Below, in pieces: positions 1-64,000 of a DNA stretch of 64,000 nt (position 1 is the stretch's first letter; each line of letters begins with the position of its first letter). Under the pieces are notes generated by a model. That model was not told the DNA's origin and did no database searches. It worked only from the letters and a program-made list of their open reading frames with translations. Position numbers and translations under genes: made by a program. Source of the stretch: Prochlorococcus marinus XMU1405 (GTDB lineage Bacteria > Cyanobacteriota > Cyanobacteriia > PCC-6307 > Cyanobiaceae); assembly GCF_017696275.1 (NCBI RefSeq), contig NZ_JAAORF010000002.1, positions 1 through 64,000 of the forward strand, given 5' to 3'.

Positions 1-478
1 AGTTATGTCAAAGTAAAAACTCCCATCTCCTTGAGAAATATCAACTGAATTATTTTGGGATAGTTCAAAGGACTGTAATGTTGGTGCCGTTGTATCTTCC
101 TGACCACCGACAACTTCAATATCAGCATTAAGACCTAATTCTTGAAAATCTTCTTCATTTAAACTTAAGCTGTTACCTATCTCATCCTTAAGGTAAATAG
201 CACGTAAGTTCCAAGTTCCAGTCTCTGAGAATTGTTCTATTTTTACTTCAAGATCTTCCCAGGAAAAGTCGCTATTAGGTGTATATTCCAAGCTACCAAC
301 TGCAAAAGATTGGTCCACCGTTATAGTTCCGGAGGGACTTTCCCAAACCACATACCCATAGTCAAACCCACTTAAATCTTCAGAAACAGTTATGTCAAAG
401 TAAAAACTCCCATCTCCTTGAGAAATATCAACTGAATTATTTTGGGATAGTTCAAAGGACTGTAATGTTGGTGCCGTT
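1..478. repeat. Direct tandem repeat, period 387 bp, inside the adhesin gene
   Basis: Bases 1-91 are identical to 388-478, a spacing of exactly 387 bp or 129 codons. The first mismatch is at 92 versus 479. Each unit encodes one surface-protein repeat. Near identity at DNA level suggests recent duplication or gene conversion, and further copies probably continue left of the window. Confidence 0.9.
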
Positions 479-2103
479 ATATCCTCTAACGCAAGTGGGT
501 TAATTTTTAATGAAGCTGTCATTTCAGTAATGCCAGTTTTTATTTCTACTATTCCTGAAGCTTTATATGTTCCCCCATAGATATTAATATCATTAGTATG
601 ATCATTCCAACTTCCGATATGACTGGTGCTCCATGGAGTATTCTGTTGCGAGATTAAAACATTATCTGCAGCATATTGACCATCATCTTGCTCGTCATTC
701 GGTTCTCCAGTGTTCCAACTTGTAAAATCTACGCTTGAACCATCAGACCAGACCCAGTTTCCTTCTTGGTCTTTATCGTTTAATCCAATCCATTTACCAT
801 TCTCACCATCATCCTGACTCAAAAATGTATTAACAATAAAATCTTGCTCTTCTTGGCTATTAATCGAGACTAAATTTCCCCCTAATTCTTTTGCTGCAGC
901 TTGTGCTTCATCCCAAGTTGAGGGGCCAAGTTTTAAATAAATTGAATCTTCAAATCTAAAGAAAGGAATTTCTGCAATTCCAGAAATATTCCCATCACCA
1001 TTATTGCTGACGTCATTCCAGGATCCGACTGGGAAAATATTATTTAATTGATTTCCATAGTTTGCCCAAATCATCCCATAATGTTCTGGATTATTGTAGC
1101 CTCCATTGCTAGGTTCGCTTGGATTCCAGTTTGTAAAGTCAACGCTTGAACCATCAGTCCATATCCAATTACCCTCTTGATCTTTATCAGTAAATCCAAT
1201 CCATTTTCCATGATCGCCGTCATCTATAGATGCGAAAGCTTCATTAATAAAATCTTGCTCTATCTGACTATTAATAGAAACTAAATTACCGCCATAGTCT
1301 TCGCTTTTATTTTGAGCTTCCATCCATGTTGAATTTCCAAGCTCAAAATAGAAGCTTTTTCCTAGAATTTTCCCATTAAGAGATCCATCATTAGTTTCAT
1401 AAGAAATCTCTACATCTCCATACCAATTTTCCTCGGGAGTATATGTCCAAGTAGCATTATTGTTGTAGAAAATTGTCCCTTTATTGACTGTTAGATTTTC
1501 AATAGTGAGTTCAGAACTATTTACTCCAGTAATAAGATCTGATTTGTTGAGTGTATAAGGCGTATTAATTAATCCATCACTTAATGAATTTTTGGCTACG
1601 GTTAATAAGTTCGATGAATTTTGTTCAATTAATTGCTCCTCACCGTCAATAGTGATAATTTTATAGTCGTTTTCGGAAAGAACCTCTTTCAATAAGTCAC
1701 TGCTTAAATCTTTTTCAAGGATTTTTGCTGAAAATAAATAACCTTCATCTCCAGAGGTATCTTTAGAATTAACTTTAGAATCAATATGATGACCTAATTC
1801 TTCCGTAATAACTTCAAAAAAATTATATTGGCTTGTTTCTTCTATCCAATTTTCACTTACATAAATAGTTTCTTTAGAAGATGAGTATGCTGCAGTTTGA
1901 ACTTGTGAGTCTGAATTAAGGAGTTTTATCTCTGGAAGCAACTCATAGGATAGTTGTTCTAATTGCCTGTTTAAATTATTGATATATTTATTTGATTCGT
2001 TTTCAGAAATAGCAGAAAAAATTGCAGCTTTAAATTTCCCATTTTTAGCAATTTTACTTAGGAAAGTATGCCAATTATCAACGTAGTCGTGAAAGTTATT
2101 CAT
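1..2103 (-). CDS. Large type I-secreted lectin/adhesin-like protein (3' part beyond window)
   Basis: An open frame starts at the ATG at 2103 and runs off the left edge without a stop (at least 701 codons). There is no N-terminal signal peptide, as expected for a type I substrate whose signal is C-terminal and therefore out of view. Visible parts are an N-terminal region with the motif EELGHHID (about residues 101-108, metalloprotease-like and common in cyanobacterial giant secreted proteins), a cadherin/VCBS-like segment (about 175-245), and two C-type-lectin modules (about 250-380 and 385-520) sharing motifs such as EAQ, GGNLVSINSQ, GKWIG and W-DG-SVDFT-WN. Tandem repeats of about 129 residues beginning TAPTLQSFELSQNN follow. 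The divergent neighbours encode an ABC exporter and adaptor, so export by that system is likely. The ligand is unknown; adhesion or defence is inference. Confidence 0.85.
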   Translation of the reverse strand, partial: MNNFHDYVDNWHTFLSKIAKNGKFKAAIFSAISENESNKYINNLNRQLEQLSYELLPEIKLLNSDSQVQTAAYSSSKETIYVSENWIEETSQYNFFEVITEELGHHIDSKVNSKDTSGDEGYLFSAKILEKDLSSDLLKEVLSENDYKIITIDGEEQLIEQNSSNLLTVAKNSLSDGLINTPYTLNKSDLITGVNSSELTIENLTVNKGTIFYNNNATWTYTPEENWYGDVEISYETNDGSLNGKILGKSFYFELGNSTWMEAQNKSEDYGGNLVSINSQIEQDFINEAFASIDDGDHGKWIGFTDKDQEGNWIWTDGSSVDFTNWNPSEPSNGGYNNPEHYGMIWANYGNQLNNIFPVGSWNDVSNNGDGNISGIAEIPFFRFEDSIYLKLGPSTWDEAQAAAKELGGNLVSINSQEEQDFIVNTFLSQDDGENGKWIGLNDKDQEGNWVWSDGSSVDFTSWNTGEPNDEQDDGQYAADNVLISQQNTPWSTSHIGSWNDHTNDINIYGGTYKASGIVEIKTGITEMTASLKINPLALEDITAPTLQSFELSQNNSVDISQGDGSFYFDITVSEDLSGFDYGYVVWESPSGTITVDQSFAVGSLEYTPNSDFSWEDLEVKIEQFSETGTWNLRAIYLKDEIGNSLSLNEEDFQELGLNADIEVVGGQEDTTAPTLQSFELSQNNSVDISQGDGSFYFDIT

Positions 2104-2405
2104 GACTATATTTATAAGGATCTAGAAGGGAATAAATTTTCAAACAATCTAATCAATTTTATAATTTTTCAAGGCTAATTTTTGATTACGAGGACATATT
2201 TTATTAAATATGTAACAATTTGTAAATTACCTATTTTGATAGGTTTATTTTCTGCTAATAATTTATATTTTTTACGAAAAAAATACATAAATTAAATTAA
2301 TTTTTCCTATGTAATTTTTGTGAATTTGTGTATATTTACTATTTAACTTAAAATAAAGAATAATCGTAATCGAATGAAATTTTATAGTCTTAAATAAGAT
2401 AAGAA
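2104..2405. other. Divergent intergenic region
   Basis: About 300 very AT-rich bases separate the start codons of the divergent adhesin and isomerase genes. It must hold promoters for both directions. I see no ORF and no strong hairpin, and no -35/-10 pair good enough to name. Confidence 0.5.
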
Positions 2406-3125
2406 ATGAATGAGATTTCTAAACAAAAGTTATTAAGTTGGGGCCTTTTAAAACAGGTATATAGAGAGGAAATTATTGATCAAAATATAAAGGATATACA
2501 AATTCCCAGTGATTTCAAAATGGAACCAATAGTAGAAAAATGGCTAATTAATTATGGTATAAAATCAAATGATCTTTTACAAATTTGGATGAAAGATAAG
2601 GGTTTTAATAATGAACAGTGGAAGAAATTTGTTTTGAGAGATTATAAATGGAGAAGGTGGTGCAGAGAAAAATTTGATAATGAATTACCTAGTTATTATT
2701 TAAAAAGAAAGCCTTTATTAGATCGAGTTACATATTCACTCATAAGAGTTAAAGATGAGGATTTGGCATTCGAGTTATTTATGAGAATTAATGAAGAAGA
2801 AGAAGAATTTAGTGATCTATCTAGTAGATACTCTGAGGGACCTGAAGCAAAATCTGGAGGCAAAATAGGTCCTGTCACTTTAAAGCAGACCCATCCCGTA
2901 CTAGCAAAGATATTATTAATAAGTGAAGAATGTCAATTATGGCCTCCAAAAAAAATTGATAATTGGTGGATAATTGTCAGATTGGATAAGCTTATTAATA
3001 CAGAATTAAACGAAGAAATTGCTTTGTATCTTACCTATGAGATGGGAGAGCAATTTCTTAAGAAAGAAACATCTTTTTCTGTCGAAGAAATTAATTTAAT
3101 TAATAAAAATAATCAACTTAAATAG
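2406..3125 (+). CDS. Parvulin-type peptidyl-prolyl isomerase-like protein
   Basis: The 239-residue protein has a helical N-terminal half and a parvulin/PpiC-like domain at about residues 105-200. This includes LDRVTYSLIRVKDEDLA, the pattern FSDLSSRYSEGPEAKSGGKIG, and a following hydrophobic strand. No signal peptide or membrane anchor is visible, so it is probably cytoplasmic. It lies two bases upstream of the ABC exporter gene and is surely co-transcribed, so it may keep the giant substrate unfolded or help it engage the transporter. That role is inferred from position. The family call rests on the GG-IG and preceding S-R-S motifs. Confidence 0.75.
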   Translation: MNEISKQKLLSWGLLKQVYREEIIDQNIKDIQIPSDFKMEPIVEKWLINYGIKSNDLLQIWMKDKGFNNEQWKKFVLRDYKWRRWCREKFDNELPSYYLKRKPLLDRVTYSLIRVKDEDLAFELFMRINEEEEEFSDLSSRYSEGPEAKSGGKIGPVTLKQTHPVLAKILLISEECQLWPPKKIDNWWIIVRLDKLINTELNEEIALYLTYEMGEQFLKKETSFSVEEINLINKNNQLK

Positions 3126-3127
3126 AA

Positions 3128-6040
3128 ATGAAAAATAATTTATACAGTAGTTGGGAAGATTTACTAATAAATTTTGATAAAGACAAATTATCTTTTAGTA
3201 AAAATATCAAACTAATAAAGATTCCAATAGGAAAGAAATTTACAGATATTGGATCGTTACCATGTGGTGTTTTATTAGTTAAAAAAGGCAGGATAAGAGA
3301 AATTAGCTTTGATGAAAATGAGAAGCCTTTTACCACCAAAATTTATAATAAAGGAGAATTTGTAGGTTCAGAGCATTTATTAAGGGGAGAGAACTCAATA
3401 GCCCTTACTGCTTCATCTAATGTTGAAGGCACTTTATTAGAGGCGGAGGCCTTCATAAATTTTGCTATAAAAAATCCTAAATTTTTGGAATATTTTTCAA
3501 CAGTTAGCACACAGGAAATTTTTTATTCTCTTAAAAAAGATTCTAAATTTACTGAAATGGAATATAAACAATTTCAAAATTATTTAGATAAAGTTAAATA
3601 TCAAAAAAAAATAATAAACATTTATCCTGAGTCAAGTTTAGATGGTGGAATGAAGGGTAAATATCTTGTAAGTAGTTGTAATTTGAGAGATTATAAAATT
3701 GGACAAATTGTTCAAGAACCAAAGAATTTAGTAATAAAAGGAAAGCTTCCAGCAAGATTAATCCCTCTCACTTTTGATTTGCCTGAAAGTAAAAAAATAA
3801 AAATTTCTGAAACTTTTGTTAAGGATCAAATCTCTGATAAGAGATTACAAATAGAAGCACTTCAAGATATTTATGGTTCCAATCCTAAAACAGATATTTT
3901 CCCTGATTGTCGTGGAGAAGGAAAAATTGAGGAATTATTGGCTTTATTAAGAATGATATGTCGCTTTTATGAAATTCCTTTTAAAAAAGATTTTTTAAAA
4001 AAAATCCTCAAAAATCAACTAGAGGAATCTCAATTCTCATTAGATTTGTTGGCGGCAGTAATAAACTTAATTGGTTTAAAGACAATATTTCTTAATCCAG
4101 AGGATAAAGACCAGATTCTTAGAATCCCAACTCCTTCCATTTTTATAAAAAATCAAAAGCCTTTAATTATTTGGGAAATAGTGAACGATCAGCTTTTAAT
4201 AGGTGATCCTAATTCAGGACAATCATATATGGAGACGGATGATTTAAGTAGTTCATTTAAAGATGGAATAAAAATTTTATATGCCGAGAGAACTCGAAGA
4301 TCCCCAAAAAATAAATTTGGATTAGGTTGGTTTTGGCCATCTATTAAAAAACATAAGATTTCTCTGATTCAGGTAGTTATTGCCAGTTTCTTTGTTCAGC
4401 TTTTGGCACTTCTTAATCCCCTTTTAATTCAACAAATAATTGATGCCGTAATTTCTCAAGGCAATTTTTCTAGTCTCAATATCCTTGGAGGTTTATTGAT
4501 TTTTTTAGCATTTGGACAAGCTATATTAGGTTCTTTAAGAACTTATCTTTTTTCAGATACTACAAATAGAATAGATATCTCTCTTGGTTCATCGATAATA
4601 AGTCATTTATTAAGATTGCCTTTAGATTACTTTGCTAAAAGGTCAGTAGGTGAAGTAAGCGGGAGAGTTGGAGAACTTGAGAAGATAAGGAGTTTTTTAA
4701 CTGGAACTGCTCTTTCGGTATTATTAGATTCAATTTTTTCAGTAATATATATTGCGGTTTTATTATCATATTCTGTCCAATTAACAATCTGGGCACTTGG
4801 AGTCCTCCCTATCTTTGTTGCATTAACAATATTTATTTCTCCTGTTTTGAGAGATCAGCTTAGAAAAAAAGCAGAAGCTAGTGCAAAGGTTAATAGTCAT
4901 ATGGTTGAAAGTTTGAGCGGTATTGAAACTATCAAAGCTCAAAATATGGAACTATCAAGTGAGTGGAAATGGGAAAAAATGTATTCTATGCAGGTTAAAG
5001 AGGGTTTTAGAAACACAATTACGAATACAGCAGCTAGCTCTGCAAGTAATTTTCTTCAACAATTATCTGGCTTAATAATAATTTGGGCAGGTGCTGCAAT
5101 GGTTCTTCAAGGGAAACTTACACTTGGACAACTTATTGCATTCAGGATTATTTCTAGTTACGTTACTAGTCCCCTTCTTAGGTTGGCAAGCTTGTGGCAG
5201 AGCTTTCAGGAGACTTCAATATCTTTGGAAAGGTTATCTGATATCGTAGACCATCCAGAGGAGATAGAAATAATGGGCGATAATTTGCCTCCGATGCCTC
5301 CAATTAATGGTGATATTGTCTATGAAAATGTAAACTTCAGATTCGGTTCTAATGGACCTTATCAACTTTTAAATATTAACTTAAAAATTAAAAAAAATTC
5401 TTTCATCGGATTTGTTGGAAGTAGTGGCTCAGGTAAAAGTACAGTTTTGAAACTTTTAACAAGATTATATGAGCCTAATTCTGGGTTTATAAAAATTGAT
5501 AGTCATGATGTTTCTAAAGTTGATCTTTACTCTTTAAGAAATCAAATAGGAGTAGTTCCTCAAGATAGTATTCTTTTCGATGGGACTATTCAAGATAATA
5601 TTTCTCTAACAAAACCTGAAGTCTCTTATGAAGAAGTAATCTGTGCTTCAAAGATTGCATGTGCTCATGAATTTATTGAAAAATTCCCGTCAGGTTATGC
5701 AAATTATGTTGGAGAAAGAGGGACTGGATTATCTGGAGGTCAAAGACAAAGGATTGCTATAGCAAGAGTAATACTTACAAAACCTAAGCTTTTAATTTTA
5801 GATGAAGCGACAAGTGCACTTGATGTTGACACTGAAAAAAGATTATTAAAAAATCTTCTTCAAAACTTTAAAGATACAACTATTTTATTTATAAGTCATA
5901 GGTTATCAAACCTTCGAAATGCAAATAATATTTTTGTGCTTGATGATGGAACAATAGTTGAAGAGGGTGATCATAGTGAGTTAATCAAACTTAATGGACG
6001 TTATGCAACTCTTTATAAACAACAAGAGGTTGAAATTTGA
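3128..6040 (+). CDS. Type I secretion ABC exporter (HlyB-like) with N-terminal cNMP-binding-like domain
   Basis: The 970-residue protein has four parts. A cyclic-nucleotide-binding-like beta-roll (about 30-125, with LVKKGRIREISFDENEKPF and GEFVGSEHLLRGE) is followed by a C39-peptidase-like domain (about 265-400). The latter lacks the catalytic cysteine motif, as in HlyB-type domains that dock unfolded substrate. A six-helix exporter domain spans about 415-700 and the ATPase domain comes last. Walker A GSSGSGKST is near 764-772, the signature LSGGQRQR near 868, LLILDEATSALD is the Walker B region, and SHR is the switch histidine. It is the inner-membrane motor for the lectin-like protein encoded divergently. 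It overlaps the adaptor gene by one base. Confidence 0.93.
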   Translation: MKNNLYSSWEDLLINFDKDKLSFSKNIKLIKIPIGKKFTDIGSLPCGVLLVKKGRIREISFDENEKPFTTKIYNKGEFVGSEHLLRGENSIALTASSNVEGTLLEAEAFINFAIKNPKFLEYFSTVSTQEIFYSLKKDSKFTEMEYKQFQNYLDKVKYQKKIINIYPESSLDGGMKGKYLVSSCNLRDYKIGQIVQEPKNLVIKGKLPARLIPLTFDLPESKKIKISETFVKDQISDKRLQIEALQDIYGSNPKTDIFPDCRGEGKIEELLALLRMICRFYEIPFKKDFLKKILKNQLEESQFSLDLLAAVINLIGLKTIFLNPEDKDQILRIPTPSIFIKNQKPLIIWEIVNDQLLIGDPNSGQSYMETDDLSSSFKDGIKILYAERTRRSPKNKFGLGWFWPSIKKHKISLIQVVIASFFVQLLALLNPLLIQQIIDAVISQGNFSSLNILGGLLIFLAFGQAILGSLRTYLFSDTTNRIDISLGSSIISHLLRLPLDYFAKRSVGEVSGRVGELEKIRSFLTGTALSVLLDSIFSVIYIAVLLSYSVQLTIWALGVLPIFVALTIFISPVLRDQLRKKAEASAKVNSHMVESLSGIETIKAQNMELSSEWKWEKMYSMQVKEGFRNTITNTAASSASNFLQQLSGLIIIWAGAAMVLQGKLTLGQLIAFRIISSYVTSPLLRLASLWQSFQETSISLERLSDIVDHPEEIEIMGDNLPPMPPINGDIVYENVNFRFGSNGPYQLLNINLKIKKNSFIGFVGSSGSGKSTVLKLLTRLYEPNSGFIKIDSHDVSKVDLYSLRNQIGVVPQDSILFDGTIQDNISLTKPEVSYEEVICASKIACAHEFIEKFPSGYANYVGERGTGLSGGQRQRIAIARVILTKPKLLILDEATSALDVDTEKRLLKNLLQNFKDTTILFISHRLSNLRNANNIFVLDDGTIVEEGDHSELIKLNGRYATLYKQQEVEI

Positions 6041-7038
6041 TGATTAAGTTTAAAAAACTTTTAAAAAAAAGAATTGATTTTAGTCCTCAAGAGATGCGTT
6101 ATAAATCCTCAACTTTTTGGGGTGTGACTCTTACATGGACAATTATTGGGTCATTTGGATTAAGTTTTATTTTTGCATGTTTTGCCAGAATTGATGAAGT
6201 CGTTACAACAAGAGGAGAATTACAACCATATGGTTCACTAAGACCTATTAAAATGCCCTTTTCTGCAAAGGTAGATGAAATCTTAATAAACGAAGGAGAG
6301 GAAGTGATAAAAAACCAAGTATTAATAAAGTTAGATACTGATATTTTTGAATCGAGAAGAAACAAATTAAATGTTGAAAGCAAATCACTAAGAGATATAA
6401 TTTCAAATGAAAAGGAACTGCTAAAGAGAATTGAAAGTGTCATTGATGAAGGAGCTGTTTCTTATTTTGAATACATAAAACAAAAAAATAAGATAGAAGA
6501 ATTAATTTCCAGAGAAAATCAGATAAATGAAGAATTAAAAGAAATTAATTATCAACTAGATAATTCTTTATTAAAGTCACCTTTAAATGGAAAAATTTTT
6601 AATTTAATAACATTTAGTCCTGGTTATGCTGGTTCTGCAGGAGAAACTTTATTAGAAGTAGTTCCAAATGGTCCACTTGAAGCTAAAGTAACATTTAATA
6701 ATCCAGATGTTGGATTTATAAAAACAAATATGGATGCAGAAATAAGGGTTGATGCCTATCCGTTTACTCAATTTGGCTCTGTCAAAGGGAACTTAAGATT
6801 CATTAGCGAAGAATCATTAGACCCAGATCAATTAAATAATCAAATAAGATTTCCCGGATATGTTTCTTTATCTAATCAATATTTGATAAAGGATGAAAAA
6901 AAGTATCTTTTAAAATCAGGTCAAACTGTATCTGTAAACTTTATAGTTAGAGAAAAACCTTTGATCACTCTTCTTACCGATGTAATAGCAAATTCTTGGG
7001 ATAGTCTAAGAGGTATAAAGACAGAGGGAAGTAGATAA
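6040..7038 (+). CDS. HlyD-family membrane fusion protein of the type I secretion system
   Basis: The ATG at 6040 overlaps the exporter stop as TGATG, so I prefer it to the in-frame TTG at 6037; the product is 332 residues. It has a short cytoplasmic N-terminus, one membrane helix (about 24-46), a barrel-sandwich half motif (KVDEILINEGEEVIKNQ), a short coiled-coil hairpin (about 100-165), the second half motif (LKSPLNGKIFNL), and a beta-rich C-terminal domain. It bridges the ABC exporter and an outer-membrane channel. No TolC gene is in the window. The hairpin is shorter than that of E. coli HlyD. Confidence 0.9.
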   Translation: MIKFKKLLKKRIDFSPQEMRYKSSTFWGVTLTWTIIGSFGLSFIFACFARIDEVVTTRGELQPYGSLRPIKMPFSAKVDEILINEGEEVIKNQVLIKLDTDIFESRRNKLNVESKSLRDIISNEKELLKRIESVIDEGAVSYFEYIKQKNKIEELISRENQINEELKEINYQLDNSLLKSPLNGKIFNLITFSPGYAGSAGETLLEVVPNGPLEAKVTFNNPDVGFIKTNMDAEIRVDAYPFTQFGSVKGNLRFISEESLDPDQLNNQIRFPGYVSLSNQYLIKDEKKYLLKSGQTVSVNFIVREKPLITLLTDVIANSWDSLRGIKTEGSR

Positions 7039-7049
7039 TTATTATTTAT

Positions 7050-7277
7050 CTAAAGTTCAAAAGGTTCAACATCTTTTAATTTATTTTTTAATTGATTTGT
7101 TATTGCCTGACGAGAAATTGTAAGAAGCTTAAGGGTATCTTGATGCAGCCTTAATTGTGATTCACAGATTCTTAATCCTGTTAGATCATTTTTAATCTCA
7201 TCGCTCAATGTATCTAAATTATATTTTTTTTCGTCAATGGTAATGTATTTTGGAGATTCGTTTTCTTGATCAGCCAT
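7050..7277 (-). CDS. Small DUF6447-like protein
   Basis: This 75-residue soluble protein opens with MADQENESPKYITIDEKKYN and then LDTLSDEIKNDL. The pattern ITID-K-Y-LD-LSDE followed by a helix matches my memory of DUF6447, a small family in marine cyanobacteria and their phages with no known function. The rest is one long helix with regularly spaced leucines. It is convergent with the HlyD-like gene, about 11 bases away. Confidence 0.65.
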   Translation of the reverse strand: MADQENESPKYITIDEKKYNLDTLSDEIKNDLTGLRICESQLRLHQDTLKLLTISRQAITNQLKNKLKDVEPFEL

Positions 7278-7353
7278 TAGTCTTTTTGTACATTTACTTT
7301 ATCTTAATAAAACATATTTAAACACTTAGTTCAATACTATTTTTTTAATTCAA

Positions 7354-7503
7354 TTATCCGAAATTTACATTTTCTTGGAATAAACCAAATAAGTTGTTAC
7401 CAACTATGGCAGCGATTATTAAAACGAAGGCAACTATGGCGAAAAGAGCACTAACATCTTTTATGTCATATGGTGCTTTAAATAAAGGTTTTTGGTCTGC
7501 CAT
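7354..7503 (-). CDS. 49-residue single-pass membrane protein
   Basis: The ATG at 7503 opens a frame ending at TAA 7356-7354. The product starts MADQKPLFKAPYDIKDV and has one membrane helix (ALFAIVAFVLIIAAIV). It resembles small thylakoid subunits in size and layout, but I do not recognise it. It has no ExxNGR chlorophyll-binding motif. Confidence 0.6.
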   Translation of the reverse strand: MADQKPLFKAPYDIKDVSALFAIVAFVLIIAAIVGNNLFGLFQENVNFG

Positions 7504-7593
7504 TGTTATCTAATCTATAAATGAAATTGAATCATATTATTTTAATGCTTGTGAGAAGTATTAAGTTATTGTTTAGTCTAAGAATGGATAATA

Positions 7594-7620
7594 AAAAAGC
7601 CACTGAAAGTGGCTTTTTTT
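7594..7620. terminator. Rho-independent terminator, usable on both strands
   Basis: AAGCCAC and GTGGCTT form a perfect 7-bp stem with a TGAAA loop, flanked by an A-run on the left and a T-run on the right. It lies 15 bases past the stop of the minus-strand DUF4278 gene and best terminates that unit. Confidence 0.85.
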
Positions 7621-7634
7621 AATGGTTAAATAAA

Positions 7635-7736
7635 CTAGCTTGTGTAAGCTTTTCCTCTATAAGTTAGTTCATTGTGCTGCTTTTTAGCTGCTTCTTTGTT
7701 CTGGACGTACTTTTGTCCTCTGTAAATTAGAGTCAT
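7635..7736 (-). CDS. 33-residue DUF4278 (PirA-like) peptide
   Basis: The ATG at 7736 is preceded by GGAG, and the frame ends at TAG 7637-7635. The peptide has two copies of an L-YRG--Y motif (LIYRGQKYV and LTYRGKAYT) joined by a basic linker, the hallmark of DUF4278. PirA of Synechocystis, a PII-interacting regulator of arginine synthesis, is a small protein that I recall as related. The structured leader and close terminator make a one-gene unit. The PirA link is inference from memory and needs an alignment. Confidence 0.75.
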   Translation of the reverse strand: MTLIYRGQKYVQNKEAAKKQHNELTYRGKAYTS

Positions 7737-7744
7737 TTTTTTAG

Positions 7745-7833
7745 CTCCGGTTTCGCTTAAGTCCCCGTTCCATGGCTTAAGTCGATTTGCGGCTTGCTAT
7801 ACGCAAGTTGAACGTTTTGGTAGCGGTTGCTAC
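7745..7833 (-). promoter_or_regulatory. Candidate glutamine-II (downstream-peptide) riboswitch
   Basis: The leader of the DUF4278 peptide is much richer in GC than its surroundings. Reading the minus strand it shows GTAGC-AACC-GCTAC (7833-7820), then CGTTCA, a CTTGC/GCAAG hairpin with loop GTATA, CGCAAATCGACTTAAG, GGAACGGGG and a second CTTAAG, ending near the GGAG ribosome site. CGTTC (7814-7810) can pair with GAACG (7770-7766), and the two CTTAAG boxes can pair with each other, which suggests a pseudoknot near the ribosome site. The downstream-peptide glutamine aptamer is known from Prochlorococcus and Synechococcus upstream of short ORFs. My match rests on the CGUUCA box, the topology and the context. 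Confidence 0.6.
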
Positions 7834-8041
7834 AAATTTATATTAACATCCATTAAAATTATTTGTCTAGGTTTTTAATAAATAAACTTAATATATTAAT
7901 GATAGATTAGGTTTCTTATAAAAATATTTATCATAATCCCGGCTTAATTTGTCACAGGTTACATTTTGTTCGTTTTTGAGAAGTATTTTTTATTTAATGA
8001 ACTTTTAAATGTAAAATTCTTAAGATTATAAAATTTGTTTT

Positions 8042-8236
8042 ATGTTTTCTAGAAGCAAAAAACCTACAGTAAAAAAATCTGCAATAGTTGAAGAGACTCC
8101 ATTATTTGCTCAATTATTACCATTCGCAAACAGAATGAATGATAAGGTCCAATTGGTAAATGCTTTGGCTTTTACTTTTATTATGGGATTCTCAATTTTT
8201 GGAATTGCTCTATGGAAACTATCAGGGCTGACCTAA
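8042..8236 (+). CDS. 64-residue membrane protein of unknown function
   Basis: The protein has a basic N-terminus (SRSKKPTVKKS) and one C-terminal membrane helix (LAFTFIMGFSIFGIALWKL). I do not recognise it. It follows the AT-rich spacer after the riboswitch-like element and is convergent with the next gene by five bases. Confidence 0.6.
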   Translation: MFSRSKKPTVKKSAIVEETPLFAQLLPFANRMNDKVQLVNALAFTFIMGFSIFGIALWKLSGLT

Positions 8237-8241
8237 ATATT

Positions 8242-8499
8242 TTATTTTTGCAAAGCATCAATTTTAGATTCTTTGTTTTCAATTATGGTTATTAACCATC
8301 TAGAGGCTACCCCTCTTGATATTGATCTATTTTTTAGAAATCTACATATATATACATGTAGATTTTTTTCGTTTTTGGAGTTAAATTTCTCCTCAAAATC
8401 TAAGATATCCTCTTCTGATATTCTTTTTCTTAGCTCATCAACCAATGCATGACTGGAGGAATCATTAAACAAGTTCCCAATATTTAAGCTTAATGTCAT
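8242..8499 (-). CDS. 85-residue soluble protein of unknown function
   Basis: It is a charged, mostly helical protein containing DELRKRISEEDILDFEEKF and a later SISRGVASRWL segment. There is no signal peptide or membrane helix, and no recognised domain. It lies downstream of nrdJ's divergent neighbours as a separate unit. Confidence 0.55.
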   Translation of the reverse strand: MTLSLNIGNLFNDSSSHALVDELRKRISEEDILDFEEKFNSKNEKNLHVYICRFLKNRSISRGVASRWLITIIENKESKIDALQK

Positions 8500-8587
8500 A
8501 AATAATTTATGTCCCTATTTAAGAGGTAGCCATAAATTAAATTTTTAAAAACTAATTTATATCTTTTATTTACAAATTATTCAAAAT

Positions 8588-10921
8588 TTAATCTTTTGGT
8601 TTAGCAAGAGGAAGCAAGCACTTATCTGAATCACAACCTGCTGGTCCTGCTTCAGATAGTTCTCCAACATCATATTTATTAAGAGCGTCAAAGAAATCGT
8701 TATTTACTTTCCTTTCTATTACTTTATTTTGTAATGATATATATTCCTCTTTACTTATTGGTTCAAAGGGTAATCTCGGGAAAGTAGCGTTAGCACTAAA
8801 TCTAGCTAGTAATGCCGCAGAAATATATCCTTCATTATTTTCTATTGCATTATGAATAGCTTTTGCTAAATCCTCGATTTCATTTTCTCTAAATTCTACG
8901 GTTGCAGAGGTATTATGCTCTGTGTAAAATTTCTGCACTTGCATGTAAAAATCAAATTGAGCTAATGCTGAGAAATTATTGATGTCTATTTGGTCTGCGC
9001 CGTCTATATTTGCCCAACTAACTTCTGTAGGGATTTCAACTAACCATTCTGTACATCTTGGATCAAATGGATTATCGAGCAAGCAACCATTTTCATCTTT
9101 ATCAGATTGAGATGGAACAACTGAGTAACCATAATCCATGCAGGCTAAAGCGATTGGGTCATTTTTCCTGAAAGTTATTCTTCTTATGAATCTTTGAGCC
9201 TTTGGAGGATGCCAACCTGGAGCTGCTCCAGTAAGAAGACTTTTAGTTCCAGCTGGTTGAACTGTTGTGCATCTATTTGGTCTCCTTAGATTATGCTTAT
9301 CACAATATTCCCATACAGTTTCTTTTACTATTTTTCTCCAAGAATCCAAGAATTTAGCTTCCTTTTCTTTGAAGGCCTTCCCTTCTTCGCTATTTGGCCT
9401 TCCTGCTTCCCACCATTTCAACCATGGCGTCCCAAAGGCATGGACACAAAAATCAAATAATCCAGTGAAACTTACTCCTACGATAGGATCATATTCCCTA
9501 CTTTTTCTGTAACGCTCAACTTCAAATTCATGATTAAGTAAGCATGCTACAGAAAGAGCGGCTGCTTTAAAAGCTTTTTTTTGCTCTTCAAAATTTCCTG
9601 GATCAATCTGATTTAAATGAACTTCAGCCAAATTGCAATGAAAATCATTTCCCAAGATCTCCCCACAAGGGTTAAGTCCATATCGGCTCATCCTGTGGTC
9701 TAACTCTTCTTCTGAAAAAGGACCATAACTACTATTTATCCAATTTCTCGCTTCATCCTTACCTTGCTCTGAATAGATTTCAATAAATTCCTTTCTTAAT
9801 TCATCATTATTGAGAATATCTGCATTTGACCTTGCGATTGCTTCAGGAGCAAATTGAATAGCCCCCTCACCTGAATGGAATTGTTTTATTACAGCATCCA
9901 AAATAGTTTGGTAAGTGGGCTTCGTATGGTAAACCCTAGTATGATTAGCCATCCTGAGAGCATCTTTTTCAGGATCTATTCTCCAATTGCCATTCTCATC
10001 TTGACTCCATAAATTTTCTTTTGCCGATGCTGCCTCCTTATCATCTGAAGCAAATTGTCTCATTCCAGCACTTCTTCTTATATTCCCGGCAACTATGGTT
10101 ACTGCAGCTTCATCAATTAGTAAACAACATTCTACTGTACTTAATTTCCTGCCAATTGCCTTACCAAGAAGTGATGCGACTCTAGAGTATAGATCTTTCA
10201 ATTTGATGGGATTTGCCATGCCACCAAAACCTTTTAATGATTCTCCTGCAGGTCTAATATCTTCCAAATTAATGTAAACATCAATTTCTCTTTCAAGACT
10301 TTCGTTACTTGATGCCTCAAGAAGATATTTATAACTATCTACCCAGCCTCTTCTGCTGTCTCCAACTTTGATATGAAGATCTTTTCCTTTGATTTCTAAT
10401 GATGATTTTTCATCTCTTTGATCTTTAGGAGTTATTCCAACTTCACTAACTGATTTAATATTTATTTTGTTTATTACAGTAGGTAGATTTTTTATAAAAT
10501 GAGGCTCAATTATTGCACCTGTTCCACATCCCATCATTGCTAAGTCCATCATTAAAGCGAAGGCTTCCCAATCAATTAAATTTGTTGATGTACAGTTGTA
10601 TGCCCCAGAGTAATTTTGGTTTTTATTAATCCAAGGAGTTCCTCCAATCCATAGCCATCTCCCTGAAGGTTGGGCTTTTTGGTTGCCTTGCATCTCTCTC
10701 ATTAGGGTTAATTCTTCATCAGAAAGTTTCCCTAGTTCTTTTAATCCCGATAAATTTCTTTCACCTACTTCACTCCAGTTCTCCCTTTTGCCAGAGGTAG
10801 TTTTCCTACTGTAAGATCTGAAAAAAACAGGATAAGCAGCTGGCGCATTCTTTGGAAAATCATCTTTTTTAAGATTATTAGAATTGCTCTCTGAAGGAGC
10901 TTTATTTGGTGCAACAGTCAC
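8588..10921 (-). CDS. nrdJ: B12-dependent (class II) ribonucleoside-triphosphate reductase
   Basis: This monomeric class II reductase makes deoxynucleotides using adenosylcobalamin. Family features are the first redox cysteine in SGAYNCTSTN, the thiyl-radical cysteine in GLNPCGEI, a GNIRRSAG segment, and the C-terminal cysteine pair in AGCDSDKC. I chose GTG at 10921 (777 residues, MTVAPNKAP...). A longer frame starts at ATG 10984, but its 21 extra residues are hydrophobic and unlike the family. The gene is transcribed alone, divergent from the methyltransferase gene. Cobalamin or pseudocobalamin dependence is standard in marine picocyanobacteria. Confidence 0.95.
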   Translation of the reverse strand: MTVAPNKAPSESNSNNLKKDDFPKNAPAAYPVFFRSYSRKTTSGKRENWSEVGERNLSGLKELGKLSDEELTLMREMQGNQKAQPSGRWLWIGGTPWINKNQNYSGAYNCTSTNLIDWEAFALMMDLAMMGCGTGAIIEPHFIKNLPTVINKINIKSVSEVGITPKDQRDEKSSLEIKGKDLHIKVGDSRRGWVDSYKYLLEASSNESLEREIDVYINLEDIRPAGESLKGFGGMANPIKLKDLYSRVASLLGKAIGRKLSTVECCLLIDEAAVTIVAGNIRRSAGMRQFASDDKEAASAKENLWSQDENGNWRIDPEKDALRMANHTRVYHTKPTYQTILDAVIKQFHSGEGAIQFAPEAIARSNADILNNDELRKEFIEIYSEQGKDEARNWINSSYGPFSEEELDHRMSRYGLNPCGEILGNDFHCNLAEVHLNQIDPGNFEEQKKAFKAAALSVACLLNHEFEVERYRKSREYDPIVGVSFTGLFDFCVHAFGTPWLKWWEAGRPNSEEGKAFKEKEAKFLDSWRKIVKETVWEYCDKHNLRRPNRCTTVQPAGTKSLLTGAAPGWHPPKAQRFIRRITFRKNDPIALACMDYGYSVVPSQSDKDENGCLLDNPFDPRCTEWLVEIPTEVSWANIDGADQIDINNFSALAQFDFYMQVQKFYTEHNTSATVEFRENEIEDLAKAIHNAIENNEGYISAALLARFSANATFPRLPFEPISKEEYISLQNKVIERKVNNDFFDALNKYDVGELSEAGPAGCDSDKCLLPLAKPKD

Positions 10922-11055
10922 GATAAAAAAAACGTATGTAAATAACCCGTACTGGAAGAATAACTCTACCTGTGGCGTCTGCAACCATTCTTACCACTAT
11001 TTAACGGTTTGTGTAGAATTATGTTTAATATGAAATCTTTGTTTCAAGAAAGGAT

Positions 11056-11748
11056 ATGGAAAGAATCCCTGAACCTGAATTAATGGAAGAAAAAGAGCAG
11101 GTCATTTCTTATGACGAAGCTGATTTTTCAGAAGGTGAATTTAATCTAATTAATCAAATAAATCATTATCTTTTGAGAAAAAATATTTCTTTAGGTGAAA
11201 AAGATTTAATAGTTGACTTAGGATGCGGTCCAGGAAATATTTCTGAGAAGTTAGCAATAAGATGGCCTAATACTGAAGTGGTTGGAATAGATGGTTCTAA
11301 AGAGATGATTTTGAGAGCAGAATATAATAAAAATATTTCTTCTAAACAGAAAATATTAAAAAATTTACGCTATGTTTGTGCTGATATTAAAGACATAAAA
11401 TCAAATAATTTCACTTTTAAAAAAATTAGTTTGCTTGTAAGCAACAGTTTGATTCACCACATTACCAATCTTGAAGATTTCTTCAACACCATAAGAATTT
11501 TGTCTAGCAATATCACTGTAAATTTTCACAAGGACTTAAAAAGGCCATTAGATGAAAAGTCTGCTTTAGAACTCAAAGCAAAATGTTCAAAAAAATATAA
11601 TGAGATTTTAACAAATGATTATTATGCATCTTTAAGAGCTTCTTATACTTTTAACGAGTTAAAAAATTTCACTTTAGAGAATGATCTATCCTCTTTAGAT
11701 GTGTTTGAAGAAGGTGATAATTATTTAATAGTCTATGGTAATGTTTAA
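11056..11748 (+). CDS. Class I SAM-dependent methyltransferase, substrate unknown
   Basis: The 230-residue protein has the SAM-binding motif VDLGCGPGNISEKLA (about 55-69), an acidic strand-2 end (VVGIDGSKEMI), and a late-strand segment ISLLVSNSLIHHI. The fold is that of small-molecule methyltransferases, and nothing fixes the substrate. It starts 70 bases from the end of the divergent nrdJ frame and is followed closely by prfC. Confidence 0.8.
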   Translation: MERIPEPELMEEKEQVISYDEADFSEGEFNLINQINHYLLRKNISLGEKDLIVDLGCGPGNISEKLAIRWPNTEVVGIDGSKEMILRAEYNKNISSKQKILKNLRYVCADIKDIKSNNFTFKKISLLVSNSLIHHITNLEDFFNTIRILSSNITVNFHKDLKRPLDEKSALELKAKCSKKYNEILTNDYYASLRASYTFNELKNFTLENDLSSLDVFEEGDNYLIVYGNV

Positions 11749-11779
11749 GAATTAAGTGATAGCACCTTATATTGTATAA

Positions 11780-13417
11780 ATGAGCTCAAGTACTAAAATT
11801 CTAAATAATAAAGACATACTGGAAGCGGTAAATAAAAGAAGAAATTTTGCAATTATTTCACATCCAGATGCCGGTAAAACAACTCTTACTGAGAAGCTTC
11901 TTTTATATGGAGGTGCCATTCAACAGGCAGGAGCAGTAAAGGCTAGAGGTAATCAGAGAAAAGCAACCTCAGATTGGATGGAACTTGAGAAACAAAGAGG
12001 TATTTCTATTACATCAACTGTATTGCAATTTAAATATGAAAAATCAGTAATCAATCTTTTAGATACACCAGGACACCAAGATTTCTCCGAAGATACTTAT
12101 AGAACATTAGCTGCTGCTGATAATGCAGTTATGTTGGAAGATGCGGCTAAAGGACTAGAACCTCAAACTAGAAAATTGTTTGAAGTTTGCAAGATGCGAA
12201 AAATACCAATATTTACTTTTATAAATAAAATGGATAGACCAGGAAGAGAGCCATTTTCTTTACTTGATGAAATTGAATCAGAACTTGGATTAAACACTTT
12301 ACCGATTAATTGGCCAATTGGGAGTGGAGAGGAATTTAGAGGGGTTATCGATAGATTTTCGAGAGAGGTGATTTTATTTGATAAAGCCGTGAGAGGGAAA
12401 CAATCGAATGAGAAAAGATTAAGTCTTGAAGATAAAGAGCTATCAAAATATGTAGAGCGAGATTTACTCGAAAACTCACTTGAAGAATTGGAGGTTCTTG
12501 ATGAGGCAGGATCTAAATTTGAAAAAGAAAAAGTTTTTAATGGCTCTTTAACCCCAGTTTTCTTTGGATCTGCTATGACTAATTTTGGTGTAAGACCATT
12601 TTTAGATAGTTTTTTAAAAATGGCACAAAAACCAACTTCAAGAAATAGTAATAAAGGGGATATTGAACCTGCAAGCGATGAATTTAGTGGGTTTGTTTTT
12701 AAGCTTCAGGCAAATATGGATCCAAAGCATAGAGATAGGGTTGCTTTTATAAGAGTTTGTAGCGGAAAATTTGAAAAGGACATGTCAGTTAAACATTCCA
12801 GAACTGGGAAAACAATCAGATTATCAAGACCTCAAAAAATATTTGGGCAAGACAGAGAAGTGGTTGATGATGCCTATCCTGGAGATGTTATTGGCTTGAA
12901 TAATCCAGGAATGTTTTCTATTGGAGATACTCTTTATACTGGTACTCATCTGGAGTATGAAGGTATACCATCCTTTAGTCCTGAAATATTCAGCTGGCTA
13001 AGAAACCCAAATCCCTCAGCATTTAAAAACTTTAGAAAGGGTGTCAATGAACTTCGAGAAGAAGGGGCTGTTCAGATTCTTTATGACTTTGATGAGAGCA
13101 AAAGAGACCCCATACTCGCAGCTGTTGGTCAATTGCAGTTGGAGGTAGTAACTCACAGATTAAAAAGTGAATATGGTGTAGATTCAAATCTTGAAGCAAT
13201 GCCATATCAATTAGCTAGATGGATTTCTGATGGATGGCCAGCCATTGAAAAACTAAGCAGAATATTTAATTGTAAAATAGTTAAAGATTGTTGGAATAGG
13301 CCAGTTATTCTTTTCAAAAATGAGTGGAATCTAAATCAATTTGTTGAAGATAATAATCAATTAAATTTAAACAAAGTTGCTCCCGTTGTTAGTGGAGTCG
13401 AACCAATTGTTTTATAA
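11780..13417 (+). CDS. prfC: Peptide chain release factor 3
   Basis: RF3 is a GTPase that recycles RF1 and RF2 from the ribosome. The 545-residue protein shows G1 [10 protein letters not shown], switch/G2 ISITST, G3 DTPGHQDF and G4 [10 protein letters not shown], with RF3-specific segments such as [12 protein letters not shown] and the C-terminal [11 protein letters not shown]. Length and motifs are normal. It starts 31 bases after the methyltransferase gene. Confidence 0.95.
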
Positions 13418-13468
13418 AGTCTTAATGGATTATAAAATTAGTTAATCTGTTAGTATTGGTAAAAAATT

Positions 13469-14143
13469 TTGGATTCAAACAGTAGTAAAAACAATAACGA
13501 AAAATCACCTTATGAAATTTTAGGTGTAAAACAAGGTGCTGCTTTTGAGGATATTCAGAAGGCTAGAGATATTAAAGTTAAAGAGGCTGGTGAAGATTTA
13601 ATTTTAAAAGCGAAAATAGAATCTTCCTTTGATCAATTACTCATGGGGAGTTTGAAAGCCAGGCAATCAGGGAATGTAAGCTATGAAGCTGTGAGTGCCT
13701 CAAAAAAAGAAAAACAAATTAATCAATTTACCAATAATAATTTCCCACTGCTTTCTAAGATAAAAAATTTAAATAATAATTCTAAGAACTCCAGCCAGTA
13801 TAGTCTTCCAAAAATAACCACCCCCTCCTTTGATAATCTTTCAATAAAAATATCTGTTGGGTTATTGTTTTTAATTTTGTTATGTATCAGTCCAGACTCT
13901 AATAATAGACTTTTACTCTCTATCTCAACATTAATACTTACCTATACTCAAATTAAATCGGGCAAAAGATTTATAGGTTCTCTGGGTTGGAGTGTCACCT
14001 TTCTCTCGATAGGATTAATATTTGGCGGATTACTTGAAAATAATTCTTTCATTCAGGAAGTATCAAACAACTCCTTATCAATACAAAAAATTCAAAGTAT
14101 TCCAGCCATGATTATTTTATGGCTAGGCGTAATTTTTTTATGA
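13469..14143 (+). CDS. CPP1-like (DUF3353) J-domain-like membrane protein
   Basis: The start is TTG at 13469. The N-terminal third looks like a degenerate J-domain ([20 protein letters not shown]) without the HPD tripeptide. A linker and about three or four membrane helices follow, to residue 224. This is the layout of the CPP1 family, whose plant member stabilises protochlorophyllide oxidoreductase. A chlorophyll-biosynthesis chaperone role here is inference. The 3' end overlaps the convergent hslO by six bases. Confidence 0.8.
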
Positions 14144-15046
14144 TTGATTTTCTATCATCGATTTAATTTCCTCATAATTTATAAGATATTTATTCTTACA
14201 AAATTCACAAATCAACTCTGCTTTGCCATCTTCCTTGAGGATGTCATCCAACTCTCTCTTATCAAGCATTTTCATCGCATTTAAACTTCTTTGTTTGGAA
14301 CACTTGCATTTAAAACTAACTTCTTGGGAACGAGCTTTTTCAGAGATTGATTTATCGTCAATATCGGGAAATATATTTCTAATTAACGAAAGAAGATTAT
14401 CTTTTGACTTAAAAAGGTCTTCGCTGAAGGAATTAATTTCTTTACACCTTTCTTCAAGTAGTGATACAAGTAAAGGGTCAGTATCTTTTTTAGGTAGAAC
14501 TTGAGCTAATAAACCACCACTACAAATAACACTTTTATTTTGAATTTTTTCTCCAATAAATACAGCAGAGGGAGTTTGCTCTGAATGATATAAATATGAA
14601 GCTAAGTCTTCAGCAATGTTTCCATTTACTAATTCAACAGTGCTTGTAAAGGGTTCTCCAAATCCACTATCTCTAATTACATTTAAATATCCTGTACCTA
14701 ATGCTTTTGTAAAATCAAAAGAATATTTATTGTTGCCTATTTTGACTAGGTCTAATTCTAAATTAGGATTCCCTACATAACCCCTAACTTTTCCATCTCT
14801 ACCTGCATCAACTAGTAATCCTTTTAAAGGCCCGTCAGATCTAACTCTTAAAGTAACTCTCCCATGCATTATCTTCATTGAGCTTGCTAAAAGCAGTGAA
14901 GCACTAAATGCTCTCCCTAAGATACAGGTGGTTAAATAAGAAAGGCCGTGTCTTTTTTTTGCTTCTAAAGAAGATTCTGTTGTTAAGACCGCAACTAATC
15001 TTATTCCTCCATTGGCTGCAGTAGCCCGAACTATCCTATCCTGCAT
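14138..15046 (-). CDS. hslO: Redox-regulated chaperone Hsp33
   Basis: The 302-residue protein begins [20 protein letters not shown] and has the Hsp33 core segments [18 protein letters not shown] and [20 protein letters not shown]. Its C-terminal zinc site is CKC (about 248-250) plus CEFC (about 282-285), the redox switch that activates the holdase under oxidation. It overlaps the upstream ABC ATPase gene by 11 bases, so the two are one transcript. Confidence 0.95.
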
Positions 15047-15683
15047 GATTTTCTTTCATGAAATTTTTGATTTTCCCTTTTTCCAAGAATAATATCCTAG
15101 AAGGAATTCCCTCAAATAAGGCAGGTTCATGAGTAACAATAATAATTGTATTTTTATTTTTTAAATCAAGAATTAAATTCTTCACATCCTTTCTCATTAA
15201 ATAGTCTAATCCAGCAGTTGGTTCATCAAGTAAAAGAATTGAGGGGTTTCTAAGTAGTTGAACTGCCACAGCTAACCGCCTTTGTTGTCCGCCACTTAGC
15301 TGTTCTGGTGGTTGAGTCAGATTAATTTTTTTCAAACCAACTTTATTTAAAACTATTTCTATATTTTTTTCTCTTAAAGATTTATGGCCTATTTTTAATT
15401 CTTTCCCAATGGTTGTACCTATAAAGTACCTTTCAGGAAATTGGAATACTACTCCACAAAACCATCTTCTTTGTCTAGAAGACAAAATTTTATTCTTCCA
15501 AGTAATTTTTCCTTTTTGTGGATTTGTTAATCCGCTTATTATTTCGAGTAGTGTTGTTTTCCCAGAACCACTATTGCCGCAAATTAAAATGATTTCATTT
15601 TCATGAACTTTTAAATTTAAATTGTCAATTATTTTTCTTTCACCAGTTTGGGGTTGATAAGATATTTCTTTTAAATCAAGCAT
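15036..15683 (-). CDS. ABC transporter ATPase (ECF/CbiO-like)
   Basis: A single ATPase domain of 215 residues shows Walker [11 protein letters not shown]-loop [10 protein letters not shown], signature [12 protein letters not shown], Walker [13 protein letters not shown] and switch histidine VTHEP. The FPE-YF sequence after the Q-loop is typical of energy-coupling-factor ATPases. No permease lies next to it, so the partner and substrate are unknown. It is the first gene of a unit with hslO. Confidence 0.85.
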
Positions 15684-15766
15684 TATTAATTAAGTTATAG
15701 GTATGAATTTGAATCTAGTAATAACTTACTTATAATAGCTGTAGATCTAAAAAGATATTAGTCTAT

Positions 15767-16210
15767 ATGAATATTATTTTTAGGGAAGTTGATCCTTTTA
15801 ATTGCTGGATATGGATCAGGTTTTCAGAATCACCAACTCAAGATGAAAAAAATTATTTAGATGGTGTTTTTGATAGTTGGTACGTTTTAGGAAGGTTAGG
15901 TGGATTTAATTCTGAAAATTTGCAAACTCATGAAGAGGGTTCCGATCTAAGTTGGATGCCCTACGATAATGAACAAAAAAATGAATCTCTTCCAGCCTTA
16001 ATGCATAATTTAGGAATTATGGAATATCAAAACCTGTGGGGAAGATGTTGGGTTGATTTTGGAACTTCAGACTCCATTTCAATAGATATATTAATTAATT
16101 CTTTGAATGAGATATCAAATAATTATGTAAAAATTGAAGAGTTAATAATTGGGGGTGAAAATAATGATTGGGCAATTGAAGAACATGAAGATTTAGTTTT
16201 CAAAGATTAA
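15767..16210 (+). CDS. DUF3531 protein
   Basis: The 147-residue soluble protein has an aromatic N-terminus (MNIIFREVDPFNCWIWIRF) and a conserved WYVLGRLGGFNSENLQ block, and ends acidic. I match it to DUF3531, found in cyanobacteria and plastids, function unknown. It starts an operon-like run with rsmE and the DUF92 gene (7- and 6-base gaps). Confidence 0.8.
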   Translation: MNIIFREVDPFNCWIWIRFSESPTQDEKNYLDGVFDSWYVLGRLGGFNSENLQTHEEGSDLSWMPYDNEQKNESLPALMHNLGIMEYQNLWGRCWVDFGTSDSISIDILINSLNEISNNYVKIEELIIGGENNDWAIEEHEDLVFKD

Positions 16211-16217
16211 GTGTTTT

Positions 16218-16991
16218 ATGGAAGACTTAACAAGATTAATTATTTCCCATGAGAGAATTGAAAATATTAAGAACAAAAACTTAGAACTTTCTAAAGAAGA
16301 GGCTCATTATTTAAATAAAGTAATGAGGATAAAAAATGGTAAAGAAATATTTATTGGTAACGGAGAGGGTTCATTATGGAAAGCTATAAAAGTTAAAAAT
16401 GATTGTTTAGAAATAATTCAATTAAAAAAACCTTACTTATTTCAAGAACAAGAAATTTTCTTATTAGGTATAGCTGTTGTTATACCAAAAAGTGGGTTTG
16501 AGGATATTTTAAAAATGTGTACTGAAATAGGAATTGATTTTATACAGCCATTATTTTCAGAAAGACAGGTCAACAAAAATTTAAATTTTTCTAGAAAACT
16601 TTTGAGATGGAATTTAATTATCAAAGAAGCGGTTGAGCAAAGTGAGAGATTATGGAAACCATCTATTTTAAATGGAATTGATATTTTTGAATGGCTAAAA
16701 AGTAGAGATAATCAAGAAAGAGTTTCAATTTCTATAACTAGAGAAGAAACACTATATGACTTAAATCAATGGTTAAGAAAACAAAAAGAATTTGGAAATA
16801 AGAAAGGAGGTATTTTTTGGAATGTAATTGGTCCTGAAGGAGGTTGGTCCTCTAAAGAAATTGATTTTTTTAATAGAAAAAATATTACCTTTGTTAAACT
16901 TTCCGACACTATCTTAAGAACTTCGACAGCTAGTATTAACGCATCATCAATTCTAAATCAGTGGAGAATTGATTTGAAATTAAAGAATTAG
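16218..16991 (+). CDS. rsmE: 16S rRNA (uracil-1498-N3)-methyltransferase
   Basis: This is a SPOUT-fold methyltransferase of 257 residues. An N-terminal PUA-like region (EEAHYLNKVMRIKNG) is followed by the knotted domain with FIQPLFSERQ, EAVEQSERLWKP, NVIGPEGGWSSKEI and the C-terminal LRTSTASINASSIL that binds SAM. It modifies U1498 of 16S rRNA. Length is normal. Confidence 0.92.
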   Translation: MEDLTRLIISHERIENIKNKNLELSKEEAHYLNKVMRIKNGKEIFIGNGEGSLWKAIKVKNDCLEIIQLKKPYLFQEQEIFLLGIAVVIPKSGFEDILKMCTEIGIDFIQPLFSERQVNKNLNFSRKLLRWNLIIKEAVEQSERLWKPSILNGIDIFEWLKSRDNQERVSISITREETLYDLNQWLRKQKEFGNKKGGIFWNVIGPEGGWSSKEIDFFNRKNITFVKLSDTILRTSTASINASSILNQWRIDLKLKN

Positions 16992-16997
16992 ATAAAT

Positions 16998-17741
16998 ATG
17001 GATTTAATTAGAAATCAATTTTTTATAGGTTTTTGCATTAATTTTATTTTGATTTATATATTTTGCAGGATTCCTTTGATGACGAAAAGTGGTTGGGTAA
17101 GTGCAGGCATCTTAGGCACAATTTTGTGGGGATGTTTGTCTTGGCAGGGATGGATGTCAGTTGTAATTTATTTATTATTTGGATCCCTCGTTACCAAAAT
17201 AGGTTTTAAATTTAAAAAAGCACAAGGAATTGCTGAAAAAAGAGGCGGGAGGAGAGGTCCTGAGAATGTATGGGGCTCAGCAGCTACAGGATTATTTCTT
17301 GCCATCATGACCAAATTTAATGCTGCCAATGTAGTGATGTTTAAAGTAGGTTTTGCTGCAAGTTTTGCTGCAAAGTTGGCGGATACTTTTGGTAGCGAAA
17401 TTGGAAAAAGATTTGGTAAAGACACATACTTAATTACTTCACTTAAAAAGGTGGATAGGGGAACTGAGGGAGGAATAAGTATAGAAGGAACATTAGCTAG
17501 TGTTCTGGGATCAATATTTATGTCTTTTATAATGCTTCGTCTATCAATTATTTCTACAAAATATCATTTTATAGTAGTTGTAGTTTCTGGATTCTTGGCA
17601 ACACTTTCGGAAAGTATTATTGGTGCTAAATTTCAAAACAAATATAAATTAAGTAATGAATTGGTAAATGCTATTCAGACAAGTATTGCTTCTGTTTTTG
17701 CTATCTTTGCTCTTATTTTATATTCATATTTTTTAAATTAA
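16998..17741 (+). CDS. DUF92 membrane protein, VTE6-like phytyl-phosphate kinase candidate
   Basis: It is a 247-residue membrane protein with about six helices. The conserved cytoplasmic block includes RGGRRGPENVWGSAATG, AAKLADTFGSEIGK and RGTEGGISIEGTLAS. DUF92 proteins include plant VTE6, which phosphorylates phytyl phosphate during chlorophyll-phytol salvage for tocopherol and phylloquinone. Assignment to that reaction here is by family only. Confidence 0.8.
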   Translation: MDLIRNQFFIGFCINFILIYIFCRIPLMTKSGWVSAGILGTILWGCLSWQGWMSVVIYLLFGSLVTKIGFKFKKAQGIAEKRGGRRGPENVWGSAATGLFLAIMTKFNAANVVMFKVGFAASFAAKLADTFGSEIGKRFGKDTYLITSLKKVDRGTEGGISIEGTLASVLGSIFMSFIMLRLSIISTKYHFIVVVVSGFLATLSESIIGAKFQNKYKLSNELVNAIQTSIASVFAIFALILYSYFLN

Positions 17742-17757
17742 TAATTTTTGGAAAGAC

Positions 17758-18408
17758 CTAAGATCCCTTCCATTTTGTAAGAATCTCCCAGCTTTTAAGT
17801 CTTTGGAAAAGCCAGAAATGACCTTCGGAATTTAGATGAATTCCATCATGCGTAATCCAATTTTTACTCCTTTTATCAGAGTACATTTCTCTAAAAGTAG
17901 GAAGAAATGGGACATTCTGATTGAGGCATACTTCCTCCATTCTCCTTTCATAAGAATTACAAAAATCATTTGAGTACCATAGACATCCTGCGAACGGCAT
18001 TTTGCTTTCGTCAACTGGTGTCAAACCAATAACAAATAAATTTGTTTGAGAGTTCATTTCATTAATTAGCCTCTCTAATCCATATTCAAATCCATCTATA
18101 TCTAATTGATGTCTTCCATTTATCTGACCAATTGCTGCAGTGTCGTTAAGACCTACATTTAGTAGGATTGCTTTAGGTTTATTTCTTCTCGTTTCTCCTC
18201 TAGATGACCATTCTTTTTCCCATCTAGATGAAACTTTTTCTATCCCATCTCCCCTAACGCCAAGTTGATAAATAACTGGCCCATTTTGGTTATTACCCCA
18301 ATCTTTTCTAAGCCTCTCACACCATCCACCACCCTCATTATCTCCCCATCCATAAACTGAGCTATCTCCAATTACAACAAGCTGTTTTGGTAAACTAATC
18401 ACTATCAC
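17758..18408 (-). CDS. SGNH/GDSL-type hydrolase
   Basis: The 216-residue protein has SGNH block I (VVIGDSSVYGWGD, nucleophile Ser), block III (LLNVGLNDTAA) and block V (THDGIHLNSEGH, the Asp/His pair). The frame opens with GTG at 18408, and a second in-frame GTG two codons later is possible. No signal peptide is seen. The substrate is unknown; lipids, acyl esters and sugar esters are all used by the family. Confidence 0.85.
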   Translation of the reverse strand: MIVISLPKQLVVIGDSSVYGWGDNEGGGWCERLRKDWGNNQNGPVIYQLGVRGDGIEKVSSRWEKEWSSRGETRRNKPKAILLNVGLNDTAAIGQINGRHQLDIDGFEYGLERLINEMNSQTNLFVIGLTPVDESKMPFAGCLWYSNDFCNSYERRMEEVCLNQNVPFLPTFREMYSDKRSKNWITHDGIHLNSEGHFWLFQRLKSWEILTKWKGS

Positions 18409-18450
18409 CGAAAAAAATAATTACTTGATTTAACAAATTATTCTTACAAA

Positions 18451-19953
18451 TCAAGTTAAACTATTTTTGATTTTACCATTTATTAATTCTCCAACTATTG
18501 CGATGGAGCTATAAGCTATCAAAACTATGGTTACTTCTTGCCATGCGAAGGAACTTAGTGATTCTTGCAATTGCCAACCTAGACCAACACTTCCAATAAC
18601 CCCAACAATTGCAGTTTCCCTAATAATGATGTCAGATCTATAAGCGCAATATGCTAAGTAACTTTTTGCTTGTTGAGAAAATAAACCTAAAAGCCAACTA
18701 GTCTTTTTTGATATTCCTAGAGATTTCATTGCAATATAATTTCTCTTGTCTTGGCTATCTAGATTTGTAAAAAGTAATTTGCTAGTAATACCAGCGTTGT
18801 GGAGACCTAATGTTAAAGCTGCTAAAGATAAAGAAGGATTATTAAAAGTTAATAGAGTTAGAAGTATTACAGGTGTAGGTATTAAACGTAATAAAAATGC
18901 AAAAATTTTTATAAAAATTTTAGAACTATTGTTGTTAAAAATTCCTATTACTAATGGAGGTAAACTAATTGCGATTCCTGTTGATAAAAGACTTAAAATT
19001 ATTGTTTCTAATGTAAGTTTTAAGAAATCAAATAATCCTAAATCTGAGCTTGATTTAAAAAGAGAACTAACGTAATTAAAATTTTCAAAATTATTATTAA
19101 AAATAAAATAAAGAAAATATGAAAAAGAAAATAAAATTGTTATGAAAAAAACTGCAATAAAAAAAATAGATAGGATTTTATTTGTGGTATTTAATTTTAT
19201 TTTTTTGAATATTAATCCAGAAAGAATAATCAAAATTGCTAAGGACCATAAATAAGTCCATAACTCTCTAAAATTCAAAGTTTGGAAAGATAAAAAAATA
19301 CTGGTACCTATTCCTCCAATACCAAAAATTCCTAAAATCACAGTACTTCTTATTGAGCACTCTAATCGATATAAACCAAAGTTTTTAAATGTATTTATTA
19401 TTGGATTCCATATTAAAGTTAGTAAAGAAGAAAATTTAGGTGCATTTATTTGATTTATAGATTCAAAACTTTTGTAGTCAATAGTTTCTAATTGTTCAGC
19501 AAAAACTTTTGAATTTACAGCAATATAAGGTATACATATAGCTATTATTCCTATCGAAAAATTTATTCCATATATTTGCATTAATATTATTCCCCAAACC
19601 ACTTCGTGGATAGATCTAATTATTGTTAGAAAAAACCTTATTATGCGGTAGAAAAAATTTGGAATATTAAAGATTTTATAAAAAATATTTGAGGAAATTA
19701 TTCCAAAAATTGCTCCAAAAATAATACTTACTAACCAACTAAAAAAACCAATAAAAATAGTTTCATTTAATCGCTTAATTACGGTAATAAAAATTTCATT
19801 ATCGATCTTGGGATTAAATGCAGAAATTAAGAATTCTTGGAATAATTTAAATCCTCCAAAATGAATATTGTTTATTAATTGATACCCTAGAGGGATGCAT
19901 ACCAAAATTGGAAGAAAAGATAATGAGGTATAGTTTAATTTTAATTTGTTCAA
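18451..19953 (-). CDS. phnE: Phosphonate/phosphite ABC permease, two fused permease domains
   Basis: The 500-residue protein carries two permease domains in one chain, each with about six helices. EAA-like loops include NQINAPKFSSLLTLIWNPI in the first half and MKSLGISKKTSWLLGLFSQ in the second. E. coli PhnE has a single domain, so this is a fused dimer. It ends the phnD-phnC-phnE operon, four bases after phnC. Substrate range follows from the PhnD-type binding protein: phosphite or short phosphonates. Confidence 0.88.
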   Translation of the reverse strand: MNKLKLNYTSLSFLPILVCIPLGYQLINNIHFGGFKLFQEFLISAFNPKIDNEIFITVIKRLNETIFIGFFSWLVSIIFGAIFGIISSNIFYKIFNIPNFFYRIIRFFLTIIRSIHEVVWGIILMQIYGINFSIGIIAICIPYIAVNSKVFAEQLETIDYKSFESINQINAPKFSSLLTLIWNPIINTFKNFGLYRLECSIRSTVILGIFGIGGIGTSIFLSFQTLNFRELWTYLWSLAILIILSGLIFKKIKLNTTNKILSIFFIAVFFITILFSFSYFLYFIFNNNFENFNYVSSLFKSSSDLGLFDFLKLTLETIILSLLSTGIAISLPPLVIGIFNNNSSKIFIKIFAFLLRLIPTPVILLTLLTFNNPSLSLAALTLGLHNAGITSKLLFTNLDSQDKRNYIAMKSLGISKKTSWLLGLFSQQAKSYLAYCAYRSDIIIRETAIVGVIGSVGLGWQLQESLSSFAWQEVTIVLIAYSSIAIVGELINGKIKNSLT

Positions 19954-19957
19954 CTAA

Positions 19958-20698
19958 TTAATATATTTTCTCTAAATGAATCTTCTTTAAGTTATTTCTT
20001 TTGATATTGAAAAAAATTTTACCATCCCTTATTCCAATAACTTTATCGAAATCGTTCAGCAAATCTAATCTATGTAATGCAACTAATGCCGTCTTTGGGG
20101 ATTTTTTTGTATTATTTTTATCGACACTTTCTAGCATTAGGTTTTTAATTATTGTTATCAATTTGGGATCTAGATTATTAAAAGGCTCATCTGCAAGTAA
20201 TATATTTGATTCTTGAATTAATGATCTAGCTATAGCCACCCTTTGTTTTTGCCCCCCAGATAGTTTTCTGATTTTTTTGTCGTAAATAGAGTTATGAAGC
20301 CTACATAATTTCATATATTTATGCGCCTTCTTAAAAGAACTTATATTTAGTAAATTTTTAAAAGCGAAATAAAAACTGTTTTCCGCTAGTAGTCCACAAT
20401 TAACATTTTGTTCTGCAGAGAGATCTTCTATTAATCTTAAATCTTGCCATATAGTTGTTATTTTACTTTTCTGCTTTCTATCTAATTCCTCGAAACTTTC
20501 ATTGAATAATTTAACCTCACCTTGAGTTGGCTTTATAGTGCCATTAAGTACTGATATAAGTGTAGTTTTTCCTGAACCGCTTTTACCTAAAAGTGCAATT
20601 TTTTCCCCAGAATTTATTTTTAAATTTATTTTATTTAGGATCAGATCATTTTTGTATTTATAAGATATATTTTCTAATTCTAAGACAGTATTATTCAT
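19958..20698 (-). CDS. phnC: Phosphonate/phosphite ABC transporter ATPase
   Basis: The 246-residue ATPase has Walker A GKSGSGKTT, signature LSGGQKQRVAIARSL, Walker B ILLADEPFNNLDPK and VALHRLDLL as the switch region. IWQDLRLIEDLSAEQNV is characteristic of PhnC-type ATPases. It overlaps phnD by four bases and sits just before the fused permease. Confidence 0.9.
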   Translation of the reverse strand: MNNTVLELENISYKYKNDLILNKINLKINSGEKIALLGKSGSGKTTLISVLNGTIKPTQGEVKLFNESFEELDRKQKSKITTIWQDLRLIEDLSAEQNVNCGLLAENSFYFAFKNLLNISSFKKAHKYMKLCRLHNSIYDKKIRKLSGGQKQRVAIARSLIQESNILLADEPFNNLDPKLITIIKNLMLESVDKNNTKKSPKTALVALHRLDLLNDFDKVIGIRDGKIFFNIKRNNLKKIHLEKIY

Positions 20699-21588
20699 CT
20701 AATTTTATTTAATTTCCTCCCGATTTCCTCTATATTTTTATATTGTTTTGCTTCTGCCTTTGTAAATCTTTTTGCATTGAACATATCTAATATCTGTTTA
20801 TGTGATTTTTGCTTTATGTCTAAATTTAGAATTACTGATTTAAGTTTTTTTGTAAACCCTTCCCCGAATCTATTTTCAAGATCCCCTTGAGCTATCCAAT
20901 GATAGTCAACATATTCTGGGGTGATCCAGAATAATTCTAAATTACTTGTTCTTTTGGGATTATTTTTAAGATTGTTTTCCCAAACCTGTTTATTTAAAGC
21001 TCCTGCATCAAATGCCCCACTATTAACTAAAGCTATAGTGGCATCATGACTCCCACTAAAACCTGCTTTTTTTCCTTTAAAATGTTTAATTTCTACCCCT
21101 GCTTGATTTAAAAAATATTCTGGCATTAATCTTCCAGAAGTTGAGTTTTCAGAGCCAAAAGTAAATCTTAAATTCTTTAGTTTTTTAAGTCCTTTAATGT
21201 TTGAAATTGAGTTAAGTTCTAAATTTTTGTTTACTATAAAAACACTTTTAAATTCCTTATCGATATCTCTTTGAGCTAAGACAATTGAATTAGGTGTTTG
21301 TAATCTTGCTTGAACTCCTGATAAACCGCCAAACCAAACTAAATCTAAATCTTTAGTTCTAAATCCAGTTACTGCTGCAACATAATTAATAACAGGAATG
21401 TATTTAACTTCTACATCAAGTTGTTTGGATAATTCTTTTGAAAATAAATTAAATCTTTTGTCCAAAACATCTTGGTTTTGATCAGGTATTGCTCCAACTT
21501 TTAAAACTTTGGGATTTGAAAATACAGGTGATGAAAAAACAGAAAATAATAGAGATGAACTTAGTAGGAAATTCTTTAAATTAAACAT
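20695..21588 (-). CDS. phnD: Phosphonate/phosphite-binding periplasmic protein, PhnD1-like
   Basis: The 297-residue protein has a signal peptide (residues 1-24, ending FSNP) and a PhnD-type binding fold: KVGAIPDQNQDVLDKRF, YVAAVTGFRTKDLDLVWFGG and FTFGSENSTSGRLMPEYFL. A homologous PhnD1 from another Prochlorococcus strain has been reported to bind phosphite and methylphosphonate. It is the first gene of the three-gene operon. No phosphonate lyase or ptxD lies nearby, so the fate of imported substrate is not shown here. Confidence 0.9.
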   Translation of the reverse strand: MFNLKNFLLSSSLLFSVFSSPVFSNPKVLKVGAIPDQNQDVLDKRFNLFSKELSKQLDVEVKYIPVINYVAAVTGFRTKDLDLVWFGGLSGVQARLQTPNSIVLAQRDIDKEFKSVFIVNKNLELNSISNIKGLKKLKNLRFTFGSENSTSGRLMPEYFLNQAGVEIKHFKGKKAGFSGSHDATIALVNSGAFDAGALNKQVWENNLKNNPKRTSNLELFWITPEYVDYHWIAQGDLENRFGEGFTKKLKSVILNLDIKQKSHKQILDMFNAKRFTKAEAKQYKNIEEIGRKLNKIR

Positions 21589-21600
21589 AACTTATTTAAA

Positions 21601-22779
21601 TTAATAGTATTCAGAGATTGCTTTTTCAAGCCTTTGTAGTCCATCTGTTATTTTAATCTCTGAAGCTGCACAAGATATTCTTATACATTGATCAGCTCCA
21701 AAAGCTTTTCCAGGTACAACAACTAATCCGTAATCTTGAAGAGCTTTATTGCAGAAATCAACAGAAGTAATTGAGGAGTTGGGTAATTTTGGAAATGCGT
21801 AAAATGCTCCGTTAGGTTCTTCAATATAAATCCCATTTATATTATTAAGGCCCTCATAGAGAAGTCTTCTTCTTTGATCATAATGGCTATTTATCATTGA
21901 GAAAAACTCATTATTAATTTTTAAAGCCTCTAAAGCACCTTTTTGAACAAAAGAGCAAACATTACTTGTACTTTGACTTTGTAATGCTGAGGATGCTTTG
22001 ATTACATCTTTGGGACCTACTAAATAACCTATCCTCCAGCCAGTCATAGCCCATCCTTTCGCAAACCCATTTATTATAAAAATTCTATCTTTTAAGTCAT
22101 TTGCTAATGAAGATAAACTGTAGTGTTTAAATTCTTTTTTAAGGATTAGTTCGTAAATCTCATCAGAAAGAATATTGATATTTGGATTTTCTCTAGCTAA
22201 ATCGGCAATTTGTAATAATTCTTCCTTTGACATAACTCTTCCAGTAGGGTTATTAGGAGAATTGATAATTATAAATTTAGTTTTTGAAGAGATTTTAGAC
22301 TTCAAATCTTCTATATTTATTTTGAATCCATCTTCTGCAGAAGAATTTGTAAAAATTGGCTTCCCACCCGCCAATCTAACCATCTGGGGATAACTTAACC
22401 AATGTGGAGAAGGGATAATAACTTCGTCTCCAGTATTTAACAATACTTGGAAAAGATTATATATTGCTTGCTTAGCACCATTTGTGACCATTACATTTTC
22501 AAATTCATAATTTAAATCGTTTTGAATTTGAAGTTTATTTGCAATTGCTTTTCGGAGATCTAAATTCCCCGCTGCGGGCCCGTACTTTGTAAATCCATCA
22601 AATATAGCTTTACTTGTAGCCTCTATAACTTCTTTTGGGGCATCAAAATCAGGTTCACCTGCACTTAAATTGCAAATATCTACTCCTTCTGCAGATAATT
22701 GATTTGCTTTAGCACTTATCTGCAATGTAAGAGAAGGCTCAATTGAAAGTGCCCGATCAGATAAATTAACTTGACTCAT
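21601..22779 (-). CDS. aspC: Class I aminotransferase (aspartate aminotransferase type)
   Basis: This PLP enzyme of about 392 residues has SAGEPDFDAPKEV, NGAKQAIYNL, NSPNNPTGRVMS, the schiff-base lysine region GFAKGWAMTGWRIGY and the substrate-binding arginine near QCIRISCAAS. I place the start at the internal ATG at 22779 (MSQVNLSDRALSIEPS), because the six residues upstream look like leader. It probably interconverts aspartate and oxaloacetate, though related specificities cannot be excluded. Confidence 0.88.
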   Translation of the reverse strand: MSQVNLSDRALSIEPSLTLQISAKANQLSAEGVDICNLSAGEPDFDAPKEVIEATSKAIFDGFTKYGPAAGNLDLRKAIANKLQIQNDLNYEFENVMVTNGAKQAIYNLFQVLLNTGDEVIIPSPHWLSYPQMVRLAGGKPIFTNSSAEDGFKINIEDLKSKISSKTKFIIINSPNNPTGRVMSKEELLQIADLARENPNINILSDEIYELILKKEFKHYSLSSLANDLKDRIFIINGFAKGWAMTGWRIGYLVGPKDVIKASSALQSQSTSNVCSFVQKGALEALKINNEFFSMINSHYDQRRRLLYEGLNNINGIYIEEPNGAFYAFPKLPNSSITSVDFCNKALQDYGLVVVPGKAFGADQCIRISCAASEIKITDGLQRLEKAISEYY

Positions 22780-22940
22780 TGACTTATGACTTTTCAAATA
22801 TGACTTTTAATAATGACAAATGCATAAATTAAGAATAAATAAAACTATCACACTATGGTTTAATTTAGTTCATTTTCTTAATCTATTTTATTTTCATGTT
22901 TTGAGTTCTTAAGATAAAAATATTTAAAGTTTTATTTTCG

Positions 22941-23444
22941 GTGAAAAGGTTAGTAATTGGGAGAGGAAGTGTATTTGCAGATTTGTTAGTAATTGGTGAG
23001 GCTCCTGGAGCCCAGGAAGATTTAGAAGGAAAACCTTATGTAGGTAAATCTGGTAAGTTATTAAACCAATTATTAATAAAAGCAGGGATTGACTATAAGC
23101 AGGATGTTTATTTTTGTAATGTAATTAAATGTCGTCCACCAAATAATAGAAAACCCACTGCTAGAGAAATTAATATTCATAAACCTTGGTTATTACAGCA
23201 AATAAAGTTAGTCGATCCAAAATTTATATTACTTACTGGTTCTACTGCTATGAGAGCTATTTTAGAAGTTAAAGATCCTATAAGTAATTTAAGAGGTCAA
23301 TGGATTAAAAAAGATGGGAGAGAAATTATGGTAATTTTTCATCCATCTTATTTGTTGAGATTTCCTTCAAAAGAAATCAATAAACCTTACCATCTAACTT
23401 TGAAAGACCTAGAGAATGTAAGTGGTAAACTATATGCCGTATAA
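22941..23444 (+). CDS. Family-4-like uracil-DNA glycosylase lacking most Fe-S ligands
   Basis: The 167-residue product starts at GTG. It has family-4 motif 1 GEAPGAQED (19-27), the GKPYVGKSGKLL block, CNVIKCRPPNNRKP and motif 2 HPSYLLR, so it should remove uracil from DNA. Canonical family-4 enzymes hold a 4Fe-4S cluster with four cysteines. Here the N-terminal CxxC region is absent, and the upstream in-frame codons back to a stop do not encode it. The position 16 residues after Cys64 is His80. Only one of the four expected ligands remains, so cluster loss is likely. Confidence 0.82.
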   Translation: MKRLVIGRGSVFADLLVIGEAPGAQEDLEGKPYVGKSGKLLNQLLIKAGIDYKQDVYFCNVIKCRPPNNRKPTAREINIHKPWLLQQIKLVDPKFILLTGSTAMRAILEVKDPISNLRGQWIKKDGREIMVIFHPSYLLRFPSKEINKPYHLTLKDLENVSGKLYAV

Positions 23445-23479
23445 TTTAGTGAAATCCTTTTTGAATATCAAGAATTTTA

Positions 23480-24697
23480 ATGTCATTAACTCAATCTAAA
23501 GAGGTTAATAGTCTCTCCAAAAGATATTCAACTCATATTGAGAGAAGGATAACTAGAACAGTAATGGTGGGTGATATAGCTATTGGAAGTGATTATCCAG
23601 TAAGAGTTCAATCGATGATAAATGAAGATACTATGGATGTCGAAAATGCTTACTTAGCTATCAAAAGACTTCATAATGTGGGTTGTGAAATAGTAAGGTT
23701 AACTGTCCCTTCCTTAGCACATGCCAAAGCAGTAGGAGATATAAAGGCAAAATTACTAGAAAATAATATCAATACCCCCTTGGTGGCTGATGTTCACCAT
23801 AATGGTATGAAAATTGCAATGGAAGTTGCAAAACATGTTGATAAAGTAAGAATTAATCCTGGATTGTTTGTTTTTGAAAAATCAGACCCTACAAGAACTG
23901 AATATACAGATGAGGAATTTGAAACTATTAAGCAAACAATACTTAAAAGATTTACCCCTTTAGTTGAAGTTTTAAAGGCTGAAAACAAAGCTCTAAGGAT
24001 TGGAGTTAATCATGGGTCTCTATCTGAGAGGATGCTTTTTACTTATGGAGATACGCCATTAGGAATGACAGAATCTGCGATGGAGTTCGTCAAAATTTGT
24101 GATGAGCTTGATTTCCATAACATAATTATTTCTATGAAAGCTTCTAGGGCTCCGGTCATGATGGCAGCTTACAGAATGATTGCAGATAGGCTTGACTCGG
24201 AAGGATATAACTATCCCTTACATTTGGGAGTGACCGAAGCTGGTGATGGTGATTATGGAAGGATTAAAAGTACTGCTGGAATTGGAACGCTTTTAGCAGA
24301 GGGATTAGGAGATACCATAAGGGTTTCCTTAACAGAAGCTCCAGAAAAGGAAATACCAGTGTGCTATTCAATTTTGCAATCTTTAGGATTAAGAAAAACA
24401 ATGGTTGAATACATCAGTTGCCCTAGTTGTGGTAGAACACTTTTCAATCTAGAAGAAGTCGTAGATAAAGTTAGGAACGCCACTTCACATTTAACGGGTC
24501 TAGATATAGCGATAATGGGATGTATTGTTAATGGGCCAGGAGAAATGGCAGATGCTGATTATGGCTATGTTGGGAAAGGTAAAGGAACTATTGCCTTATA
24601 TAGAAGGAAAGAAGAGATAAAAAGAGTACCTGAAGATGAGGGTGTTAATGCTTTAATCCAACTTATTAAGGATGATGGGAAGTGGATTGATCCTTAA
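23480..24697 (+). CDS. ispG: 4-hydroxy-3-methylbut-2-en-1-yl diphosphate synthase
   Basis: IspG (GcpE) converts MEcPP to HMBPP in the MEP isoprenoid pathway using a 4Fe-4S cluster. The 405-residue protein has the TIM-barrel segments [29 protein letters not shown] and [12 protein letters not shown], then the cluster ligands CPSCGRTLF and [17 protein letters not shown]. Length is normal. Isoprenoids feed chlorophyll phytol and carotenoids. Confidence 0.96.
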
Positions 24698-24762
24698 TTA
24701 AGGATTTGTCAAATTTTTGAATTATAAATAAATTCTTTTTATAATAAAAAATATCGAATTAT

Positions 24763-26097
24763 TTGAAGATAAGAAAATTGCTTAAAAAAAAATATATATT
24801 TCTGTTTGCGACATCCTTTTCTGGGTTATTTTTAAATAATTTTGCAGAGGCAACAGTTTTAAATCATAGTTATAAAGAAGTAATTGATCATGTTTGGCAA
24901 ATTGTATATAGAGATTTTCTTGATTCAAACGGCAAATTTCAAAAGTCCAATTGGATTAATCTAAGAAAAGAAGTTTTATCAAAAACATATTCAGACAGCA
25001 ATGAAGCTTATGATGCGATTAGAGATATGCTTTCTAATTTAGATGATTCTTATACAAGATTTTTAGAACCTAAGGAATTTAATCAAATGAGAATTGATAC
25101 CTCTGGCGAATTAACTGGAGTTGGTATCCAAATAGTTAAAGATAAAGAATCTGATGATTTAATAATTATTTCTCCCATAGAGGGCACCCCTGCATTTGAT
25201 GCTGGAATTAAAGCTAGAGATAAAATATTATCCATAGATGATATTTCTACTGAAGGTATGAATATTGAGGATGCAGTGAAATTAATAAGAGGACAAAGAG
25301 GTACTAAAGTAAAGCTTGAAATTCTTAGAGGTTCTCAATCCTTTTTTAAGACTTTATCAAGAGAAAAAATTGAAATAAAATCTGTATCAAGTAAAGTCAA
25401 TCAAACCAAAAATGGCTTATCAATTGGCTATGTAAGAATTAAACAATTTAATGCAAATGCATCCAAAGAAACTAGAGATGCTATTAAGGATTTAGAAACA
25501 AAAAAAGTCGCAGGATATGTTCTTGACTTGAGAAGTAATCCTGGAGGTTTATTAGAATCAAGTATTGATATCTCAAGGCACTTCATTAACAAAGGAGTAA
25601 TAGTAAGTACAGTAAGTAAAGATGGTTTAAAAGAAACAAAAAAAGGAAATGGTCAAGCTCTAACAAAAAAGCCCTTAGTTGTCTTAGTTAATGAGGGTTC
25701 TGCTAGTGCTAGTGAAATAGTTTCTGGTGCAATAAAAGATAACAAAAGAGGAAAATTAGTTGGGAAGAAAACATTCGGTAAAGGTCTAGTTCAATCCATG
25801 AGAACTTTAGTTGATGGTTCAGGTCTAACTGTTACAGTCGCTAAGTATTTAACTCCGAACGGCACTGATATAAACAAATCTGGAATTATTCCAGACATAG
25901 AAGTAAGAATGAATATAAACCCTATACTTCAAAGAGAGATAGGGACTAGAAAAGATAAACAATATAGAGCTGGTGAAAAAGAGCTAATAAATATAATTAA
26001 TAGAAAGAATCAGATAAGCGAATTTAATCCAGACACTACAAACCTTAATGCATTCCTAAAAATTAATAAGGAAGATAAAGTATTTTCATTAAATTAA
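24763..26097 (+). CDS. Carboxyl-terminal processing protease (S41 family)
   Basis: The start is TTG at 24763. The 444-residue protein has a signal/anchor helix (YIFLFATSFSGLFLNNFAEA), a PDZ domain (about 110-195, with GVGIQIVKD and RGQRGTKVKL), and the catalytic Ser-Lys dyad in NEGSASASEIVSGAI and GKKTFGKGLVQS. Family members trim the D1 protein or other exported proteins. This may be CtpA, B or C, which I cannot separate by eye. Its stop overlaps nadA's stop by four bases. Confidence 0.9.
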   Translation: MKIRKLLKKKYIFLFATSFSGLFLNNFAEATVLNHSYKEVIDHVWQIVYRDFLDSNGKFQKSNWINLRKEVLSKTYSDSNEAYDAIRDMLSNLDDSYTRFLEPKEFNQMRIDTSGELTGVGIQIVKDKESDDLIIISPIEGTPAFDAGIKARDKILSIDDISTEGMNIEDAVKLIRGQRGTKVKLEILRGSQSFFKTLSREKIEIKSVSSKVNQTKNGLSIGYVRIKQFNANASKETRDAIKDLETKKVAGYVLDLRSNPGGLLESSIDISRHFINKGVIVSTVSKDGLKETKKGNGQALTKKPLVVLVNEGSASASEIVSGAIKDNKRGKLVGKKTFGKGLVQSMRTLVDGSGLTVTVAKYLTPNGTDINKSGIIPDIEVRMNINPILQREIGTRKDKQYRAGEKELINIINRKNQISEFNPDTTNLNAFLKINKEDKVFSLN

Positions 26098-27008
26098 TTA
26101 CTCATGTCCAACATTCTCTTTATTGGCACATAAGCTCTTCTTATTATTTCTGGGTCTAGTTCAATAGATGGGGAATTATTTTTCAAACAATCAAGAATTT
26201 TTTCTAAAGTATTTAATTTCATATATGGACACTCGTTACATTTACAACCTTCTACATCGGGAACTTCAATAAAAATTTTATTAGGTTCTTTCTTTTTCAT
26301 TTGATGAATTATTCCAGGTTCAGTTAGTACCATGTAAGTTTTAGATGGATCTTTACTTACGAAATCAAGCAGCTTACTTGTTGATCCAATAAAGTCTGAG
26401 AGAATTAGTAAATTTTGACTACATTCAGGATGAGCAATTACTTTTGATCCTGGATTTTGATATTTTAATTTTAGAAGTGCTTCTTCACTAAATGATTCAT
26501 GAACAATGCAGCTGCCAGGCCATAATTTAAGATCTCTTCCTGAATTTTTCTGTACCCATCTCCCAAGGTTCTGATCTGGCGCAAATATTATCTTTTTATC
26601 TTCAGGTATCTTTTTAATTAATGAGACTGCATTACTGCTTGTACATATCAGATCACTTTGAGCTTTTACTTCTGCAGTGCAATTTATGTAACTTACGACA
26701 TAGTGATCTGGATTTTCTTCCCTGAATTTTTGAAATTTATCTGAAGGACAATCGTCTGCTAATGAGCATCCTGCGTCAATATCTGGTAATAGGACTGTTT
26801 TATTAGGGCTAAGTATTTTTGCGGTTTCGGCCATAAAGTGCACACCGCAAAAAATTATTATATCTGCGTCATTATTTGCAGCTTTCCTAGATAGATCTAA
26901 TGAATCGCCAATAAAATCTGCAATTTCCTGAATCTCTGGAGCTTGATAATAGTGCGCAAGAATAATTGCATTGGCTTTTCCGCAACGCTCCTTTATTTCA
27001 GAAATCAA
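26094..27008 (-). CDS. nadA: Quinolinate synthase
   Basis: NadA condenses iminoaspartate with DHAP in NAD synthesis using a 4Fe-4S cluster. Motifs are AIILAHYYQAPEIQEIADFIGDSL, split here as AIILAHYYQ and IADFIGDSL, DIDAGCSLADDCPSD, CTSSNAV and the C-terminal CKCNECPYM. The listed start is TTG at 27008 (304 residues). The frame stays open for about 18 more codons upstream, with a possible CTG at 27062, and those residues look protein-like, so the true start may be further up. Confidence 0.93.
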   Translation of the reverse strand: MISEIKERCGKANAIILAHYYQAPEIQEIADFIGDSLDLSRKAANNDADIIIFCGVHFMAETAKILSPNKTVLLPDIDAGCSLADDCPSDKFQKFREENPDHYVVSYINCTAEVKAQSDLICTSSNAVSLIKKIPEDKKIIFAPDQNLGRWVQKNSGRDLKLWPGSCIVHESFSEEALLKLKYQNPGSKVIAHPECSQNLLILSDFIGSTSKLLDFVSKDPSKTYMVLTEPGIIHQMKKKEPNKIFIEVPDVEGCKCNECPYMKLNTLEKILDCLKNNSPSIELDPEIIRRAYVPIKRMLDMSN

Positions 27009-27111
27009 ATCCTCTTCGTTTTGAACTGATTTCTGTTTTGCAGTAGAAGTTATACTGGTCAGGATTTAGAATATCTCTAAATAGATTATATGCCTTTAAA
27101 CAGAAAAAATT

Positions 27112-27945
27112 CTGACAAATTTAAAAATTGCTATTGTTGGCGACTGTCATGGTCAATGGTCTGAATTAGACTTGAAAGTCTTATCGATTATCAAACCAAA
27201 TATTGTTTTATTTGTTGGTGATATTTCTGATGGAAATGTCAAAATAATTAAAAAAATCAATGAGATCAAAATTCCTACTTTTGTTATTTTAGGAAATCAT
27301 GATAGAGGGAAAGATTCTACAGGCGAAACTCTCTCAAAGCAGATACGTGTTCTTGGTGAAAAATATTGTGCATGGGATTTGAAAGTTTTTAATAATCAAA
27401 TAAATTTATTGTCTGCTAGACCATGTAGTTCTGGCGGCGGCTATTATCTTTCAAAAGAAGTTAAAGGCGTTTATGGACCTATAACCGAACAAGATTCAAT
27501 AAATAAAATTATCAAATGTTCAGAAAAGACTATTGAAGAAATACCTCTAATAATTATGTCTCATGCTGGTCCTTCGGGTTTAGGTTCAGAACCTAAAAGC
27601 ATTTGTGGGAAAGACTGGAAATTACCCTCTTTAGATTGGGGAGATAGAGATTTGTCTGCTGCTATTTCAAACATACAAAAGAGAAGAAAAGTTGATCTTG
27701 TAATTTTTGGTCATATGCACAACCGGCTTAAAAGAAATCTTGGTTTAAGAGAGATGTTTAGAATTGATAGCAAAGGAACAATTTATTTCAACACTGCTGT
27801 AGTACCAAGATATAAAACTGATGAAGATGGGAAATTGCTAATTAACTTTTCATGGATTGAGTTTAAAAATAAGGAATTAAGGCATGTTTCTCATCGATGG
27901 TATTCAGAGTCTGGTGAAATTCGTGAAGAAGATAAATTTATTTAG
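27112..27945 (+). CDS. Calcineurin-like metallophosphoesterase with non-canonical start
   Basis: The metal motifs are all present only if translation starts upstream of the first TTG (27172). The upstream codons encode KIAIVGDCHGQWSELDLK, the first D-x-H metal site. GDISDG, GNHDRG, SHAGP and GHMHNR follow. The frame closes at a TAA at 27097, and between it and the motif the only start-like codons are ATT (27109) and CTG (27112). I use CTG, giving 277 residues. It resembles the cyanobacterial/plastid TIGR04168 phosphoesterase family, substrate unknown. Confidence 0.8.
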   Translation: MTNLKIAIVGDCHGQWSELDLKVLSIIKPNIVLFVGDISDGNVKIIKKINEIKIPTFVILGNHDRGKDSTGETLSKQIRVLGEKYCAWDLKVFNNQINLLSARPCSSGGGYYLSKEVKGVYGPITEQDSINKIIKCSEKTIEEIPLIIMSHAGPSGLGSEPKSICGKDWKLPSLDWGDRDLSAAISNIQKRRKVDLVIFGHMHNRLKRNLGLREMFRIDSKGTIYFNTAVVPRYKTDEDGKLLINFSWIEFKNKELRHVSHRWYSESGEIREEDKFI

Positions 27946-27968
27946 GATTAAATATCTCTGATCATATT

Positions 27969-28766
27969 TTAAGTATTATTGGGCTTTTCATATCTTGAAA
28001 ATAATGTTTGAGACAAGATATAACCCGCAATTCCTGCGGCTGTAAAAGCTAAACCATTTTTAAATAAAGGTAATAAATCATTTGTTCTGGATATTATCGG
28101 TGCCAAACCAAAAATTCCAAATAACATTCCCCATAAAGGAGAAAGAAGAGCTAAAAATCCAATTGAAATGACTTGACCTTCTTTTCTTGGGGCAGATGCA
28201 AAACCTGCTACTAAACCTCCAAGAATCGATGTACATAAAGTCCATACATATTGCTCTTTGGGTAGGCCAGGGACAACTTGGCATCCTCCTCTTTCGAGAC
28301 AAATCTTTACTGAATCAATTGCATCTAATACTGCACCATCCTCACCGTGATCTTTAACATAGTATTGGTTGCCAAATCTTGTTTGAAGTTCAACCCAAAA
28401 TAACCTTGGCATAAAATTAAAATAAGCCTCTCCGACGTTAAAGTTCAGCAAATTTCCCCCTCTAGGATCCGCAACTATCAACAAACTTGTCTCATCTAAA
28501 TCCCAATAGTCCTTAATTGCACTACCAGGTGAACTTTCAAACTGAGATAAATATTTAATTTTCCACCCACTTTCAATTTCTAGATTATTGAGCTTTTCCT
28601 CTAAAGATTTTTTCTGATTAGGGCTTAATGTTTTAGCTAAATCAATTACTGGTGTTTTTTCTTCTGGTAAGAGATTTGGATTATTTATAGCGAAAACGGG
28701 TTTATGTGAAATTAAAACTAATATAGATAGAAATATTCCTAATAAATAGTTAATCTTTGAAGGCAT
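27969..28766 (-). CDS. TPM-domain thylakoid protein (Psb32/TLP18.3-like)
   Basis: The 265-residue protein has an N-terminal signal peptide (ending KPVFA), a TPM domain (about 38-165, with VIDLAKTLSPNQKKSLEEKL, ETSLLIVADPRGGNLLNFNVG and AVLDAIDSV) and C-terminal membrane helices. Plant TLP18.3 and cyanobacterial Psb32 assist photosystem II repair. That role is likely here by family. Confidence 0.82.
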   Translation of the reverse strand: MPSKINYLLGIFLSILVLISHKPVFAINNPNLLPEEKTPVIDLAKTLSPNQKKSLEEKLNNLEIESGWKIKYLSQFESSPGSAIKDYWDLDETSLLIVADPRGGNLLNFNVGEAYFNFMPRLFWVELQTRFGNQYYVKDHGEDGAVLDAIDSVKICLERGGCQVVPGLPKEQYVWTLCTSILGGLVAGFASAPRKEGQVISIGFLALLSPLWGMLFGIFGLAPIISRTNDLLPLFKNGLAFTAAGIAGYILSQTLFSRYEKPNNT

Positions 28767-28797
28767 AAATAAGTTCTGTCTTTTTATATTTTCGCCG

Positions 28798-29988
28798 ATG
28801 AATAGCTTACCCGCGAATAATCCAGATTGGTTAGTAAAAAAAATAATAAAAATGGGGGGGACTATAAGTTTTTATGACTTTATGAATTTCGCATTAAATG
28901 ATGCTATTAATGGTTATTACGGTAGCGGTAAAGCTGAGTTAGGCGTTCGAGGAGATTTTGTTACATCACCCTCTTTATCTGATGATTTTGCTTTTTTGGT
29001 TGGTAAACAAATGGAAGATTGGTTGATTCAGTTCAAAAATAGTTTTTTATCTAATCAGAAATTAGCTGTAATTGAATTTGGAGCAGGAGATGGAAGCTTT
29101 ATGAGTGGATTAATTAAATATTTTTTAGAAAATAACAAGAATTTTTTGGAAGGAGTTTCTTTTGTAATTATTGAACCTAATGAAGGGATGGTAGAAAAAC
29201 AAAAAAACAAATTGGAAGAATTTTTAAACTTAGGCATCGATATTTTATGGAAAGGTTTGGATGAAGTAGAGGAAAATAATATAAATGGAATAGTGATTGC
29301 AAATGAGGTTTTGGATGCTTTGCCAGTAGAGAGAATAACCTTCTCAAAAGGAAAATTACTTCGACAAGCAGTTTCTATAGATAAAAAATCTCATAAATTA
29401 TATTTTGATGAAATGCCAATTACAAGTGAATTGGAAAAAAGTTTTGAACTTGCTAAAAGTAAGTTGGGAATAACTATTCCGCCTGAAGATGCTCTTGAAG
29501 GATGGACGACAGAATGGCATGTAGATAACTCAAAATGGTTAGAAGCTATTTATGGGAAAATCAATAATGGCATTTTATTGATAATTGATTACGCTAAAGA
29601 AGCTAAAAAATACTATAACTCTAAGAATTCTGATGGGACGATAGTTTCTTATGAAAATCAAAAAATGATAAATAATGTCCTGGATTCTCCTGGAAATTGC
29701 GATTTAACATCTCATGTTTGTATAGAAACTTTAATTAATGATGCTGAGACTCTTGGATTTAATACTCTTGGGATAACTAAACAAGGAGAGGCTTTGTTGG
29801 CACTTGGATTGGCAGAAAGACTTTATGGAATTCAGAAGGAATTTAAGGAGGATTTATCAAATGCTCTTTTAAGAAGAGAGGCATTACTTAGACTCGTTGA
29901 TCCTGTATGTTTAGGTAATTTTAAGTGGTTTGTTTTTAAAAAGTTTAAGGAGAAGGAAATGAATATAAATTCAACCTGTTTGCGTTAA
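28798..29988 (+). CDS. MidA/NDUFAF7-family methyltransferase (DUF185)
   Basis: The 396-residue protein starts with the family block [20 protein letters not shown], then [13 protein letters not shown], the SAM motif [28 protein letters not shown] and [12 protein letters not shown]. Relatives methylate an arginine of respiratory complex I. In a cyanobacterium the NDH-1 complex is a possible target, by inference. It overlaps the convergent aroB by four bases. Confidence 0.88.
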
Positions 29989-31076
29989 GAAAAAAACTTT
30001 AAAAATAATGAATCTTCTACGTCATCATAAATATCCACGGCACCAATTTCTTTCGGTAATATAAATCTCATTTTGCCATCACGAACTTTCTTGTCGCCCA
30101 TAAGTATTGTTAGAACCTCTTCTTTATTTATTTTGGGGATCTCGGTAGGAAGATCGTAACTCTCTAATAGAATTTGCTGTCTTTCTAATTCTTCTTGAGA
30201 CCATAACCCTTTCTCAATTGCTATTTTTCCCGCAATATTCATACCAATTGATATTGCCTCACCATGTAGAAATTTGCCGTATCCACACAAATTTTCAATA
30301 ACATGACCAAAAGAATGACCATAATTCAATATTGCTCTTAGACCATTTTCATGTTCGTCTTGAGAAACAATATGAGACTTTGTTTTTATTGAACTATTAA
30401 TTATTTTAATAAGATATTCATTCTTGAGATTTATAAGTTCATTCTTGTTTTTTTCAATTTCTAAGTATTCGAAAAGTTCTTTGTCTCTTATTACTCCGTA
30501 TTTTATTACTTCGGCCATGCCTGCATTAAATTCTCTTTTGGGCAAACTTTTTAAAGTTTCTGGATCAATAAAAACTGCTTTAGGTTGATTGAAAGCCCCA
30601 ATTAAATTCTTACCTTTTGGATGATTGACTCCTGTTTTTCCTCCCACAGATGAATCAACCATTGATAATAATGTTGTTGGAATCTGAATATATTCGATAC
30701 CTCTTAGCCAAGTAGCAGCTGCAAAACCGCTTACGTCTCCAACAATTCCTCCTCCAAGGGCAATAATTACGGAATTTCTATCTAAGCCAAATTCAAATGC
30801 AATATCATATATTTCACTCAATGTTTTTAAGTTTTTATATGATTCCCCAGCCTTGATAAGGAACATTTTGGCCTGAAATTGATTATCTTTTAAATTATTT
30901 AAGAATTTTTCACCATACAAATTTGATATTTCTTCATTTGATATCACAAGTATTTTTCTATTTTTTGTTATTCCAATTTTTAAGAGTTCTTCGCTGATAT
31001 TATTCAGTATCCCTGCTTCTAGAGTTACTTCGTATGACTTATCACCTAATGGGACTAATATTTTTCTCTTATTCAC
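29985..31076 (-). CDS. aroB: 3-dehydroquinate synthase
   Basis: AroB performs the second step of the shikimate pathway. The 363-residue protein has the NAD-binding [52 protein letters not shown] and metal-binding HGEAISIGM and GHSFGH blocks. Length and motifs are complete. Confidence 0.96.
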
Positions 31077-31201
31077 AATTGATTACCTAGTTAAAATTTA
31101 TAAATATTTGGTATTAAATACTTTATATATTAGCAAAATCTAAGCTCTAGATACTTAAAAATTCAGTTGTTAAGAATTAGAAATGGTAATAAAATCATGC
31201 T

Positions 31202-32392
31202 ATGAGTTTTAAAAAAAATATAAACGATATTAAGAAAAATTATTCCCTAGGAATAATTGGAGGTGGTCAACTGGCATTGATGTTAACCGAGGCAGCAAAA
31301 AAAAGAGATTTAGAAGTATGTGTGCAAACAAAATCTTGTGATGATCCTGCTGGTTCAAAAGCAGATCATGTCATAGAAGCTGATCCTTTAAAGATAAGAG
31401 GTAATAAATCATTAATTAATGAGTGTGAAAAAATAATTTTTGAAAATGAATGGATAAAAATCGATAAATTAAATTTAATTGGTAATAACGATATTTTTGT
31501 TCCAAGCCTTAATGCAATTAAGCCATTAGTAGATAGGTTTTCTCAAAAAAAATTAATCGATAGAATGAATATTCCCTGTCCAAAATGGATAAGTATTGAA
31601 GATTTTAAAAATCTCTCGGATGAGGAAATCAAAAATTGGACTTTTCCTCTAATGGCAAAATCAAATAAAGGTGGATATGACGGTAAAGGGAACAAAAAAA
31701 TAAAGACAAGAGAAGATTTAGATTCTTTTTTAACAGAGAATAATTCTGATGAATGGTTAATAGAAGAATGGATAGAGTATGAAAAAGAACTGGCTCTTGT
31801 TGGTTCCAGAGATAGGACCGGTAAGATAAGATTCTTTCCAATAGTTGAGACATTTCAATTAAACCACGTTTGTGATTGGGTTCTTGCACCTGGAATAAAT
31901 GAATATGATTTGAACTTATTTGCAATAAATATATTCTCTTCAATAGTCAATGAACTTAATTACGTTGGAGTTTTAGCTATTGAATTCTTCTATGGAGATA
32001 ATGGTCTTTTAATTAATGAAATAGCTCCTAGAACACATAACTCAGCTCATTTCTCTATTGAAGCTTGCACTTCAAGTCAGTTTGATCAATATGTTTGCAT
32101 TTCTTCTGGGATAATGCCACCTGACATCAAAATGATCTGTGAAGGGGCAATTATGATAAATCTACTGGGATTAAGAAAGAATTTCTCAATCTCAATGGAA
32201 ACCAGAATTAAAATGTTATCTGAAATTGAAGGTTCTAATATTCATTGTTATGGCAAATCTCGTGAAATTCTGGGAAGAAAAATGGCTCACATCACATTTT
32301 TATTAAATGGTAAAACGCATTCAGAAAGATATGATGAGGCTCAAGTTTTATTAACTATGGTAAGAGACATTTGGCCATCTCCAAATGCTTAA
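31202..32392 (+). CDS. purK: N5-carboxyaminoimidazole ribonucleotide synthase
   Basis: This ATP-grasp enzyme carboxylates AIR in purine synthesis. The 396-residue protein has SLGIIGGGQLALMLTEAAKK, FENEW, FPLMAKSNKGGYDGKGN, the LIEEWIEYEKELALV strand, INEIAPRTHNSAHFSIEA and the C-terminal domain. The 6S RNA gene lies directly downstream, as in other cyanobacteria. Confidence 0.95.
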   Translation: MSFKKNINDIKKNYSLGIIGGGQLALMLTEAAKKRDLEVCVQTKSCDDPAGSKADHVIEADPLKIRGNKSLINECEKIIFENEWIKIDKLNLIGNNDIFVPSLNAIKPLVDRFSQKKLIDRMNIPCPKWISIEDFKNLSDEEIKNWTFPLMAKSNKGGYDGKGNKKIKTREDLDSFLTENNSDEWLIEEWIEYEKELALVGSRDRTGKIRFFPIVETFQLNHVCDWVLAPGINEYDLNLFAINIFSSIVNELNYVGVLAIEFFYGDNGLLINEIAPRTHNSAHFSIEACTSSQFDQYVCISSGIMPPDIKMICEGAIMINLLGLRKNFSISMETRIKMLSEIEGSNIHCYGKSREILGRKMAHITFLLNGKTHSERYDEAQVLLTMVRDIWPSPNA

Positions 32393-32399
32393 AAAAATA

Positions 32400-32600
32400 A
32401 GTTAGAGTTAGGTTACTGGATCTTTGGTTAAGTTCTTCTTTATGTGCTCTGATCTGACTCTCTTTCGACATGAGGAGACTGTCGTGATGCGGTAGTAAAC
32501 CGATCTTGTAATCGGAAACGAAAGCCCACTTTGAATCCTCTTCTGGCATTTCCAGGTCGATGCAGCAGAGAACTGACGGGGATCCGGTGTTACCTATCAA
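32400..32600 (+). ncRNA. ssrS: 6S RNA
   Basis: A roughly 200-base, clearly GC-richer non-coding stretch follows purK, the conserved location of cyanobacterial 6S RNA (ssaA). The ends pair imperfectly as TAGGT (32409-13) with ACCTA (32592-96), and TGGATC with GATCCG. Internal hairpins include CGACA/TGTCG and CCGAT/ATCGG (32500-32515). 6S RNA mimics an open promoter and binds RNA polymerase. Exact ends are estimates. Confidence 0.85.
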
Positions 32601-32700
32601 AATGCTTGCTAAAACAGGCTTTTGGTGGGTATTTTATTTTTTGGAATAACTGAGCTGTTTTTATTCTCTATCAGTGTAAATAATTTATTTGCCAAAATAC

Positions 32701-32730
32701 TTGACGATCCATTTCTAATGCATTTATATT
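32701..32730 (+). promoter_or_regulatory. Sigma70-type promoter of the first DUF1651-like locus
   Basis: TTGACG at 32701-06 and TATATT at 32725-30 are separated by 18 bases. The same boxes precede the paralogous locus at 35.2 kb. The two share an 11-base block around the -35 and a 19-base block covering the -10 and start region. Confidence 0.7.
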
Positions 32731-32755
32731 AATAGTACATATGTATTACTAGGAA

Positions 32756-33055
32756 ATGACTTTAGGAGGAGCTAATGTTTGGACTAATTTTTCTTACGGT
32801 TATCGTAATGAGTCCCCAAGTGGTTGGTTGCTTAGCCCAGACCGTAGCAGATTAATTTTATTTACGAGGAACAAAAAATCTCCAAGAAATAGTATGAGAA
32901 TTTTTGCTCATACTTATTATGCAAATGATCTTGGTGAGCCAATGGCAATTAAATCATCAACTCAAATGTATTTGGATAATGCTTGGGATAAATGGCATGA
33001 CCTTCAATTAGAAGGTTGGACTTTTGAAGAACTTGAATTACCTGAATCAGTATGA
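32756..33055 (+). CDS. DUF1651-like protein, copy 1
   Basis: A 99-residue frame holds the pattern GWLLSPDRSRLILFTRN, a TYYANDLGEPMAI block and AWDKWHDLQLEGW. This fits my memory of DUF1651, a family largely restricted to marine picocyanobacteria, function unknown. It is paralogous to the gene at 35200. The first 20 or so residues overlap a +1-frame ORF that has the better ribosome site, so the true start of this frame is uncertain. It overlaps the next small gene by four bases (ATGA). Confidence 0.75.
   Translation: MTLGGANVWTNFSYGYRNESPSGWLLSPDRSRLILFTRNKKSPRNSMRIFAHTYYANDLGEPMAIKSSTQMYLDNAWDKWHDLQLEGWTFEELELPESV
32775..32855 (+). CDS. Overlapping 26-residue lipobox-like peptide ORF, copy 1
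   Basis: This frame lies +1 to the DUF1651-like frame. Its ATG follows GGAGG by five bases, a better site than that of the longer frame. It encodes MFGLIFLTVIVMSPQVVGCL plus six residues, a hydrophobic stretch ending in VVGC, which fits a lipobox. The paralogous locus has an ORF of the same length and position with LAGC. Between copies this frame is more conserved than the DUF1651-like frame over the same bases. Whether it is a leader peptide, a lipoprotein signal joined by frameshifting, or coincidence is open. Confidence 0.5.
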   Translation: MFGLIFLTVIVMSPQVVGCLAQTVAD

Positions 33056-33192
33056 CTAACTTAAATCCAATCAAAAAGAAACTATCAAAAGCAGATAGAA
33101 AGGTATCTATACAAGACCCATCAAAATTATTAGCAGAATTTTTTAATGGTGTTGTCATTGAACTTGATGAAGAATATAAATATGACTCATAA
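33052..33192 (+). CDS. 46-residue protein of unknown function
   Basis: Its ATG overlaps the DUF1651-like stop as ATGA, so translation is probably coupled. The product is basic at the N-terminus (NPIKKKLSKADRK) and acidic at the end (VIELDEEYKYDS). No domain is recognised. It overlaps the next frame. Confidence 0.55.
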   Translation: MTNLNPIKKKLSKADRKVSIQDPSKLLAEFFNGVVIELDEEYKYDS

Positions 33193-33334
33193 AGAATTGA
33201 TAGATCAAGTTTCCGCGAATTTATTTAAACAAAGTGGAAAGTTAGAAAGCAGAAGATCTTGGTTGGCAATGAGAAATTATCTTGAACAATTAGACACCGA
33301 ACAACTTAAATCTATGCTTAAGGACCACGGATGA
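33182..33334 (+). CDS. 50-residue helical protein of unknown function
   Basis: I start it at ATG 33182 (MTHKELIDQVSANLF), inside the end of the preceding gene. A longer frame from 33146 is also open. It is fully helical and charged (ESRRSWLAMRNYLEQL) and is the third gene of a probable three-gene unit with the DUF1651-like gene. Confidence 0.5.
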   Translation: MTHKELIDQVSANLFKQSGKLESRRSWLAMRNYLEQLDTEQLKSMLKDHG

Positions 33335-33344
33335 TTTAAAAATT

Positions 33345-33458
33345 TTATTTAGTTTTTATTTTTTTCTTAATTCTTAGAAAACCATATGTTGCAAAGCCAA
33401 CCAAAAACATATCCAAGTAAATATGCCAAGGAGGAAAAATCTGGTGTATTAATTCCAT
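33345..33458 (-). CDS. 37-residue single-pass membrane peptide
   Basis: The start overlaps the stop of the LigA-like gene as TAATG, suggesting translational coupling. The product has one hydrophobic helix (IYLDMFLVGFATYGFL) followed by a basic tail (RIKKKIKTK). Function is unknown. Confidence 0.5.
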   Translation of the reverse strand: MELIHQIFPPWHIYLDMFLVGFATYGFLRIKKKIKTK

Positions 33459-34207
33459 TAACTTTTTATTGCCACTTGCCAATAAGGATAATCTAAATTT
33501 GATTTTTCTCTAATTAATTGTAATTTTCTAGAATTTATTTTTACCACTATTCCATCTGTTGGATATTTACTAAAAAGCTTTCCTTCTAACCATTGTTTTC
33601 TAAATACTTCAACTTGGCTCGTAAAGTTGCATGAAATATCCTGAGGGATCGTGAAGCCAAGCTTTGAAAGAATCTTTTTGGACTCATATTGGTTAAGTGT
33701 TGAATTAAGTATTTGAAATGCGCAGAAGCTAAGACTTTCCGAAAATCCTTCTTTTGCTCTTAGAAATCCTGAAGCGATTCTTTGGGAGATATTTGGACTT
33801 TGGTTGGGTGCATATAACTCACCTCTAACTTGAAGAACTCCTCGTAAAGGGAGATTATTGGGAATGTCTTGGACTTTAATAACTTTACTAGTAACGTCGG
33901 CCCCTTTTCTTGAAATTGCTTTCTCCAAGGTTCCATCCCTATATTGCAAAGCAACAGCACAACCATCAATTTTCGGTTCAATTAATAATCTGGTATCTAC
34001 TAATAATCCTTTCAAAAATTCATCTATTGAATCCTTTTCTAATGAGGGTAAAACTAGTTTATTTTTCTTTTTAAAGTAATCACAATTAGGGTTTGTTCTT
34101 AATAAATTTTTTTCAAGTTGGTCGAACTGCTTATCAGAGATTAAAGCATTACCATTTCTATAATTATCGTCATACCATTCAATTCGTTCTTCTAAATAAG
34201 TCTTCAT
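33458..34207 (-). CDS. Stand-alone NAD+-dependent DNA ligase-like adenylation domain
   Basis: The 249-residue protein matches only the adenylation part of LigA. It has an Ia-like helix (YDDNYRNGNALISDKQFDQL), the nucleotidyl lysine in EPKIDGCAVAL (Lys79), VRGELYAPN and a late motif DGIVVKINSRKLQL. Full LigA is near 670 residues; the OB fold, zinc finger, HhH and BRCT domains are missing. All visible catalytic motifs look intact, so it could still form enzyme-AMP. It lies in a run of small genes, abutting those on both sides. Confidence 0.85.
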   Translation of the reverse strand: MKTYLEERIEWYDDNYRNGNALISDKQFDQLEKNLLRTNPNCDYFKKKNKLVLPSLEKDSIDEFLKGLLVDTRLLIEPKIDGCAVALQYRDGTLEKAISRKGADVTSKVIKVQDIPNNLPLRGVLQVRGELYAPNQSPNISQRIASGFLRAKEGFSESLSFCAFQILNSTLNQYESKKILSKLGFTIPQDISCNFTSQVEVFRKQWLEGKLFSKYPTDGIVVKINSRKLQLIREKSNLDYPYWQVAIKS

Positions 34208-34414
34208 TTAATACGATGGCTTAAGTTTTTGGTCAGGTATCCAACTTGGTTTATCTATAATCCATTTTTCTCTATCTTCATATTTAACAGTCCATAAAAG
34301 AAATGAAGAAATTTCTTTTAGAGTTATGCCAGCCAAATATCTTGTTTTTGGACTTATTGATATAAATCCAAATAATAATATTAATAAAATAAGTTTAAAA
34401 ATACCTTTAATCAT
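34208..34414 (-). CDS. 68-residue membrane-anchored protein of unknown function
   Basis: An N-terminal hydrophobic helix (IFKLILLILLFGFISIS) is followed by a polar region with KYEDREKWIIDKPSWIPD. Its stop directly abuts the start of the LigA-like gene, so they share a transcript. No family is recognised. Confidence 0.6.
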   Translation of the reverse strand: MIKGIFKLILLILLFGFISISPKTRYLAGITLKEISSFLLWTVKYEDREKWIIDKPSWIPDQKLKPSY

Positions 34415-34444
34415 TAAAAAATCAGCGTAATTTTTGCGAACTTT

Positions 34445-34702
34445 TTAATTAATGCAATTCTTATAACCTTCAATCTTTGCTAGTTCATCAATATTCAAAC
34501 CTGTTTCTTCCAGTAAAGTTTCTCCTATATCGTCCTTATTAAATTTAGTTAAAGCTCCTTTAGTAGAGTACTTAATACATTGGTTTTTGTATTTTGCTTC
34601 TTTGACTAAAGGAGATAAATAAAAACCAAACAAGATGATAAAAGCCCCATAGGTTACAACTTTTCTATGGTTTTTCCACCATTCATAAAATTTATTGGAC
34701 AC
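34445..34702 (-). CDS. 85-residue membrane protein with two spaced cysteines
   Basis: One membrane helix (VVTYGAFIILFGFYLSPLV) is followed by KYKNQCIKYSTKGALTKF and ends with GYKNCIN. The layout (helix, Lys/Asn-rich spacer, Cys, about 40 residues, Cys-Asn) resembles the small proteins at 42130 and 61774. The cysteines could pair outside the membrane. Function is unknown. Confidence 0.6.
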   Translation of the reverse strand: MSNKFYEWWKNHRKVVTYGAFIILFGFYLSPLVKEAKYKNQCIKYSTKGALTKFNKDDIGETLLEETGLNIDELAKIEGYKNCIN

Positions 34703-34771
34703 GAAAAATAAATGATTATTTTCTATTTTAAATTGACTGTCAACAAATTACTTTAGAAATTTAAGGATTGG

Positions 34772-35080
34772 TTAATTTATTGTTTTTTCATTAATAGATT
34801 TAACCCAAGAATAATATCTTGATTTTCTAATCCTTTGCTCTTTTGAGACTAATCTATCTGCAGATTCTAGGGGTGATTCTCCTTTCTCAACTTTTGTTGT
34901 AATAGAAATACCAAAACCTTTTGCTTCAATTTTTGCAATGCCACCCTCTAAAAAAAATAAAAAAGACCAACCTTTGTTCCATCCTAAATAGAAGGGATTT
35001 CGATACATTGCATTCTTTTGGAGATACCCTTTAAATGATATTTTCCTTTTCAAGGAGTTACTTGTATTCACTATTACCAA
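34772..35080 (-). CDS. 102-residue protein of unknown function
   Basis: It is basic, with an aromatic and glycine-rich centre (YLGWNKGWSFLFFLEGG) and a C-terminal helix with many Arg/Lys/Ser. No signal peptide or known domain is seen. It is divergent from the second DUF1651-like locus. Confidence 0.55.
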   Translation of the reverse strand: MVIVNTSNSLKRKISFKGYLQKNAMYRNPFYLGWNKGWSFLFFLEGGIAKIEAKGFGISITTKVEKGESPLESADRLVSKEQRIRKSRYYSWVKSINEKTIN

Positions 35081-35147
35081 ATAAGAACTTTACGGCTGAT
35101 TATTTCTGGAAAGTAATTTTGTATTTAAATAATTACCAGAGGAATAC

Positions 35148-35176
35148 TTGACGTCTGCGAGTAGTACATTTATATT
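35148..35176 (+). promoter_or_regulatory. Sigma70-type promoter of the second DUF1651-like locus
   Basis: TTGACG (35148-53) and TATATT (35171-76) are separated by 17 bases. The -10 and following bases are identical to those at 32721-32739, so the regulatory DNA was duplicated together with the gene or has been conserved since. Confidence 0.7.
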
Positions 35177-35199
35177 AATAGTACAACTGTATTATATAC

Positions 35200-35490
35200 A
35201 TGACCTCAGGAGTCGCTAATGTTCGGACTTATTTTTATCGTGGCAGTCTTATTGACCCCCCAACTGGCTGGTTGTTTAACAAAAAAAGTGGTTTATTAAT
35301 TTTTTTTGAGAGTTATAAGAAATCTGTATCTAATAACTTACAAGTATATACTCATCTTTTCTATGCAAATGAATTAGGTGAACCAGCCCAAATTAAAAAT
35401 TCAAGACTTCATTCTATTGAGTGTGCTTGCGAAACATGGAATGAATTAATTTCAGGAGGTTGGCAAATTGTTACTAATAAATTCCAGTAA
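35200..35490 (+). CDS. DUF1651-like protein, copy 2
   Basis: The 96-residue frame aligns with the gene at 32756: GWLFNKKSGLLIFFESY, THLFYANELGEPAQIKNS and CETWNELISGGW. Family and caveats are as for copy 1. A +1-frame ORF with the better ribosome site overlaps its first third. It is followed after two bases by a zinc-ribbon-like gene, a different partner from that of copy 1. Confidence 0.75.
   Translation: MTSGVANVRTYFYRGSLIDPPTGWLFNKKSGLLIFFESYKKSVSNNLQVYTHLFYANELGEPAQIKNSRLHSIECACETWNELISGGWQIVTNKFQ
35219..35299 (+). CDS. Overlapping 26-residue lipobox-like peptide ORF, copy 2
   Basis: The ATG follows GGAG by six bases. The peptide starts MFGLIFIVAVLLTPQLAGCL and has the same length and relative position (19 bases after the DUF1651-like ATG) as the ORF at 32775. 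LAGC is a standard lipobox. Twelve of 26 residues are identical between copies and most others are conservative hydrophobic changes. Confidence 0.5.
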   Translation: MFGLIFIVAVLLTPQLAGCLTKKVVY

Positions 35491-35492
35491 TC

Positions 35493-35726
35493 ATGATCAA
35501 GGTAAATCCTTCAAAATGGGAATATCTAAAAGAATCTACCCTAAAACGAAAACGAACAAAGATTTGTATTACTTGCAATCACTTTCGCTACAGCACTACA
35601 GAAACTTTTGCTACTATCTTGATCTGTCCAAAATACGAAAAACGTATACCACAGGGTGATCATTTACTTAAAGGTTGTGAGTATTGGCAAAAAAATAGGA
35701 CGATATTTTCTCCTGAAGCATCTTAA
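35493..35726 (+). CDS. 77-residue zinc-ribbon-like protein
   Basis: It is a basic protein with a CITC pair (about residues 25-28) and later cysteines in ICPKYEKR and KGCEYW. The CxxC-(about 17)-C-(about 17)-C spacing suggests a structural metal site. It follows copy 2 of the DUF1651-like gene by two bases. No family name can be given. Confidence 0.6.
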   Translation: MIKVNPSKWEYLKESTLKRKRTKICITCNHFRYSTTETFATILICPKYEKRIPQGDHLLKGCEYWQKNRTIFSPEAS

Positions 35727-35826
35727 TTATTCTCTAATTAAACTTCTCTAGGTAGAGATATTTAGTTATGTAAACAAAGCATTATTTTATACAACTTAAA
35801 AAGTTCTTTTTAAGTAATTTTGAAGC

Positions 35827-35928
35827 ATGATTCAATTCTACTTTTCCATATTTTTATTAGTTGTGCTTACATTTTTTGCACTTTTAATAGATGCACCAGA
35901 ATTGGCTTCTTTAATTCAAACATTTTAG
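35827..35928 (+). CDS. 33-residue single-pass membrane peptide
   Basis: The peptide begins MIQFYFSIFLLVVLTFFALL and ends with an amphipathic tail (DAPELASLIQTF). A strong terminator starts nine bases after its stop, which supports a real expressed unit. Confidence 0.55.
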   Translation: MIQFYFSIFLLVVLTFFALLIDAPELASLIQTF

Positions 35929-35936
35929 AAAATAAT

Positions 35937-35967
35937 AAATCAGCATTTTTACTGATTTACTTTTTTA
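35937..35967 (+). terminator. Rho-independent terminator
   Basis: AAATCAG and CTGATTT form a perfect 7-bp stem with an 8-base loop, followed after AC by six T. It ends the small membrane-peptide gene. Confidence 0.75.
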
Positions 35968-36010
35968 ATAAGTAAGGCGTAGGTTTAACTTGTTGAATAG
36001 GAGGGATCTA

Positions 36011-36052
36011 ATGATTGACAGTCCACCAGAGGAGTTAAATTATAAAATTTAA
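36011..36052 (+). other. 13-codon ORF with strong ribosome site, or embedded promoter
   Basis: The ATG is preceded by GGAGGG and opens MIDSPPEELNYKI before a stop. A strong terminator follows at 36079. The same bases contain a perfect TTGACA (36014-19) with a TATAA-like box about 18 bases on, so it could instead be the promoter of a very short RNA. I cannot decide between these. Confidence 0.35.
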
Positions 36053-36078
36053 ATCTAAATAAAACTAATGCTAAATCT

Positions 36079-36113
36079 GGAATGAATTTTCTATTTGAGA
36101 TTCATTCCTTTTT
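36079..36113 (+). terminator. Strong rho-independent terminator
   Basis: GGAATGAAT and ATTCATTCC form a perfect 9-bp stem with a 12-base loop, followed by TTTTT. No annotated plus-strand gene other than the 13-codon ORF lies between it and the previous terminator. Confidence 0.85.
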
Positions 36114-36221
36114 AATTTCTTTCTAAAAAATGTAAATTATAAATATTAAATTTTAAAAGTAAAAATCTGTTCATATTAAAATGTTTTAAGGCCTTAGTCT
36201 CTTCTCAGATAGTGGGTAACT

Positions 36222-36404
36222 TTACCTGAATCCAAAACCAGTTTTTTGTTCTTCTTTTTCTTCCCATTCAATAATAATTAATTTTAGTAAACTTTTAAGT
36301 TCTGAATTTGAAGCGTCAGTGTCTTTTTGAAGATTTATACAAATGCTTTTTATTTCCTCATAAGCATTATCAATTAATATTGTTTTTTGATCTGGATTAG
36401 CCAT
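36222..36404 (-). CDS. 60-residue helical protein of unknown function
   Basis: It is acidic and helical (DNAYEEIKSICINLQKDTDA) and ends EEKEEQKTGFGFR. It lies six bases after the next minus-strand gene upstream and is probably co-transcribed with it. No family is recognised. Confidence 0.55.
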   Translation of the reverse strand: MANPDQKTILIDNAYEEIKSICINLQKDTDASNSELKSLLKLIIIEWEEKEEQKTGFGFR

Positions 36405-36410
36405 AGAATT

Positions 36411-36608
36411 TTAAAATGCTCCATTACAGTTGAACCCGCTGCAGTTAATAACCCTGAAGATATTCATTACAAAGTTGTGAAATCTTTCATCGTAAAAAAA
36501 TGCCCAAGTTGTAAATATAGCAAAACCAGAGACAGCAAAAGCAGCATATTGAAGCCAATGTATTCCATAGCTATCCAATCCATTTTTATCAAAATCAGAA
36601 TTACTCAA
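36411..36608 (-). CDS. 65-residue single-pass membrane protein
   Basis: A polar N-terminus (SNSDFDKNGLDSYGIHW) is followed by one membrane helix (AAFAVSGFAIFTTWAFF) and a C-terminus with two cysteines (VINCSGFNCNGAF). It sits between an hli gene and a helical-protein gene on the same strand. Function is unknown. Confidence 0.55.
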   Translation of the reverse strand: MSNSDFDKNGLDSYGIHWLQYAAFAVSGFAIFTTWAFFYDERFHNFVMNIFRVINCSGFNCNGAF

Positions 36609-36704
36609 TTGATTTTTTTACTTATAATAAAAATTTTTTACTTAAAAGGAGAGTTTGTTTTGAACGCGAGATTTATTTTTTTTAAATCTTAATGTATTGA
36701 TAGT

Positions 36705-36959
36705 TTAAATAAAACCAGGTATTATCCACCCAAAAAAACCGTAGTTTATTATCAAAGCTAAAAAACCAATCATAGCTAATCTCCCATTTGTTATTTCGGC
36801 ATTTTTCCAAAATTTACCCATGTAGTTTTTAATTTTTTTCGAATTTTTATCTATTAAATAATTTGGTTCTAAAGGTTCCTGCAACCTTTTGATGGCGTAT
36901 AAAGAGAATTGAATTGTAATTGCAATAATAACAACTATAAAACTAGTAAGTGCATCCAT
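36705..36959 (-). CDS. hli: High-light-inducible protein (one-helix chlorophyll-binding family)
   Basis: The 84-residue protein ends in the Hli helix with the chlorophyll-binding motif EITNGRLAMIGF, followed by GFFGWIIPGF. Unusually, the N-terminus has a second hydrophobic helix (FIVVIIAITIQFSLYAI). Hli proteins bind chlorophyll and carotenoid and protect photosystems under excess light or nutrient stress. High-light strains carry many copies, often among small orphan genes as here. Confidence 0.9.
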   Translation of the reverse strand: MDALTSFIVVIIAITIQFSLYAIKRLQEPLEPNYLIDKNSKKIKNYMGKFWKNAEITNGRLAMIGFLALIINYGFFGWIIPGFI

Positions 36960-37313
36960 TTTTAAATTTCATATGTGATCAATTAGTAAGCCAAAGAGTA
37001 AATGACGTTTGTATACATCAAACATTTCCTCATTTCTGCTTTATTGACAGAGGAAACCTTAATTTGAATTATTAAAGAATGTAACATATTTAAAAAAAAT
37101 TAGTATGAATTCTTACTTTTTCTTTGGATTTCAGAATTTTAAGGACTTTATTGTTACATTTATGTGTCAGTTACATCCCAGGACTAGTCTTAATTGAATT
37201 AAAGAGTTAGCTTTGAAGTTTTTAATTTAAATCAGATAAAATATTGAATATTTTTTATAAGGAATATATTTTTAATGTGATTTATTTAAAATATATTTAA
37301 TAACTAGAAATTA
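36960..37313. other. Intergenic region upstream of hli with an inverted repeat
   Basis: No ORF was found. TTTCCTC (37025-31) and GAGGAAA (37050-56) form a 7-base inverted repeat with an 18-base loop, within reach of the hli promoter on the minus strand. It might be an operator or a leader hairpin. The rest is plain AT-rich sequence. Confidence 0.4.
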
Positions 37314-37433
37314 TTACTTTTGTTTGATTTCAGGAAGGTAGAATTTATTGCCTAGTGTGTAACCAATTGACATCAGTACGAACCCAATAAGTTGAGGTAA
37401 ATGAGAATTTGCTATAGAGATTTTTTCAATCAT
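37314..37433 (-). CDS. 39-residue membrane peptide
   Basis: The ATG at 37433 opens a frame to TAA 37316-37314. The peptide has one hydrophobic stretch (LPQLIGFVLMSIGYTLG) and a basic end (PEIKQK). Function is unknown. Confidence 0.5.
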   Translation of the reverse strand: MIEKISIANSHLPQLIGFVLMSIGYTLGNKFYLPEIKQK

Positions 37434-37484
37434 TTCTCAATCCATAAATTTATATTTTAATAAAAAATTTTAAGTACTGTAAGT

Positions 37485-37670
37485 CTATTTTCTTTTTGAT
37501 TCTTTAATCTCCCCAGATTTTTTTAGTGAATTAACAAGTCTTTCATTTTCTGTTTTTAAATTTTCTAATGCAGATTTTGTGAATTGTTCTTTAGCCTCAA
37601 ATTTTGCTGAACTTATAACTTTTTTATTAGGAAGTTTTTTCTTCGGTTCTGACTTCATATTAAACAGCAA
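37485..37670 (-). CDS. 61-residue basic helical protein
   Basis: It is lysine-rich and predicted coiled (FTKSALENLKTENERLVNSL), ending KKSGEIKESKRK. The segment LKTENERLVNSLKKSG resembles LTNENDFLVKNLKKAG in the protein at 41471, so the two may be paralogues. Function is unknown. Confidence 0.5.
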   Translation of the reverse strand: MLFNMKSEPKKKLPNKKVISSAKFEAKEQFTKSALENLKTENERLVNSLKKSGEIKESKRK

Positions 37671-37758
37671 TTTAAAAAAATTTTAGAAGTTATTTTTTTT
37701 GAGTTAGGTATTATTTTTTACAGTTTGCTGGTTAATAATATTTGTTTACATAGACAAA

Positions 37759-37971
37759 TTAATCTTTATCTTTTGGGAGCCTTAACCATCCAGTAGTCCA
37801 TTCTGATTTTAGTTTTGCCCATGAGATTCTTTTAATATCTTTTTTATTTTTGGTAGGAAAAATATCAACCCACCTATCTTCATTTTTTCCACCATAAGCT
37901 TTAACTTGAAAATGCCTATTACCATTAATTGTTTTTGGTGCTGTCCAACACAAAGTAGGAGGCCATTTCAT
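37759..37971 (-). CDS. Trp-rich small protein, TIGR02450-like
   Basis: The 70-residue protein has the pattern KTINGNRHFQVKAYGGK, RWVDIFPT, ISWAKLKSEW and GWLRLP. This order of NG-RHF, W, W-LK and GW matches my memory of the TIGR02450 Trp-rich family, function unknown. Confidence 0.6.
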   Translation of the reverse strand: MKWPPTLCWTAPKTINGNRHFQVKAYGGKNEDRWVDIFPTKNKKDIKRISWAKLKSEWTTGWLRLPKDKD

Positions 37972-37995
37972 GAGAAATTTTTAAAAGTTAACAAA

Positions 37996-38082
37996 CTAAA
38001 GGTTGCTTTGCCCAGTTAACACTAAACCATAATATGCAATCGTACCAAGGATAAGTACGATTCCTAGTATTCTAATAATCAT
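37996..38082 (-). CDS. 28-residue membrane peptide
   Basis: The frame opens at ATG 38082 and closes at TAG 37998-37996. It is almost entirely one membrane helix (IIRILGIVLILGTIAYYGLV) with a short polar tail. It resembles small photosynthetic subunits in size, but I cannot name it. Confidence 0.45.
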   Translation of the reverse strand: MIIRILGIVLILGTIAYYGLVLTGQSNL

Positions 38083-38152
38083 GATTTAATATTTTTAAAT
38101 TCAAATTATATTAGAGAAATTTTATAAATTTGCGTTGAAGATTTAATATTTT

Positions 38153-38362
38153 CTAATTTTTCCTTTTTTTATTTCTAACTATGGAGTGGCAAGATTCAGG
38201 ATGCCATTCATTCTGAATCTTGCCAATAAAATCATAAATAAATGAATCAGGACATCCAGTTTTTTTTTGAAGTTCTGAAAGTTCTTCTTTAATTAATTCA
38301 TATACACTCGTTATTACCCCTAAATTTTCTTCTTGCGAGGGAGCCCATTTTTTATTCTCCAT
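38153..38362 (-). CDS. 69-residue soluble protein of unknown function
   Basis: It is a helical protein with GVITSVYELIKEELSELQKK and a C-terminal half with EWHPESCHSIVRNKKRKN. Two cysteines and two histidines are present but not in a recognised metal motif. It lies nine bases downstream of the next gene on the same strand. Confidence 0.5.
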   Translation of the reverse strand: MENKKWAPSQEENLGVITSVYELIKEELSELQKKTGCPDSFIYDFIGKIQNEWHPESCHSIVRNKKRKN

Positions 38363-38371
38363 TAATATTTT

Positions 38372-38542
38372 TTAAATTATTTTCACAATATCGTAATAGG
38401 TTATGTCTCCATAATCAGCATCTGAGCAACATAAATCTCCATATAATTCTTCTAACAAATCGTACGCATCTGAATACTTATCAAAACTTTGAGTTGTTAA
38501 TTCGTCATCTTTCCCATCAATTCTAATTATTTTGTAGGTCAT
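38372..38542 (-). CDS. 56-residue acidic protein of unknown function
   Basis: The ATG at 38542 opens a frame to TAA 38374-38372. It starts MTYKIIRIDGKDDELTTQSF and continues with SDAYDLLEELYGDLCCSDAD, then YYDIVKII. The alternating pattern (strand, helix, strand) looks like a small folded domain. It is just upstream of the 69-residue gene. Confidence 0.55.
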   Translation of the reverse strand: MTYKIIRIDGKDDELTTQSFDKYSDAYDLLEELYGDLCCSDADYGDITYYDIVKII

Positions 38543-38605
38543 ATTTTATTTAGATGCAAAAAGTATTTTTTTTTGATTCATAAGATCATCTTATAAATAA
38601 AAATC

Positions 38606-38812
38606 TTATTTAGGAGTATTAGTTGGGTAAAGCTTCTGAATTTTATTTTTCTGAATTTCTATTTTTCTTCTTTCATATTTTTTTGCCATTATTTGTCTGA
38701 TAAATAATTGTGGGATAAGCCAAACTAACGCGATAGCTATAGCCATGAAAGCAGGATTTCTCCACGTTATCCTAATAATCTCTTGTATAAATTCTTGATT
38801 GAAAATTTCCAT
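38606..38812 (-). CDS. 68-residue single-pass membrane protein
   Basis: One membrane helix (PAFMAIAIALVWLIPQLFI) is followed by a strongly basic helix (AKKYERRKIEIQKNKIQK). Function is unknown. Confidence 0.55.
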   Translation of the reverse strand: MEIFNQEFIQEIIRITWRNPAFMAIAIALVWLIPQLFIRQIMAKKYERRKIEIQKNKIQKLYPTNTPK

Positions 38813-38986
38813 AAATTAAATTTTGATGATAAAAATATCTTTGCTTTCTTTTATAAAATCTTTTAAATTTCATAATCCATCATAACCTTAAAAAATCTAA
38901 TAAGGAATTTTATAAATTTTTTCTTTTTATAGTTCGTTTTCACTTATATTTGGATTTAGATTAATTTCTTATTTTTTAGTTTAGAG

Positions 38987-39652
38987 ATGTCAACTTATCT
39001 AATTACAGGATCAAATAGGGGTATTGGATTAGAACTATGTAGGCAAATCCATAAGAGGGGAGATAATGTAATTGCAGCTTGTAGGAAAGCTTCAAAAGAA
39101 CTTAGAGATTTAGGAGTGAGAATTGAAGAGAATATAGAAATTGCTTCAGATGAGTCGATAACAAATTTGTGTAAAAAACTATCTGGAGTTAATTTAGATT
39201 GCTTAATTCATAATGCAGGAATATATGAATTTAATTCTTTGGAAAACTTAGAAAAGAAAAGTATTTTGCGTCAATTTGAAGTCAATGCATTGAGCCCAAT
39301 ATGTATGACTCAAACACTTAAACATCTTTTAAAAAGATCTTCTAAAGTTGCTTTTATCACAAGTAGAATGGGATCTATTGAAGATAATACATCAGGAAGT
39401 TCTTATGGTTACAGAATGTCTAAGGTCGCCTTGTCCATGGCAGCAAAATCACTTTCCATAGATTTATCAAGGGAAGATATTTATGTAGCTATTTTGCATC
39501 CTGGGTTAGTGAGTACAAGAATGACTGGCTTTACAAGAAATGGAATTAGTCCTGAAGAATCAGCAAATGGCCTTTTAAAACGTATTGATTCTTTAAATAA
39601 AAATAACTCGGGTACGTTTTGGCATGCCAACGGAGAAGTTTTGCCTTGGTAA
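38987..39652 (+). CDS. Short-chain dehydrogenase/reductase
   Basis: The 221-residue SDR enzyme has the cofactor motif ITGSNRGIGLELCRQ, NAG in LIHNAGIYEF, the catalytic Ser in VAFITSRMGS, and YGYRMSKVALSMAAKSL with the YxxxK pair. HPGLVSTRM follows. The substrate is unknown. It is the only gene of usual length in this tract of tiny genes. Confidence 0.88.
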   Translation: MSTYLITGSNRGIGLELCRQIHKRGDNVIAACRKASKELRDLGVRIEENIEIASDESITNLCKKLSGVNLDCLIHNAGIYEFNSLENLEKKSILRQFEVNALSPICMTQTLKHLLKRSSKVAFITSRMGSIEDNTSGSSYGYRMSKVALSMAAKSLSIDLSREDIYVAILHPGLVSTRMTGFTRNGISPEESANGLLKRIDSLNKNNSGTFWHANGEVLPW

Positions 39653-39785
39653 TATCAATACATTCATATTGAAGAGATTTATATCTTTAATTTGTTAAAA
39701 AAATTTTAAATTTTTAACGAATTTCTTTCCTTGTTTAATTCTTTTAGTTATCTTTAAAAAAAACATTAGTAAAGGAGGTGATTCA

Positions 39786-39908
39786 TTGTCGTATCTACCG
39801 AAAAATGCGGTTAAAAAAGAGGCCGTGAATTCAGTATCTTCATCAAATTCATCGGTCTCTTTTTCTTTGATTAAGAAAAAAGGTTTTATAATCAATAGAT
39901 TTATATAA
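39786..39908 (+). CDS. 40-residue peptide gene with near-perfect Shine-Dalgarno and TTG start
   Basis: AAAGGAGGTGAT ends three bases before a TTG at 39786, an unusually complete match to the 16S rRNA tail for this genome. The frame encodes a Ser-rich, basic peptide (MSYLPKNAVKKEAVNSVSSS, later FSLIKKKGF). An imperfect hairpin of about 13 bp followed by five T (39819-39864) lies inside the frame, and a second terminator follows the stop. It could be regulated by attenuation. Confidence 0.5.
   Translation: MSYLPKNAVKKEAVNSVSSSNSSVSFSLIKKKGFIINRFI
39819..39864 (+). terminator. Hairpin plus T-run inside the small ORF
   Basis: GAGGCCGTGAATT pairs with AATTCATCGGTCTC with one bulge and a G-U pair, followed by TTTTT. 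It may be a terminator for the SDR gene, 170 bases upstream, or an attenuator within the 40-residue ORF. Confidence 0.5.
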
Positions 39909-39931
39909 ATCAGTAACTTAATAATTAAAAG

Positions 39932-39964
39932 CTCTGCATCTCAAGTAGTCGCAGGGTTTTTTTT
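39932..39964 (+). terminator. Rho-independent terminator after the 40-residue ORF
   Basis: CTCTGC and GCAGGG form a 6-bp stem with one G-U pair and a 13-base loop, followed by eight T. It starts 24 bases after the stop at 39908. Confidence 0.7.
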
Positions 39965-39994
39965 ATGAATTTTAATAATCTTTCAGATTGTACT

Positions 39995-40096
39995 CTATCT
40001 TTTTTGGCCAAAATAAATTAAGGCTAAAAAAGATATTGTGCTTACAAAAGCGATTAAGTACCACCCTGTTGAGGAGTTGCTAACTACTTCTGTCAT
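39995..40096 (-). CDS. 33-residue single-pass membrane peptide
   Basis: It starts MTEVVSNSSTGWYLIAFVST and has one membrane helix, ending YFGQKR. Its ATG directly abuts the stop of the next upstream peptide gene. It is the last of four contiguous small genes. Confidence 0.6.
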   Translation of the reverse strand: MTEVVSNSSTGWYLIAFVSTISFLALIYFGQKR

Positions 40097-40186
40097 TTAT
40101 TTTGATTTATCGGAGGAATTGATTATTTGGGTAAATATCACAATTGATATGATTAAAAAAACTAAAAGGATGTAAGTTACGTTCAT
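40097..40186 (-). CDS. 29-residue single-pass membrane peptide
   Basis: It has a hydrophobic helix (YILLVFLIISIVIFTQII) and a polar end (NSSDKSK). Its ATG at 40186 abuts the stop of the 84-residue gene, and its stop abuts the start of the 33-residue gene, so spacing is zero on both sides. Confidence 0.55.
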   Translation of the reverse strand: MNVTYILLVFLIISIVIFTQIINSSDKSK

Positions 40187-40441
40187 TTATAGAAAAAAGC
40201 TAATTATCAAAAAGATTATTCCTAAAACTACCGTGACAATTGCTCCATCTACTAATAAGTCTTTCCATGTATAACTTTTAAGCATCCTTGTTTTATCTTC
40301 TTCACTCATAAGGTTCTTTAACCACGTCCAATCTAAAAGCTGTGTCAATGCAACACCAAAAATTAAATGACCAAACAAAATGCCAATTAGATCAATTCTA
40401 GAAATATCTTTAGTGAGACTTGTAATAATAAAAAAGTCCAC
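40187..40441 (-). CDS. 84-residue membrane protein
   Basis: Two or three hydrophobic segments (LIGILFGHLIFGVAL and GAIVTVVLGIIFLIISFFL) flank a charged loop (KNLMSEEDKTRMLKSYTWKD). It overlaps the upstream gene by one base. Function is unknown. Confidence 0.65.
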   Translation of the reverse strand: MDFFIITSLTKDISRIDLIGILFGHLIFGVALTQLLDWTWLKNLMSEEDKTRMLKSYTWKDLLVDGAIVTVVLGIIFLIISFFL

Positions 40442-40668
40442 TAGCTTTTTTCTTTATTAGATAAGGCACCACCTTCTTCTTTGTATTTTTCCCAAGCTTC
40501 GCTTATTTTTGCTTTAGAAAAATTTTGTTTTCCCTCAGAGAATTTATTTTTGAGGTTATTTAAACTATTAGTCAGCTCTTTTTTTGTTGGTTCATCAAGA
40601 AAGTTTGATGTTAATTTCCATAAGTACCAGCTACTTGCTAGAAGAAGAATTAATCCCAGTAGTTGCAT
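40441..40668 (-). CDS. 75-residue membrane-anchored helical protein
   Basis: An N-terminal membrane helix (QLLGLILLLASSWYLWKLTS) is followed by a long charged helix (EPTKKELTNSLNNLKNKFSE). It is the first gene of the four-gene small-protein operon. Function is unknown. Confidence 0.65.
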   Translation of the reverse strand: MQLLGLILLLASSWYLWKLTSNFLDEPTKKELTNSLNNLKNKFSEGKQNFSKAKISEAWEKYKEEGGALSNKEKS

Positions 40669-40759
40669 ATTGGTTTTTTTACTATGCTACAACTTTTTAA
40701 ATGGTTTCGATAAATTAATTTATTTAATACCCGCAGAATTTTTTTTACTTAAATAAAAA

Positions 40760-40915
40760 TTAAAACTTCAACCAGTGGAAAAATATTCTATCAAGTAACC
40801 ATATAGTTAAACCCCCTTCCAGGAAAGCCAACCAGTACATCGCATAATCAGAAAATCCCATTTGTTCTTTAACTGTTTTAATTAATTTTTTATGAGCTTG
40901 AATGAGATTTTTCAT
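40760..40915 (-). CDS. 51-residue protein of unknown function
   Basis: The ATG at 40915 opens a frame to TAA 40762-40760. A basic helix (AHKKLIKTVKEQMGF) precedes an aromatic amphipathic or membrane segment (YWLAFLEGGLTIWLL). It lies 15 bases after the zinc-finger gene on the same strand. Confidence 0.55.
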   Translation of the reverse strand: MKNLIQAHKKLIKTVKEQMGFSDYAMYWLAFLEGGLTIWLLDRIFFHWLKF

Positions 40916-40930
40916 GAATAATTAAATTTT

Positions 40931-41182
40931 TTAAACCTGCTGAATTTCTTTAATCAAAAAACCCTTCCCATAGCAAGATAGACATGTCTTAGTCTCATCT
41001 AAAGAAATTCTTAGAAAACCTGCTCCATTACATCTAAAACAATTTACTTTAGTGTTTGAATAGATTTTTGATTTAATTTTAGCAGCACGATTTAAGTAAG
41101 AAACAGTTTCTTTACGACCGTTTGCCTTGGCAGCTTTGTTTAAAAGCTTTTTGTAGTTGACTTTAAGTTCTTGGATATTCAT
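40931..41182 (-). CDS. Small DnaJ-type zinc-finger protein
   Basis: The 83-residue protein has a basic helical N-terminus and two CxxCxGxG motifs, CFRCNGAG and CLSCYGKG, separated by 15 residues. This is the treble-clef finger of DnaJ-like disulfide isomerases. There is no J-domain. Similar small fingers act in photosystem assembly in plants and cyanobacteria; function here is unknown. Confidence 0.75.
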   Translation of the reverse strand: MNIQELKVNYKKLLNKAAKANGRKETVSYLNRAAKIKSKIYSNTKVNCFRCNGAGFLRISLDETKTCLSCYGKGFLIKEIQQV

Positions 41183-41470
41183 CTTTTATAGAAAATAAAT
41201 ACTATTACAGGAAAAACTAAATGTTTAAAAAATTTAAAAATTGGGATTTCCCGTTGATATTTCTAATCTGATCTCTATCTGAGATTTTTATAATATAACT
41301 AGAATTTTTTTGATATGTTTGGTAGCAAGAGTATTAATTTGTATATTTAATAGAAATTTTATATTTGACAAATTAGAAATATTTTGGGCGATCATTTAAT
41401 AAATCATTATTTCGCCATAGAAAGTAATTTTTGAAAATTTTGTTGTTTAAAAATATTTAACTCTAATAAA

Positions 41471-41596
41471 TCATCCAGCCTTTTTGAGGTTTTTTACTAA
41501 AAAATCATTTTCATTAGTAAGAACTTTAAGCTTAGATTTTTCCAACTCTTTTTTGATTTCGGGATTCAAATCCTTTTTTGTCTCATGTAGATTCAT
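41471..41596 (-). CDS. 41-residue basic helical peptide
   Basis: The ATG at 41596 opens a frame to TGA 41473-41471. It is charged and helical (ETKKDLNPEIKKELEKSK) with VLTNENDFLVKNLKKAG, similar to the end of the protein at 37485. Function is unknown. Confidence 0.45.
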   Translation of the reverse strand: MNLHETKKDLNPEIKKELEKSKLKVLTNENDFLVKNLKKAG

Positions 41597-42129
41597 AAGA
41601 TTTGTTCTTAAAATTATTTAAAAGACATTTGCGATCATAGTGATCCCAAAAAAAAATTGTGGATAGTTTTTTCCTAAAAGAAGATAATATTTTATTTTGC
41701 ACATAGAAATTTAAATTTAATCAACATATTGTGGAAAACCCTGTTGAAAAACACCTAAAAAGTGGATAACTCTTCGGGAGCATTCCCAAAACAAGCTTTT
41801 CTGGAATAATTTTTAAGTATTAATACTTCATCAAAAAAAATAAAATATAGTTTAAAAAGTATCATAATCTGTTGTTATAACTGTGGGATCATTACTTTTA
41901 AAAAAAGACAAAATATCTATATCAGAAGCTCATGTTGATAAAAAATTAAAAACGTTTTTTCTTCATCATGTATCAAATTGAAAATTAAAGTGAAGAAAAA
42001 TCAATCTAAACTTGAAATTTTTAATTTTTGTCATAGCTGATTAAAAATTGTTTAATTCGGTTTTCTCTATGGCAACACTTCCCAAACGAAAGATTAATCT
42101 AATATGTTTGTATAAGCTAAATATTTAAA
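41597..42129. other. Long intergenic region with clustered DnaA-box-like sites
   Basis: No convincing ORF was found in 530 bases. Three sites match TGTGGATAA at eight of nine positions on the same strand: 41658-66 (TGTGGATAG), 41730-38 (TGTGGAAAA) and 41761-69 (AGTGGATAA). A small GGGA/TCCC hairpin follows near 41778. The rest is AT-rich. It may serve DnaA binding or be chance. Confidence 0.35.
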
Positions 42130-42366
42130 ATGACAGAAGAAAAAAAAGATTTAAAAAAAAGTTCTGGGAAGAAAAACATTATGTTTGCCTATGGTTTTAT
42201 ACAACTTGGTTCTAGTTTCGTATCGGCAATAGCTTTAGCTGCAATCGCTTTTGGATTCTGTTCAGTAAAAAAGGAATCTAAACTTTTTAATAAATGTGTT
42301 GCGGAAATAATTGAAGATGGTGGCACCAATTCTGAGGCCGTAAGGTATTGCAATGGGGGCAAATAA
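42130..42366 (+). CDS. 78-residue membrane protein ending YCNGGK
   Basis: A lysine-rich N-terminus and one membrane helix (FVSAIALAAIAFGFCSV) are followed by LFNKCVAEIIEDGG and the terminal RYCNGGK. The Cys-(about 22)-Cys-Asn-Gly-Gly tail resembles that of the protein at 61774 and, more loosely, 34445. Function is unknown. Confidence 0.65.
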   Translation: MTEEKKDLKKSSGKKNIMFAYGFIQLGSSFVSAIALAAIAFGFCSVKKESKLFNKCVAEIIEDGGTNSEAVRYCNGGK

Positions 42367-42387
42367 AACCCCTTTCAGATGAATTAA

Positions 42388-42630
42388 ATGGATTCAACTT
42401 GTGATTTGATTATTGATTCTTTAAAAGAAGAGCCAATTGGAGAAACTGATCATTTTATTTGGTTCATAACAGATATTGGTATTGTTGCCCTATTTAAAAG
42501 AGATGAGAACTTTGAAAGTTATAGTTCGAATGTCGGAATTGAGGCAAATAAAATTGCTATAGATATAACTAAAGAAGAGAAAGAGTACCTAAAAATAAAA
42601 GAGAGACAGCTTTTCTTGTTTTATTCATAA
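42388..42630 (+). CDS. 80-residue soluble protein of unknown function
   Basis: It is acidic, with DSTCDLIIDSLKEEPIG, a hydrophobic centre (FIWFITDIGIVALF) and a charged C-terminus. It lies 21 bases after the preceding gene and may share its transcript. Confidence 0.55.
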   Translation: MDSTCDLIIDSLKEEPIGETDHFIWFITDIGIVALFKRDENFESYSSNVGIEANKIAIDITKEEKEYLKIKERQLFLFYS

Positions 42631-42650
42631 TATAGGATTTAGTTCTTAAT

Positions 42651-42845
42651 TTAGTAAGATGGCTCAAGGTTAAAGGCCGGCTCCATAATATTATTTTCGC
42701 TAATTAATTCGTAGGTTAGCTCTTTATTTAGGGCATTTATATAGGATGTATAAAGTTTTCCCCAAACAAATTCAAATTCATCTTTACTTAAATTCTTGAA
42801 AAGAATTTCTCCTTTGAAGTAAATGTGATAAGAATCATTCATCAT
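42651..42845 (-). CDS. 64-residue soluble protein of unknown function
   Basis: It has the pattern YHIYFKGEILFKNLSKDEFE followed by VWGKLYTSYINALN. The strand-then-helix layout and aromatic residues suggest a small folded domain. It may start at the second Met. No family is recognised. Confidence 0.55.
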   Translation of the reverse strand: MMNDSYHIYFKGEILFKNLSKDEFEFVWGKLYTSYINALNKELTYELISENNIMEPAFNLEPSY

Positions 42846-42938
42846 GGAAAAGTAATCTTTCCCTTTTTAACGCAGTGAGATATGTATGTAGTATTAGGTG
42901 CTACTAAAAAGAAATCTATATTTGAAAGTCAAATACTT

Positions 42939-43250
42939 TTAGACTATCCGTGTATTCATTTTTTGTTTTTTGAATAATCCAACTGTCTCATCAAGATCCA
43001 TACACGGCTGAATACTTATATCCATTAACCTTCTCCAGGGATGCCATTGCTTCCAAATTGTCTCAAGAGAATCTGCACTTACTACAGAATGTCCAATCCC
43101 ATTTTGAACCATAAAAATCCAAGAATGAACCTCATAGTTTTCAGGTCTGTTTTGGGGACCACCTGATTCATACCAATTAATTAGCATTTCTGCCCCTTCT
43201 TCTTGATCCTCACCATCAGTAAATTCGTAGGAAATCAAATACCTTTGCAT
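42939..43250 (-). CDS. DUF3303-like protein
   Basis: The 103-residue protein resembles the ferredoxin-like DUF3303 family: RYLISYEFTDGEDQEEGAEM, a tryptophan-rich middle (HSWIFMVQNGIGHSVVSAD) and IWKQWHPWRRLMDISIQP. Relatives are small stand-alone proteins without known function. The assignment is by pattern only. Confidence 0.55.
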   Translation of the reverse strand: MQRYLISYEFTDGEDQEEGAEMLINWYESGGPQNRPENYEVHSWIFMVQNGIGHSVVSADSLETIWKQWHPWRRLMDISIQPCMDLDETVGLFKKQKMNTRIV

Positions 43251-43533
43251 ATAGATTATTATTAAGATCTCTAAACTATTTTAACTCTAGATTTAGATAT
43301 TGCTTCTCAATTTAATTAATGCTATTAAGTTTATAGAAGTGATTGTTTTAAATGACTGAAAGATTTGGGAAAATTAAAAAGAATATTTTGACTAATTTAT
43401 CTTTTATAAATAAGACAATCTTGAGGTATTTTCAAAACCATGATCTGTTCGTATAGCTCCAGTTAGCAGATAAAATTTGATACTTTTTAAAATATCCTAA
43501 ATTAGTTACCATATTTTTACTGTATAGATACCA

Positions 43534-43917
43534 ATGATAAATAAAAATGATAGTAGTGATCCAATTGATAATTTAGAGTATGAAAAAGTTCTAGAAGAAG
43601 AAATAATAAATTCATACGAAAGTAAATTTCAGAAAGATACTGAAGAAGATAGTAAAAAGATTAAATTTTACAGACTTAAAAGAACTCCATTAGAAATACT
43701 AAATAGGACATTTTTCTTTTTCTTTATTGGAAGCTTTCTTTTCTCTTTGTTTTTAGCTTATTCAGAAAGTAAGTTGTGGTTCATACTTTATGTAGCAAGT
43801 GCATTGTCTTGTGTTTTTTATACTCCTAATAGAAAAGCACTTAAAGAATTAATAGCAGCTTGGCCAAATATAGAGGATCTCATTAAAGGAAGGAGTTTAT
43901 GGAGAAAAGGCAAGTAA
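43534..43917 (+). CDS. 127-residue protein with two membrane helices
   Basis: An acidic N-terminal third is followed by a basic stretch (KKIKFYRLKRTPLEI), two membrane helices (about 60-78 and 83-98) and a C-terminal cytoplasmic tail (AWPNIEDLIKGRSLWRKGK). I do not recognise it. Two tiny genes follow on the same strand. Confidence 0.65.
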   Translation: MINKNDSSDPIDNLEYEKVLEEEIINSYESKFQKDTEEDSKKIKFYRLKRTPLEILNRTFFFFFIGSFLFSLFLAYSESKLWFILYVASALSCVFYTPNRKALKELIAAWPNIEDLIKGRSLWRKGK

Positions 43918-43924
43918 ATAGATT

Positions 43925-44017
43925 ATGAAACCTTTAAGTTCATTTAAAAAGTGGTTATTAAATATTCTTGTGCCATACATAGAGGGTACCAACAAGAAAA
44001 AGGAGGATAAAAAATGA
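43925..44017 (+). CDS. 30-residue basic peptide
   Basis: It starts MKPLSSFKKWLLNILVPYIE and ends with lysines. It begins seven bases after the preceding gene and overlaps the next start as ATGA, so it lies in a coupled unit. Its tail codons also supply the GGAGG ribosome site of the next gene. Confidence 0.5.
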   Translation: MKPLSSFKKWLLNILVPYIEGTNKKKEDKK

Positions 44018-44151
44018 GCCTTATAAAGCTTGGAATTATTATTGAAATTTTTTTGTTTGTGGGAGTTTTTTTATGGGTTAGGAAACTAAATAGTAAACAA
44101 AGTAGGCAACCATCTTTATCAAAAAAAACAATAAAAAATCTCAAATTCTAG
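44014..44151 (+). CDS. 45-residue single-pass membrane peptide
   Basis: A strong GGAGG lies nine bases upstream of the ATG, which overlaps the previous stop. One membrane helix (LGIIIEIFLFVGVFLWV) is followed by a basic tail (KLNSKQSRQPSLSKK). Function is unknown. Confidence 0.6.
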   Translation: MSLIKLGIIIEIFLFVGVFLWVRKLNSKQSRQPSLSKKTIKNLKF

Positions 44152-44272
44152 AATTTTGATCACAAAATAAGGAATTTTTATAAAGAGATCTAATTTATGG
44201 GAAAATTCTTGATTTTTTTCTCTCACTTTGTATGTGAAATCGGTTAGAACATCTACATCGTTCTTATAAAAT

Positions 44273-44626
44273 ATGGTTTCCTCCATTCAAGGTCTTGCTC
44301 CAATAACCAATCCATTAAATAGTGTCTTAATAGAAAAGAAATTAATAAATGTTGATCAGAAATTTATTCAACTTGTTTCTCTGGCAGAAGGGTTACCTCG
44401 GACAGAAGTCATCGAAAGTGGAAGGAATTATTGGAGAGGTGTTTGTAGAAGCTTGATTTTTAGATTTCCTGACGATCTTGAAATCTTAAAGCTTGATGTA
44501 AGAAGTTATGTAGATAGATCAAAAGGAATTATTCAGATAAGATCTGCAGCAAGATTAGGGCAATCAGATTTAGGCGTTAATTTAAGAAGAGTTGAATACT
44601 TGTTTGATCAATTAGAAAAATTTTAA
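44273..44626 (+). CDS. DUF1499-like protein
   Basis: The 117-residue protein carries the C-terminal DUF1499 pattern: RFPDDLEILKL, IIQIRSAARLGQSDLGVNLR and RVEYLFDQL. There is no signal peptide, and the N-terminal third differs from typical members. Function of the family is unknown. Confidence 0.75.
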   Translation: MVSSIQGLAPITNPLNSVLIEKKLINVDQKFIQLVSLAEGLPRTEVIESGRNYWRGVCRSLIFRFPDDLEILKLDVRSYVDRSKGIIQIRSAARLGQSDLGVNLRRVEYLFDQLEKF

Positions 44627-44703
44627 TTAATCTATTTTTTATAAATTTAAGGTTCTTTTTACTAAATAGGTGTGCTTTAATTCATAAGAATATTTGAATT
44701 GCC

Positions 44704-44835
44704 ATGTTAAAGATAATCTTAGTTGGAATTATTATCGCGCTTGTATATTCTCAACCGGACCTTCGTCTTACAGTCGCTGATTGGTTAAAAGCAGCTTCTG
44801 ATTTTCTTATTGAATCAGTACAAGTAAAACCTTGA
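44704..44835 (+). CDS. 43-residue membrane-anchored peptide
   Basis: An N-terminal hydrophobic helix (LKIILVGIIIALVYSQ) precedes an amphipathic region (LTVADWLKAASDFLIESV). The layout recalls small marine-cyanobacterial proteins seen before, but I cannot name it. Confidence 0.55.
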   Translation: MLKIILVGIIIALVYSQPDLRLTVADWLKAASDFLIESVQVKP

Positions 44836-45018
44836 ATTTATTTTTAATGAAGCATTAAAAAAGACCTGAGACAGTAATCATTTGTTTAATGCATACAGCT
44901 ACGAAAATAAATATTATTATCCTGCTCAATATGTATTTCACTTAAACAAATAAATAGTTTTAGGAACATAATAGAAAATTTTTTTGAAATTTTTGAATAG
45001 TTAACGATAATAAGGGAT

Positions 45019-46074
45019 ATGAAGCTTAGATTATTTGAATTCTATTTTATTAAAGACTATTTAAGGCCTTGGTTTGGTCTTATTTATTCTTTATTCTTTC
45101 TGTTTTTTTTAGGTGCAATTGGCTATCGAATAACAGAGGGATGGGAATGGAGTGATTGCTTATGGATGGTTTTGATCACAATAACCACTATTGGTTTTGG
45201 AGAAGTTCAACCTTTAAGTCCTGAAGGCAGGATCGTAACTGTTTTAGTAATCGTTGGCGGATTGATCTTTATTCAATTTACCTTTCAAAAAGCTGTTAGA
45301 TTATTCGAATCCGGCTATTTTCAAAGAGTAAACGAATTACGTTTTAAAAGACTTCTTAGAAAAATGGAAAATCATGTAATTTTGTGCGGATATGGAAGGG
45401 TAGGACAGGAAATATCTAATCAAATAAAAACACAAAATATCCCAATTATTGTTGTTGAGAGTGATGAAGATAGAAAAAAGATTGCTGAAGAAAATGGTTT
45501 AGAAGTACTTTGTGCTGATGCAACTCTTGATGAGACGTTAAAACTTGCAGGATTAGAAAAATGTAAAAGTTTGGTTGTTACTTTGCCTAATGACGCTGCA
45601 AATTTATATGTAGTTTTAAGTGCTAAAGGGATAAGAAGTTCTATAAGAGTAATAGCAAGAGCTGGAACGGAAGAAGCCGCAAGTAAGTTGAGATTGGCTG
45701 GGGCAAGTATAGTTGTAAGTCCTTATATTGCAGCAGGAAGAGCGATGGCATCAATGGCTCTAAGACCAATTGCAATTGACTTTCTTGATCTGCTCGCCGG
45801 AAGTGAATGTGAAATTGAAGAATTTGAATTAAGTAATGATATTAGTCTTTTTGAAACTGCAGAGAAAAGATCACTTTCTGAACTAGGAATAGGTAAAAAA
45901 AGTGGTGCGAAAATATTAGCCATTAAGGAAAACGAAAAGTTGTTTACAAATCCTGGCGGTAATTTCATCCTTCAGCCAGGTCAGGTTTTAATAGCATTTG
46001 GTAGTAAAGAACAACTAAATATCTTGAACGGATTATTAGGAAATCTTGTTGTAGCAGTAGAGTTATTAAAATAG
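45019..46074 (+). CDS. Potassium channel with RCK (TrkA-N/TrkA-C) domains
   Basis: The 351-residue protein has two membrane helices flanking a pore with selectivity filter TITTIGFGEV. A cytoplasmic RCK domain follows with the Rossmann motif VILCGYGRVGQEI (about 116-128), acidic residue VVESD, CADATLDETL, and a TrkA-C domain (about 265-351). It is an MthK-like ligand-gated K+ channel. The GFG filter in place of GYG is a common variant. Confidence 0.9.
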   Translation: MKLRLFEFYFIKDYLRPWFGLIYSLFFLFFLGAIGYRITEGWEWSDCLWMVLITITTIGFGEVQPLSPEGRIVTVLVIVGGLIFIQFTFQKAVRLFESGYFQRVNELRFKRLLRKMENHVILCGYGRVGQEISNQIKTQNIPIIVVESDEDRKKIAEENGLEVLCADATLDETLKLAGLEKCKSLVVTLPNDAANLYVVLSAKGIRSSIRVIARAGTEEAASKLRLAGASIVVSPYIAAGRAMASMALRPIAIDFLDLLAGSECEIEEFELSNDISLFETAEKRSLSELGIGKKSGAKILAIKENEKLFTNPGGNFILQPGQVLIAFGSKEQLNILNGLLGNLVVAVELLK

Positions 46075-46128
46075 ATAGATTTAGATTAAGAATTAATAGC
46101 TAAATTAATTTTGGGTCAAATAAATCAA

Positions 46129-46482
46129 ATGAAAATATTTAAATTTCTATTCATAATTCCTGTAATAACTTTAATAATTATTTTTCAAACCTCTGTGCAA
46201 AATAGATATCTAATGGCTTCTGATATTAGAGATGGAGAAACAGTTTTTAGAAATGTTTGTGCAGGCTGCCATGTAAGAGGTGGATCAGTTGTTCTTAAAG
46301 GATCTAAATCATTAAAACTTTCCGACCTTGAAAAAAGAGGAATAGCAGATGTAAATTCAATAACAAAAATTGCTAATGATGGGATTGGGTTTATGAAGGG
46401 TTATAAAAATAAATTAAAGGATGGTGAGGATAAGGTTCTATCACAATGGATTATTCAAAATGCAGAAAAGGGTTGGGAGTAA
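46129..46482 (+). CDS. c-type cytochrome (c6-like)
   Basis: I start at ATG 46129; an in-frame TTG at 46111 is less likely because the signal peptide begins here. The 117-residue precursor has a hydrophobic signal (FLFIIPVITLIIIF), one heme site CAGCH (44-48) and the likely axial Met89 in GIGFMKGY. It should be a lumenal or periplasmic electron carrier. It is more divergent than classic cytochrome c6. Its stop abuts the interrupted LptA-like gene. Confidence 0.85.
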   Translation: MKIFKFLFIIPVITLIIIFQTSVQNRYLMASDIRDGETVFRNVCAGCHVRGGSVVLKGSKSLKLSDLEKRGIADVNSITKIANDGIGFMKGYKNKLKDGEDKVLSQWIIQNAEKGWE

Positions 46483-46806
46483 ATGAAAAGCGTGCTTCTG
46501 GCATCGTTTTTATTTCTATTAGCTTAATTTTCTTTTGCTGAGGAATTAACTAATTACAAAATTACATCTGATTCTCAAATAAATACTTTAGAAGGTGATT
46601 TGGAGGCTAAGGGAAATATAGTCATTAAAAGTAATAGTGGTAATTTTGAGGCTTATTCTGACAAGCTTTCTTTTGATAAGGATGATAAATCTCTAAAACT
46701 TATTGGTAATGTTTATGTTAAAAATTTAGAGTCTGAAGGAATTTCAATTGAAGAAAAATCTGGAGATGAATTGATAATATTTACTGATGCGGCAATTTTT
46801 GAATAG
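46483..46806 (+). pseudogene. LptA/OstA-like exported protein with in-frame nonsense codon
   Basis: The ATG at 46483 directly follows the cytochrome stop and opens a signal peptide (MKSVLLASFLFLLA) that is cut by TAA at 46525-27. The same frame then continues FSFAEELTNYK and on to a stop at 46806, without another interruption. The mature part has OstA-type repeats: LEAKGNIVIKSNSGNF, DDKSLKLIGNVYVKNL. Homologues carry lipopolysaccharide across the periplasm. Outcomes could be gene loss, readthrough, reinitiation at TTG 46600 without signal, or a sequencing error. Confidence 0.75.
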
Positions 46807-46820
46807 ATGTCAAATTATCA

Positions 46821-46855
46821 TGACTTTCATATACCTTTAAGTCCTCTTAAAGTCA
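46821..46855 (+). promoter_or_regulatory. Nested inverted repeats upstream of pstC
   Basis: TGACTTT (46821-27) and AAAGTCA (46849-55) are exact inverted repeats, and inside them CTTTAAG (46835-41) and CTTAAAG (46846-52) are another exact pair with a 4-base spacer. The position, 45-80 bases before pstC, suits a phosphate-responsive operator or a weak terminator of the upstream unit. I cannot match it to a known Pho box with certainty. Confidence 0.4.
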
Positions 46856-46899
46856 TTTACAGCATTTAGTAGTAGATTTAAAGAGGTATTCTTTTTTTA

Positions 46900-47847
46900 A
46901 TGGAAGAGAAATTAACTCTTTTCAAGAATCGTAAAAGATTCGGTATCGAAAAAAATATAGATATTATCTTCAAGAATACTGCTCTAGTCTTGTCTAGTTT
47001 CGTAGCAATAATACTTTTAGGAATAATTTTAGTAGTCTTTTTTCAGTCATTCGAATCCTTTTCAAGGTATGGATTGAAGTTTCTCATAACCTCTGAATGG
47101 AATCCAGTAAAAGATGAATACGGAGCTTTTACTGCAATATATGGCACATTGGTAACTTCTTTTCTTTCGTTATTAATAACTATCCCTTTGGGTGTTGGAA
47201 CTGCCATATTTATTACCGAGGACTTTGTGCCGAAAGCTTTTAGAGAAATAATAGGTTCTTTTGTTGAATTATTAGCCGCAATTCCATCAGTTGTATTGGG
47301 ACTTTGGGCAATATTTGTAATGGAACCTTTTTTTAGAGCCTTTTTTGTCTTTTTACATAATTTCTTTGGTTGGGTACCTTTATTCAGTACAGAACCTACA
47401 GGTAGGAATTCATTGTTAGCAATATTTATTTTAGTAGTAATGCTTTTGCCCATAGTGACCTCCATTGCAAGGGATTCACTTAATCAGGTTCCTAAAAAGT
47501 TAAGAAACGCAGCTTATGGTATTGGAGCTAGTAGATGGAAAACAATATTTTCAGTAATTTTGCCAGCTGCATTATCAGGAATTATGGCAGGTGTTCTTCT
47601 TGCTTTAGGTAGGGCAATGGGTGAAACCATGGCTGTCACAATGATTATTGGTAATTCCAATGCATTTAGTTTGTCTCTTTTATCTCCTGGATATACCATT
47701 TCTTCAATGCTTGCAAACCAGTTTGGTGAGGCTGATGGAAGTCAGGTTTCATCACTGTTTTATGCGGCTTTTGTACTTATGATCCTCTCTTTGGTAGTGA
47801 ATATCTTTGCGCAGTGGCTAGTTAAGAAATTTAGTCTCAAATATTAG
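46900..47847 (+). CDS. pstC: Phosphate ABC transporter permease PstC
   Basis: The 315-residue permease has six helices, the PstC motif ITSEWNPVKDEYGAF and the EAA loop NAAYGIGASRWKTIFSVILPAA followed by GRAMGETMAVTM. With PstA and PstB it imports inorganic phosphate from PstS, which is not encoded here. First gene of pstCAB, six bases before pstA. Confidence 0.95.
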   Translation: MEEKLTLFKNRKRFGIEKNIDIIFKNTALVLSSFVAIILLGIILVVFFQSFESFSRYGLKFLITSEWNPVKDEYGAFTAIYGTLVTSFLSLLITIPLGVGTAIFITEDFVPKAFREIIGSFVELLAAIPSVVLGLWAIFVMEPFFRAFFVFLHNFFGWVPLFSTEPTGRNSLLAIFILVVMLLPIVTSIARDSLNQVPKKLRNAAYGIGASRWKTIFSVILPAALSGIMAGVLLALGRAMGETMAVTMIIGNSNAFSLSLLSPGYTISSMLANQFGEADGSQVSSLFYAAFVLMILSLVVNIFAQWLVKKFSLKY

Positions 47848-47853
47848 ATAATT

Positions 47854-48747
47854 ATGAATTCACTGTATTACCAGAAAAGATTATCCAGAAATATAGGAGA
47901 TAAATTCTTTACTTCTTTATCAGTAATTTGTGCATTGATTGCAATACTTCCATTGATTTTTCTGGTAACTTATATTCTTATCAAAGGTGGATCTCAAATC
48001 ACACCAGAATTATTTACTTTAGAACCAAATCCTCCTGGAGATGATTTAGATGCAGGAGGTATTAATCCTGCATTGATCGGGACATTGATAATTACTACCA
48101 TTGCTTCAATTATTGCAATACCAGTAGGTGTTGGCGGTGGCATATATCTAGCTGAATATTCTAAAGGTGGTTCTTTTTCAAGGTTTATTAGATTTGGAGT
48201 AAATGTTTTAGCGGGAGTCCCTTCAATTATTGCCGGTGTATTTATTTATGCCTTAATTGTTTCAACAAAGATCTTATTTGGAAGTATGTACAGTGGCTTA
48301 GCAGGAGGAATGGCACTTTCAATATTGATGTTGCCCACTGTGATTAAGACTACTGACGAAGGTTTAAAGCTGGTGCCTAATGAGTTGAGATATGCTTCTC
48401 TTGGAGTTGGAGCAAGTATGTATACAACTATATTGAAAGTTACTTTGCCTTCTGCCTTTAGGTCTATTGCTACTGGCGTTGTACTTGGAATCGCAAGAGC
48501 TGCAGGTGAAACAGCACCTTTGATATTTACGGCTTTATTCTCTTATTACTACATAACAGGCTTTGGAGACTTGTTTTATGAGATGGGTTCTTTGGCTGTA
48601 TTGATATACAACTTTGCACTTGAACCTTATGATGCACAAAATAAATTAGCCTGGGCAGCTTCCTTTATTCTTGTTTTGTCGATACTATCAGTAAATATAT
48701 TTTCAAGGATATTAGCTGCTTTTACTGAGAAAACTAAGAGAGTATAA
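47854..48747 (+). CDS. pstA: Phosphate ABC transporter permease PstA
   Basis: The 297-residue partner permease has GGINPALIGTLIITT, PVGVGGGIYLAEYSKGG, the EAA loop YASLGVGASMYTTILKVTLP and GIARAAGETAPLIFTALFS. It directly abuts pstB. Typical length and motifs. Confidence 0.95.
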   Translation: MNSLYYQKRLSRNIGDKFFTSLSVICALIAILPLIFLVTYILIKGGSQITPELFTLEPNPPGDDLDAGGINPALIGTLIITTIASIIAIPVGVGGGIYLAEYSKGGSFSRFIRFGVNVLAGVPSIIAGVFIYALIVSTKILFGSMYSGLAGGMALSILMLPTVIKTTDEGLKLVPNELRYASLGVGASMYTTILKVTLPSAFRSIATGVVLGIARAAGETAPLIFTALFSYYYITGFGDLFYEMGSLAVLIYNFALEPYDAQNKLAWAASFILVLSILSVNIFSRILAAFTEKTKRV

Positions 48748-49557
48748 ATGATTAAAACTACTAAAAAAATACCAAAGAATATCATTTTATCTCTTGAGAA
48801 TGTATCTATTAGCTATGGAACTTTTGAAGCAGTAAGAAATGTTTTTTGTAATTTCAAAAAAGGAGATATAACCTCCCTTATTGGACCTTCAGGTTGCGGT
48901 AAATCAACTGTTCTTAGGTCATTAAATAGAATGAACGACTTGATTCCTAATTGTTCATTAAAAGGTACTGTCCTTTTTGATGGAACTAATATTTACGATA
49001 AAAGAGTAGATCCAGTTGAAGTGAGAAGAAGAATTGGGATGGTTTTTCAACAACCTAATCCTTTTCCTAAATCTATCTATGAAAATATTGCATTTGGGGC
49101 AAGAATTAATGGCTTTACTGGAGATATGGACGAATTAGTGGAAAGTTCACTAAGAAAAGCTGCTTTATGGGATGAATGTAAGGATAAATTAAATGATAGT
49201 GGTTACTCTTTATCTGGCGGACAACAACAAAGACTATGTATAGCAAGAACCATAGCAATTGAACCTGAAATAATTCTCATGGATGAACCATGTTCAGCAT
49301 TAGATCCAATCTCGACTTTAAAAATTGAGGAGACGATGCACGAACTTAAGAAGAATTACACAATAATAATTGTTACCCATAATATGCAGCAGGCTTTAAG
49401 AGTTAGCAATATGACGGCATTTTTTAATGCAATTGAATATGAAGATGGTGATGGAGGAAAAGTTGGTTATCTTGCAGAATTTAATTCGACAAAGAAAATT
49501 TTTAATTCTCCCAAAGAAAAAATTACTCAGGAATACATATCTGGTAAATTTGGTTGA
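48748..49557 (+). CDS. pstB: Phosphate ABC transporter ATPase PstB
   Basis: The 269-residue ATPase has Walker [41 protein letters not shown], signature [13 protein letters not shown], Walker [14 protein letters not shown] and VTHNM. The MND and PNPFPKS blocks are PstB-specific. No phoU follows. Confidence 0.96.
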
Positions 49558-49950
49558 TGTTTAATTTTTACCTTTAAAAGAAATATTTTTACTTTCAAGA
49601 AAGCTTAGGGGTAGACAAACAGTATAAATACCTATATAGTTATTTCGAATTAGTAAGTTTATCTTTGAAAAACTACCCTTTTCTACCTTTCTTGATTTTT
49701 GCAGGTGCTCTCATAACAACTGCAACAATAGGGTTACCTGTATTTACTTCATAATTTAGAAGTATTTCTATTTCAGGTAATTTTATGGTTTCATTAATAA
49801 TTAAAGAATTAATTGGAAGTCCTCATAAAACTTTAATTAAGGAAAATTTATTTGACTTTACAAAAAAAAGAGAGAATATGAATCTGTGTGGGAGTGACAA
49901 ATCTGTATCAAAACCATTTTTAAGAGTGGTTAATTTCTAATTTATTTATC
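49558..49950. other. Intergenic region with a 29-codon ORF that stays open past its stop
   Basis: TTG at 49665 opens MKNYPFLPFLIFAGALITTA and ends at TAA 49752-54. After that stop the frame is open for 61 more codons to 49940. This could be a small membrane peptide, a decayed longer gene, or chance. No ribosome site is seen before the TTG. The remainder is AT-rich without clear structure. Confidence 0.3.
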
Positions 49951-50097
49951 ATGGATAAAACTAAAGAACAGTTAGAAAAATTAAGAGAAGTAGCAGAGGC
50001 CTCTCTTACAAAAACGGATGAACTTCAAAAAGTTCTTGCTCAAATCGAAGCTTTAATGTCTAGAGAAGAATCACAAACATTATCAAAGAAGAAATAA
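49951..50097 (+). CDS. 48-residue helical protein
   Basis: It is one amphipathic helix or coiled coil (MDKTKEQLEKLREVAEASLT, then ELQKVLAQIEALMS) with a lysine tail. No family is recognised. Confidence 0.55.
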   Translation: MDKTKEQLEKLREVAEASLTKTDELQKVLAQIEALMSREESQTLSKKK

Positions 50098-50165
50098 AGA
50101 TTTAAAAAATAATTTTAGGTTTTGTACTTTTAATAACACCTTTGCAATTCCATTGTAGTTATTAA

Positions 50166-50245
50166 TTGGGTAAGCAGAACCCGTTCCAAAGTTTTCTGTT
50201 AGGTCTCGAGGTCTTACCTTCTTTAAGTAAAAGACCTCTTTAATT
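50166..50245 (+). ncRNA. Candidate small RNA with terminator hairpin
   Basis: An 80-base GC-richer island lies in an AT-rich gap. It has GGGTAAGCAGAACCC, a CAGAA/TTCTG pairing over a 14-base interval, and a 3' hairpin GAGGTCTT/AAGACCTC (50208-50238) followed by TTTAATTTG. A weak TTGCAA and TAGTTATTAAT lie just upstream. No ORF explains it. It ends 35 bases before a convergent gene, so a shared terminator is the alternative. Confidence 0.4.
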
Positions 50246-50280
50246 TGTTTGTTTTTATTATATTTTTATAACCTGATTAT

Positions 50281-50583
50281 TTAGTTGATTACTTTATAGA
50301 TTTCTTTTAAGCAGACATTTACATCAAAAGATTCAGTATTTACGACCTCTAATCCTGTTTTTTCTGTAACTTCAACGGTGGCATTGCATTCGTCTTGTTT
50401 AAGAGCCATGTAACTTGGTTTTTTATCATCTATATCTAATTCAACACTTGATTCATTATCTTCCTTATATTGCTCCATTACCAGTGTAAGTGCCTCTATT
50501 TCAACGGAAAAATTATCATTTGCTTTTGCCCCAAATGGGATCACAAGAAATGGAAATAAAATCAAGGATATTAATTTTTTCAT
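50281..50583 (-). CDS. 100-residue exported protein
   Basis: It has a clear signal peptide (LISLILFPFLVIPFGAKA) and an acidic mature part (YKEDNESSVELDIDDKKPSY) with two cysteines (DECNATV and VNVCLKEIY) that could form a disulfide. Function is unknown. Confidence 0.65.
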   Translation of the reverse strand: MKKLISLILFPFLVIPFGAKANDNFSVEIEALTLVMEQYKEDNESSVELDIDDKKPSYMALKQDECNATVEVTEKTGLEVVNTESFDVNVCLKEIYKVIN

Positions 50584-50790
50584 TTCTATAAAATGTGTTT
50601 ATTTTTTTTATAACGTGGATTGCTTTCTAAAGAAAGGGGCATTAGCTGAATAAAGTTTTATGTTTTCTATTTTTACTTTTAAAAATAAATTAATAAATTT
50701 AAAGTAATTGATAAAAAAACTAAACGAGACTTTTAAGTATAAATTGGTATATCTAAATGAAAAATTTATTTCACTTCAATAGGATTATTC

Positions 50791-51441
50791 TTAGGATTTT
50801 ATTTCCACAATTTCTTCTTCAGAAATAATTGCCCATTTTTTAAATGAATTTTTGCAGGGATAGCCTCCTGTTAAGTCTCCAAATGCAGGCAAGAATAAAG
50901 TATTTTTATTCTTATCCATTGCAAAGCACCTAAATGATAATTGATCTCCATTATTTTTTATATTGATTTTTGGATGATAATGACCACAAATATTTAAGTT
51001 TTTTTTGTTTTCTGAATTAACTGGCTCATGGCTAAAAGTAATATTTTTAGTTTTTCTAATATTAAAAATTTTTATATTTTTAATATCACAACCTACATCG
51101 TGATTTCCTAGGACTAGTTCAACGTTAGTTTTTAGTAGTTCAGGAAGATCCTCAACTGTTTTTTGAAGAGTTTTATCTATTGAATATTTGCTGTGGAATA
51201 AATCTCCCAATATAATTAACTTTTCAGGACTATATTTTTTTACTATTTTTTTTATTCTTGCAAAATTGTTTTTATCTGAATTATTAGTAAGAGGTATACC
51301 ATTTTGCTGAAAATATTCAGCTTTCCCAAGATGAATATCGCATATTAATAACTCTTTTGTTTCCGGTAGAAATAACGCTCTTGAAGGAAGCATCTCTAAC
51401 AATGTATCTTCCCAACAAAATTTAAAAGAACTTTTTTTCAT
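50791..51441 (-). CDS. pdeM: Ligase-associated DNA damage response phosphoesterase PdeM
   Basis: The 216-residue calcineurin-like metallophosphoesterase has CDIHLGKAEYFQQNGIPL, GDLFHSKY, LGNHDVG, SHEPV and CGHYHPK. The KAEYF-Q-GIPL sequence is typical of the member found with Lhr-type helicases. It ends the four-gene module, directly abutting the helicase gene. Biochemistry of homologues shows phosphodiesterase activity; the DNA role comes from the conserved gene cluster. Confidence 0.9.
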   Translation of the reverse strand: MKKSSFKFCWEDTLLEMLPSRALFLPETKELLICDIHLGKAEYFQQNGIPLTNNSDKNNFARIKKIVKKYSPEKLIILGDLFHSKYSIDKTLQKTVEDLPELLKTNVELVLGNHDVGCDIKNIKIFNIRKTKNITFSHEPVNSENKKNLNICGHYHPKINIKNNGDQLSFRCFAMDKNKNTLFLPAFGDLTGGYPCKNSFKKWAIISEEEIVEIKS

Positions 51442-53928
51442 TTAATCACTATATTTTTTTATAAGTTTTTCTACTCTTTTTTCTATTGGTTCATTGCTTA
51501 AAGTATTTTTAAGTCTTTCAACTAATAAAGGAAAAGCAAAAGGAGTTGGAGTTCTTATCTCGTTTAATAGCATTTTTAAATTTTTTAATCTTTCTAATGA
51601 TTTAGATATTCTTTTATTTTCTAATTGATATTCTTTAACTTCTTGATGCGATTGTTTTATCAAAAGATGGCCTTCTTCATATTTAGTGAAGACATCGTAG
51701 AAAAGACTTGAACTTATTTGAAGTTGAGAAGAAGTTTTTGTTTTGGTTGGATTATTTTGATTTACTAGTCCACTTATCTGGGCAATATTTTTAAATCTAC
51801 GTTTTGTTAATTCTGAAAAATTAATTGCATTTTCTAGATCTTTCTCTAATTTTTTGTTATCCAAAAAATAATCAGCTTCTTTTTTAATTATGGAAAAATC
51901 ATAATCTTCTGAGGTAGTTAAGCTGAATCCAAAATCATTAGCAGCAATACTAAATGTAGTTTGTTTTAATTTTGCTAATCTTAAAGCCCATAGAAATGCA
52001 ATTCCTTCATTTACAAATTTGCCGTCAAGTGTAAAAACAAAAAGATTTGATAAATCCTTGGTTTTGTATATTTCTATAAGAAATTCATCTTTCTTTGGAA
52101 TATTTGAAAGAAACTGTTGTTTCTTCAATATTGGGCGTAATGAATTTAGTTCTGGGTTCAAGTAATAATAATTTTCTGATTCATTGCATATATCTATTTC
52201 TTTTCTCAAACTTTCACAAAGTAGATCAGAAATTGCCATTTGACCTCCAACCCATGCAGGAATGAGAGAGCTTTTTTTTGTTGATTTTTTAACGTATAAA
52301 ATCATATCTCTGATTCTTATAAATTGAAGCATTTTACCAGCAAAGTAAAAGGTATCTCCAGGATTTAATTTTGAGGCAAAATTCTCTTCTAAATTTCCTA
52401 AGGATTTCCCTTTCATATATTTAACATTCACAAATTTATCGCTTGTTATTGTCCCAATATTGAACTTATGTATTCTTATTAAAGATTTGTCTTTAACAAA
52501 ATATTTAAAGTTTTCATTATTATTTTTTGATTTTTCTTTAATTATCTTTTTATATTTTGGGTATGCTCTAAGACATTTTCCTCCATATTCCAAAAAGTCA
52601 AGACACCAATTCCAATCTTGATCTTTTAAGTTTCTATAACTCCAACAACTTTTAATTCTTTCTTTCTCAATTTTCGGATCAAAGCCATTTCCGCATGCCA
52701 AACTTATTAGATGTTGAAGAAGTACATCATAAGATAATTCAGGAAGTCTAATTTCCTCAGATATACCACTTTTTATTATTCTTCTCATTGCACTAATCTC
52801 AAATAACTCCAAAGAATTAGTAGGCATAAAAATTATTTTTGATTTCCCGCCTGGTCTATGAGCACTTCTTCCCGCTCTTTGGATAAGTCTAGCTAAATTC
52901 TTTGCACTACCAATTTGAACTATTTGATCTACAGGTTGGAAGTCAACTCCCAAATCTAAAGAGCTGGTGCAGACTACCCATTTTATTAATCCGTCTTTAA
53001 CTCCTTCTTCAACTCTTTTTCTATCTTCTTTATCGAGGGAGCCGTGATGAAGTGCGATTTTGTCTTCCATCTCTGGCAGAAAAAATTTAAGACATTGATA
53101 CCATCTTTCAGATTGGTTTCTTGTATTGGTGAATAATAAGGTGCTTTTATTTTTATCTAGGATTTTTAAAAGTGAAGAATGACTTCTGATTCCTAGATGG
53201 CCACTCCATGGAAAAGTCGTTTCCTCCTCTGGCAAAACGCTTATAATTTCTATCTCTTTTTGGATATTTGTACTTACAATTTTGGGTTTAATAGCGCTCA
53301 TTCCAACTATTGCTCTTGCTGCTTCTTCAATATTTCCAATAGTTGCAGACATTGCCCAAATTTGTAAATTTTTTATATTACCTCTTAGCCAACTTAAAGA
53401 TAACTCGCACTGGTTTCCTCTTTTACTACCCATCAATTCATGCCATTCATCAATAATTATTGATGACAACTCCTTGAACAGATTATTAGATTCTTTATTA
53501 GAAAGTAAAAGAGATAAAGACTCTGGAGTGGTAATAAGAATATTAGGTGGTTTAGCTAGTTGCTTTTTCTTTTCATATGGGGTTGTATCGCCGTTCCTAA
53601 TTTCAACAGTGATTTCTTTATTAAAATGCAAAGCTGCTAATTGTATGGATTTTTTTAAATCTCTACTTAGTGCTTTTAAAGGAGTTATTAATAATATATT
53701 CACACTTTTATTATTTTTGGGATCTTCTATCTTTGATAGAGGTCCCATTAATGCAGCATAAGTTTTGCCGCATCCAGTAGGAACTTGTATTATTCCACTC
53801 TCTCCATTTAAAAATGCTTCCCAAGATTCGATCTGATAGGGTAGTGGCTCCCATCCATTTGTGGAGAAAAACTGTTTAATTTTAAAAATTAAATTATTTT
53901 GCTTATTATTTTTCGCAATATTTTTCAT
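51442..53928 (-). CDS. Ligase-associated DEXH-box helicase (Lhr-core type)
   Basis: The 828-residue superfamily-2 helicase has Walker A QVPTGCGKTYAAL, DEXH box IIDEWHELMGSKRG, motif III MSATIGN, and motif VI QRAGRSAHRPGG. After the two RecA domains come the winged-helix and Lhr-specific C-terminal domains. Homologues translocate 3' to 5' on DNA. It overlaps the ligase gene by one base (TAATG), so expression is coupled. Confidence 0.92.
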   Translation of the reverse strand: MKNIAKNNKQNNLIFKIKQFFSTNGWEPLPYQIESWEAFLNGESGIIQVPTGCGKTYAALMGPLSKIEDPKNNKSVNILLITPLKALSRDLKKSIQLAALHFNKEITVEIRNGDTTPYEKKKQLAKPPNILITTPESLSLLLSNKESNNLFKELSSIIIDEWHELMGSKRGNQCELSLSWLRGNIKNLQIWAMSATIGNIEEAARAIVGMSAIKPKIVSTNIQKEIEIISVLPEEETTFPWSGHLGIRSHSSLLKILDKNKSTLLFTNTRNQSERWYQCLKFFLPEMEDKIALHHGSLDKEDRKRVEEGVKDGLIKWVVCTSSLDLGVDFQPVDQIVQIGSAKNLARLIQRAGRSAHRPGGKSKIIFMPTNSLELFEISAMRRIIKSGISEEIRLPELSYDVLLQHLISLACGNGFDPKIEKERIKSCWSYRNLKDQDWNWCLDFLEYGGKCLRAYPKYKKIIKEKSKNNNENFKYFVKDKSLIRIHKFNIGTITSDKFVNVKYMKGKSLGNLEENFASKLNPGDTFYFAGKMLQFIRIRDMILYVKKSTKKSSLIPAWVGGQMAISDLLCESLRKEIDICNESENYYYLNPELNSLRPILKKQQFLSNIPKKDEFLIEIYKTKDLSNLFVFTLDGKFVNEGIAFLWALRLAKLKQTTFSIAANDFGFSLTTSEDYDFSIIKKEADYFLDNKKLEKDLENAINFSELTKRRFKNIAQISGLVNQNNPTKTKTSSQLQISSSLFYDVFTKYEEGHLLIKQSHQEVKEYQLENKRISKSLERLKNLKMLLNEIRTPTPFAFPLLVERLKNTLSNEPIEKRVEKLIKKYSD

Positions 53929-55565
53929 TATATTTTTTTCATTAGTTCATAAGCATTCTCTAGGCTATCTGCATCATTAATTTTTTTATCTTTTCTCCAT
54001 TTAGTAATTCTTGGAAATCGTACTGCTATGCCTGACTTATGACGTTTAGAAATTTGTATTTTCTCAAAAGATATTTCGAATACCATTTCTGGTTTTAACG
54101 ATCGAACAGGACCAAATTTTTCTATTGTATTTTTTCTTATCCATTTATCTAGCTCTTTAATCTCAATATTGGTTAAACCAGAATATGCACTTGCAAATTT
54201 AATTAATTCTTTGTCTTTCCATAATGCAAAACTGTAATCTGTATACAGACCAGCTCTTCTACCGCTGCCGCCCTTAGCGTAAATTAGAACAGCATCCAGT
54301 TGCATAGGATTAACTTTATATTTCCACCAAATACCTTTCTTTCTTCCAGAAGAGTATATAGAAGTTTTTTTCTTAATTATTAACCCTTCAGTATTATTTT
54401 CTCGAGATTTTTCTTTATAAGTTAAAGCATCAGGCCAATCTTTAGGAAAGATTAAATCACATATTTTGAAAATATCAGAGATATTATTCTCAGTTTTAAT
54501 TTGCCATTTTGAAAAATATTTTTCTAGCTTAATTCTTCTATTTTGTAATTTAATTTCTCTTATATCTCTCCCATTAATTTCTAAAAGATCATAAGCAATA
54601 AAAATAATTGGATATTTTATTTGTATTGATCTAGTGGGAGATTTTCTATTTATTCTTTTTTGAAGTAAAGCAAAATCAAAGGCAATTTGTTCTTTAAAAT
54701 TCCAAACTAATAATTCCCCATCAAGAACAAAATCATCTTTTATATATGAAATTTTCTCTACTAATTCTGGGAAAGATTCATTTACTAATTCTTGCCCTCT
54801 TGTCCATAACGAAACATTGCCTGATCTTTTAATTAATTGCATCCTTATACCGTCGTATTTCCATTCAAATTGAAAATCATTTATTGAATTTTTGAAGATT
54901 TTATCTTCAATAGTATTTGCTAGAAGAAATGGAAATGGTTTTGAATTTAACTCTTGAAGATTGATATTCTTTTTAATTAAAAATTCATATGAATCAACTG
55001 AAGGTTTAAAATCACCCATCAATCTATGAGAAATAATCTCTTCCTCAATATTAATTAGTTTTGATATTGATTTTGTGATTAATCCGATAGAGACTCCTAC
55101 TCTAAAAGTTCCTGTAAGAATTTTATTAAATATTAGATGATTATCTTCTGGTAATGTTTCCCAAAGATTTTTAATTTCTAAATTTTTCTCCTCCTCATTA
55201 AGTTTTGATAATGCAGGTATTGTTTCGCTTAATAATTCATTGAGGCTTATATTTGATAATTTCTTTTTTCTAGAATTAGTTTTATTTTTAAGTAATAACG
55301 TTATTACCTCAGCAGAATCACCAACTTTTAAATAACATGTATCAATTAACCATTGAGGATATTCATATATTTGAGAAAAAAGATTTTTTAAATACCTTCC
55401 ACTAATGAATCTCTTATTACTTTTTCCAGTTAGTAAATATATTGCCCATGAATTATCTATTGGATCATTAGATAAAAAATAATTCTTTAAAACTTCAATT
55501 TTATTATTTGTACTATTAATTGAATCTAGATCGCCAAATAATTCTGAAAACTTTTTTAAGCTCAT
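53928..55565 (-). CDS. ATP-dependent DNA ligase (ligase-associated module)
   Basis: The 545-residue protein has an N-terminal helical DNA-binding domain, the nucleotidyl motif EWKYDGIRMQL, FVLDGELLVW, GLIIKKKTSIY and WWKYK at the start of the OB domain. This is the ATP ligase type found next to Lhr-core, PdeM and the MBL exonuclease. The replicative NAD ligase is not in the window; the LigA-like protein at 33458 is only a fragment. It begins two bases after the exonuclease gene. Confidence 0.93.
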   Translation of the reverse strand: MSLKKFSELFGDLDSINSTNNKIEVLKNYFLSNDPIDNSWAIYLLTGKSNKRFISGRYLKNLFSQIYEYPQWLIDTCYLKVGDSAEVITLLLKNKTNSRKKKLSNISLNELLSETIPALSKLNEEEKNLEIKNLWETLPEDNHLIFNKILTGTFRVGVSIGLITKSISKLINIEEEIISHRLMGDFKPSVDSYEFLIKKNINLQELNSKPFPFLLANTIEDKIFKNSINDFQFEWKYDGIRMQLIKRSGNVSLWTRGQELVNESFPELVEKISYIKDDFVLDGELLVWNFKEQIAFDFALLQKRINRKSPTRSIQIKYPIIFIAYDLLEINGRDIREIKLQNRRIKLEKYFSKWQIKTENNISDIFKICDLIFPKDWPDALTYKEKSRENNTEGLIIKKKTSIYSSGRKKGIWWKYKVNPMQLDAVLIYAKGGSGRRAGLYTDYSFALWKDKELIKFASAYSGLTNIEIKELDKWIRKNTIEKFGPVRSLKPEMVFEISFEKIQISKRHKSGIAVRFPRITKWRKDKKINDADSLENAYELMKKI

Positions 55566-55567
55566 AT

Positions 55568-56554
55568 TTATTTACCGAATAAAAGGACATTTATTGATTC
55601 CTTTTCAACTAAATATTTACTTAAGGCTTCACTATCTCCATGATGAAAAAATACATTTTTTGCTTCAGACTTTTTTACTACTTCCAGAATTCCATCCCAA
55701 TCGGCATGATCAGAGATTGCGAATCCTTTATCATATCCTGATCTTTTTCTTAGAGCTCTTATTGACATCCATCCACTCGCGAAAGCTGTTTGAATGTTTT
55801 TGAAATTTTTTAGATAGGAGCCCTTACTTAAAGATGGCGGTAATAATATTAGACTTCCTTTAAGTTCATCTATCTTTTTTTTATTTTCAATTTTTATAGT
55901 ATCTTTAATATCAATTCCAAGTTCCCTATAACTATTGTTCATTTTGTGAATACTGCCATGGGAATAAATATTACCTTTAAAATTTGTTTGACTAATTTCG
56001 TTTAACAATCTCTGAGCTTTTCCAAGTGAATAGCAGAAAAGTAAAGAAGTTTTTTCTGGTGAATTAGTTATCCATTTTGAAATATCATTTGCTATTTTAC
56101 TACTCTCATCCCACTTAAATATTGGCAAACCAAAAGTACATTCGCTTATTAAATAATCAGTTTTTACTATTTCATATTGTTTGCAAGTCTGATCTTTTTG
56201 AAGCTTAAAGTCACCTGAAATTAGCCATTTTTCTTCAGCAAAAATAAACCTTATTTGACTAGATCCAAGGATGTGACCTGATGGATGAAAAGAAATATTA
56301 ATGCCATTTATCTTAAATTCTTCTTCATATTCAAAAGTCTTAATTTTGATATTATCTCCAACTCTTTCTTTAAGGAGTATCGCAGTTTCCTTAGTAGAAA
56401 TGTATTCTTCACAGCCAAATGTAAAGTGATCAAAATGAGCATGAGTTATTAATGCCTTTTTTACTGGCTTGCTTGGATCAATCCAAATATCAGCAAGTTC
56501 ACAATAAAGATTTCCATCTTTATATCTAATTAAATATTCTTGTTTGGTTCTCAA
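55568..56554 (-). CDS. Ligase-associated MBL-fold exonuclease
   Basis: The 328-residue metallo-beta-lactamase/beta-CASP protein has the metal motif THAHFDHFTFG (H-H-DH), FHPSGHILGSSQIRF, SGDFK, and late motifs SDHADWDGI and FFHHGDSEAL. It resembles SNM1/CPSF nucleases and is the first gene of the four-gene repair operon. Confidence 0.9.
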   Translation of the reverse strand: MRTKQEYLIRYKDGNLYCELADIWIDPSKPVKKALITHAHFDHFTFGCEEYISTKETAILLKERVGDNIKIKTFEYEEEFKINGINISFHPSGHILGSSQIRFIFAEEKWLISGDFKLQKDQTCKQYEIVKTDYLISECTFGLPIFKWDESSKIANDISKWITNSPEKTSLLFCYSLGKAQRLLNEISQTNFKGNIYSHGSIHKMNNSYRELGIDIKDTIKIENKKKIDELKGSLILLPPSLSKGSYLKNFKNIQTAFASGWMSIRALRKRSGYDKGFAISDHADWDGILEVVKKSEAKNVFFHHGDSEALSKYLVEKESINVLLFGK

Positions 56555-56589
56555 AACTACATCTCTTACAATGAAGTTAATTTAGCTAA

Positions 56590-57003
56590 TTATGCCCAAG
56601 CTTGTTTTGATAAAGCTATGGCTGAAATTGTTAGTAAAGCAATAACTACAAATTTGTTGCTCCAATTAATCATGAATGAACTAATTTTGTTGAAAGTAAC
56701 TCTTTTAGATGGCACAATCTTTTTTTTATTCATAATGTGATGATTTTTATTATTTTCTAAGTAATTTAAATTTTTAATCTCATTTATTAATTTAGATTCG
56801 CAAGTTGAGAGTTGTTCTACTTGATTTAATAAATCAATATCTTCTGGTTTTAATAAAGAATTTAATTCTTTAATTTGCCTTTCGTTTTTCACAAGAAATT
56901 CATTAACTATCTCATCTGTCCCTAACCCCTTCTTTATATTTAAAAGAATATCATCTCTTTCCCAAGATTTTTCAAGGGAATTTAAAATTTTGCTTAAGCT
57001 CAT
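56590..57003 (-). CDS. 137-residue protein with C-terminal membrane anchor
   Basis: A helical, acidic N-terminal region (ILNSLEKSWERDDILLNIKK) is followed by a polar linker and one C-terminal membrane helix (FVVIALLTISAIALSKQAWA). Tail-anchored layout; function is unknown. It lies just upstream of the exonuclease gene on the same strand. Confidence 0.6.
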   Translation of the reverse strand: MSLSKILNSLEKSWERDDILLNIKKGLGTDEIVNEFLVKNERQIKELNSLLKPEDIDLLNQVEQLSTCESKLINEIKNLNYLENNKNHHIMNKKKIVPSKRVTFNKISSFMINWSNKFVVIALLTISAIALSKQAWA

Positions 57004-57087
57004 TTTAAGTATTTTTACTTATGATAAATTATTATTTTTTTCTTCTGTGGCTTATTCCTTTAAGTAAACAAAAAAAATTATTTTTAT

Positions 57088-57369
57088 TTAAGATTTACGA
57101 ATAAGTCTGTTAGCAAAATATTTTATTTTTACCTTTTCTGCAATTTTTTTAGAACTACTTTTAGTTTTAACTTTATTTAAATTGATCACTTCATCTGACA
57201 CATTTTTGCCCGTTTTGAAATAACTTTTAATTTTTTCTAATTCTTCTTTATTTAATCTTTTAGTTGCACCTTTTGCATTGATTCCAAGTTTCTTACAGGC
57301 TAATAATATTCTATTGCTTTCAACATTTAGATCTTTGGCAATACTGAAAATAGGAGTGTTTATAGACAT
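57088..57369 (-). CDS. Stand-alone IF2-N-domain-like protein
   Basis: The 93-residue protein starts with the small helical domain normally at the N-terminus of translation initiation factor IF-2: FSIAKDLNVESNRILLACKK, LGINAKGATKRLNKEELEKI. A lysine/serine-rich basic tail follows. The GTPase part is absent, so it is not infB. RNA or ribosome binding is a reasonable guess. Confidence 0.75.
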   Translation of the reverse strand: MSINTPIFSIAKDLNVESNRILLACKKLGINAKGATKRLNKEELEKIKSYFKTGKNVSDEVINLNKVKTKSSSKKIAEKVKIKYFANRLIRKS

Positions 57370-57466
57370 TACTTCCCTAGCTATTGTATGTACTATCCAT
57401 AATATATTTATAAATTAGAAATTAAAAATATTTTAACTATTATTAATTTCATGATTTTTTGTTTAA

Positions 57467-58786
57467 TTAGGCTACTTCATCTTCGAAATTAGTTAAAGCA
57501 TTAAACTTTGTTTGCATGGTTGGGTTATTTCTTGTTAATTTCTTTACTGTTAAATCTTGAGATTTGCTGTCAGCGGATAAAAGATGTTTTTTCGAGAGAA
57601 TTAAAGCCTCTTTAGTTTTTTGTAAATGGGTTATTGATTTATCAATTTCTGAAATTGCATCATTAAATCTATCTTGGGCAAGTGAAACATTTTTGCCAAC
57701 AGCATTTTTAAATTGCTCAAGAGTAGTTTCAAAATTAGTAATATCGTAATTCTCACGTTTCATTAAATCAATTTGTGCTTTGTATTTTAAGCTTTCCATG
57801 GATGCATTTCTTAGCAGAGAAATAATTGGCAAGAAAAATTGAGGTCTTATTACATACATCTTTTGAAATCTATGAGACACATCTACTATCCCTGAATTAT
57901 ATAGTTCACTATCTGGTTCTAGAAGCGATACGAGAACTGCATACTCACAAGATTTTTGCCTTCTATCTTTATCTAATTCTTTAAAAAATTCTTCGTTTTT
58001 TCTTTTATTAGTTGAATTATAACTTTCGTTCTTCATCTCAAACATTATGGATACGACTTCGGTTTTATTTTCATCAAATTCTCTAAATATATAGTCACCT
58101 TTACTTCCAGAAGTGGCATCATTATCCTTTTCGAAATATGAGTTTTTAAATGCAGAGGCACGATTAAGATTAAATTGGGTTTCGCAATGGATTTCTAAGG
58201 TTTCTCCAACCATCTTTGTTGATAATCTAGATTTCATTTCTCTAAGCTCCTGTATAGTTAGGTCCCTTTCACTAATTTTGCTTTTAAACTTTTCTTCAAT
58301 TAATTTTTCATTGATTGAATGTTCAAGTCTCATCTTTTCAATGGAATTTGATAGTAATGAGTTCTCTTTCTCTAAATTAGTAATAGCTTCATTGACTTTG
58401 TTTTTTAAAGATAGTTCTGAAATTATAGATTGTTTTTTAATTTCATCCTTTAACTTGTTTAATTCATTATTCAGAGAATTGATTTTATTCGATGCTTGAT
58501 TTTTTAAATCATTCAGAGCATTTGTTTTCTTTTCTTCAGCTATGTTTAATTGAGATTCAAGAGTTTGGATCTGAGAATCTTTAATTTGATTTTGCTCTAT
58601 TAACTTTATTTTTAATTCGCTCTTTAAAATTTCCAAAGCTTTTTTATTATCTTCTTGAGCCAAAAGAAGTCTTTCTTTTATTTGTTTGTTAAATTCCTCA
58701 TCTTTTATCTGATGAAGTATTTCTTCAAAGCTGCTGGGATCGATTCGGAAAGTTTTGCCGCATGAGGGACATTTAATATCTTTCAT
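57467..58786 (-). CDS. DUF2130 protein
   Basis: The 439-residue protein has an N-terminal zinc-ribbon half (IKCPSCGKTF), a long coiled coil (about 30-185) and a C-terminal DUF2130 domain (MVGETLEIHCETQFNLNRAS, DYIFREFDENKTEVVSIMFE and YAVLVSLLEPDSELYN). The domain resembles restriction-endonuclease-like folds and occurs in many bacteria. A nuclease or DNA-associated role is only suspected. Confidence 0.85.
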   Translation of the reverse strand: MKDIKCPSCGKTFRIDPSSFEEILHQIKDEEFNKQIKERLLLAQEDNKKALEILKSELKIKLIEQNQIKDSQIQTLESQLNIAEEKKTNALNDLKNQASNKINSLNNELNKLKDEIKKQSIISELSLKNKVNEAITNLEKENSLLSNSIEKMRLEHSINEKLIEEKFKSKISERDLTIQELREMKSRLSTKMVGETLEIHCETQFNLNRASAFKNSYFEKDNDATSGSKGDYIFREFDENKTEVVSIMFEMKNESYNSTNKRKNEEFFKELDKDRRQKSCEYAVLVSLLEPDSELYNSGIVDVSHRFQKMYVIRPQFFLPIISLLRNASMESLKYKAQIDLMKRENYDITNFETTLEQFKNAVGKNVSLAQDRFNDAISEIDKSITHLQKTKEALILSKKHLLSADSKSQDLTVKKLTRNNPTMQTKFNALTNFEDEVA

Positions 58787-58915
58787 TTTTAATTAAAAAA
58801 TTAATATTAGAAAGGATTTAATATTCTAATTATGTAAAAAGAATATTATTCTTGACTAAGAATAAACAATGATCCAATGTTATGCATAAAAAATAAAATA
58901 ATTAATAAATGGAAG

Positions 58916-59284
58916 TTATATTAATCCAGATTCCTTAAGAATATTAATTTTATTTGCTAACTCAATATCTGCAGAAGATATTGAACGATCAAGTTTTTTT
59001 TGTGAAGAAACTGTGTAGCCACTATCATCGACAAATTCATCTTCAGCATCTTTTAAATGAATATTGTCATTTTGAACCTCTTTATATGTATCTGATTTAT
59101 ATGAATTTGATTTAATAATATTGCTATATCCAAAATTTGCAATTCCTCTGGCACCTAGGGCTTCTTCAACTAATATTCCAACAACTTTTGATCTACTTAT
59201 AGACTCGCTTTTGGATATTTCATCAATAATTTCAAGTACTCTTTTTCTAGGAAGATATCCTATCCTTTTTACTTTATTTTCCAT
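58916..59284 (-). CDS. 122-residue protein with ribbon-helix-helix-like N-terminus
   Basis: The start KRIGYLPRKRVLEIIDEISK, then SISRSKVVGILVEEALGARG, looks like a strand plus two helices of a ribbon-helix-helix DNA-binding fold. A low-complexity acidic linker and a C-terminal helix follow. It may be a small regulator. It is transcribed alone. Confidence 0.6.
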   Translation of the reverse strand: MENKVKRIGYLPRKRVLEIIDEISKSESISRSKVVGILVEEALGARGIANFGYSNIIKSNSYKSDTYKEVQNDNIHLKDAEDEFVDDSGYTVSSQKKLDRSISSADIELANKINILKESGLI

Positions 59285-59509
59285 GAAATTTTTCCTATGT
59301 CGTTATTGTAACACTTTTGTCAAATCTGATCATTTTTAGCGAACGCTATATTTGTTAAGTTACACAATGAAAGAAAGTATAATTTTAGATAATCTTCTAA
59401 GAAAGTTGTTTCTTAATTAAGTCATTAGGAACGACTTATACACTTCCAGTAATTATTCTTCGAAATTTAGGTTAAAATTTAAATATTTTTAATTTAAATA
59501 ACAAAACTT

Positions 59510-59710
59510 ATGAAAGGTAAACTCTATGACAATGCTGATAGCTTTGCTATGTCATTTGACGAGGAATGGGAAAATATAGATTGTGAGGATTTACGATTGA
59601 AGATAGATAAAGTATTTGAACTTTTATCAGATCACCCTTTTTTAGTCTCTAATCCAGAAAATGCAAGAAAGATGGCGGAATTTAGGATATTTTCATTAAA
59701 GAAATTTTAA
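59510..59710 (+). CDS. 66-residue acidic protein of unknown function
   Basis: It is a soluble, mostly helical protein (SFAMSFDEEWENIDCEDLRL and KIDKVFELLSDHPF). No domain is recognised. Confidence 0.55.
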   Translation: MKGKLYDNADSFAMSFDEEWENIDCEDLRLKIDKVFELLSDHPFLVSNPENARKMAEFRIFSLKKF

Positions 59711-59770
59711 TAATTTTTTTCTTTTAACTTTAATTTAATAATTTAAGTTTTTATAATTTACTCTCAAGAT

Positions 59771-59956
59771 TTACATATTTGGGGAATTGAAAAATCCCTT
59801 AGTATAAAGAAAAATTACTATACCTAATATTGGACCTATCCCAAATATAAAAAGTACTAATTTTGCAGAATTTTTTGTTTGACCCAACTCCTGATTTTTT
59901 TTAACTGAATTGGTTTGAATTTTTTTTGATTTTTTTTTACTTTTCATGTCTGACAT
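59771..59956 (-). CDS. Small membrane protein with basic N-terminus
   Basis: The frame opens at 59956; Met4 at 59947 is equally good. A lysine-rich N-terminus (MKSKKKSKKIQTNSVKKNQE) is followed by one membrane helix (LVLFIFGIGPILGIVIFLY). Function is unknown. Confidence 0.55.
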   Translation of the reverse strand: MSDMKSKKKSKKIQTNSVKKNQELGQTKNSAKLVLFIFGIGPILGIVIFLYTKGFFNSPNM

Positions 59957-60087
59957 ACTACTACATCGTAACTTTAAAAAAAAAGTTAATACGATGTTGA
60001 ATCCTTATGAATTTTCTAATTTAGTCAAATTTATCCAGGAATGATGAAAAACATAATAATGTATAATATTACCAATAAAAAGCAAAT

Positions 60088-60285
60088 ATGAGCGCGACTA
60101 AGAGAGAGGAGGTAAGTTCTCACCTAAGATACATTAGGCTAGAGCTTAGAGAGATGCATCAAATGCTTATAAAAGATGATTTGTTGCCAGATTTAAATGA
60201 AGCAAAGGAAGTACATGCACAATTAGATGCTCTACTGGATTTATTATCAGACAAAAAAGTAAAAAAGATAAAAAATCAATTTTAA
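60088..60285 (+). CDS. 65-residue helical-hairpin protein
   Basis: It is two charged helices (EEVSSHLRYIRLELREMHQM and LNEAKEVHAQLDALLDLLSD) joined by LLPD. The neighbouring convergent gene encodes a similar-sized helical protein. Function is unknown. Confidence 0.6.
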   Translation: MSATKREEVSSHLRYIRLELREMHQMLIKDDLLPDLNEAKEVHAQLDALLDLLSDKKVKKIKNQF

Positions 60286-60306
60286 AAATTAATTATTAAG
60301 AATAAA

Positions 60307-60501
60307 TTAAAGATAATTAGAGGCTGATTCTATTTTTTTGCGATTGTCATGCATCAGCTCTAATTCGTTATAAATTTCTTTAATCTGAATTTGTATTAGA
60401 TCAGTTGATTTTATATTGCCTAAAGCATCCATTGCTGAAAGAAGACTTTCCTTAGCTTCTATCAAATGTCTACATTCTTTACTGCCTGCTTCGTATGACA
60501 T
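60307..60501 (-). CDS. 64-residue helical protein
   Basis: Two helices (CRHLIEAKESLLSAMDALGN and IQIKEIYNELELMHDNRKKI) again suggest a helical hairpin. It is convergent with the gene at 60088 with a 21-base gap. Function is unknown. Confidence 0.6.
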   Translation of the reverse strand: MSYEAGSKECRHLIEAKESLLSAMDALGNIKSTDLIQIQIKEIYNELELMHDNRKKIESASNYL

Positions 60502-60618
60502 GATGTTTTATAAAAAAATTATTATCACAAATATAGAAAAAATTCTTCCGTATTGCTTGATACTCTTATTAAATGAAAGCTGATTATTGTTGCTAAGGAT
60601 ACATAATAAATAATTATT

Positions 60619-60825
60619 TTGATTAATATCAAAGAAAAACTAATGCAAGAAAATTTAAAAGATTTTGAATACTGTATTAAGTTAGCTATAGATAACGCAA
60701 AAAAAAGAATAAATCTTTTAGATGATCCTAATAAGAATTCTGTTTTAGAAGAATATAAAGAATGGATAAATGACGGTTTAAATAAGGATACAGTTTTACT
60801 CCTTAGAGAAGATCCTATTATCTAA
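60619..60825 (+). CDS. 68-residue helical protein
   Basis: The frame opens with TTG at 60619; ATG at residue 9 (60643) is an alternative. It is acidic and helical (DFEYCIKLAIDNAKKRINLL) and ends LLLREDPII. Function is unknown. Confidence 0.5.
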   Translation: MINIKEKLMQENLKDFEYCIKLAIDNAKKRINLLDDPNKNSVLEEYKEWINDGLNKDTVLLLREDPII

Positions 60826-60844
60826 ATTTGAAGTAACCCTTTTT

Positions 60845-60940
60845 TTAATTATTTGCATTTGAAGTAACTTTAAATAAGAAATAAAGGCTTAAAACAAAAC
60901 TTACTATAAGAAAAATAGTTAAAGAAGAAAAATTATTCAT
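60845..60940 (-). CDS. 31-residue single-pass membrane peptide
   Basis: It starts MNNFSSLTIFLIVSFVLSLY and ends with a short polar tail (VTSNANN). It is almost all membrane helix. Expression is unproven. Confidence 0.4.
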   Translation of the reverse strand: MNNFSSLTIFLIVSFVLSLYFLFKVTSNANN

Positions 60941-61136
60941 ACTTTTATCTATTTAGTTATTTGAACTATAACAGTTTTCTTTGTATTTTTCTTAGCATTC
61001 AGTTTTCTTCAAAAAGTAAAAAAATAAATTTTTTTAAAAATTTTTTTTCTAAAAAGATTTCTTTAGCTTTATATTTTTTTAATTTTTTAAAAATTAAATT
61101 AATCAAATATTCAGATTTTGAGTTCATAATGATTAG

Positions 61137-61487
61137 TTATTTTTCTAATAAATAAATTTTCTCTTCACCAATTTTATCGGGCTTTGTAATTTTACATCCT
61201 TTATCTTTTTCCATATCACAATCTTTTGTCGCTGGAACAGATTTCCAAGTACAAACCTTTTCTTGAGAATCTTCATTTAAGATTTTCCATCCTTCATCTA
61301 AATATTCTGAGATAAGATCCTCTCCGCAGGAGAACTTTATCTCTATTCTTTCCTTTTCTGAATTGGAAATCTCATTTATATTTTCGTCGGTATTAATTAT
61401 TGGATATTCTTTATCTCTTGATGACCTACAGGAACTAATCAAAATTGCAATTAAAAGTATTTGTGAAAAATGTTTTATTATTTTCAT
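61137..61487 (-). CDS. 116-residue lipoprotein
   Basis: The N-terminus has a lipoprotein signal with lipobox ISSC (FSQILLIAILISSCRSS). The mature part is acidic and contains four more cysteines (FSCGED, KVCTWK, KDCDME and KGCKIT), which could form two disulfides. Function is unknown. Confidence 0.7.
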   Translation of the reverse strand: MKIIKHFSQILLIAILISSCRSSRDKEYPIINTDENINEISNSEKERIEIKFSCGEDLISEYLDEGWKILNEDSQEKVCTWKSVPATKDCDMEKDKGCKITKPDKIGEEKIYLLEK

Positions 61488-61521
61488 TTTAATATTTTGA
61501 TTAGTGCGAGTTATTCAAAGT

Positions 61522-61698
61522 TTAGTTGGATTCTATTAATTTTAATAGTTGATCCATTTTTTTCATTAATTTTTTTATATCATTTGGCTGAGGTAATATT
61601 AATTCTTCCGTAACTTCTAAATGCATTTTCTTTAAGTTTTGCCTTAAATCTTTTAAGTGCATTTTTACATTTTCTTTCTTCGTTTTTATTTCAGTCAT
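61522..61698 (-). CDS. 58-residue basic helical protein
   Basis: The ATG at 61698 opens a frame to TAA 61524-61522. Two charged helices (KENVKMHLKDLRQNLKKMHL and DIKKLMKKMDQLLKLIE) are joined by EELILPQPN. Function is unknown. Confidence 0.5.
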   Translation of the reverse strand: MTEIKTKKENVKMHLKDLRQNLKKMHLEVTEELILPQPNDIKKLMKKMDQLLKLIESN

Positions 61699-61773
61699 AG
61701 GATTGAAATTAAATTTAAATTGAAATGACTCTAATAATATTTTAAAGCCTGATTATAATTTATATTAAAATTT

Positions 61774-62163
61774 TTAATTATTTAGATTTTTAATTTCATA
61801 TATTTCTGTACCACCATTACAAAAATTGGTTGATAACATTTTTAATTCACTCCTATTGATTCCCGTTAAATTTTTATTTTTAATAATATAATTTTTTGCA
61901 ATTTCTTCACAATCTAATTTATTTTTTGCATTTTTAAAAACTGGATAGAAATATCCGAATGCAATAATTGCAAACAAAAAAGTAATTAATGATTTTTTAT
62001 TATTTTTAATTAATTCTTTAGTTTTCTTATTAGTTTTTAATATTTTTATTAGTAAATTATCTGGCAATCCTATCTGAACAAATAATAGCTCTACCCACCA
62101 TGGAAGATCTTTCTTTTTATTTTTCTTTGAGATTTCGGAATTATTCATTTTTTTTGAGTTCAT
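61774..62163 (-). CDS. 129-residue membrane protein with C---FCNGG tail
   Basis: A basic N-terminal half includes WWVELLFVQIGLPDNLLIK. A membrane helix (LITFLFAIIAFGYFYPVF) and the tail KLDCEEIAKN ... STNFCNGGTEIY follow. The helix-K-x-x-C ... CNGG arrangement is shared with the protein at 42130. Function is unknown. Confidence 0.6.
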   Translation of the reverse strand: MNSKKMNNSEISKKNKKKDLPWWVELLFVQIGLPDNLLIKILKTNKKTKELIKNNKKSLITFLFAIIAFGYFYPVFKNAKNKLDCEEIAKNYIIKNKNLTGINRSELKMLSTNFCNGGTEIYEIKNLNN

Positions 62164-62343
62164 AATTATGGTTTCTAGCCTCTTTAGGTTTATTTGTCTT
62201 ATTTTTATTCATATCATCGAATATCATTTTGAATATAGGAGTTTTATTTTGATTTGGAAACTATATTTTTATTTTATAAGTTTTAATTTAATTTATCTAC
62301 GAATTTGATTATTGTAAATTTGTATTTGAAATAAAATTCTTAG

Positions 62344-62613
62344 ATGGCAAAAAAAAGAAGAAAGTTAAATAAAGAGTTCGAGAGGAAAATATATACATCA
62401 AAAAGAAATGTTGAATTAGTCTTAGCCAAGATCTATGATATTGATGATGAGGACATACAAAAAGAATATATGAGTGCATTTAATAAAATTGTGTATTTGT
62501 ATGATCTATTAAAAGAAGATTATGAACAAAAAGGATTTAATGAAGATTCAGAATCACTACTTTTAAACTATAAAAATGCTTTTAATCTTTTTGAATCAGA
62601 ATTTGAAATTTAA
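62344..62613 (+). CDS. 89-residue charged helical protein
   Basis: A basic start (AKKRRKLNKEFERKIYTSKR) is followed by acidic helices (DIDDEDIQKEYMSAFNKIVY and ESLLLNYKNAFNLFESEFEI). Function is unknown. Confidence 0.55.
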   Translation: MAKKRRKLNKEFERKIYTSKRNVELVLAKIYDIDDEDIQKEYMSAFNKIVYLYDLLKEDYEQKGFNEDSESLLLNYKNAFNLFESEFEI

Positions 62614-62620
62614 ATCCTAA

Positions 62621-62827
62621 TTACCTTTTATAAGGAATTACAGGTATTTCAATTAAATTGCCTTTTTTGAGATTATATTTTTTATCTTCAAGATTTTTTA
62701 TACATTTTTCCTTGCTTCTTTCTTTTTTGCAAATTTCTTTTATTTTGTAAGCACTAAGAGAGAATGATTTTTCATAAAATGAAAAAAATATGAATAAAAA
62801 TAAAGCTAAATTTAATGCTAATTTCAT
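62621..62827 (-). CDS. 68-residue exported protein
   Basis: A signal peptide (LALNLALFLFIFFSFYEKSFS) is shortened here to its core LALFLFIFFSFY. The basic mature part has two cysteines (IKEICKKERSKEKCIKNLED). Function is unknown. Confidence 0.55.
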   Translation of the reverse strand: MKLALNLALFLFIFFSFYEKSFSLSAYKIKEICKKERSKEKCIKNLEDKKYNLKKGNLIEIPVIPYKR

Positions 62828-62869
62828 TTATTTCCTTCAGAGTAAATTTTAATTGGTTTTTTTTAATTA

Positions 62870-63145
62870 TTATTTATTATAAATATCTATGATCCGTTTT
62901 AATTCATCTTTATTTAAGTCTGTTGAAATAAAAACTTCTTGGGCCGTTTTCCCCTTTCTTGCTATTGCTTTATATCCATTTATAGTTTTCACTGACAATC
63001 TAATTATCAATTTTGAGGATTTACCTTTTACTCTGGATAGCACAGCTGGAGTTATTGTCTTGATATTTATGTCAAGGGCTAATTTTTGGAGTACTGGAAT
63101 TAGACCTTCTATATGTGTACTATGATTTAAAACTAACCTACCCAA
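62870..63145 (-). CDS. DUF2103 protein
   Basis: The 91-residue protein begins with the family signature GRLVLNHSTHIEGLIPVL, then KTITPAVLSRVKGKSSKLII, NGYKAIARKGKTAQEVFIST. DUF2103 is annotated as predicted metal-binding in archaea and cyanobacteria, with unknown function. Confidence 0.85.
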   Translation of the reverse strand: MGRLVLNHSTHIEGLIPVLQKLALDINIKTITPAVLSRVKGKSSKLIIRLSVKTINGYKAIARKGKTAQEVFISTDLNKDELKRIIDIYNK

Positions 63146-63264
63146 TTTTTTTTATTTTTCTTTAATTATATTTGCAAAATTATTTTTATGAGAAATTAAC
63201 TTTAGCTTATAAATGAAAATAATTTCTGAAATTCTGTTATATTTAAGAAAGAGATTTAAATTTA

Positions 63265-63366
63265 ATGATTTTTCAGATAGGGTGGGCTTCATTGGCTGCA
63301 ATTTTTACTTTTTCAATTGCAATGGTTGTTTGGGGAAGAAATGGTGATGGCTCCATTGATATATGA
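63265..63366 (+). CDS. petN: Cytochrome b6f complex subunit PetN
   Basis: The 33-residue peptide matches PetN along its length: [20 protein letters not shown] followed by GRNG. The tail GDGSIDI is slightly longer than usual. PetN is an essential single-helix subunit of the thylakoid cytochrome b6f complex. Its stop overlaps the next ATG as ATGA. Confidence 0.92.
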
Positions 63367-63503
63367 TTTCATTTTTAACTTATGAAGTCTATTTAAGTAA
63401 ATTTCTTATACTAACATCGCTCGTTTTACTCATATTAATAACATTCGCTGTAATATATATATCCTATGTCTCTTGGAAAGATAAAAAAAGATTAAAAAAA
63501 TAG
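63363..63503 (+). CDS. 46-residue membrane peptide coupled to petN
   Basis: The ATG overlaps the petN stop by four bases, so translation is probably coupled. It has one membrane helix ([20 protein letters not shown]) and a basic tail ([10 protein letters not shown]). It is convergent with thf1. Function is unknown, but the coupling suggests a thylakoid or b6f-related role. Confidence 0.6.
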
Positions 63504-63511
63504 GTATTACC

Positions 63512-64000
63512 TTATTGTTGTTTATTCTTATTTTTAGTCCTGAGCTCTTCAATTAATTCTTTTGCTTGTTTCATTTTAGATATACTGCTTTTATAAATTC
63601 CAATATCTTTTTCTGCTTTATTAGTAGATAAATTTAATTTTTCAAAAATATCAGAAATAATCTTATTTTTCTCTGATTCATCTTTTTCTTTAAGATCTTG
63701 GGCGTTTGATATTAATATATATACAGCTAAGTTCAAAATCCTTGAGGGATAAAGTTTAGAATTGCTTTTTTCTATTAATAATTTCAAAATATCTTTAGAT
63801 GATTTATTCTTGAATTCCTTTTGAGATTTTTGAGATATTTCATTAATTTCCTTCGCTTCAAAATTTGAAGAACTGCATAAAGATTCAAAAAGTAGATCTA
63901 ACTGTTTTTCAGGTTGATATCCTTTTGTTAATTCTTTAAATGTTTCTGTTAGACCGATACAAAATAGATAATTTTGCGTGAATTCATTTTGATGGTTTAG
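63512..64000 (-). CDS. thf1: Photosystem II biogenesis protein Psb29/Thf1 (5' end beyond window)
   Basis: The frame is open to the right edge without a start. Visible residues match the Psb29/THF1 family: LNHQNEFTQNYLFCIGLTET, FKELTKGYQPEKQLDLLFES, LCSSSNFEAKEI, then the C-terminal coiled coil (about the last 45 residues). It helps photosystem II assembly and turnover with FtsH. At least 162 residues are seen. It ends nine bases from the petN-linked peptide gene, convergently. Confidence 0.88.
   Translation of the reverse strand, partial: LNHQNEFTQNYLFCIGLTETFKELTKGYQPEKQLDLLFESLCSSSNFEAKEINEISQKSQKEFKNKSSKDILKLLIEKSNSKLYPSRILNLAVYILISNAQDLKEKDESEKNKIISDIFEKLNLSTNKAEKDIGIYKSSISKMKQAKELIEELRTKNKNKQQ

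Follow-up and report, generated by a model that had tools for sequence, protein, structure and literature searches.

Very short membrane peptides under SOS control are known from Escherichia coli, and two of them, TisB and DinQ, appear to be the closest functional parallels to the locus described here, judging by its LexA-type control and the hydrophobicity of its predicted product. TisB, the toxin of the SOS type I system TisB/IstR-1, is a very short LexA-controlled membrane peptide, and our locus resembles it in these terms and in that an antisense RNA has been reported at its MED4 counterpart (PMC2518516). The likeness is one of description: unlike TisB, the peptide here occupies a second frame within a conserved protein gene, the MED4 antisense RNA is co-induced with its mRNA, and both antisense repression and toxicity are at this locus only putative. 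DinQ, of the E. coli pair DinQ/AgrB, is an SOS-regulated peptide with a single membrane span and an antisense RNA (PMC3567139); it is not described there as nested in a protein gene, whereas the peptide here lies overprinted on a DUF1651 gene. For the overprinting itself, bacterial precedents exist in which a working gene has gained a new open reading frame (ORF) in a different frame (e.g., PMC4683798); the overprint here is distinct in that two to three types of paralogue carry it throughout a genus, and the frame under selection appears to differ between paralogues. The host frame is a member of the DUF1651 family (PF07864), and LexA-type boxes also stand before DUF1651 genes of other genera. 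In the open literature on DUF1651 and its MED4 genes, Prochlorococcus LexA, cyanobacterial SOS peptides, small or overlapping Prochlorococcus frames, phage-induced host genes, start-site maps, and mitomycin data, we know of no paper that names the peptide.

Reading frames and control signals

The window (the whole 64,000-nt stretch of Prochlorococcus marinus XMU1405 that was analysed) holds a DUF1651 gene whose first third is covered by a 26-aa ORF in the +1 frame (MFGLIFLTVIVMSPQVVGCLAQTVAD), and a paralogous pair 2.4 kb downstream. The features of the two copies are as follows.

32410–32594, + strand: 6S RNA (ssaA/yfr7), upstream of copy 1 (Rfam RF00013, 90.6 bits)
32701–32730, + strand: TTGACG-N18-TATATT, a promoter-like site ahead of copy 1 (the consensus across 63 ungapped rows of this copy, at least 70% in most of these columns)
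32734–32747, + strand: LexA-type box of copy 1, AGTACATATGTATT, over the expected transcription start
32756–33055, + strand: DUF1651 copy 1, the host frame, 99 aa, domain from residue 23 (Pfam PF07864, 41.4 bits)
32764–32769, + strand: Shine-Dalgarno AGGAGG of the copy-1 peptide, within the first DUF1651 codons and five bases 5′ of the peptide ATG
32775–32855, + strand: putative peptide gene, copy 1, 26 aa, hydrophobic, overlapping the DUF1651 5′ end
35148–35176, + strand: TTGACG-N17-TATATT, a promoter-like site ahead of copy 2 (the consensus across the 55 loci of this copy, at least 90% in most columns)
35163–35176, + strand: second LexA-like box of copy 2, with one mismatch
35180–35193, + strand: LexA-type box of copy 2, AGTACAACTGTATT, likewise over the expected transcription start
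35200–35490, + strand: DUF1651 copy 2, the host frame, 96 aa (Pfam PF07864, 51.5 bits)
35208–35212, + strand: Shine-Dalgarno AGGAG of the copy-2 peptide
35219–35299, + strand: putative peptide gene, copy 2, 26 aa, overlapping the host frame, with the clearest peptide-frame selection

Both host proteins score above the PF07864 gathering cut-off of 22. The short ORF of copy 1 and its ribosome site are as a preliminary description of the locus had given them, as is the want of a well-spaced Shine-Dalgarno before the DUF1651 ATG, 19 bases upstream of the peptide ATG; the 12 identical residues out of 26 that it counted between the two peptides likewise stand, at 46% identity. The order purK–6S–DUF1651 is anchored by the 6S RNA, which is preceded by a purK-like ORF (31202–32392) named from its own sequence and from the published purK–6S order. 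Two further elements lie close by: an inverted repeat within DUF1651 copy 1 (32891–32914), terminator-like on the minus strand, and a Cys-rich 77-aa protein 3′ of DUF1651 copy 2 (35493–35726) that has no Pfam match above cut-off. Look-alikes of this protein are found behind a LexA-type box (L167) and, in a MED4-like genome, near PMM0684 (L236:1377–1607).

Promoter-like sites on either strand of the region number 9, against 15.3 in shuffles, and are thus not above chance, so that the case for a promoter is one of conservation. For the LexA-type box, both conservation and rarity speak. We read 129 loci, comprising copy 1 (63), copy 2 (55), a third type (10), and one row outside these types in which both frames are broken (L130). 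The pattern RGTACRNNTGTAYT is present in 119 of the 129 (59/63 in copy 1 and 49/55 in copy 2), starting 38 to 42 bases 5′ of the peptide start, and is absent from 12,900 shuffled upstream regions. A GGAG stands no more than 14 bases before the peptide start in 128/129 loci, and the DUF1651 ATG 19 bases upstream is kept in 126/129.

The XMU1405 genome contains seven strict AGTACANNTGTAYT sites and none of the reversed pattern: one at recA, three at DUF1651 genes (both copies and a gene at C3:58465, which is without the peptide ORF), and three at small-ORF loci. The recA site has the very sequence published for the recA box of AS9601, and GGTACAAATGTATT, known from the literature as the lexA box of MED4, occurs at C3:205735, just upstream of lexA. 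A related pattern allowing one mismatch is much less specific (29 sites versus 14 reversed). In other genera, a LexA-type box lies within 200 bases of at least 9 of 30 DUF1651 loci (e.g., L137, L140, L152, and L154), with none in the reversed control, which suggests that DUF1651 may widely be an SOS family in picocyanobacteria. The remaining strict boxes precede small uncharacterised ORFs (L162, L163, and L167, at G000:C1:30215, C1:327163, and C3:359920). A box near 30.2 to 30.4 kb is found in at least six of seven other one- or two-contig genomes (G015, G022, G041, G050, G193, G215, and G339), and the locus behind it is likely, from this recurrence, a core SOS gene.

Distribution of the peptide frame

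The peptide was found in 49 of the 61 Prochlorococcus-genus genomes searched (XMU1405 included), mostly with the downstream paralogue, and in 20 of the 21 that are at least 90% complete. A search of 38 genomes outside the genus returned one weak match (E 2.17). In a draw of 300 genomes of the family, the peptide was present in 23 of the 24 listed genus members; among other genera, ten genomes gave matches, only at E 0.15 to 0.88, and five of these sit in frames with an internal stop, while 247 genomes beyond those listed had no match. The peptide thus does not convincingly occur, on sequence matches, outside one Prochlorococcus genus. The 80 relatives found in named genomes carry titles of Prochlorococcus or uncultured Synechococcaceae. 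Beyond the 129 loci, the 80 best of 181 additional copy-1 loci, which come partly from the same genomes, have the peptide intact in 77, the box present in 79, and the Shine-Dalgarno in 80.

Whether other DUF1651 loci lack the ORF had been set down in the preliminary description as a point on which its proposal could fail. Literally they do, since the other four DUF1651 genes of XMU1405 are without the peptide frame and the peptide search gave nothing convincing in other genera, yet within one sub-clade of the family the frame has come close to fixation. In four genus members with no peptide match (G023, G275, G049, and G057), none of 14 DUF1651 matches (two of them, L332 and L333, poorly placed) has an FGL(I/V/F)F motif in the 120 bases that precede the domain. 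These genomes, where assembly gaps are possible, thus appear to lack the peptide along with its host gene. Annotated phages yielded one weak match (E 0.8), to the DUF1651 copy-2 protein, and viral contigs yielded one locus with a copy-1-like gene (L319), itself only putatively viral. Neither peptide has a match in Pfam, NCBIfam, or PHROGs, and the copy-2 peptide has none in PADLOC.

The same set of loci bears on two readings that the preliminary description had raised for the short frame. The first is that it encodes a short lipopeptide, processed at the lipobox-like PQVVGC. The motif is present in this genome, but the residue on which processing would depend is not conserved: of 128 classified loci, 107 have Cys at position 19, against 19 with Tyr and 2 with Phe, and the residue is no Cys in either peptide of a MED4-like genome (G015). 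Its identity tracks the overlapping DUF1651 Leu codon (TTG/CTG giving Cys, TTA/CTA/ATA giving Tyr, and CTT giving Phe) and is therefore a by-product of codon choice in the host frame, which leaves the lipopeptide scarcely credible. The second treats the short frame as the real N-terminal part of the DUF1651 protein, connected to the rest by frameshifting (here a −1 shift). A slippery A_AAA_AAA does occur in the copy-2 peptide frame (35281–35287), with such a heptamer in 39/55 copy-2 loci, but a check for slippery sites found no conservation across the three types: 16/55 copy-2 loci, all 63 copy-1 loci, and all 10 third-type loci are without an X_XXY_YYZ heptamer. Slippage at the copy-2 heptamer would moreover skip the GW motif, and the two ATGs are each kept in their own right, so we regard frameshifting as very improbable. 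The run of A at 35281–35287 may slip by chance even if unprogrammed.

Selection on the two frames

Changes were counted by parsimony on FastTree trees built from these loci themselves. Expectations were drawn from DUF-synonymous changes downstream of the overlap, and the counts covered three differing choices of range, with one additional tree-free check. Two loci in which the DUF1651 frame is broken (L080 and L106) were left out, giving n = 62 for copy 1 and n = 54 for copy 2; the 10 loci of the third type entered only the signal conservation, the tree-free site test, and the lipobox and heptamer counts. In L106 (G045) and L122 (G012), the peptide ORF is intact and the DUF1651 frame broken.

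In copy 2, the overlap ahead of the domain shows 35, 16, and 7 changes at DUF codon positions 1, 2, and 3, compared with 70, 56, and 122 downstream (position 1 versus 3, Fisher p = 2.9e-8; this and the other p values from change counts treat parsimony changes as independent, on trees that include the overlap). DUF-synonymous changes number 7 where 36.2 are expected, and of 51 DUF-nonsynonymous changes, 15 alter the peptide versus an expectation of 56% (p = 9e-5), the other 36 being silent in it. The peptide ORF is intact in 54/54 loci, versus a mean of 39.7 in 200 simulations with selection on the DUF frame only, none of which reached 54. Since DUF position 1 changes faster in the overlap than downstream (2.5 versus 1.1 changes per site), plain nucleotide-level constraint does not explain the pattern. 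These substitution counts show purifying selection on the peptide in copy 2, and we take this copy to be a peptide gene whose host protein is drifting at its N-terminus. That selection favours only the DUF1651 frame, the preliminary description's own counter-case, is thereby refuted for copy 2; for copy 1 it is not firmly so.

A structural model of the copy-2 host protein gives a β4-α fold in which residues 1 to 15 have pLDDT below 50, on a shallow alignment. The predicted disorder of the DUF1651 N-terminus, where the peptide frame lies, would be in line with a dispensable extension, and other members of the family begin nearer the domain in alignment A2, where the start is by choice the last in-frame ATG. 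The top eight VIA-align ranks for this model (m78b7c9136374) are PARP1/PARP2 entries (WGR region, Z 5.8 to 5.1), and Foldseek returned nothing below E 0.15, with Pur-alpha and PC4 among its rows; DNA binding by DUF1651, as the PARP WGR likeness of the model might hint, is a weak lead, too weak to use.

Nineteen bases into the DUF1651 gene comes the peptide start, with the stronger Shine-Dalgarno of the two, so the two starts should compete, and translation of the short frame could in principle set DUF1651 output, through start competition or ribosome stalling, with no role for the peptide in trans. We consider such a regulatory leader, which the preliminary description had also raised, unlikely. 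Most of the copy-2 peptide is under amino-acid selection; simple competition would not call for that, only sequence-specific stalling would, and the peptide start comes after the DUF1651 start and not before it.

The picture for copy 1 is different in that the DUF1651 frame is clearly constrained. Across peptide codons 2 to 12, there are 4 DUF-synonymous changes against 20.7 expected (p = 1e-5); these codons fall in the lowest stretch of the gene and are more suppressed than any 11-codon window outside the overlap. The conditional test on DUF-nonsynonymous changes gives no sign of peptide selection, with 6/10 altering the peptide before the domain and 29/37 over the whole overlap, both against 68% expected, and the C-terminal half of the peptide is unconstrained (38 synonymous changes versus 26.8). 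As many ORFs as observed stay intact in 9/200 DUF-only simulations (1/200 under a laxer setting). The peptide is broken in 3/63 loci (an early stop in L069, a truncation in L080, and a lost start in L085), and its ATG is ACG in 3/80 of the further loci. The tree-free site test is the weaker one: copy 2 has p = 0.015 in it, copy 1 has p = 0.29, and the third type has p = 0.25, the last two not significant.

Openness of the frame is by itself weak evidence: when copy 1 is recoded synonymously 20,000 times, 14,925 of the recodings still leave it open. Hydrophobicity is a different matter: over residues 1 to 12, the Kyte-Doolittle values of the two copies are 2.77 and 3.14, and no open recoding is as hydrophobic, neither among the 14,925 of copy 1 nor among the 2,850 that 20,000 recodings of copy 2 left open.

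One could hold that in copy 1 only DUF1651 is functional and the short frame is a passenger of codon constraint, of an antisense RNA, or of some other nucleic-acid signal, the peptide gene being real only in copy 2. The strong constraint on the host frame, the negative conditional test, the free C-terminal half, the broken loci, and the published antisense RNA to the MED4 locus all fit this, but it sits poorly with the DUF-synonymous suppression in codons 2 to 12 and with a hydrophobicity unmatched among recodings; we take the possibility seriously and think it doubtful. Our preferred reading of copy 1 is that the N-terminal half of the peptide is probably under purifying selection in a stretch where the DUF frame is constrained too, i.e., a probable case of dual coding. 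The proposal that the +1 frame encodes something selected therefore stands strongly for copy 2, whereas its support in copy 1 is indirect and limited to the N-terminal half. Likewise, the contrast between a conservatively changing peptide and a freely changing DUF1651 N-terminus holds mainly through copy 2, where DUF1651 drifts while the peptide stays put; copy 1 has the stronger constraint on its DUF frame.

Proposed expression and the MED4 counterparts

In the MED4-like genome G015, the 6S RNA lies at 652620–652804 and a Cyano-1 RNA at 654509–654576. The published coordinates in MED4 are 652625–652844 for yfr7, between purK and PMM0684, and 654511–654604 for yfr3 (PMC1242208). By position, this agreement identifies the peptide-bearing DUF1651 gene after the 6S RNA (of the third type, L131) as PMM0684. 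Less directly, by interpolation of gene numbers, we infer PMM0819 to be a peptide-bearing gene at about 774.7 kb, which lies closest among six DUF1651 genes. Both counterparts in G015 carry LexA-type boxes. PMM0684 and PMM0819 are reported to rise during phage infection (PMC5490813), and an antisense RNA to PMM0684, asMED4_07401, is reported to be induced together with its mRNA and is argued by the authors to be protective (PMC2518516). The passages of the two papers cited here neither mention the peptide nor give damage data for these genes, and the word LexA is absent from both papers.

On the available genomes, we judge it fairly likely that a 26-aa hydrophobic peptide, overprinted in the +1 frame on a sub-clade of DUF1651 genes, is translated from the LexA-controlled DUF1651 mRNA. 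From the promoter geometry, the shared mRNA would start within the LexA-type operator, and DNA damage or phage attack should then switch it on. Ribosomes starting at the first ATG, which has no Shine-Dalgarno, would make DUF1651, and those starting at the second, behind AGGAGG, would make the peptide. In the weakest step of this scheme, the peptide would insert in the membrane and slow or otherwise modulate the damaged cell, as TisB and DinQ do. A fuller account is possible, and we offer it tentatively: an SOS- and phage-induced membrane peptide of the TisB/DinQ type, with its own antisense RNA, would have arisen de novo by overprinting on an SOS gene, and after duplication the paralogues would have split the load, one keeping both frames and the other keeping the peptide while the host N-terminus drifts.

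Prochlorococcus is the most abundant photosynthetic bacterium of the ocean and dominates ocean photosynthesis. To our knowledge, the response of its small genome to DNA damage and phage is poorly known, and we know of no function for the DUF1651 genes that phage induce in MED4. A second product at these loci would alter the reading of phage-induction data. If our interpretation is true, the locus would also represent a rare instance of bacterial dual-frame coding, with selection falling on one frame in one paralogue and on the other frame in its partner.
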